From: Argopecten irradians
Lineage: Eukaryota; Mollusca; Bivalvia; Pectinida; Pectinidae
Direction: 5' to 3'
DNA length: 64,000 nt
Assembly (NCBI RefSeq): GCF_041381155.1
Contig: NC_091142.1
Span: 5,459,778 to 5,523,777, forward strand
The position numbers were made by a program, and so were the translations under genes. Shown piece by piece: positions 1 to 64,000 of the stretch. How positions within the stretch are numbered: the stretch's first letter is position 1; every line of letters begins with the position of its first letter. The notes beneath the pieces are model-generated. The model was not told where the DNA came from, ran no database searches, and saw nothing but the letters and a program-made list of their open reading frames with translations.

Positions 1-374
1 CTCGCTATGTAAAATTAAACCTGCTACATTACTCCCCCCCCCCCCCCCCCTTTTCAAATATGTTTAGTCCCCGAACACAGATCAACTCTGGTTATCTGAA
101 GACTCTGTTTTAGGAAGCATCCGATAAATTCACTATTTTAAGTGTGGTCTATTGCACCAAATGTAACAGGGTGAAGGTAGTATGCCACTAGCCGGACTTG
201 AAATCTTGAACCCGCGACCCCGGACGAACTAAAATGAAGTTGGATAGTGTTTCAATTCAAAAGAATCCAGTGCAGAAAATGTTTTTCCTTTGAATCTAGA
301 TGAATGATAATCAAACTGAAACTGTACGACTTCACACTAATCTATTGTACATGTGTTTCTGTTCATATAGTAAA
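1..374. other. Upstream sequence before the first recognisable SANBR codons
   Basis: I see no independent gene here. A run of about 15 C lies at 36-50. Around 190-230 there is a short stretch resembling the tail of a tRNA-derived repeat. An in-frame ATG at 300 directly follows an in-frame TAG, so any coding start lies at 300, 351 or 375. The first exon could also be preceded by a 5' exon outside the window. Confidence 0.4.
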
Positions 375-20639
<20,265 letters not shown>

Positions 20640-20944
20640 TGTGGCTCCCCTCGGCAGAATCATCCCCTAGAATGTGAGATGCCATAGTGGAACTCAAACG
20701 TTGAAACTGTGATAAGGAAAGGACGGCTGGTTGTATTTGTTGGTTTGGGATTCCCCCTAATATATTCTCTCTGTCATACTGTGACATTCCGCATGTGGAT
20801 CTTGTCTGTTTGGAGTGATCTCCCCTTTTGGATAGTACATAAACTGTGATATTAAGGTCTTGACGGTATTCAATTGGAGGTTCCCCCATTTACTGATGTG
20901 GAATGGTAAAGATCTACTGTAATGTGACTCATATCTTTGAGTGT

Positions 20945-21375
20945 ATTTTTGAGGTGGTGCCCCCTGGTGGATTGTATCTATTTTGAGGGTGATGCCCCCT
21001 GGTGGATTGCATCTATTAAAGGTGGTGCCTCCTGGTGGATTGTATCTGTGGATTTTTTATTTTGAGGGTGATGCCCCCTGGTGGATTGCATCTATCAAAG
21101 GTGGTGCCTCCTGGTGGATTGTATCTGTGGATTGTATATTTTGAGGGTGATGCCCCCTGGTGGATTGTATCTATTGCAGGTGGTGCCCCCTGGTGGATTG
21201 CATCTATAGAAGGTGGTGCCCCCTGGTGGATTGCATCTATTGCAGGTGGTGCTCCCTGGTGGATTGTATCTGAAGGGTTGGCATCCTTGGCGTAATATAT
21301 TTATAAGTGTGACCTCTTATCAGAAGGGTTGTTCCCCCTGAAAAGTGACTAATGCCCCCTGGTGGATTAACACTT
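20945..21375 (+). repeat. 30-bp minisatellite in the SANBR 3'UTR
   Basis: About 12 copies of a unit containing GGTGGTGCCCCCTGGTGGAT. It lies between the SANBR stop at 20639 and the polyadenylation signal at 21784, so it should be transcribed as 3'UTR. Confidence 0.85.
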
Positions 21376-21783
21376 TGGTGGGTGCTGCCCTCTGGTTGTG
21401 AACTGGGTCCTTTAGTCACGGCCGACTCATATCACCAATTTAAAGTTCTGTATACAGAATATATTTTAAAATATTGTATCATAATTGTTCCATTCTTTTT
21501 AGAACTACCATTTGAACATCAATGAAATCATATTTTTAAAGTTATTTTTCTTATCACCATCTTTTATTGGCATTAAATAAGTTTCTTGACAATTTGATTA
21601 CGTATAGGAAGATGTATTTTATGATATTTCATTATTCAGAGCTTTTAGTTTAAACTGAAGTTGTAACTTTAAATTATATATTGTTATAATTATAATCCAA
21701 GATTTATTTATAACTATCTCTTCAGTTTTAGCATTATAATTGTTTTCTCTTTTATTTATGTTGATATTTATTTGCCCTTTGAG

Positions 21784-21789
21784 AATAAA
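21784..21789 (+). promoter_or_regulatory. Polyadenylation signal AATAAA, likely SANBR
   Basis: AATAAA about 1.15 kb after the SANBR stop codon, followed by T-rich sequence. Confidence 0.6.
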
Positions 21790-21809
21790 CAAATAATTTT
21801 TATAAGTAT

Positions 21810-24110
21810 CTTTTGATTTGAGTCCTTTTGTCTTTTCTTACACACAAAACAAAAACCCAATGGTATTACAAAACGTTTTAAGAAAATGTACAGTTATTGA
21901 CAAAGTGTACACATTGGTTACTGTAGACATAATTATTTTTGTAGTAGTTTTATTTTAGCCCTTTTCAGGCGAATTCATGCACAGATCTAATTTTCGTAAA
22001 AGGGTATTCCCAGTATTGAACCACCGAATAGCCTTAATTTATATCCACGCTAATAAATCATAATTCAGTTTTTAGCTCACTGGTCCAAAGGACCAAGGTG
22101 AGCTTATGTGAAACCATGGCATCCGGCGTCTGTCCGTTAACAATTGACTTCTTCTCCATAATGTTTTCAAAAATATGGGTAAACAAGGCTGATTCCACCA
22201 TTTTTCTAACAGCGCCCCTGGCAGCTAGATTGGGAATTTCATATTTTTAGGGGAATTGTTTCGACCTCACCACATTTTCTCATTTAAATGAAATCTAACA
22301 CTTTTCTAGTACAGTGTAGATTTAATTTTATATAATTATATTTATTAATATAATGTTTTGTGTGTCAAGCTTTTAGACATTACATTTTCAATACAGTTAT
22401 AGAATTTTTGGAGAAATAATGTTATGAATACTAAAGTCGAATAAAACAGCATATCAGGAATCAATCTTTATGTTATTGTTATGAAACGTGAAAGAAGTAC
22501 CGGTAGGTTTAAATGGCATAAGCAAAACTTAATGATGGACCACACAACACCGTATTTTTGACTTGCATATATAAAAATTGCATTTTAACAGTTATCTCCC
22601 CTTTGTAAATTTGATTTTTTTTTGTGGTGTTTTTATCTAGCGCACTTCCAAAAGTACACCTCTAGTAATTTGTAATGTTAATAAATTCAATGCCATTTTA
22701 GAAACAAATATTTCTGTAGATTAATATCCATACCCATTACCCAAAGATGGCAACAGTATAAATAGGTATTGTTATCTTCACTTTATATCATTATACCGAA
22801 GTGAATATTTGTAGTTACCTCCCCTTTTTCAAACACAACTTCATATGCAAATTACTTTGTACCGCATAATCGATATTGCCAAAATATTATAAATCAAATC
22901 CATACTTTGGAGGGTTAGTGGTAGGGTGGGACACCTTACGACGACCTCGCTCTTTGAAAATAGTAGGAAATGCAATCCCTATTTTGTAAAACCATTACAG
23001 ATATAACAAATGTTAATTAGATATCTCAACACATATGTGCGACATATTTGAAATAAATGTAGCACCTTTGTGACCCAGATCCCAAGTGTAACAGACGTAA
23101 ATTAACCAATCCATCTTTCGGTAATCAATTAATTGGAATATGGTAGCTTACCTAACAGAACCATCATACAACCCTTGGACCCACCAGTGTGCAATGGAAG
23201 AACTGCCTTGTTGATCACAGTATCCGTTGTACCATGTAAGTAGAGTTACCTGCCTATTATAACAGCAGACACTTAATGTTAGAGTAAAGTACTTATAAGA
23301 ACATTTCCACTTCAAGTAGTGGTAATAACTCATTTGCATATTAAGAGAAATTATTAAAGTCACCAGAAGTCAAAGTTTTTAACAGGGGAGATAACTCTTG
23401 ACACATACTTCTTGTATCCTTATTCAAGCTGTAACAGATGCTGTTCCATGGAAATTAATCTGAATTATTTGGACGTTATATCAGCTTGTTTAATATTGGT
23501 CTTGTGAGTCATTTATCTAATAGACATCAAAATAATTCAGAATACAGAGCCATGTGGTGTCATAAATCAACAACAAGATGAAAGTTAATACCTGATATAC
23601 AGCCTTCAAATAATTTTATACTTTTGTTATACATGTACAACCTTAATGGATTAGATCCTGCTGTTGATCGGCAGTCAACAAGCCTCAGAATCATTGGATA
23701 ATGCTTCATGTCAGGTCACGGAAAGTCTGAAAAAGATATTGCTTTGTGATCCAAATACCGTTGTAATAGAAAAATTGGTGTTGCTCTACACAGTAGTTAG
23801 TGAGGCTCTGAAACTACGAATTCATCATGCTTGGTTCACAAGCTGCTCTGAATTGATTAAGATTTCAGCCTTATTTGACCCCTATGGCTTTGAATAACGG
23901 TTAAAGTCATTCCTTTGAATTGAACAAACTTAGTAGCCCTTTATCCCTTTCTGATTTTGGAAAAAGGCTGTTTAAATCTAGAAAAATTTGTTGCCTGATG
24001 GATAGACTAACAGATGAACAGACTAACAGATGGACAGATGACTGATGCTGAATGCCAAACTACTGAATAGCTTACTTCCCTCCTTCTTTCTGGCGAACAA
24101 AGAAAACATC
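21810..24110. other. Intergenic spacer between the convergent SANBR and INTS2 genes
   Basis: AT-rich spacer. It contains the AGCTCAC repeat (22074-22150). Near 23670-23960 there is a short repeat-like stretch ending TTTGACCCCTATGGCTTTGA. A 77-codon frame at 23664-23897 has no family I recognise. I see no supported gene. Confidence 0.55.
22074..22150 (+). repeat. Dispersed bivalve 'AGCTCAC..GGTCC' repeat fragment
   Basis: Starts AGCTCACTGGTCCAAAGGAC and continues into a CATGGCATCCGGCGTCTGTC block. The first part is a small palindrome (GGTCC/GGACC). I recall this motif as highly repeated in bivalves. Confidence 0.6.
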
Positions 24111-24133
24111 ACACAGAAAATCAAAAGTAGAGA

Positions 24134-24139
24134 TTTATT
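24134..24139 (-). promoter_or_regulatory. Polyadenylation signal, likely INTS2
   Basis: AATAAA on the - strand, about 100 bp after the INTS2 stop at 24237-24239. This predicts a short 3'UTR. Confidence 0.6.
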
Positions 24140-24236
24140 TTCAACAATATTTATATCAACAATACATTCATAACAATAGCGACTTTTAAATGGAGATGGG
24201 GATGAGTGACCAAATAAACTGACCAATGAGTGACCA

Positions 24237-27200
24237 TCAAGAGTAAATGTTGCGAGTGACCAATGCTTTACTGACCAGACCGGAAAAAGTGGTCTGAATG
24301 GTTTTATATAGTCTTTGATATAAAGATGTCAGCCCACCCACGCGGCCATCTTTCTGACTTTTGGAGGCGGGTCCAGGCATGCTATCAGGGTCTATGAGCT
24401 CAGATCCAAGAACGTTACTGGAAGAAGTGAGATGAGAAATGCAGATACGACCGACTTGTCCGAGAAGAGTTGTAGCATCTTCGCACAATGGTGGAAATGC
24501 ATAACACATGCGGACAAGACAAGGAACGGTCTCTACAAGGAACTCAGCACGTTTAGGACCATCCAGTACTGAAAAAGAAAAACATTAAATCAATGAATTG
24601 GGATTATTGTGATCTTTGTAGTAATTGTGGAGAAAATACAACAAGAGGGCTGGTATCGCTCGCCTGATTAATTCAGAAACATTGTGACAAAAGCCTGTAT
24701 TTTATAATAAGCACTAGCCCAACAATTGGTTCAATATTGAATTCAAATTATTGATGGATGCAACATTTGTAGTGTGTTGCATCTATTAGTACGGTACGGT
24801 ATGGGACAATATAATAATTTCATACAGCTTTAGAGAAGCAGTCATATAATCATAGCAATTTAATTATAGTTACGCTTTTAATTCCACTCCACCATGAAGC
24901 TCTGATACGCTACAATATCTCACAACTCCCATTCAAGGTCACCTCAGCATGACCACTGGCATAGAATTGGGACATACAATATATAGCTAGAAGCGGTTTA
25001 TACTTCCGAGGGATTCAACCACACAAAAGATTTCATAGGCGACACGCTGATTTGCTTACCATAGGGGTCTTGCTGAGTTGACACCAAACAGTATTGTTAG
25101 ATCTTGTATTGGAGCGTAAGGTAGAGCATCATAGTGAGGTAGAATTACAAGTCTAATTTAATTAGATTGATAATCATAGCCATAGGACCACATTGACCCG
25201 TTTTGGCCATGCCCTTCAATCCACTGTACAATTTTGGAATATAGAACCTATAAGGATGTTACCAATGTAACATGAGTGTTAGTAAATCAAAGCTTAGTTT
25301 CAGAGAAGTTGTTTTATGAAAATAGTCACATTAACCCCTCCCCCCATTTAGCCCCCCGCCCCTAAGGACCCTGACTTTCTAAATAAAAGATTTGACAGAC
25401 TTACCTTCAATCATGGTAAACATGACATTCATCACCAGTTTGGCTACACTCAGAGATTTGGGTAGTGCATAGTGGCAGCAGAGGTGTGATGTCATCTTGA
25501 TAGCAAAGATCTACAAGGTCAAGTAGCAACAAATAATTTTAGTATAAAAATCCAAATTCAACTAGAATATTGAGAAAATGTGTCTTTCTCATAGATAAAT
25601 CAGTAATCTGTGATTATGGCAGAACAGTTACAGATATTTTAACCCCATCAAATAATTCTAGAGAGCTGCCAATCAGAACAGAGTTCATTAATCACATTGA
25701 AAATATTTCAGAATCTTTCTTTTTATCCTAAAGGCCCAAAAGAGTTCAAATAATTATGATATATGAATGCACCATTGTTAGTAAGAGCCCTGGATATCTG
25801 ATTTATGTATTGACGAATATAATACCAAAATAATGAAGAAGAGAAATTGAAAAGGTTTAATTAGTAGCTTGACTTAATATTTTACTTCTATTTTACCTGT
25901 TTCTCTATCTGAGGCTGGCTTAGGAGTTCTGGTACAAAATCCAGGCAGATGTGCATAGAGGGAATCCCCGCAACCGCTACAGGGAGAATCTCATCGCTGT
26001 AACCCTGTAACGAATGGTAATTGCATCTTTTTGCTGTGAATAGTATCAACAAAGTTAAAACATTACGAACTAAGAACATAAACTTTGACCCTTCAACCTT
26101 TATTTGAAAATTTAAACAATAAAATAGTATAATTCCATATTCAGCCTAATAGTACCCAGTGTACTTACCTTTGTAAAACTCAGAAAATTGATTGTCGTAT
26201 AATTGGATAAAATCTAGACCATTTACAAACTTTCTTGTAAAAACGTAAGCCACAAATCAATAAGAAATTATTAAGTTGAGAAAATATTGTACTCAATGTA
26301 TATTTCAGTCTGTATCAACTACAGATTTTTAATTAAAGGGAAATATACTTGTCTGATAATAGGTAAAAGAGGCACTTAATGGATTTAACTTAGTAGTACA
26401 AGATATAAGACCCCTAGACAAACATACATAACAAGATAGGTCATATCGATTTTATTATAACACCTTTATGGGCCTCAACCAATTACCTAGCTACTGGTGA
26501 AACTTACCTGAAAATGTACAAGTTTGGCCAGGTTTGGGTCAGAGATAAACATCTGATGTATGAAGGGACAAATGATACACTGAACCTCTCGGCGATTGTT
26601 GAGCAAACCTTTGTCCTCCTGCAAGGGATGAAATACAAAATATTAGCAATGTTTTATTACCAGGTACCAGTATATATTTTAACAGCTATGATGATTCAAG
26701 ATGTGTCAGAGATTCAGAGAAAACACAGAGTTCCCAAAGTAAAACTATTAGTCAAACTTTCCCGTCAAGATCTTGGATGCACAACCCTGAAATAGAAGGT
26801 AGATACCGGTAGTAGAATTTTGAACATCTCAACAGTTAAGCCTCTGTAATGTTAATGAGCAGTGCTAGAAGTAGGAGTCACAGTGTTCTAGTGTTTATAA
26901 GATGTCGCGACATATTACCTCAAGCCCTTCACCTCTAGAGAACAAGTTTGAATTCTATGTTGCGGGGGGACAGTTGCCAAGTGGCCAAGGGTAGGTGTTT
27001 TTCAGTTTTTCAGGTTCTGCATTTTCCCTTCAACTCCTATAACCTAGCACATCCATAAATAACTTTGACTGTTATTTAAGGAATGATCGTTTATTGTTTG
27101 TTGTTTACTGGTGTGTAAACTGCATTTTTTGTACAGATGTTTTAAATGACATGCATTAGCTGGTCATGTTGAAATATCTGTACAAAAAATGCAGTTTACA

Positions 27201-30200
27201 CACCAGTAAACAACAAACAATAACAATCATTCCTTATATTTACATTGTGACTGACCATTTCATTAAAAATTAAGTGTTCAAATAAAATAAAACTCTATTT
27301 TTTCAATGTTATACGATTGATGGAACAACCGGTCAATTGATGGAATCCCGGAACAGCTGGCTTCAATTTGGCGGTAAATGTTGTCAAATTCAGAGAGTAC
27401 ACAAAATATAGTTCCACAGTAACTTTATCTTTTGTCGTCCAATTTATACAATATTTGTTAAATATTTTATTTACTGATATGTAATTTAAGATTTACATTA
27501 CATTCATACATGCAGTTTATTGAAGATTTGTCATACAGATACAATAGGTCTAATTGGATGCACATTCACAATACTTGCGGAAGTCAGTGTTCCGGTGTGT
27601 GTGTTCTTGCGCGCCAACCACTGTGTTTACACAAGTGTAAATGATTTCACAGTTGGTAAGGTTATATAGCAAAGAGAAAACAGAAATGTAAATATTAGAA
27701 CATAAACCAAACAAACCAAACCAATTGTATTAACGCATTCACCCCTGAAGATACATTTGAACTCTTCCAATTCAAAGACTATGAATTTTCAGGGGTGGAT
27801 TAATTAGACCTACCTGTTCCTCTGGAAGTGACCGAAAGACTGGTCCAGTTCATTATGAATTTGTAGGGGTGGATTAATTAGACCTACCTGTTCTTCTGGA
27901 AGTGACCGAAAGACTGGTCCAGTTTATTATACATTTTCAAGGGTGGATTGATTAGACCTACCTGTTCCTCTGGAAGTGACAGAAAGACTGGCCCAGTTCA
28001 TTATGAATTTTTAGGGGTGGTTTAATTAGACCTAACTGTTCCTCTGGAAGACCTAACTGTTCCTCTGGAAGTGACAGAAAGACTGGTCCAGTTCATTATG
28101 AATTTTTAGGGGTGGATTAATTAGACCTACCTGTTCCTCTGGAAGATTTGAAAGACTGGTCCAGTTCATTATGAATTTTCAGGGGTGGATTGCTTAGACC
28201 TACCTGTTCCTCTGGAAGTGACAGAAAGACTGGTCCAGTTTTATTATACATTTTCAAGGGTGGATTGGTTAGACCTACCTGTTCCTCTGGAAGTGACAGA
28301 AAGACTGGTCCAGTTTCATTATGAATTTTTATGGGTGATTTGATTAGACCTACCTGTTCCTCTGGAAGTGACAGACAACACTCTAGCAGTATCTGTACTA
28401 CAGCGCTCTCCTGGGCTGCGATTAGAGCATTTTTGAGGTCACGTCGCTCCGTTTCAGTTTGACTGGAGTGGTCCAAAATAGGATTTGTGGTCATGTGATT
28501 TTGTAGGTAGACCCGACAACCCTGTACATAGGCATCAAGGACGCGCAGCATGACTTCAAGGATTGGAGGACATCTGTAGCATAGATAACAGTTGTCTCCC
28601 TTGTTAATGTTTTCATTCTTTATTTCAACAAATTTTCTTGACATACTAATGCATGGCACAGTGAAAATGATCGAATAACAAGCAAGCCTATATAAATTAT
28701 TTCCAAAGGTGAGTTATTAAGATCATAAAATTTATATATTTACAAACAAAACTTTAACTTTGCTTGTCTGTCATCAACTCTCCATTTGAAAATATTGATT
28801 TATTGTAATGTCTTTGTTAATTTTTATACTTGAACATTATTAATCAGTAGATGTTTGTTATTATGTTTACTTAAACAGCAGGTAGATACAGTGGACCTGC
28901 AATAATCCAGACACCTATAGTCCGAAAACTCAAAGTCCGGATGCAAAATCAGGGAACCAAATTAATTTGATCAGTGACTACTAAGTAAATGGTATCCAGC
29001 AGTCCGGAAAATACACAATCAACACAGTTTGGGCTGGGGATACAAATATTCATCAGATTATCAAGGTTCCACTGCAATGTTATTCTGAATTTGGATTTTA
29101 CAGAGTTATCTACCCTTGTGGATTGTGGCATCTTTAATTGTGATTGATCGTAAATGAAGTGAGCGTCGCCCGCAGAATGAGGAGGAACGCTATAAGGAAT
29201 ACCTACCTAAAGGGAAGTAACTACGTAATAGGCAAAGACAGACTATCTGTTTATTTATTTGTTTATCCATCAGGATCATATTTGTTTGTTTACCTGAACA
29301 CCTTAGGACTACATCGGAGTACAATAAGAGGATCCACAGTAATATCATTCTCTGTATATGTAAATCTATTGGGGATGAACTTCCCATCTACAGAGGTCAT
29401 GGCATTTACTGTTGCTAAACGTAACCTGTCGGGAAAAAAGACAAATTATTAAGATATGTTCGATTATATTTTCTATGTATTTTTAATCCAAGATGGTGGC
29501 TAAATTTATTTAAAATTGGAATGAAAATAGTGATCTCTAAAATTATCTGCTGTATGGGCAAAATAATAAAGGAAAAAAAATGTGCATGAAACCTAAATAA
29601 ATGCAAACACATTAATATTTAATCATTACATAAAATATGTAATATTAATCATAATAAAAGTTTGAATTATTTTTTATATAATGAAATATTACTGTAAATG
29701 TAATCACTATAGTGTAATCACAGTGAAGTACAACAGAGATTTAAAACAAGTCATCAAAACAATGAATCATACAACAGAAATTCACATTAGTATTTACATG
29801 CGTGGACTGATAGTGTGCAGTTTAAACCAGGCTGTTTTCACCATGTCCTGGACACGCCGCGGAACTCCAGACCCAAGTAACACTGGCAGACTTGATACCA
29901 GGGTGTCAGAGAAAGGCAGTAGATTAGCTATAGGCTTTCTCAATAGGGCTTGGAGCTGTACCACAGCATTTGTGGGGTTAGATTCAACATCCTGGAGAGC
30001 TGAAAATACAATATCATGGGGTTAGACTCAACATCCTGGAGAGCTGAAAATATAATAATGTGGGGTTAGATTCAACCGCTTGAAGAACTGAATATACAAT
30101 ATCATGGGGTTAGATTCAACATCCTGGAGAGCTGAAAATAAAATATCATGGGTTAGACTCAACATCATTGAGAGCTGAAAATACAATATCATGGGGTTAA

Positions 30201-33200
30201 ACTCAACATCCCGGAGAGGAACATATTATCATGTTTTTAACAATTCACCTATATGATCTTTCAAGACATCAGAAAGGATCTTTATCATGCTTGGTTCATT
30301 ATACAATCAAGGTCATAGAGGTCAAATTTCAGGATGCTGTGCCAAGGCATAAGCTCACCTCGCCTTCAGGCTAGTATATGTAATCTGCCCCCATCCCAAG
30401 GTAAGGGTGTAAATACCTTTATTCAGAGATTCCACAGTACAGGAAGTGTGACTCAGGGGAGACCACTCCGTATTTTGTTTGTCCTGTATCATGATTTCCT
30501 GTAACCAGTCTTCTACAGCACACAGATGGGGGTAATGAGTTGCGAGTAATCTGTGGAAATACCAAGGACAAACAAGCTATTAATCTGTTTTACGGTTAGT
30601 GGGGTATGAGGGCCGAGTAGACAACATTTATAGAATCTTTCACCTCCTTTGGGGTGACACAGGAGAGTCTTATCCCAAGTGTTGAGATATCTTGTCTTCC
30701 CCTAAAGTGGGTGAATGAATCTTTTTCTCGTACTCTGCCTGAGCAAGTGCACAGGTCTCTTGTAACTTGTCTTTACCCTAGGGCGATATAGGAAAATCTC
30801 ACCCCGGTAAAATTGCGGATATCCCTGTCAGGGGTAAGAGAAAATAGAATCTTACATGGGTCTGGCAAGTGGACAGGGATATATAAACGTGGGTAAAAGA
30901 TTTTGACTATCTCACAACGCATCAGAACAGACTGAACTACATTTCCTTTTTATATCTCTGAACAAGTATTGGAGCATTGCAATAAAATATTCCAAAGGTG
31001 GATAACGAAAGTGATAGTAACCCTAGAGTATCAAGAATTCAGACATCCTTACTTCCATATTTCTTTGAGGATCAATTTAGCCCACTTTAGTGGGATTTTA
31101 GTCACTAGATATTCAAACATATATCTATGGGATACACGAAGAAATATTTGCTATTAAAATTTTGTTTCCTTTCCAAAATTACCTTAGCAGTGGTGAGAAG
31201 AGCCCCACATATTGATGTTGCTGTATCTGGGCCTGTTGTAACAGATAGTTGATTGGAATCTGTGACAGTAGTGTATCGGGGTAGGACTTAACCACTCGGT
31301 TAGATGACACTGAAAACCAAAACAAATAGAATGTCAGCGAAATGTTAAAGAAACACAGTAGAAGAAGCAGAGCAGGGCTCAATATCTATACATGTATATC
31401 TCACTTATTTAAATTTGCCTGATATCCGGTTATTTTATCCATTTTTACGTGTGTCACTAATGTTTTATAACCGCTAAAGTGGCTGTTTTCGACAAGAAAT
31501 CCATTGTGAAGCATGACATAAATAGTAAAGTGATGTCAGAAAAATGACATAACTTCATGATTTTTATGTCGGTGGAACAAAATAGCTGCCTCTGCTGGAT
31601 TTTGCAGTATAGTTTGGAGCTGAAAATCTTTAAAATGAAAGTTCTTGTAGTTATGTGATATAAATCCATCAGAATAAATGAACATAAAATACAAAATCTC
31701 AAATCATCACTAACGGAAGAAGGTACAAACACCTGCCCGATCATCAAATTGATGATGAAATAAATAAAATGTGATAAAATAAGAGTAGTGGTTACCAATG
31801 ATTTTCATGTTGTTTAGAATAGTGTCCTCATACAGGAGAATATAGTACAACATTAAAAGTTGAGGTGTCAGGCTTCCTCTCCCGTCGCTACCCTCATCTG
31901 TGTCCATCATGTCTTCTTTACCCGTGTTAAATACAGACTCCTGATAGATAGCTAGCACTTCTTCATCGGTCATCGGCTCGTTCAGGTGGTCAGTTTTTGT
32001 ACTCTTGACCACTATGGAGTTAACATATACCTCTACTAAGAGGGGGAGGAGCGGATGTAGGGGGCAGGCACTCACTCGTATCTGTCTATAAATCCAATCC
32101 TAAGGTAGAACACAATATGAAGAATAGATTTTCTTTATTTCAACCACAGCAAAATATATTGATTATGTTTTCTATATAGGAAAGTAAAAAGGCAAACTTT
32201 CCGGAAGGGCCGAAAAGAAATATAGAATATCTTCTCTTCTTATAATTACACAAATCCATCGACTATGGATTGGCAGAGGGTTGCATAGATTGCGCAAGAA
32301 GTTAAAGGTAAAGGTTTTTTTATGCAACATACATGAAAATTTTGGATTGTATTTTTCATTTAACTTGACAGACTGACATGTACATTTAATAATTTCATTT
32401 TAACTAGACCGACTGAAATGTACATTTAATTATTTCATTTCAACTAGACCGACTGACATGTACATTTAATTATTTCAATTCAACTAGACCGACTGACATG
32501 TACATTTAATTATTTCATTCAACTAGACTAACTGACATGTACATTCATTATAAACATCTAAGAATCTTTTCCATCCACAAAGGTTAAAGTATATGCATAC
32601 AGCTTTTTAAAAACTATGGGAAAAGGACAAGTCGGCAAAACACAATTAATATATCAATTAATTTGTTGTTAGAAATTAATAATACCAACCTTAATATTGA
32701 CTTTGTGTTTAGAAAACGCTCTGCTCCGTAACAGCTGGTACACACTGTTGATGGGTAGGTAACCAGTCATGTTGGCGTTCAGGTTCATGGTGACAGGGAC
32801 CTTCACTGCATGGGATGTTATCACCTGCAAAAGAGACAAAAAGGGAGATAACTCGGATCTATTCAGAAAGGGGAGGTAACCCGCACCAATCAAAGGGAGA
32901 TAACTTAGATCTATTCAGATAGGGTAGAGAAGACACGTACACCAATCAAAGGTAGATAACTATGATCCAGCAAATCATGTTTACTCAAATCCATCAAGTT
33001 TTACAGGAACCCAAAATTCTGAATAGACAGGGGAAATCACCTAGATTAATCAAAGGGAGATAACTCTAATCCATTACATTACATTTACTCAAATCCATCA
33101 AGTTTCACAGTGGGTAACCCGAACTTATATATAGTTAGGGGAAATAACCTAGGTCAATCCAACGGAGATAACCCCACATATATCAAAGAATAGATGTACA

Positions 33201-36200
33201 TGTATTCATAGTTACCCAGGTAGATATATAGGGAGTTACTGACGATTCATGACACAAACAGAAATTCACTGTAATTCATATAAATTTAATGAAAAGTTAT
33301 GAAATAGGAAAACTACATCCTGACATACATAATTTACTTTAAATATTTTGACAAAAAATGTATTCAACATTAAAAACTAACCTGTTCAGTGAAGATTTCT
33401 TGAGTAAATATCTGCCTCATTCTGGCCAAGGCATTTGCTTTGACGGCACTCTGAGGGAAAACCATGATCATCAGGAAAATTGTAACATTGTCAATGAATT
33501 TTATAATCATTTCAATGACACAAAATCAGGTTATGTTTTCTTTACCTTTTGAACTTAGGCAGTAAACCCTTGACCATCAATTGGGATAAAATATGGTCAA
33601 TAACAAATAACTCTTAATGGAGAGATGAAAGATCAATGTCAAGACCACTCAACTATAACAGCCTATCAAGGACATTGATAAGAACTTACATTATCTAAGC
33701 ATTTTACATGGAGACACAGTAGAAAAAAATACATTACAAGGTACAATGTATCTTATTGATATAGATAAGACACACCTATTACACTATTAATCTTTCGCTT
33801 CAATTGTTAAATAAATTTTTTTATCTTTGTAATGAAATCTGAAGATCATACACCACAAGATAATCCTCACCTTCATTCCGAGTGTATTACAGACGAGATC
33901 GGCGATGGCGGGTGTGGCGTTGTTGTGGAAGTGTATAGCTATCAGGAAGAGCATCTCTCCAAAGGAACAGTCATGGGTTCCCTCCCTTCAAACAAGAAGA
34001 TGTTCCATTATACTAAAAGCATACTTATTTTAGTGCAAACAAAATTATCTCCCCTCAAACGAAAAAATGTTCTTAAGTAATTATCTTATTTAGCCCATTG
34101 TCGATATTTGATGCCTGTTGATTCCATAGTCAGTAGATCAGACCCCTATTTCTCAAAACAAACTTCAAGTAAAATACATACTAGAGACAGAATTTTTCAC
34201 TTGTACCATTTTTACTCAGGTAAGTTTTTTCAGAAGTATTTTTTTACTATCTTTTTAAACTTTCCAAACACAAAACCTGCTCTGTGTGTGAAATAACTTT
34301 TGAGAAGTTTTAGTTTTGAGATGTTCCACTGTACTTACATTTCAAATTCCTTCTCTGCTCCCATTAACCATCTGATCCAATCGATGGCCTGTTTCTCCTG
34401 GTCATGGCTTCTGAAATGTTGTTACATTCATCTTAAATTAAAATCATTTTACTGTATAAAATTAAAACTAAGTAACATAATGTCTTTAGTAATATGGTAG
34501 TCTGTAATTTTTGAAGGGATTATATCTTCACGATTTTTGCGGTACATTGCTATGATGGCAAAAATTTGACCTACAAAATATTGAGAAGTAGTTGAATCAG
34601 ATATACTCGGTACTCAGAGAGGCAGAACATAATATTTTTTGAGTCACTAGAATTTAATTTTTTCTTTTTTTTTTATTGCCAAATAATTCCTGCCAAAACA
34701 ATCAGCTATACATAAAACTTGATCTCGGTTTTTAAATTTATAGATGACATATACTATGCAAGGAAAGAAAACTTTGGGTGACACACATTACATTAGAAAT
34801 CTTTGTTGTATTATACTCCAAAACCTACCCTAATAAATACGGACATGCTATAAGCATACACAATCCAAGGGAGACAAATCTGGCCCCCGCTGGAGTAAGT
34901 GGCGGTCTAGACGTCACTAGGCGCAGTAGCAGCTTCATTTCTTCTTCAGAAAACCTGTCAAAAACATGTTAGTTTGAAATTCATTCATCTTGAGTGCATT
35001 CTACGGATTCCATCATGGCTTAGTATATACTAGGTAAAAGAATAATTATATGGTGGAAACAGGAGAGGGCAGCACTTCTCCGCTAGAAAATAACAGCTAT
35101 ATCTAACAAGGTTTGGTGGAGTGTTACTAAATCAGAAGCCAGAACTATATTTTCCCTCTTTAATTCAAGAATATAACTTCCGTTCTCTTGTAGCTTTTCT
35201 GCTTCTGGAACCGCTTCTATCTATAAGCTTAAGATCTTCTGAGAAAGCTTCTTCTCTAAGGGAGAGGGCAAATCCAGATGACCTCTTGGCTAGCATAGAT
35301 GTGTAGCACCATAACATTGTCATTACCTGAGTGTGGCCATACCCTTCAGGGCACAGTATAGACGGACAAAGGCGCTGGCCTGGATTACACACGACTCAGA
35401 CATGGCTGAACCGTTGTCTGGGAGGATTGAGATGAGTCGTTCTAGAAGCCACAGTCGGAGGTTGTGTAAGGACGAATTGGATGGTTCACGCTTTCTCTGA
35501 AACATAATATTGAAACATTATTTTTTGCTTTATGATATTACAGTAAAAGATCTCTAAAATTGAGGGAAGATGAAATAGACTTCAACATGCAGAACATTAC
35601 AAGATTGGTAAGTATTTGTAGCTGAATGGACTACACACATATAACATAAGTTTTCCCTCTAGCATTTATTTTCTTTTTCTTATTTTTGCTTTCAACTGCT
35701 ATTAAATAAGGTACTATATAACCAGTTATTTTTTCCGAGTAATGACATTATCGTGATTTTGTGGCACATAGCTTTGTTTGCAAAATTTAATCAGTTACAT
35801 GTCGAGAAAATGTTGAATCATTTATACTATTATAGCCAGATTGCAAAAATCTGTATCTCTAAATTTTTTATCTTTGTTTGCTTAATTAGAAAAAAATTGA
35901 CTTGCGCAAACAACCAGTTATATGGTAGTATTTGATAACAGTTTAGATTTTAAACTTCAACTGGAAAATTAAATTGATAAAACTGAACAAAAATTATTCA
36001 AATAAAAATGTGTAATGCCTCAACATAATAGTGTGTCGATGTCAGCTAAAAATAGAATCAAGTAGCAACTCTCACCTTTTGACCAGCTTTAATGTAGAGC
36101 GAGAACCAGCTCCTGACAGGTATGTCGTTACCAAGCAACAGGCCACTGATGAAAGCTATCATATCATTGGTTCTATCTGTGGTTGCCATGGTATTGGACT

Positions 36201-39200
36201 TCAGAAGATCACTCATTTTCAAGGACAACGACACAGCCAGTCCTGGCATGGTACAGTGTTCAACCTACAAAGGTCAAATGTCAAAGGTCAACCAGTATCT
36301 GATAACCTCAGGTTAACAAAAACAAATTTTGAGAACTGTGATACAAATTATTCAAAATTATTGCCAATTACAGTAAATGTATAATTAATTAATTTAATTT
36401 GTATATTAAAGACTTAACAAAAACTTTCCATGTAGGAATATGCTAATAACATGTAAAGGGGATATTGTTTTTGATGGTTAACTGTGATAAAGTCAGATTA
36501 TGAGCATTTCCTATAAAGAGAATTAGGTATATTTTGAAGTTTTGATAGGAACTTCTAAGGCCTCCAGAGGGGAAAAGCCTACCAGCTGCTAATATACTCA
36601 CACACATGGCACGAATGTTAAATGCTTCTCCTGGGTTCATGGCACAAAGGCTGAGGAGGAGTTCCATACGGCGACGCCCACCAACACTCTCTTCTTCTTG
36701 ACGCTCCCCTCGTCCTACTAAACTTGCACACACTATAACAAATAATATCAATGTTTAAAACAACTTAATATGATAATGTAATCATATATATAATTATAGT
36801 AATTAAACATGTAATTATGTCTGTAACAGAATGCAAGATTTTATCAAAAACATTCAATTTAATAACTGCCTCCTCCAGGAATCGAACTCGGGACCTCTGG
36901 ATTACTAGTCTGACACTCAACCGATCAAGCTAACAAGAAGTTCTTTCTAGCCAAGAGACACATTGTTGTTAGTATAGACCAGGGTTAGATATATACATGG
37001 GACCCCAACAGTCAAGGCTGGGACCCCAACAGTCAAGGCTGTCACTTTAAAAGTGAAAAACATTGTTTTTATACAACTTATCTCACAACTTTCCAAGGGA
37101 GACAACTCCTATGCATTAAACTTCTGAATACTATCATAAAAATCACCATATTATTAGTCCTGATGTTAACATACCTTCTTTGAATGAATCCGGAGCGTTG
37201 CTGATGAGGCGACAAAGAAGCCAGCTTCCATTAGGGACGTGAAGAAGTGCCTCCGAGACCTCTACCACTGGCAGCAACGACGGCAGCTCTAAATAAACAT
37301 ACAATGTGTACAAATCCATCAGATAACTCCACTGTAAATTAGAAGTGTTGAAAATCAAATAATATAATATAATCTCTTTTCTTACCAGCTTGAGCAATAC
37401 AAAGTACATCTGACAACTCCTCCAAATAGGCATGGCTTTCAAACAGCTCTGAATGTTTCTGGTAAAATTCAGCTCGGGTTTCCTTTATCTGGAAAATTAA
37501 AAGTAGAAAATAGATACAAATTTAATATGAAGAGAAAGAACAAATATAACAGTGTAATTTAATTTGTCTTGAAAAAGTATCATTTGAATTTGAAACAAAG
37601 TTGAAAACACAAGACAAATAATGATGATAATGGATCCAGACACAGAAAGAGAATTTTTTCTAAAATTTCCTAATATTTTAATATGATTAGCATTACTATT
37701 GTAAATGACTACATGTGGTTAATTTCTAGACTATAAAATATTTTAACTAACAAGGTTATGTAATGTTGACCCTTGAAAAATCAACACTAAAAATAATCAT
37801 ATATATTGTAACATCATTTTGTGATCAATAAAATGTTAATTTTAATTACTTTTTGTGACATGTTTTTCCTTTTTTTGTCTTCATATTTTGCCCAATATTT
37901 ACAAGTTTTAAATTTGTATAGTACAAATATACATTTGTAAGGATCTGGTGATATTACTGTACTTCTTTAACTCATATCTATATACATGTATATATACGTA
38001 CCTGAGACATCACAAAGAGTAGTTCACTTAGTAAAAGTCTGATCCTCCGCGCGGGGTCACTTCTCTCGAACTCTAAGGCCGGTCCATTCTGTAACTGTGA
38101 AATCAACACACTCTCTGTCTGGGTTCCTCCAAACTTTGATCTAAAACAAAATGTAAATTCACAATTATCTTTCTTCAAACTTTGATCTAAAACAAAATCT
38201 AAATTTTCAATTATCTTTCTCCAAACTTTGATCTAAAACAAAATCTAAATTCTCAATTATCTTTCTCCGAACTTTGATCTAAAACAAAATCTAAATTCTC
38301 AATTATCTTTCTCCCGTTTTATATGATTATTATCTAATAAATGTACCTGACTAGTGCCAACTGTATAACTACTTCCAAATCCAACTTTTCTTTTTCTTTT
38401 TTAATGTAATTAACTTGTTACTTTCTACTAGGTTTTCAGAATATTTATGTAGAGGAGTTATTATTTATTATATTGTATTTTATTAATGTCAGATAGCTTT
38501 AAGTTAAATTGTCACAATATTCATCAGGGTTTAATTAATTTTAAATTTTAACTTTAAAGGGACAATTCACTCAGGCTAATTCTTTTACATAACCAAGAAG
38601 CAAAATATGGCATAAATGTATTGTTCTACATTTCTTATGAAACATATAACATAAAATATTGACAAATTCCACGTCATTGTTTAGTATTTTAATTGGTACC
38701 GTTGTAATTACAAATCGTTGATCAATACGATTAAACAGGTACAATATGTACGCTGTACCCATACCCGAGACAAAGTCATGCACGTTAAACAAATGAACTA
38801 CATAACCACTGAGGAGGTGATCAAATGATTTTTGGGCAAGACAATTCACATAACAAGGTAAATACACTACTGTCAGAGCAATTGGAGCAGTTCTAGACAA
38901 AAGTAACATTACTCTACGAGCAAGGGACAGGGTTCGAATTCGGTAAACAAGATGTTCGACCACAATGTGTAATGGCGGACAGCGAGCTAGTTTGAACATT
39001 TCACACGCATTTCACCACCATAGACTTTTCTGGCATATCACAGTAAAACCGACTGATCTAATTTCCATTAGAAATGTGTTTTTTTCCGATATATGTACAA
39101 ATTCTAATGTTCTCTTAGACTGAATTGTCCCTTTAAAAACTCAATTATTTAATTTTTTTTTTTTCATATTCTGGCAGTGATTTTAATTTTTTCCATCATG

Positions 39201-42200
39201 TAATCATAATAATCTTGAAATTGAATTTGTTGACTATAGATTTTCCTTTTAATTAATTACATGTATATAGTTTTGTAATTTTTCAGTCAAATAAAAGATA
39301 TCAAAATTACTTTGTAATTATGGACCAGAAATAAAAGTTAAACTCATTAATTTGTTAAAGCTGACAATGCAAGTTAAAATTATTAACATGATTTTTTTTT
39401 AAATAAGTATACTCGTTTTTCCAAGAATCGTTTATGAGACATTCCCCGGTTGAGGACAGCCATTTTTGTTTTACATTCCGACGACTCACCGACCCCTATA
39501 TAAAGCGCGTGAATCGACACACGTGCGCTCATTCATGTACCTATACACCTAGCAGTCCACAGGTTATATCACCTACAAATAGGTAAACAAAACCCTCACC
39601 TGTAAAAATATATGGGACTTTTTTTAGCAAGAAAACATGTCAACTCCTCTAAGTTGTCATTTAGATGTTTCTCAAAATAAAATTCCAACGCAAGTGAATA
39701 GAAATCCAAAAATAATCCGTCCACATATCTCCACGTATATCATCGTACCCGACGCACTCAACTGACCATATACACGTGACTATGTACCTGACCCGAACGA
39801 GCGACAACTATCAAGGACACACACGTGTCGTTGTACATGTACGTGTAAAACTTAGTGTATATTGAAGTGTTTTATTAGTTCGTATTGGACATATGTTGGG
39901 ATATAGCTGACAACACATTCATCTATTACTTCAATGAAATATTGTCAGGTGAGTGCAGTGTTTATTTTCAATTTGACATTGTTATTTGCAATATCGGGGC
40001 ATGTGTATCTGAGACAAGATATGCTTAGAATGATACACGTGTGTCAAGTGTTCCGTGCTTTATATAGGGGGTTGGCCAGTGAAGGTTACTAAGCAGAGCA
40101 AAAGAAAAATGGCTGCCACTTCCTTAGATACCACACTGTCATAACTAGGGGATGTCTCAGAAACAATTTTTGAAAAAAAAAAAAATATTTCGTTAATATT
40201 TTTTTTTAATTTCAACTGCATGTTTTTCACTTGCATTGTCAGCTTTAAACTTGGTGACTGATATATACATGCATATGCTTGCATTTAAAGTAAAACACAT
40301 CTTTTGAGTTCTAAATCCTGTTTGCCCTGTACGTTTCTTTCTGTTTTTTATTTTTATAAACTAGGAAAGGTACCATAATTTGCTTTAAACTTAAAATTAA
40401 ACATTAGATAATGCTGTAGTAAAAATTATTTAGGGATTATCAAAACCTCTCAACAAATTATTAAATCTATACTGGTTAAAGCCTAAACCAACATGTACAT
40501 CACCTCAGAAACAAAGAGATTGGAAACTCCTTCTTTATTTATGTTGACAGTTTAACAGAGGGATCTCTGGTTTATAGGCATTTTCCCTTGGCTAGCTACT
40601 TTTAAGTGTATTCTATTAAACATGATATATCATGGTTTGATGTTTTCCTAATTGATGTTATTTGATATGATTTTTGAAAGCATGAAAATAAGCAATTTTA
40701 CCTATTTTTTTTTCGAAAAATCAGACATTCAAAACCGGAAGTGCATTTCGTTTTAATAATACATAAGTTAAAATATTATTTTTTCTTTCCAAATGATTTG
40801 AAAATTTGTGAACTTTTATAACATATCAAAGTTATTCTGCTGTATTTAGCTATATAAGAATTTATCTAAAACCCCCGGAGCACATGTACATACAGAGGTA
40901 CATCTGCTGAGCGTAAAAATAGTGGAGTTGCCAATCTCTCTAATATATGTTTTTGATTACGTGTAGAAATCTAATAAGAAAACAAAGTGACTATCGCAGA
41001 ATGTGTAGGCACTAAAAGTGTGTTCATTACAGAAATGGAAAACAAATCATGATTGCTAGGGCGAATACAAACATCGGTGCGTTTTGACCCATGCAGTCAC
41101 GATTGGCAGTTTTTACGTTTTCGGACTTATCAAATGAAAGGTTCTTTAACTTTACCACAATTCAAGGATCTAACAGTTTTTTCCACATCTTCTATTGAAA
41201 CTTTGGAACTCACTAGATCACTCTATCAGAGATCTTATTTCTATTTCCTCTTTTAAATTAAATAAATTTTAACAACTTTTCCATCTATAATCTCCAACAT
41301 ATTTATGATTTGTCAACCTAGTATTTTAATTTATTCCTTTTATGCCAATTGCGCATATTATGCCAGTGACTTAAATTATGACAATTCTCCGAATCATCTT
41401 GACAGATGATGGTTCATGCTTTGTGGTGACTCCAACTGAAAAAAAATTTCTGAACATTATTTTTTTTTATTGTACTCATTTTTCTGATTTTGACATCACA
41501 TATTCTCTATTTCTAATCTTTTGGGTTTGTTAATATTGAAATTCTGTTGTATGGGTCTTATTGATTTTTCTAATGATATTAATGAAAATGTACTACTTCA
41601 TTACAAAGTAATTATATAAAAAAAACTAGAGATTTCAATTGTACAAAAATAGATTTTATAGAAAATATTAACAATATATGCCATGTAATGATATATTGAA
41701 GGACCCATTATGAGAGGGTGTGTATGTGTGTGTGGATGTGATATGTATAAATTAATTAATTTGTTTTCTATAAATAATATTGCCTATTTATTACTTATTC
41801 ATTTAAAATATATTTACTTATTTGTCTATCTGTTGTAAATATTTATTTTCTTTTCTATGGCCCGCTTGGGTATGCTCCTAATATTCTTTTTTCTTTTCAT
41901 TTCTACTGATACAACACTATTTATATCTATTTATTAGTTAAATAAACCGGATTTCTGGAGAGGACCTATATAGGCTTTGCCTGTTGTCCAATCCATTTGG
42001 CATTACATTAATATATTATCTTTCTCTATGATTCATGTATATCTTGTATTTGTTAATAAAATATTTTGAAATGAAATCACTTTGAAGAATTCCTGTATAT
42101 AACAATACCTTAATTGTTGTTCTTTAATTACATCCTGTTCCAGAGCATTAAAATCGATGGAAAGGAGGGCTACGATGCTGTTTACAACTTCTATTCCATT

Positions 42201-42395
42201 CAGGATTTTTAGCACTTCTTTTCGAGATTTTGTCCAAGAAGAACTTTCATCGAGGGGTTTGCAAAGTGCCATGCGAACAAGGCACGGTAAAACCGGTCGA
42301 AGCTCAAGTTCATTGCAGCGACTTAAAACATTTATGTTCACATCCTGCATCGCCTGAAATACTTCAGGCTTTACAGGTGTCCGAGACGACTGCAT
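24237..42395 (-). CDS. INTS2: Integrator complex subunit 2 (22 coding exons, about 1,141 aa)
   Basis: Coding exons in transcription order: 42109-42395, 38002-38140, 37386-37488, 37175-37288, 36602-36732, 36076-36264, 35327-35496, 34829-34954, 34339-34410, 33871-33985, 33382-33450, 32690-32824, 31796-32099, 31183-31309, 30417-30550, 29798-29999, 29294-29425, 28354-28573, 26508-26618, 25897-26004, 25405-25510, 24237-24568. All have GT/AG borders and matching phases and sum to 3,426 nt. Recognisable blocks in order are LPCLVRMALCKP, IVALLSIDFNALEQD, GPALEFERSDPARR, CAMNPGEAFNIRAMCV, MPGLAVSLSLK, HAVKVPVTMNLNANMTGYLP, LLMLYYILLYED, GSGVPRRV, DPLIVLRC, IHQMFISDPNLAKLVHFQ, GIPSMHICLDFVPEL and CYAFPPLCEDATTLLGQVG. 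INTS2 is a helical scaffold subunit of the nuclear Integrator complex, which processes snRNA 3' ends and terminates paused RNA polymerase II. Human INTS2 has about 1,204 residues. Three exon borders (exons 2, 16, 18) are tandemly duplicated in the introns. The gene is head-to-head with MED31. Confidence 0.95.
27078..27235. mobile_element. Near-perfect hairpin MITE, about 158 bp
   Basis: Two arms of about 60 bp (starting AAGGAATGATCGTTTATTGT, and ending CAATAACAATCATTCCTT) are almost exact inverted copies. The loop is about 40 bp. It lies in an INTS2 intron. Confidence 0.85.
27801..28373 (-). repeat. About 74-bp tandem array of the INTS2 exon-18 5' splice site
   Basis: On the - strand each unit reads TTCCAGAGGAACAG|GTAGGT, then an intron-derived stretch ending GGACCAGTCTTTCTGTCAC. 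Donor copies fall at 28351, 28276, 28201, 28128, 28033, 27959, 27885 and 27811, plus a 21-bp partial copy near 28054. The copy at 28033 has TTAGGT in place of GTAGGT. The copy nearest the exon is taken as the normal donor. Confidence 0.92.
28889..29074. mobile_element. Short pogo/Tigger-like MITE
   Basis: Left end CAGTGGACCTGCAATAATCC, right end (inverted) CAGTGGAACCTTGATAATCT, about 186 bp, preceded by TA. CAGTGGAAC..ATAATC ends fit pogo-group elements. Confidence 0.6.
29095..29235. mobile_element. MITE, family 'TTACAGAGTTATCT', copy 3 (diverged)
   Basis: Left TTTACAGAGTTATCTACCCT, right AAGGGAAGTAACTACGTAAT followed by GGCAAAGACA, as in the other two copies. Confidence 0.6.
29973..30218 (-). 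repeat. About 44-bp tandem array of the INTS2 exon-16 3' splice site
   Basis: On the - strand the unit is TGATATTGTATTTTCAG| followed by CTCTCCAGGATGTTGAATCT. About 27 bp of exon 16 and 17 bp of intron are repeated head to tail. Acceptor-type ends fall at 29999 (normal), 30043, 30087, 30131 and 30173, with a last decayed unit after that. Confidence 0.9.
32370..32548. repeat. About 41-bp minisatellite in an INTS2 intron
   Basis: Four to five copies of a unit containing GACTGACATGTACATTTAAT and TATTTCATTTCAACTAGACC. Confidence 0.85.
32835..33180. repeat. Degenerate 'AATCAAAGGGAGATAACT' repeat
   Basis: Five to six diverged copies of a unit with (A)GGGAGATAAC, adjoining the acceptor of INTS2 exon 12. 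Unit length is irregular (50-130 bp). Confidence 0.6.
36866..36940 (-). repeat. tRNA-derived SINE head or tRNA pseudogene
   Basis: On the - strand there is an A-box-like TAGCTTGATCGGTTGAG and a B-box-like GAGTTCGATTCCTGG, with AGACTAGTAATC where an anticodon loop would be. The anticodon stem and T stem have mismatches and no acceptor stem forms, so it is not a working tRNA gene. Confidence 0.55.
38129..38314 (-). repeat. 46-bp tandem array of the INTS2 exon-2 3' splice site
   Basis: Four acceptors, each GATTTTGTTTTAG|ATCAAAGTT on the - strand, lie exactly 46 bp apart, with exon edges at 38140, 38186, 38232 and 38278. The unit takes about 12 bp of exon and 34 bp of intron. Confidence 0.93.
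38553..39137. mobile_element. MITE with TTTAAAGGGACAATTCA ends
   Basis: TTTAAAGGGACAATTCACTC at the left is mirrored by GACTGAATTGTCCCTTTAAA at the right, 585 bp overall. A 142-codon open frame inside (38571-38999, - strand) starts and ends near the repeat ends and resembles no transposase. Confidence 0.75.
39355..40248. mobile_element. Foldback-type element with long imperfect inverted repeats
   Basis: The left end TTAAAGCTGACAATGCAAGT recurs inverted at the right (ACTTGCATTGTCAGCTTTAA). The similarity extends inwards about 120-160 bp through GAGACAT(T/C)CCC and AGCCATTTTT(G/C)TTTT. No coding frame of note. Confidence 0.7.
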
Positions 42396-42566
42396 GGTGC
42401 ACCAATTAGCGATGTAAACAAGGAAAATGTTAGAAAATCACATTGTCAAAAAAAGTCAGATGGGAGCCGCCATTGTATAAATATTGTCTAAGTCGCACAG
42501 GTGTTTGAATCGAAGCTTCAAAAATGAAGAGTCATGCGTCTCATTGATCATGACTATTTGATAACA
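42396..42566. promoter_or_regulatory. Likely bidirectional promoter between INTS2 and MED31
   Basis: Only 171 bp separate the two divergent start codons. ACAATGGCGGCT occurs on the - strand at 42465-42476 and on the + strand at 42564-42575, where it contains the MED31 ATG. It resembles the YY1-type motif AANATGGCGGC. The - strand copy opens a five-codon upstream frame (MAAPI) before the INTS2 start. No TATA box is evident. Confidence 0.7.
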
Positions 42567-43918
42567 ATGGCGGCTAGTAGACAAAGTTCTCTTGCTGGAC
42601 CAGGTAGGTTGTATTTAAAATGGACGGATAGCTTATATTGGATGCTAATTAGAAACCCAAAACAATATGTATTTATTCTAAGTTTATTTGTCAATGTTTA
42701 GATGCCAGAACAGAACATTTAAATGAGAATTGACTGATTTTACATGGATATTTTTTTCAGATGTTGATGAGCAGAAAACCAGATTTCAAGCTGAATTGGA
42801 GTTTGTGCAATGTTTGGCAAATCCCAATTACCTGAACTGTGAGTGTTTTTCTTCATATCTTAAAACCAACAGATGCATGCCACTTTGCATTTTGATTGAA
42901 ATACAGACTCAATCAACTACCTTAAACTTGAGCAGAAATACAACCAAAGATGTATGTCATGATGTAGTAATAGTATAATATATATAATAATCACTTTAAT
43001 CATAGAGAGATTGGATAGTATAATATATATATACATACATGCATGCATAAATGTTCTCTTTTTCTAAATACATTTCAGATACAGACATTTCAGTTATATT
43101 GATAATTAAATAATGAGTACTCATTATTATATGCATTAATTGTAATTATCCTTATAGAAAATAAAATAATAGTGTTTTCTTTCATTTTCAGTTTTAGCAC
43201 AGAGAGGATTTTTTAAGCAGGAAGAATTTATCAACTATCTGAAATATCTACAGTACTGGAAAGAACCAAAATATGCCAAATTCCTGAAGTAATCTTCATT
43301 TGAATAATTAATCTCCTCTTGAATAATGTTTAAATCTGATGTATTCCTTTGAATTGAACTTTTGAATTAATATAATGACACATATATATAACATTTGTAG
43401 TATTTTCAATTCTTCACCAATGTTCCTATAAGATGTTTGTAATATGATCATGAGTACCAGTATAACAATCAAAGTACATACTCTATGTTTTAATTATAAT
43501 GAAGTAATTCATTTATTTTGTTGTCCCCAGAGGTTCATTATAATTGTTTTACTGTACATGTCATTTGTTTTTTGTGTTTGACCTTGTATGTGTATGCTAA
43601 TAACAAATTAATTCCTTTTGTCCCTATAGGTTTGGTACTATATACATATCATTTGATTCATTTATAATCTGTTTTGGATATTGTAGATACCCTCAGTGCC
43701 TGCATTTCCTTGAGTTGCTGCAGTATGAATACTTCAGGAAGGAGCTTGTAAATTCTCAATGTGCTAAATTTATTGATGATCAACAATTGTTACACTGGCA
43801 GCATTACCAGAGGAAACGTATGAGTCTGTTACAGGCAGAGCTAGAACAACAGCAAGCACAGCAACAGGCAGCACAGTTGACCCCAACCACGGCACAGCAC
43901 AAAGACAAGTCTAGTTAG
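42567..43918 (+). CDS. MED31: Mediator complex subunit 31 (4 exons, 147 aa)
   Basis: Exons 42567-42603, 42761-42838, 43192-43288 and 43687-43918 join in phase. The protein is highly conserved: FQAELEFVQCLANPNYLNFL, AQRGFF, YLKYLQYWKEPKYAKFLKYP, QCLHFLELLQYEYFRKEL and FIDDQQLLHWQHYQRKRM. The C-terminus is a glutamine-rich tail (residues about 117-135) that ends TAQHKDKSS. MED31 is a small subunit of the Mediator middle module, where it packs on the N-terminus of MED7 and helps polymerase II initiation. Its last 13 codons and stop form the first unit of a 4-kb tandem array. There is no AATAAA that I noticed before 48390, so the 3'UTR may cross the array. Confidence 0.97.
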
Positions 43919-46900
43919 GATATACAATGTAACACTGTCAACACCAACCACGACACAGCACAAAGACAAGTCTAGCTAGGATATACAATGTAACACAGTC
44001 AACCCCAACCACGGCACAGCACAAAGACAAGTCTAGCTAGGATATACAATGTAACACAGTCAACCCAACCAGGCACACCAGTCATAGGCACAGCACAGCA
44101 CAAAGACAAGTCTAGTTAGGATATACAATGTAACACAGTCAACACCAACCACGGCACAGCACAAAGACAAGTCTAGTTAGGATATACAATGTAACACAGT
44201 CGACACCAACCACGGCACAGCACAAAGACAAGTCTAGCTAGGATATACAATGTAACACAGTCAACACCAACCACAGCACAAAGACAAGTCAGCTAGGTTT
44301 TTACAATGTAACACATTCAAACCAGACCACAGCACAAAGACAAGTCTAGCTAGGTTTTACAATGTAACACATTCAAACCAGACCACAGCACAAAGACAAG
44401 TCTAGTTAGTTTTACAATGTAACACAGTCGATTCCGACCACAGCACAAAGACAAGTCTAGCTAGGTTTTACAATGTAACACAGTCTAACCCAACCACAGC
44501 ACACAGTCTAGGCTAGGAATGTAACACAGTCGACCAACCCACGGCTACAGGCACAAAGACAAGTCTAGCTAGGATATACAATGTAACACGTCAACACCAA
44601 CCACGACAACAGCACAAAGACAAGTCTAGCTTTAGGATATACAATGTAACACACAGTCAAACACCAACCACAGCACAGCACAAAGACAAGTCTAGCTAGC
44701 TAGGATTTACAATGTAAACACAGTCAACACCCAACCACGGGCACAGCACAAAGACAAGTCTAGCTAGGTATACAATGTAACACTGTCAACACAACACAAC
44801 CAGCACAACCAAGTCTGCTAGGATATATCAGCACAGTGCACAAAGACAAGCACTAGCAAAGGATATACAATGTAAACACAGTCAACACCAACCACGGCAC
44901 AAGCACAAAGACAAGTCTAGCTAGGATATACAATGTAACACACAGTCAACACCAACCACCAGCACAACACAAAGAACAAGTCTAGCTAGGATATACAATG
45001 TAAACAACAGTCAACACCACCACGAGCACAGCACAAACAAAGACAAGTCTAAGCTAGGATTTACAATGTAACACAGTCAACACCAAGTCTAGCCAATGGA
45101 CAAAACAGCACACAAAGACAAGTCTAGCTAGGATATACAATGTATACACAGTCAACGAACCAACCACAGCACAGCACAAAGACAAGTTCTTAGCTAGGAT
45201 ATACAATGTAACACAGTCAACACCAACCACGGCACAGCACAAAGACAGTATAGCTAGCTAGGATATACAATGTAACACATGTACAGGTCGACACAACCAC
45301 GGCACAAGCACAAAGACAAGTCTAGCTAGGATATATACAATGTAAAACATGTCAACACCAACCACAGCACAGCACAAAGACAAGTCTCTAGCTAGGATTT
45401 ACAATGTAACACAGTAAACACCAACCACGGTCAGCACAAAGACACGGCTTACAGCACAAATGGACTGTCAAACCAGTTCTAGCTAGCACAATTGACAACT
45501 ACAATGGATATTCAAAACACAGTCGATTACCCAACCACGGCACAGCACAAAGACAAGTCTAGCTACGGATATACAATGTAACACAGTCAACCCAACTACG
45601 GCAGCAGCACACAAAGACCAAGTCTAGCTAGGATATACAATGTAACACAGTCAACACCAACCACGGCACAGCACAAAGACAAGTCTCTAGATCAGTGGAC
45701 ATATACAATGTAACACAGTCAACACGGGCACAGCACAAAGACAGTCTAGGCATTGTAAACACAGTCGACCCCCACTACAGCACAAAAGGACAAGTCTAGC
45801 TAGGATATACAATGTAACACAGTCAACACCAACAATGGCACAGCACAAAGATCAAGTCTAGCTAGGGCATACAATGTAACACAGTCAACACAAACCACGG
45901 GCATAGCACAAAGACAAGTCTAGCTAAGGATATACAATGTAACACAGTCAACACCCACCACAGCAAAAAGACATGTCAGATATACAAATGTAAAAGACAA
46001 GTCTAGCTAGTAGGATATACAATGTAACACAGTCAACACCAACCACAGCACCAAAGACACAGCACAAAGACACAGTCAACACCAAACTAGCTAGGATATA
46101 CAATGTTAACACAGTCAACACCAACCACAGCACAGCACAAAGACAAGTCTAGCTAGGGTTTACAATGTAATACACAGTCAACACCAACCCACGGCACAGC
46201 ACAAAGACAAGTCTAGCTAGGATATTACAATGTAAACACTTGTCAACACCAACCACGGCACAGCAGCACAAGACAAGTCTAGCTAGGTTAGACATTCTAC
46301 AATGTAACACAAGACAACACCAACCACGTCACACACAGCCCAAAGACAAGTCTAGCTAGGATATACAATGTAAACACAGTCAACACCCACGGCACCAAGT
46401 CAGTTGTTCGGATATTACAACTTGTAACACACGTCCAAACACAGCACAGCAATAGACAAGTCTAGTTAGGATTTACAATGTAACTACAGTCTAAACCAAC
46501 ACGGCACTGCAGCACAAAGACAAGTCTAGCTAGGATATACAATGTAACACAGTCAAACACCAACCAACCACAGCACAAAGACAAGTCTAGCTAGGATATA
46601 CAATGTAACACTGTCAACACCAACCCGGCACAGCAACAAAGACAAGTCTAGCTAGGATATACAATGTAACTCACAGTTCAACACCAAACCACCGGCAAGC
46701 CAGCACAAAGACAGTGTCATAGCTAACAATGGATATACACCAATACAGCACAAAGACCAAGTCAGTAGGTAACACCAAATTGTCATAAACACACCCACGG
46801 CACAGCACAAAGCACAAGTCTAGCTAGGATATACAATGTAACACAGTCAACACCAACCATGGCACAGCACAAAGACATGTACTAGCTAGGATATACAATG

Positions 46901-47880
46901 TAACACAGTCAACACCAACCAACGGCACAGCACAAAGACAAGTCTAGCTAGGATATACAATGTACACACAGTCAACACCAACCACAGCACAAAGACAAGT
47001 CTAGCTAGGATATACAATGTAACACAGTCAACACCAACCACGGCACAGCACAAAGACAAGTCTAGCTAGGATATACAATGTAACACTGTCAACACCAACC
47101 ACAGCACAGCACAAAGACAAGTCTAGCTAGGATATACAATGTAACACAGTCAACACCAACCACGGCACAGCACAAAGACAAGTCTAGCTAGGATATACAA
47201 TGTAACACAGTCAACACCAACCAACCACGGCACAGCACAAAGACAAGTCTAGCTAGGATATACAATGTAACACAGTCAACCCACCAACCACGGCACACAG
47301 CACAAAGACAAGTCTAGCTAGGATATACAATGTAACACAGTCAACACCAACCACGGCACAGCACAAAGACAAGTCTAGCTAGGATATACAATGTAACACA
47401 GTCAACACCAACCACAGCACAGCACAAAGACAAGTCTAGCTAGGATATACAATGTAACACAGTCAACACCAACCACGGCACAGCACAAAGACAAGTCTAG
47501 CTAGGATATACAATGTAACACAGTCAACACCAACCACGGCACAGCACAAAGACAAGTCTAGCTAGGATATACAATGTAACACAGTCAACACCAACCACGG
47601 CACAGCACAAAGACAAGTCTAGCTAGGATATACAATGTAACACAGTCGACACCAACCAAGCACAGCACAAAGACAAGTCTAGTTAGGGTTTACAATGTAA
47701 CACATTCAAACCACCACACAAAGACAAGTCTAGTTAGGTTTACAATGTAACACATTCGATTCCAACCAAGCACAAAGACAAGTCTAGCTAGGTTATACAA
47801 TGTAACACAGTCGATTCCGACCACAGCACAAAGACAAGTCTAGCTAGGTTTTACAATGTAACACAGTCGACACAGACCAC
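43878..47880 (+). repeat. 61-bp tandem array seeded from the MED31 stop-codon region
   Basis: The unit contains CCAACCACGGCACAGCACAA, AGACAAGTCTAGCTAGG and ATATACAATGTAACACAG, about 65 copies. Unit 1 encodes the MED31 end LTPTTAQHKDKSS and its stop. Units at about 46800-47640 are nearly identical. Those at 44480-46800 carry many one- and two-base insertions and losses. The edge units have TTTTACAATG in place of the ATATACAATG segment. Confidence 0.97.
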
Positions 47881-48439
47881 ATTACAGTGCAAGGACTAGC
47901 TAGAGATTACCATGCAACATAGAAAAGAAAACTGTGAATTTTAGACTAACTGATCATTTAATCAACTATGATTCAAAGATTCCAAATGTACATTTGTACA
48001 CAATTATATGATTTGTTATCAATCTGTTGTCGATATGAAAAGTGCTGAGAAATCTTTTGATATTAGTATTACTACTTACAGTCTTGCATTTGAAATGTAG
48101 TTATGTTTCTTAAGAATGCTTTCAAATCTTGAAAAATATTGTACATGACTTAAAGCGATATGGTGGTATGAATGGCGAATAGGAATGTATGACATGAATG
48201 AATTTGAAATTAAATGAATGGACAATTGAAGAAATAATTGAATGTATGAATGAAGAGGGAAAAAGAGAAACAAGTGAACGAAGAAGGAATGAATGAATTT
48301 AAAAGTAGGCGAATGGAGAAATGGATGATTATCGAATGGTATAAACATGTAAGAAGTGAGGCAGTCTAATTAATGGTTGAATGTTTTAAAATAAAATTGA
48401 TAAAAATTAACATTTGTATTCTTATATGATTGTAATAGA
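47881..48439. other. Spacer between the two tandem arrays
   Basis: AT-rich, with an AATGAATGAA-type simple repeat near 48180-48330. An AATAAA at 48390-48395 is the first candidate MED31 polyadenylation signal after the array. Confidence 0.5.
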
Positions 48440-49908
48440 TACCCTGAGAATATTGACAGCAGAGAACTAGGTACCCTAAAATATTGACAGTGGAGTAACT
48501 AGGCACCTTAACATATTGACAGCGGAGTACTAGGTACCCTAAAATATTGACAGTGGAGTACTAGGTACTAGGTACCCTAAATATTGACAGTGGAGTACTA
48601 GGTACCCTAAAATATTGACAGTGGAGTACTAGGTTCTTAACATATTGACAGTGGGAGTACTAGGTACCCTAAATATTGACAGTGGAGTACTAGGTACCCT
48701 AGAATATTGACAGTGGAGTATGAGGTACCCTAGACTATTGACAGTAGAGTACTAAGGTACCCTAAATATGACAGTGGAGTACTAGTACCAAAATATTGAC
48801 AGTGGAGTACTAGGTACCCTAAATATTGACAGTGGAGTACTAGGTACCCTCAAATATTGATAGTGGAGTATGAGGTAGTCGCCCTAGACTATTGACAGTG
48901 AGTATATACCCTAATATGACAGTGGAGTACTAGGTACCCTAGACTATTGACAGTGGAGTACTAAGTACCCTAACATATTGACATTGAAGTGCTATGTACA
49001 TTAAATATTCACAATGGGGCACTAGGTACACTAAATATTGAGAGTGGAGTGTGAGGTACCCTAGACTATTGACAGTGGAGTACAAAATACCATAAAATAT
49101 TGACAGTGGAGTACTAGGTACCCTAAAATATTGACAGTGGAGTACCAGGTACCCTAAAAATATTGACAGTGGAGTACTAGGTACCCTAAAATATTGACAG
49201 TGGAGTACTAGGTACCCTAAAATATTGAACAGTGGAGTACTAGGTACCCTAAAATATTGACAGTGGAGTACTAGGTACCCTAAAATATTGACAGTGGAGT
49301 ACTAGGTACCCTCAAATATTGACAGTGGAGTACTAGGTACCCTCAAATATTGACAGTGGAGTACTAGGTACCCTCAAATATTGACAGTGGAGTACTAGGT
49401 ACCCTTAATATTGACAGTGGAGTACTAGGTACCCTCAAATATTGACAGTGGAGTACTAGGTACCCTAAAATATTGACAGTGGAGTACTAGGTACCCTAAA
49501 ATATTGACAGTGGAGTACTAGGTACCCTAAAATATTGACAGTGGAGTACTAGGTACCCTAAAATATTGACAGTGGAGTACTAGGTACCCTAAAATATTGA
49601 CAGTGGAGTACTAGGTACCCTAAAATATTGACAGTGGAGTACTAGGTTTATAAAATATTGACAGTGGAGTACAAAGGTACACTATAATATTGACAGTGGA
49701 GTACTAGGTACCCTAAAATATGACAGTGGAGTACTAGTAATATTGAGTGGAACTAAAATATCGACAGTGGAGTACTAGGTATATCCATGGAGTACTAGTA
49801 TAATGTGGAGTACTAGGTACCCTCAAATATTGACAGTGGATTACTAGGCACCCTTTAATATTGACGGTGTAGTACTAGGTTAATTAAAATATTGACAGTG
49901 GAGTACTG
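48440..49908. repeat. 31-bp minisatellite
   Basis: About 47 copies of a unit containing TATTGACAGTGGAGTACTAG and GTACCCTAAAA. The centre (49090-49640) is very regular. The first 550 bp and last 250 bp have many small indels. It is unrelated in sequence to the 61-bp array. Confidence 0.96.
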
Positions 49909-52900
49909 GACCGTTTTCAATTATATAGTTTGACTGGTATGTCCAAGTTGTTCGTTTATGGATTAAAGTAAGGCCTGGTGGTTCAACCATCGTCACGGTC
50001 AGCCAGGTCCATCCATCTTCAACCCTTTTCCTGGAATTCTCTTCGAATGGGTGGTCAATAGGGGTGATCAGTCTCTACTCTGACGGTTGGCTTCCAGCTA
50101 CTCTCGCCTGTGTGTATCCACAGCCAGTGAGACGCTCTCTCTACCGCCTTCCCCAACTTTTCCTCTAAGCTTCCTCGACTTCCCCGTGATGCCGAAGGCA
50201 CCTAACATCCTCAAGCATGACTGGCTAGAGAATCCTCAGCAGCCTACCTCCACTGGGAAATTCCATTCCTGCCAGCCCTTTCTTCTGCATTTATCTGCCA
50301 ACTCAGTATACTTTGTCTTTTTACGCTCGTGTGCTATTTCACATCTTGTCTTCCATGGTACAGTCAGTTCAACCATTACCAATTTCTTCTTGTTAGAAGA
50401 TACCAGCACTATGTCTGGTCTCAGTGTTGTCTCCACCACCTCTGGGAAGGCCAACCTTTCCCGCCCAGGTCCACACGCATCTACCAGTCTCCTGCACATC
50501 CCAGGATGCCTAGGTTGGTCTTGCTAGGTGATTTCGTTGATGTTTGTCCCTCCTTTGAAACTGGAAAAATGTTGGTCCTTTCTGTATTCCCTTTGCCCTA
50601 TTCCTCATTCTTTCCAAGGTGTCTACAAGCTGTCTGAACACCTGGTCACGCTTCCATGTGTATCGACCTTGAACCAGTGCCACTTCACACAGAAAGAGGA
50701 TGTGCTCTATGCTTCCAGCACTGTAACACTGCTGGCATGTTGGATCCTCCACCAGTCCCCATCTGTGAAGATTGGTTGGTGTTGGAAGTACATCGTATAC
50801 TTCTCTCAAGATGAGATGGAGCTGTCATGGCGTGTATTTCCAGATCTCTGCCAAGGACAATTTCCTCTCGTATGTTTCCTACCGAGTCCATGCTCCCTGA
50901 CTCCCCATTTCCCAACCCCTGTCTACCTATGTAGACTGTCCCAACAATGTCCTTGTGGCGAAGTCTGATCTCTGCCTCAGATACAGCCTTGCTGGCTGAC
51001 CACCTCCTTCATATTCTCACCTCTACTCCTGTCTTACTTTCTCATCCCTGGAGTCTTTGGGTGTCATGACAAGGTCTTGCTTTCCCGGTCTTGAACTCCT
51101 CCACTAATGATGTTAATTGAAGCTGTAGTTTTGATGTCCGAGTGTATAGTCCTATTGATGAGAAGCACTTTGGAACCCCTCACCATCTCAGGAGATGTTT
51201 ACCTATTCTCCTCTCAAGTCCCTCGTCTGTTGATACGGAGATCTCGTATAACATCAATGGTCAGGATAGCCGTAGCAGTAGTCCTTGTTGAAATATCCGT
51301 GCCTTGAAATTTCCTGGTAAGTCTGTCTTGTCGATATTCCTCTGTCCTTCACAAACTTGCTGCTATATCTTGCTGTTGTTATTACAGGTCTTTCAGACTG
51401 TCGTCGTACCATTTCCCAAGACACTTTATAGGTTTGCCCACTATAGATAGAATTCCCTCTCCCTGAACAAAAAGACGATATTGTCTCGTCACTCGGCCTT
51501 CCGTCAGGATCAGAAATCTGGAATTCAATCGCTTAAATTTCATCCTGGCCCAAGATACTGTATCCTCCAATGCTATCATGATCCACCGTACTTAGACATG
51601 TGTTGTTGCGGTGATTGTCAGATTTTCCAAGAATGCCCGGATCGGTGGCTGTCTGATGTTGGTTTAAGACAGCGGGCCTATCGTTTCTCTTTTCCCTCCT
51701 TCGATAATCATGTTTATAGCCATTATGAACAACACTACATAAATTGTGCAGCCTGTTACTATTCCCTTCTCAAATTTCTGCCATGATGTTACATAATCCT
51801 TGACCGAAACCGAAAATCGCAGATGAATTCCTCGGAAATAGCTTTGGATGATTTCCTTCACCTTTTCAGGGATGTGGTACTGTTCCAGAGCTCCATCTAT
51901 CATATCAATGTGTGTGGGACGATGCCATACGCTTTCGCCAGAACAAGCCATACTATTGCCAGGTCTCCACGGTTCACATTCGCTTCCCCAATCAGTTGAC
52001 TTAACACACTTGTCTGTTCCACACATCCAGAAAAACCGAGTACCCGACCTTTCTGTGCTGATGTATCCACATATTCGTTAGAAGTCATGTATTTTGTCAT
52101 TCGCCTGTCCAATATAGAGTAGACCTTTCTATCTACATTCTGCAGGAAGGTTTTCTGAACTGCCAAAACCCTTTGGAATTTTCCTCCTTTGTGACAAATC
52201 AGCCCTCGGCAGCTTGCCAGCATGATTGGATCCTACCTTTCCTCCAAACCATTTTCATCAATTTCCAAAGTCTGTGTAGGAGCTTGGGACACTTCTTATA
52301 CATCTTGTATGGAATGCCATTTGGTCCTGGTGCTATTGCTGCCCTTGCCTTCTTCACAACTTCTGAAACTTCCTTCATTGTTGGTTTCCTTATATCCATT
52401 GGTCTATCTGGACGGTTTACCGTCTCTATTTTCTCATTTGGCCCCAAATGTTCCCATTCTCTCATCCCCATGCGTTACTTTCAGATGTTCTTCTACTTAT
52501 TTCTTTTGGCACTGCAGTCTTCCTGATCCTTACCCTTCTAACACGGCTGCCGTGGACTTGTATGAGTTAGCTATGAATGCTGCTCTTTTCTTGGTCTTAT
52601 CGCTTCTTGCCTTTCGGATTCGTTCAACTTTCCTCAGCTCCTTTAGTCGATCTATTAAATGGTCCCTGAGTCAACTGAGTTCCTCTCTATCTTCCTTGAA
52701 AGATCGATATCGATTTTCTGGATCTTCTTGCTAAAGTTCTTAGCTCTCCTCGAATCTCTTGTATTTCTTTCCCTCTTCTGTTGGGTATAACTACTGAATC
52801 TTTCGCAGGCGGTCTCTTGGTGGCACTTACTCTGAATCTTTGTATTCCGATGGTATACACTAGCTCTTGCAATTGTCTTCAACTTCCTCTCCAAATTACC

Positions 52901-53440
52901 AGTCAGTGATGTTTCCAGTATATGTTCTAGATCCTCATCTGGTGAGCTCAATTTCTTGCTGTCCATGCCTGGCCATTTCACCTTGTTCAGTCTTTCTTGA
53001 AGAAGTTTTTGCTGTATGACGTTGCTTCGTCGACCGCTGGATACGTTGTTATCAGGTCGCTTCCCAGGCGCTGTGAGGTCCTCAGTGCTATGGTGTGCCT
53101 CCTGACCAAGATCCTCATCAGCTTCAGCTGTGTGCTGCCTCTGAGTCTTTACCTTTTTACACTCCTCCTGTGCTTGGTTCGCAGTCCTTTTATATATTTG
53201 CACGTCTTACCACAATGGCATTTCACTTCCCATCCTTTCTCTCCTGTCAATGTCGTTTGGACAAGTCTGGTCGTTTCCGTTGTATCAGTTCTGTTGGGTC
53301 TTTCATCCTCATCCTCCCTCCCACTCGAAGACCACGAGGATGTTTCTCTGTATTCATTGTTGTAGCTTGCTTGAGGTGTCATTAAATGCTTCAAACTTCT
53401 ACAAAAGGTACAAAAATACAATAACCATGGACTTCATAGT
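49909..53440 (-). mobile_element. Decayed LINE with restriction-like endonuclease (R2/NeSL-type superclade)
   Basis: Read on the - strand, in several frames. A zinc-finger-like segment CHCGKTCKYIKGLRTKH lies near 53180-53260 and a basic linker at 52655-53200. Reverse-transcriptase blocks follow: IAPGPNGIPYKMYKKCPKLL near 52290-52380, then KTFLQNVDRKVYSILDRRM and EKGIVTGCTIYVVLFIMAIN near 51700-51790, then CLGKWYDDSLKDL near 51380-51430. A CCHC knuckle (CQQC..H..C) lies near 50680-50740, and the endonuclease core RPDIVLV..VMVELTVPWKT near 50330-50420. The frame changes many times. The palm motif expected as MDD reads LEN near 51620-51650, so the copy is inactive. Its 3' end abuts the 31-bp array. 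The order of domains (zinc finger, RT, CCHC, PD-x-E/D nuclease) places it with early-branching REL-endonuclease LINEs; the exact clade is uncertain. Confidence 0.85.
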
Positions 53441-53477
53441 ATCCATTTTCTTGAGGGGTAGACGATATTTTGAATAT

Positions 53478-53569
53478 CACAGGATCCTGACACGAATTTC
53501 TAGCCAACAGTGATATACATATGTAATTGTATTGGCCGTTGCTTGGGAATTCGTGCGAAATCCCTGTGG
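53478..53569. mobile_element. Palindromic MITE, family 'CACAGGGACYTGGCACG', copy 1
   Basis: CACAGGATCCTGACACGAAT and its inverted partner CACAGGGATTTCGCACGAAT form the ends. GCCAACAG and its inverted partner (read inwards from the right as CAACGGCC) lie further in. About 92 bp. Confidence 0.7.
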
Positions 53570-56011
53570 ACAATATTATTCTTTTATTCTTTATTAACGG
53601 CTGGCAATGTCTCTAAATAAAAATTACATTCGTAAAATGTATTTACTATTTTTCCAGGATACCTTTGACTAGTTTTCATCGAAAAATAATCTATATTCGA
53701 ACAGTCATCATTGGAATATTATTGATTTTTTTTCCAATTTTCACGGAAGTATTTTCGACATGATATGATAAGTACCGTGAACTTTTCACACGGAACAAAT
53801 CGATCATGATTCATGAAACTTCCGTGTGAATAGTTAGGGTTAGGATGTGATGGTTTTAACTTATATTTGGTGATTTTTTTCCTGCTATAAAACATTAGTT
53901 AGGCCCATTCCAAAGTTTATGAATCTCACTAAACGAAATGACAATACATTTTGCATAACATAAAACATGGAGCGGTGTTTTTTGTTTGTTTGTTTGTTTG
54001 TATGTTGTTGTTTTTTTGTTGGTTTTTTTTTATTTATTTTTTTTTTTTTGTAGTTTATTGTGCCGTTTATTTGACATTATAAATCTTTTGATGACGAGTC
54101 TATGTTTCGGACTATAAATGACATTGTACACGTTCTTGGCTTTATTAGATCCGTTATTGTTTCACTAATGTACACGTTTGTGTTTCGCTATCTTTTGCTT
54201 TTTAATAATCCTCGATACTTCAGGGGTTCCGATCACTTACGATCTCTACACCCCTTGACTATCTCATAATAAAACTGGAGGCAACCGAAGAGAACAGGTA
54301 ATTTAGTCCTTTGATGTACATAAAAAGAGCCGTATAACGGTACACTGTGGTTGATTGTGTGGCTTTGAAGTTGGGCGTCCCTCTCTCTGAAGTCTTCAAA
54401 GAAATTCCACTGTCCATCAAATTGTGTCATAATTTATAAGAAAATCTAGAAAAAAATGTTCAAACGTCTATGGCACAAGAGACTGAATTTTAAGATAACA
54501 AATTATGGTAAATGTGAAAACTTCAAAAGTGGTTAAAATTATGTTCGAAATTGCCGACAGGCTTTGTATAAAATAGATATTCCGTTAAAAGTGCAAATGA
54601 TGATGTTCCACAAGGATCAGTTTTAAGTCCACTATTTTTATTACATGTATGTAAATAAATAACATATCTGATATGACAATCTTAAAAGTCTTTCAAAACT
54701 ATTTGGAGAGGATACTTCATAAGTTCGATTTTACTCATTAGTTGACGCGTTTGTCTCATTTTCAATGCGATAACTTCCCCATTTCGCTCATAACATGACA
54801 CAGCTAATTAACTGAGACACGATACTGCTAATACCAGCTTCAATATTCCAGGGGTTTCTATAACACAGCAGCAAAACGGAAGGCATTTCAGGAGAAAAAA
54901 ATATTTTGATGCTCATCAAAGGGCTAAACAATCTGTGTATTTTCTTGTCTTCAGTTTTGCTTTGTATAATCCAGCGCACAAGGACATGTGATCCAAGGCA
55001 TCCTTACTACCCAAGGAGTTACTATCACTGTCGTTATGTCCACAGAACGACATATCGACTGTGATAATAACCTTTGGTGTATCGAGGATGCATTGCTACT
55101 TAATTCAAGCACCGTTTGTCATTTTACGCGTAGTTTTAATATGAACGCGTCAGGTTCTCGATTTATTCTCTATACAAGGTCTCACTTATAAATCTAGACT
55201 ATATAAAGTTTCTGAAATGTTCGACGCGTTACAGCTGCAAAATTTTATTTCACGTCAATGGTAGGAAAATAACCCTACTACAAAATCAAGCGCAAAATAT
55301 CGGTTGTCATACATATGCATAAGGGCCTGAAACATATAACCCATTGTTTGTAAAATTGGGTATATATAATAATACAACTACAGTCCGTACACACCGGAAT
55401 TACAGCTGTTCACATATAAATACGAGTTGTCTGCCAACATTCCTTCCTCATCACAATTTCCGGACAGCTTCGAATTAACTGGGGCGAGATTGTCGCCCCA
55501 AGTGAAACAAACCATTTGACCCAATATATATATGTGGTACGTCGCCACATGATTGTTCGCATGTTTCCTGCACAAAACACGCTGCCTTTAAAAGGGGGGT
55601 TTGTCTTTGCACATGCGCGTTGACATTTTGATTACAACTTCAATTATCCATCATTACTCTACTAAAGCATAGCTGTATTAATGTCGACAAACATGTTATA
55701 AATACATTTACTATTGAACTCCTAGTATGTCGACCACGTGTATTATTTCTTAACAGATTTCAATAGAATGATAAATTCCTGTATTTCTTCAGAAATTTAT
55801 CTGAGAGTGTGAGTAATATACGTTCATAATCAACTTGTATGTTGACTGATCATTCGTCGCGGAATACACAGACTTGTCGAACGGAAGTAAATATCATTCA
55901 CATCGACGTTTAAAGTTGGTTGTAACTAGCTACAATTACAGTTTATGACAGGGATGGTACGTTACTGTCCTCCCAAACTTCATGTAGCACGTCAAAACAA
56001 ACATCTCTGAC
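53570..56011. other. Spacer between the LINE and the CUB gene
   Basis: AT-rich, with a GTTT simple repeat and T-runs near 53975-54050 and a repeat fragment at 54206-54400. Near 54840-55080 there are further diverged pieces resembling the GATACTTCAGGGG family. A 65-codon frame at 55378-55575 (- strand) is unrecognised. No supported gene. Confidence 0.5.
54206..54400. repeat. Partial copy of the 'GATACTTCAGGGGTTACT' MITE family
   Basis: It matches the left arm at 16208 (CGATACTTCAGGGGTTC, then CTATCTCATAATAAAACTGG). Its inner part (ACTGTGGTTGATTGTGTGGC) matches the inner part of the 16-kb copy in the opposite orientation. No right arm is visible. Confidence 0.65.
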
Positions 56012-59000
56012 ATGGCGGCGACGCAATTGGTGATGGTATTGTTTCTAGTCCTAATATTCAGCACCGTAGGAGGTAAGTTATGACATTAGATGTGCATGCA
56101 TCAAAATATGTATTATTTCGTCAAATTTCAACTTGGTAATATTGCTCGTCAGGGATGGAATCTGGTGTCGATTCCTCGAAAGAAACTTATTCAAGACGAA
56201 AAGGACATGGAGTCATAACTTTGTACACGAGTTTCAAAATATTATAGAGAAAAGCATAAATTTTGAGTTAAGTTTGCAATATCGGAGCCTGGTCAGTATC
56301 TTGATGAAGATTGCTTCGCTATTTAGGTCACTTATACTCGGACCCCCTGGACGATTTTATAGAGAGGTTTTATATATAATGTTGTTGAGTATAATGGTTT
56401 GATTTTGTTTACCGTTTATTTACGATTATGTTTCACAAAGGGTTGATTAATCAGGTCACAGGGACTTAGCACGGATTTCCAACCAACAGTTAAATAAATA
56501 TTTGCATATCGTATCGATATTTATTGACAGTTGATTGGAAATTCGTTCCAAGTCCCTGTGATTCAGGTAATAAATTGAGTTGTTAGGTTTTGGTGTGTGG
56601 TATAGGAAAGCTGATCTTGAAGTACTCGTAGAAAAATCACCGACCAGTGACCAACACAGGTTAAAGACGCGATATTCATATTTTATTTTCATTTTTTCAT
56701 TACAAAATATTTTATTGACACCAACAAAAATATTACATTTATTCATACAAGAAGGTATATACCATAGTAACAATATTGGATTGGACAACAGGCTAAGTCT
56801 ATACTAGTCATTTTCATACCAGATTTAATCAAATTTTAAAATCATGCATTAACACTTTGGCATATACTTATTGAAATGGTATCTACAAAACAAAAATATC
56901 CAATGAAATATTGAATAGTTGAACAATCTCCGCATATTTTTAAACGAATGCAGGGCATATACACACTATATGAAGAATAAGTTGTAAACGTATGATTTGA
57001 GTCTAAAGGTCAATATATTCGTATTTTACGATGAGCTAAACACTCACAAAGATCAAAAGGACATCTAATACATTTGACATTACAATATTACACTGAAGTA
57101 TGTTCTAGGGCGAGACTCTCACAGTATTCAGTACACTCTCCGGCAGCCTATATTATTAAAACCGTGTTTATCATCGCTACACTTTTAAAACTAAAATTTT
57201 ATTTGTTTTGTCCCTGCTACATGTCTGATAATCTTTGACATTTAGTTACAACAAATAAAGAAGGGTTTTAGATGACTACTAAGTTAATGTTCACCATTTT
57301 CTTTGAAATATCTCAGTTTGGTCCAAGCTGTAGATTGGATATTTCTTTTTTTTAACAATTTCTGATTATCAGAGGTGTTATTGCAGAAAATATCGTGCAG
57401 CTATTAGCACTCCTCCCTGCCCTGTTGGTGAATAATATAAGATTAAGTATCTTATATGAATGTTTTCACCCCTTTCTCTTGATTTGGTTGAATATTTGCC
57501 ATGTATAATTATTACATCTTTTCAGAAAATTCGTAATAGCTTCATTCATAATAAAATCGCACATACATAGAAACAATAGCTGCTCCGGCCTCTTTAGTAC
57601 TGTAGCAGTGAGTCTAGAGGTAATGAAAAATCTGGCACATCAACCTAATAGGGGGATAGGGAGATTGACCTTTCTGTACTCATTATTCCGGGAGTGGTTT
57701 CAAACTAAAGGGAGGGTGGGGGTGATCTATTACTTTACTGAGAAATTATCACGGTCTTGTGATCTTATCCTATGCAGTAATCATAGGTGTTTGGCTCTAT
57801 AGACATTTTACTCTATGTACATGTGCAATACAGTATTATATATATATACAGATGTATATAGAAAAAGTCTAGAGTCTAACGCCTGTGCAGTACTCTTCAA
57901 CCACAAATACTGTGTTCCACGACTTGATATGTACGTTTCATTTCTGGTTTTTTTTCTGGATTGTATCAATTAATCAAGTACATGTAAATGTATAATCTTG
58001 AAATTGTGCATTAATCAAGAAAACTGAGCGCAAATAACTAATAAAGATATGTGAATAGATGTCACGCTTTTTCATAACATAATCCAAAACGCAAATGTTT
58101 TACTTTATAATCGGTTGTTTTTGCGGGTAAAAAATACGATTTTAATAATAAAAGAAGAAATTAATTTTCAATGAATATTTTGTTTTTGCAATCAGACTAT
58201 AACAATCCACATGTATATTAGTAAGTATAGTAACGTTTTTGTAATCCATTTCATATTTTCGCGACTAAGCTAATGTGTCGCAAAATCGCGAAAATATTTT
58301 CTCCGCAAAAATATCTATATTTTCATAGATATCTGTTACATGTATATTAGCAAAATGCATATATATGTAGATAAACTCACAGAACAAGGTCAAATACATG
58401 TACATGTATATTGTAAATATAAATCTAATTTGCTGATTCATTCAAGAAAATCTACCGGAGCTACAACTGTATATATGTATCCGTCAGTTTTATGACATGA
58501 TTTCCGACAGAAGGATGTATTCATGTATAAACGCACATTCTTCCAACTTTATTGAATGGTATAACGGAATGAATAACGGAAAGCAATGTAGATGAAATGT
58601 AAATAAAATCATTAAACTTATTGACATCAATTACATAAAAGAAGACAGCTATTTAAATATATATATATACATATATATATATTGTTTAAAAACTTGATAT
58701 AGATTATTGTATTGTTATCATCGTATATATACATATGCATACACTTTACATTGTCTCCGTTGATTACGTTTATCACACACCTGCAGGCGACACACATACA
58801 TAATGACGTTCATGATTCAATGAATGGCGATGTCACCAAAAATTAAATGATAATCGGATTAACCCAAATAAAGATGTCAGATATTCTTTACATGATCACC
58901 ATAATTAATTGTAACTATTGTATCAATGGTTTACAAGTTTACACCACCTTCTGATTTGTATGAGGATATAACAGAATTAATTTATCAAAACAATTTCTGA

Positions 59001-62000
59001 AAACGTCAAAGACTGATCCATATTCTTGTAATTGCATAGTGCATCTAGTGCATCAGTACTCACGCAATAGTATATAACACAGGCGTTTGGCTCTTTAGAC
59101 ATTTCTCTCTTCCTATATATACTTACATGTATATATATATAATACTGACACTTTATTATATATATATAGAGAGAGAAAAATGTCTATAGAGCCGAACGCC
59201 TGTGTGGTTATAATTTCGATGCTGAAATAAACTTATTTAATTTATCTATCTGTACTTGATTTGAATCGAAAACGGTCAATGACAGTGATAGTAACCCATG
59301 AAGTATCAATACTTTCCTTTAATTTACATGTACGATGTATCTACACAAAAAAAATCATAAATGCTTCACAGCAAAGCTTACCCCAGCATAGAGTTCATCA
59401 ACACCGATAACAGTAGTGTCAAGGTCAAATAGTTCGGAAAATCAGGGGTAAGGTCAAAGGTCATTTGGTAATTTGGTTGAGGTCATAAAGGTCATATTTG
59501 GGTCAAATAACAGGACAAATTGTTAATAAATCTTTATTATATCACAGGTCAAGAAATTGGAAATGGAAATAATTCAGAGCTCACCCATCACGTGACGTCA
59601 CAGAACTTTCCCGAGCATTACCCGGCAAACACAAACCAACAATGGAACTTCAGCATGGACCACGGACAATGGACGGTCATTTTCCGGACTGTGGACATCG
59701 AACAGTCTCGTGGATGTAAGAAAGACTACCTGTACATCTACGACGGAGTAGATTCAAAATAGTAAGTCGCTTAAAAAACGTCACTCTAGCTAGTTACTGC
59801 AAACGGTACTGATTTCGGGAGTTTTCATCTTCCTAAAAATGGTAGCCGGTTCGGGTCATCCCAAAATATCGCATTGTCGACAGAGCGCAATAGCGACAAT
59901 TAAATACAGCGACAACGAGAGATCGCGATTACGACAACACATTGTCGCTCTGTCTGCCTCTGTCGCATTGTCGCTATGTCGTCGTAACATTGTCGTAATC
60001 TCGTTCTGTCGACCTGAGATCGGCAAAGCAAGATTGCGAGATGGCCTTATTCGCTAATACAATTCCTTTCGAAACTTAAATAATTTCCAACAGCAAATAT
60101 TAATAAAGAATGGCTATAATTTATTTGTTTCCATTCCCAAGTATTAAAGGAATGTTACCATATTACGTTTTGAGTAAGAAAGTAAGTTTTTGACTACAAG
60201 GTAGAAACGCTCAAATATCAGTGCACAAGTACATAATAAAGGCTTGAACCCGACAATAGTTTTGGTTTATCGATGTATAGTTTCATTACAAGTCCATTCT
60301 GTACTTGTAATGTCAATCTCGCTATAAACAAACTTAAATTATCATTAAATGGAACAATGATTTATTCAATTATATTTTCGATTTCCTGGAATGAATAATC
60401 AATCGATATGTGATGAAAGTGATCTCAACTTCCCTGTTTTGAGTTATTAATTCCTCTTTTACTCATCCGAAAGTTTTATTCATCAGATCTACCAGACTAC
60501 TACGCAGTTTAATTGTGGAAGTATAACATGAAACTATATATCGTTTAAATGCGGCGTACTCAAGTTCTGGGGCATTGATTGGTACTCAGATATCACTGGT
60601 GTTGTATTCAGATTTTTATTTTTTGGTGAAACTGTAACTATTAACGAAAAAAAGCAAATTTTGTGAATGATATCAGAAAACCAATCAATACTTTAGAATG
60701 GATCTGTGGTATTTTCATAAAGGGTCATACTATGTGACCAACTGTATACAATGTATATACTTCATTAATTATGATCGGTCAAAGTTACTTCCCTTTGTTT
60801 CACACAGTCAGCTGACTTTAAATTAAAGGAGGTTAACTCTGACAGACCAGAATGATTACTGACGAAGGGAAAAGAAGGGAAATAACCCTTATAGAAAAAA
60901 ACCAACAGACTGGCAAACTTGAAATGTCTGGGAAATTATTGTAATGACGGTAAAATTCAAAAGAAAAAGGAATTTACAGGGAATATCAAGACTTAAACAA
61001 AATAGATAATTATTCAATATTCCTTTTGTGAACTTCATTGCCTAAACGTTGAGTTCTTCAGGGTGGCGTCCTATGATCATCGTTTTTCTTGTGATTTACT
61101 AGAACGAATAATAATACCCTGCCTCCACTCCGTTCCCGTCAGAAATCTTCCGTCCGTCGTTCAAAGCCACATCATCGTAGCTAGTAATTAACGTGCACAT
61201 CGTTTAATACTTTTGACCTTTGTCAAATAAACTACTCATAGAAATTAAGAACCTTTGATTCGGTAGATTCGGCTCCGGTAGTATTTAAAATAATGACCTC
61301 GGCCCATGTCCTCGGTTATTATTCAATTTTACCAGGGTGATATTACATCATATGAACCTTAACACAATTTAATGTACTATTGGGTAAGAGTTGAACTTTA
61401 ACAATTAAATATGCTCCATCGCCGACAGAGCATAAACGATACTCATTATTTGAATAACAATTATTTAATCGTGTATATATATATGTCTAATTAACACAAT
61501 ATATATGATATATACATTGTATATATATATATTTATATAAAATTTTGCTTTTGGTGCATGCTCAATCAGTACTTCATTCCATTTAAGACATAGTGCCACG
61601 GAATTTTTTTCGGTGCACAATTATTTAAAGATGCTCCACCGCCGACAGAGCATAAATGATACTCATTACTTGAACAATAATTGGTGTTTGATCTTGTATA
61701 TGTATGTCTAATTAACACAAAAATAATATAAAATAATTCATTTTGCCTTTGGTGCATGCGCAATCAGTACTTCATTCCATATAGGATATAGTATCAGGGA
61801 ATTTTTTCGGAATGAAAATAATTAGTTTTCATGTTTTAAACTTTAGTAAAATTAGAAGCTCAAAATTTTTAATGGTGGTTAAAACACAATTCAATACCAC
61901 AGCACTCACAACACATTGTTTACAGGGAAGGTTGACCTTTTATTACCCTGGCTGTTAACAGGAAGTTATAATAACCCAAATCATTCACGGTTTGATCATC

Positions 62001-64000
62001 CTCCGGGAGACTGGCGGTGCCGATATCCAGTTTCCTATCATTGTGCAGAAAAACTACACTTGTAGACATATAATGACATTGCTTGTGGTGATTCATTTAA
62101 TGCTCTGAAGCTGTTGTGTATTGGACACAATAAATTTAATGCACATATAATGCATTGTCTGCTCTGATGGGACGTATTTACGGGTCAAAGTCATCATGGA
62201 ATTTGTCACTGTCGTGTGAAACGTACTATCACAGCTCAGTTGAGGCAGATAGTGCGACGTACAATGTACACCTGGAACCGAGGATTAATTGAGGTTAATC
62301 ACAGAGACCTGGCATGAATGTGCAACCAGTGCCAGGTCCCTGTGACCAACAGTATATGCATTGTATATATAAGTATATCATATATGTATATACTGTTGGT
62401 TGGAAATCCGTGCCAGGTTCCTGCCAGGCTAATAACAGTTTACCGACAATTTTCAAATCAAAATAAAATAATGTCATGTGATCCTTATGACCTCCATTCT
62501 TTTACTTATTTTTTTTTACTTTTAGCTAGAGATATAATCACATGTTTTGTATGCACGCAAATGAATTAGGAAAATTGCACTTAAGAAGTGAACAACAGGA
62601 CCTCGGCTGTAGATGTAAAACTATATATATCTTAGTCTAAATCGTTGAACATTTGTATGCGGAACCGTATTACATCATTTAGAATACAGGTATATAGGCC
62701 AGTGAAACTACTAATCTTTCTAGCTTTCATATAAATAATTCAAAAAGGCACACGCGTATTAAGGAGAAATTTACATATTTCTCCTTAATTCTGGATTCCC
62801 ATGCTAGCTGTCATCAAAATAAAGAAGGACCATTTCAGATCTTCTTCATCCATTGGAGAACACTAGACACCTAACTACTTCTATCATCTCATTTCCATGC
62901 AGGTACATAGTTTGTTAGAATTGTAACTGATGTCCCCGTTGAATGTGTAAAAGGCGACTTAACTTGATACTTTATATTTTCTTTTCTATCTAACTGACTT
63001 TCTTCTTCCTAACGTCTCCCTTGACACCGCCTCACTTTTGGGTTTAAGTTAAGCGTTTGCCTCTTTGAGCTCTGGCTTTTGTCCCCTTGCTGAGTCACAC
63101 TATAGAATGGGAGAGAGTTTGTTTGTTTGATTGATTATTTTAACGTCCTATTAACAGCCAGGGTCATGTAAGGACGGCCTCCCATGTATGCAGTGTGTAG
63201 CGTGTGTGAAGTGCGAGGTGCAGGTTTTAGGAGACTGTGGTTTGTTCCTGTTGTGTCTTCTTGTATAGTGTAACTGTTGCCCTTTTTATAGTGCTATATC
63301 ACTGCAGCATGCCACCGAAGACACCAAGCAACACACTCCACCCGGTCACATTATACTGACAACGGGCGAACCAGTCGTCCCACTCCTTGTATGCTGAACG
63401 CTAAGCAGGAGCAGAAACTACCACTTTTATAGACTTTGGTGTGTCTCGGCCAGGGGACAGAACCCAGAACCTTTCTCACAGGGGCGAACGGTCAACTTAA
63501 GGCCAAAAGTGAGGCGGTGCCAAGGGAGGCATTAGGAAAGATAAAGTCAGTTAGGAAGAAGAGAAAAGATAAGATCCTAAATTTAGTCGCCTTTTACGAT
63601 CATGCAATAGGGGCATCAGGTACAATTCTAACGCCGTACCTCCAGGACATGTGGGGAAGAGTTCCATTATTACAAGTATTGACATAACACGAATATACCG
63701 CAGCCTCCCAAAAACAAATATACATCCACACACTTAAGGCATTGCACACAGCACTAGGGAGGCCGTCCTGTGCAAATATTTTGTATTTTTTGTTGATGCA
63801 AGAGACTGAGAATATGTTGAATAGATAACAAACCACACTATTGTCACTCATTGATAGAAATCACACAATTACTTTTTGATATTACAGCCCGGAGAAAAAA
63901 TTATGTGATAAGCTTGAGAACATGGCCGACTTCCGAACCACACGCTCTTCTATTCGGATCGTCTTTCATTCGGACAGTAATGGTCAAGCCCAAGGATTCG
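56012..64000 (+). CDS. Secreted CUB-domain protein, 5' part (runs off the window)
   Basis: Three exons joined in phase: 56012-56072, 59548-59761 and 63888 to the window end. The first exon is a signal peptide (MAATQLVMVLFLVLIFSTVG). A CUB domain follows: ELTHHVTSQNFPEHYPAN, QWNFSMDHGQWTVIFRTVDI, then RGCKKDYLYIYDG and KLCDKLENM, and IRIVFHSDSNGQAQGF at the edge. CUB domains are extracellular protein-binding modules of about 110 residues. The second disulfide pair (GC..LC) is present. The usual first pair is missing: QQW stands where xCxW is common. That state is known in the first CUB of C1r/C1s/MASP-type proteases, but domains further downstream are outside the window, so the protein class cannot be told. 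Confidence 0.85.
56457..56560. mobile_element. Palindromic MITE, family 'CACAGGGACYTGGCACG', copy 2
   Basis: CACAGGGACTTAGCACGGAT and, inverted at the right, CACAGGGACTTGGAACGAAT. Both are followed by TTCCAAC/TTCCAATC and AACTGT-type sequence. About 104 bp, flanked by similar TCAGGT on both sides. Confidence 0.8.
57781..57888. mobile_element. Palindromic MITE, family 'CACAGGCGTTYGGCTCTWTAG', copy 1
   Basis: CATAGGTGTTTGGCTCTATA at the left. The right end read inwards is CACAGGCGTTAGACTCTAGA. The centre is a TA repeat. About 108 bp. Confidence 0.75.
59078..59205. mobile_element. Palindromic MITE, family 'CACAGGCGTTYGGCTCTWTAG', copy 2
   Basis: CACAGGCGTTTGGCTCTTTA at the left and, inverted, CACAGGCGTTCGGCTCTATA at the right. 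Both continue into GACATTT(T)TCTCTC. The centre is a TA repeat. About 128 bp. Confidence 0.85.
59865..60035. repeat. CpG-rich patch of CGACAAT / ATTGTCG motifs in both orientations
   Basis: About fourteen CGACA or TGTCG words in 170 bp of otherwise CpG-poor DNA, e.g. ATTGTCGACAGAGCG at the left and CATTGTCGTAATCTCG at the right. The left half mainly has CGACA and the right half mainly TGTCG, so the patch is a loose inverted repeat. Confidence 0.7.
61405..61810. repeat. Direct duplication of an approximately 210-bp unit
   Basis: The block running from ATGCTCCATCGCCGACAGAG through TTGGTGCATGCTCAATCAGT to GGAATTTTTTTCGG recurs once, starting near 61630, with small differences. The ATGCTCCACCGCCGACAGAG core is a dispersed repeat motif I recall from bivalves. 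Confidence 0.85.
62300..62425. mobile_element. Palindromic MITE, family 'CACAGGGACYTGGCACG', copy 3
   Basis: The left part has an additional internal inversion (CACAGAGACCTGGCATGAAT, then CAGTGCCAGGTCCCTGTGAC). The right part reads ACTGTTGGTTGGAAATCCGT, then GCCAGGTTCCTG. A TA-rich centre lies between ACAGTATAT and ATATACTGT. Confidence 0.75.
62898..63646. mobile_element. Foldback element with arms of about 215-230 bp
   Basis: The left arm (62898-63115) and right arm (63425-63646) are inverted copies. They share GTTAGAATTGTA, TGTAAAAGGCGACT or its partner, TAACTGACTTT, CCTCCCTTGGCACCGCCTCA and its left counterpart, and TTTTGTCCCCTTGCTGAGTC or its partner. The centre (63130-63300) carries TTAACGTCCTATTAACAGCC, a motif I recall as widespread in bivalves. 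No transposase seen. Confidence 0.75.

Follow-up and report, generated by a model that had tools for sequence, protein, structure and literature searches.

Tandem arrays multiply intact splice sites at exon borders of INTS2 and of other genes in the bay scallop genome

The DNA analysed here is a window of 64,000 nucleotides of the bay scallop Argopecten irradians. The contig that carries it is 44.1 Mb long, and the genome assembly, 845.8 Mb in total, consists of 1508 contigs, among which C1–C16 measure 34–76 Mb each and C17 measures 1.07 Mb. The window contains two adjoining genes, INTS2 on the minus strand and MED31 on the plus strand. A 704-aa INTS2 query, in which most of the translated exons were joined and some middle exons were omitted, matched PDB chain 7cun_B, Integrator complex subunit 2 (E 1.5e-209), which we take to be the human protein, and the first 415 aa of this join matched the Pfam INTS2 model. 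The 20-exon gene model runs from 42395 down to 25897, stays in frame without a stop over 991 aa, and has GT and AG at all 19 introns; the positions of two further 3′ exons, at about 25.5 and 24.5 kb, are approximate. The exons of MED31 were read by eye, and their translation matched Mediator subunit 31 (7emf_4, E 1.6e-59) and Pfam Med31. In the left part of the window, frames matched the BTB domain of SANBR. An exon-like stretch occurs there twice, at 1356–1598 and 2429–2671, 1073 bp apart and with nearly identical translations, and a 158–160-bp tandem repeat lies near each of the two. Intron 1 of INTS2 carries a dispersed element at 38540–39140, the left end of which has at least 39 other genomic places (among the best 40 of 178 candidates scored) and the two ends of which resemble inverted repeats by eye.

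Tandem arrays in the window were called with Tandem Repeats Finder and then compared with the exon model. In INTS2, three of them span splice borders, namely the exon 2 acceptor, the exon 16 acceptor and the exon 18 donor. An earlier note had read these from the letters of the window, and the exon numbers and unit sizes given there agree with the homology-supported gene model and with the arrays:

38127..38314, minus strand: array at the INTS2 exon 2 acceptor, 46-bp unit, 4.1 copies; the unit takes in the first 14 bp of the exon
38002..38140, minus strand: INTS2 exon 2; the functional acceptor is at 38140, and three spares, each with AG, are at 38186, 38232 and 38278
29973..30218, minus strand: array at the INTS2 exon 16 acceptor, 44-bp unit, 5.6 copies; the first 27 bp of the exon lie inside
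29798..29999, minus strand: INTS2 exon 16; the functional acceptor is at 29999, and four spares, each with AG, are at 30043, 30087, 30131 and 30174
27780..28375, minus strand: array at the INTS2 exon 18 donor, 74–75-bp unit, 9 donor copies; the last 22 bp of the exon lie inside
28354..28573, minus strand: INTS2 exon 18; the functional donor immediately follows 28354
28204..28353, minus strand: the two spare units nearest to INTS2 exon 18 on its 3′ side; each is 75 bp long, keeps the frame and has no stop

Each of these sets of border copies includes one functional border, and this is the copy adjoining the exon body because the exon must stay whole. The AG or GT is retained in 16 of the 18 border copies (three functional and 15 spare), that is, in 4/4 acceptor copies of exon 2, in 5/5 of exon 16 and in 7/9 donor copies of exon 18, and most of the spare borders score close to the functional ones. 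The consequences of using a spare differ between the copies. In the 20-exon model, splicing at any of the seven spare acceptors, three of exon 2 and four of exon 16, would run into a premature stop. The spare exon 18 donors after 28279 or 28204, if used, would add 75 or 150 nt, that is, 25 or 50 aa, free of stops; the other four GT-bearing spare donors of this exon lead to stops. Splicing would be expected to use mainly the border beside the exon body.

INTS2 carries seven arrays with units of at least 15 bp, three of which sit at the borders described above. The other four, which served for comparison, are found in introns:

32354..32545, minus strand: array wholly in INTS2 intron 12, 40-bp unit, 4.8 copies
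32839..33172, minus strand: array in INTS2 intron 11, ending 14 bp from the exon 12 acceptor
36778..36818, minus strand: array in INTS2 intron 4, 21-bp unit, 2 copies
36998..37041, minus strand: array in INTS2 intron 4, 21-bp unit, 2.1 copies

The neighbouring gene carries a far longer array at its 3′ side:

43872..47881, plus strand: MED31 array, 61-bp unit, roughly 65 copies, extending downstream from the end of the reading frame

Its start lies within the reading frame, of which it takes in the final 47 bp with the stop codon (43916–43918), and neither a splice site nor a border of the exons of MED31 read by eye lies inside it. The view that four arrays in the two genes each contain an exon edge thus applies to the three splice borders of INTS2, while the MED31 array covers a stop codon. 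The regularity of this array varies along its length: its middle (44372–46871) shows 7–19 insertions and deletions per 100 bp as against 0–3 in the nearly perfect stretch at 46872–47621, and the outer parts show 5–7 (43872–44371) and 9 (47622–47871). The indel-rich middle makes the copy number and the inner sequence of the array doubtful, and it may reflect either unpolished assembly or old divergent units. Another array, with a 31-bp unit in about 47 copies, follows at 48432–49907; the searched piece of it matched this window only.

To trace the origin of the units, the whole genome was searched with pieces of eight window arrays joined as a single probe, and matches were taken up to E 0.001. 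Only the best candidates were scored and very common words were skipped, so the counts are lower bounds. The pieces had at least 107 genomic matches, at least 33 of which lay outside the window, all of them to the piece of the INTS2 exon 18 array, with 84–97% identity over 34–53 bp and chiefly in the intronic part of the unit:

28144..28200, minus strand: section of one exon 18 unit, largely intronic, with at least 33 places elsewhere in the genome; dispersed repeat fragment

The pieces of the exon 2, exon 16 and MED31 arrays and of four other window arrays had no place outside the window among the matches listed, and these arrays look local in origin. The exon 18 unit, judged by its matches, is local exon sequence joined to a dispersed repeat fragment, and the array has amplified this fragment and the exon edge together. 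When the intronic unit of exon 18 was sought in the gene-family loci sampled for comparison (see below), no copy was found outside the window. Overhangs of a few bp in the near-perfect arrays were considered as microhomology and set aside as too weak.

A comparison sample was assembled from the same genome in order to see how often arrays capture exon borders in other genes. It comprises 67 genic segments (229,576 bp) with 188 exons of four gene families, which were found by Pfam search and were thus picked by their match and not by their repeats. The matches used were 43/82 of myosin, 73/80 of dynein (DHC_N2), 31/58 of SNF2 and 44/130 of kinesin, 191 altogether, 188 of which lay far enough inside the segments; 47 adaptin, 31 Dynein_heavy, 82 ABC and 56 AAA_9 matches were left out of the sample. 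Exon borders were placed from the ends of the HMM matches and a splice-site score trained on INTS2, and those scoring at least 4 were treated as reliable (313 of 376; the 63 others had no score or one under 4).

The sample holds 82 merged arrays with units of at least 15 bp, which cover 9.8% of its non-coding sequence. A single dinucleotide shuffle of the 229,576 bp gave three Tandem Repeats Finder rows with such units; arrays are far above chance abundance. With at least 6 bp required on each side, six of the 313 borders are captured, in unrelated genes and on other chromosomes than that of the window. Four of these are strong cases with 8–18 copies: a dynein donor with 18 copies of 47 bp, 15 of which retain GT; an SNF2 donor with 8 copies of 56 bp, all 8 with GT; another dynein donor with 8 copies of 52 bp, 7 with GT; and a kinesin acceptor with 12 copies of 31 bp, 10 with AG. 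The remaining two are weak, with 2 and 3 copies and 5 mismatches in the extra copies. Elsewhere in the genome, C6:22712431–22713084 and C5:32621957–32622610 have identical match statistics to a dynein domain, each in one open frame that covers 221 of the 222 positions of the domain, and represent either a recent duplicate or an assembly duplicate.

The number of captured borders was compared with chance under a null in which one unit per array is placed at random in the collapsed non-coding sequence. A null based on coverage, by which 9.8% of the non-coding sequence lies in arrays and 8/313 borders (2.6%) lie within an array span, was rejected as a test, since a tolerated array can hold the border only in its end unit, because the remaining exon must follow unrepeated; the unit-length null was used for this reason. 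Strict capture (at least 6 bp on each side) gave 6 borders against 4.10 expected (P 0.23); with 1 bp on each side there were 7 against 5.54 (P 0.32), and with 10 bp 6 against 3.00 (P 0.084). A looser count of arrays that cross a border or end within 5 bp of it gave 12 against 5.69 (P 0.014), although unmatched exons in the flanks make the expectation for the loose and multi-copy counts somewhat too low. At a lower cut-off of the border score, 2 (353 borders), strict capture comprised 8 borders, with 4.63 expected (P 0.098), and the loose count 14, with 6.41 expected (P 0.006). Among the 30 arrays with at least four copies, 5 captured a border against 1.54 expected (P 0.020) and 7 crossed or approached one against 2.11 (P 0.006); these loose and multi-copy classes were picked after the data had been seen, the tests overlap and the counts are small. 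Six array edges fall at −4 to +1 bp of a border, five at donors and one at an acceptor, and the five donor-side edges start in or beside the first intron bases. At one SNF2 donor (C6:45941460), another copy of the exon edge is found about 116 bp into the intron.

The comparison of arrays and borders that the earlier note had called for at the scale of the genome was carried out on the sample of 313 borders, and its outcome depends on how capture is defined: the strict count stays at chance, while the looser and multi-copy counts show a two- to threefold excess. The idea of a process that starts at exon borders would gain some support from the latter counts and gains none from the former, and a mild preference of arrays for borders is possible. 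For INTS2 itself, 3 of 42 borders are captured as against 6 of 313 in the sample (one-sided Fisher p 0.078); the three captures compare with 0.8 in 42 expected from the sample rate (Poisson P 0.048) and 0.69 expected from the seven arrays of the gene (P 0.033). The INTS2 figure does not stand clearly above the background, the evidence for an excess is not strong, and the cluster had been singled out by eye. Since the same capture occurs in other genes and the excess in INTS2 is marginal, the 20-kb stretch is not clearly special, and the proposal that repeated capture within it is non-random was not borne out.

None of the 82 arrays lay mostly within the coding matches, against 13.5 expected from uniform placement. 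This contrast concerns matched domains, which are conserved ones, and overstates the difference somewhat, since the search could have missed a domain that an array had interrupted. The window offers an apparent exception, a 41-bp repeat at 4297–4380 within a probable exon (4294–4450) that we take, by eye, to belong to SANBR. The imperfect tandem copy of 41 bp sits there close behind the acceptor, at a point where the reading frame seems to be interrupted; the gene may be degenerate, or the break may come from a haplotype or from an error of assembly. The suggestion that selection keeps only those arrays that leave one intact border is supported by the lack of mostly coding arrays and by border arrays occurring at or above the chance rate: arrays in exons are mostly removed and arrays that leave an intact border are kept.

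Considering these results, we concluded that ordinary local minisatellites, filtered by selection for an intact exon, probably explain most of the border arrays. Short segments would duplicate in tandem locally, in a genome crowded with such arrays. A duplicated segment that spans a splice site would yield a complete exon with one intact border and push the spare copies into the intron, and because such a duplication leaves the exon whole, it would be tolerated and able to grow, while a duplication within an exon would usually be purged by selection. The functional copy would accordingly be the furthest downstream at an acceptor and the furthest upstream at a donor. This reading starts from direct observations, namely arrays of mostly local sequence, intact spare borders, the same layout in unrelated genes and a sample free of mostly coding arrays; the chemistry of the duplication may have been slippage, unequal exchange or break repair. 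Against chance and selection as the whole account count the excess in the loose and multi-copy classes, the three INTS2 captures where 0.69 were expected, and the 41-bp repeat in the probable SANBR exon. Arrays may instead arise or grow preferentially at exon borders, on top of the selection filter, for example through more breakage or re-replication caused by pausing, R-loops or steps in base composition. The two- to threefold excess, the six array edges within −4 to +1 bp of a border and the position of three of the seven INTS2 arrays point in this direction; however, strict capture over all arrays does not depart from chance (6 borders, with 4.10 expected, P 0.23), the classes with an excess were chosen post hoc, and the borders come from HMM ends and a splice-site score in four gene families, so that we regard such a preference as a distinctly less likely addition.

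Two other readings have little probability. The arrays could be kept because the spare borders function in regulated alternative splice forms, in line with the scores of most spares, which resemble those of functional borders, and with the first two spares of exon 18, which extend the frame by 25 or 50 aa without a stop. Yet every one of the seven spare acceptors and the four other GT-bearing donors of exon 18 lead to premature stops, and a recent origin of the copies suffices to account for their intact sites, which makes a function of this kind improbable. Slightly more improbable still is an origin in the assembly, in which repeats would have been collapsed or expanded, or long reads left unpolished. 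The uneven MED31 array, with its indel-rich middle beside a nearly perfect stretch, would fit such an origin, but the ends of this array are uneven as well, as truly divergent units would be; moreover, border arrays with different units occur in several unlinked genes, and the INTS2 arrays fit within one long read. Local minisatellites that pass the filter of an intact exon therefore remain the preferred explanation.

Ordinary intronic and 3′ UTR minisatellites have the same unit length, copy number and local origin as the arrays of the window, which consist of head-to-tail units of 46, 44, 74–75 and 61 bp in 4 to roughly 65 copies; the border arrays differ from them in reaching into the exon at one end. 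Zhuo and others reportedly described in 2007 introns that arose from tandem arrays in the human genome, the ends of which match because they lie within such arrays; that account deals with the origin of introns, whereas in INTS2 the borders of existing introns are multiplied. The earlier note knew of no named process of this kind, yet related ones have been described. For human genes that lie in segmental duplications, PMC2812944 reports alternative splicing via novel introns that is generated by tandem repeats at exon–intron boundaries; 162 exon alignments there had boundary repeats and 27 intron modifications were left after manual inspection, and where introns had changed within coding sequence, a table lists units of 9–30 and 62–126 bp. 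Boundary-overlapping tandem units are common to those human repeats and to INTS2, in which they are found at three borders. According to PMC2812944, the human repeats differ between recent paralogues and are linked to novel-intron transcripts, whereas the scallop arrays lie in conserved genes and reach up to 18 border copies. According to PMC3443670, tandem genomic duplication that copies AGGT is recognised as a way in which introns are gained. The mutation is of the same kind in INTS2, where a short stretch of gene has been duplicated in tandem together with splice-site sequence, and AGGT is present at the exon 18 donor; unlike in intron gain, the duplicated segment lies across a border that was already there and enlarges the intron beside it. 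Intron gain involves an exonic duplicate with the two copies becoming the new intron ends, while each INTS2 unit combines exon and intron sequence and sits at the edge of an existing intron, so that the gain of an intron is not demonstrated. Among the titles and abstract openings listed by a literature search with few terms, most subscription journals lying outside its coverage, there was no bivalve account of border-spanning arrays. The INTS2 arrays probably belong with the known boundary repeats, and such arrays are not rare in this genome.

In bay scallop assemblies, tandem repeats account for 15.10 and 15.53% of the genome, and one subspecies has 26,777 genes with 7.11 exons each, according to the excerpts of PMC7090048. 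Multiplied borders amount to about 2% of those sampled (6/313; 95% interval 0.7–4.1%), and if this rate, extrapolated from four gene families, holds throughout a genome with these gene and exon numbers, roughly 6,000 borders (2,300–13,500) would be multiplied. The interest of the arrays lies in this frequency of multiplied intact splice sites and in the two- to threefold excess at borders in the looser counts. Such ladders would offer ready-made experiments on the choice that the spliceosome makes between identical sites, and annotation of repeat-rich bivalve genes could misplace exon ends at them. It is conceivable, though rather unlikely, that exon borders are favoured for the birth or growth of minisatellites, that thousands of genes would carry evenly spaced ladders of near-identical competing splice sites from which splicing reliably takes the exon-adjacent one, and that in-frame ladders such as that of INTS2 exon 18 would give rise to length variants. 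A border bias, if real, would suggest that some mutational process is linked to the structure of genes.
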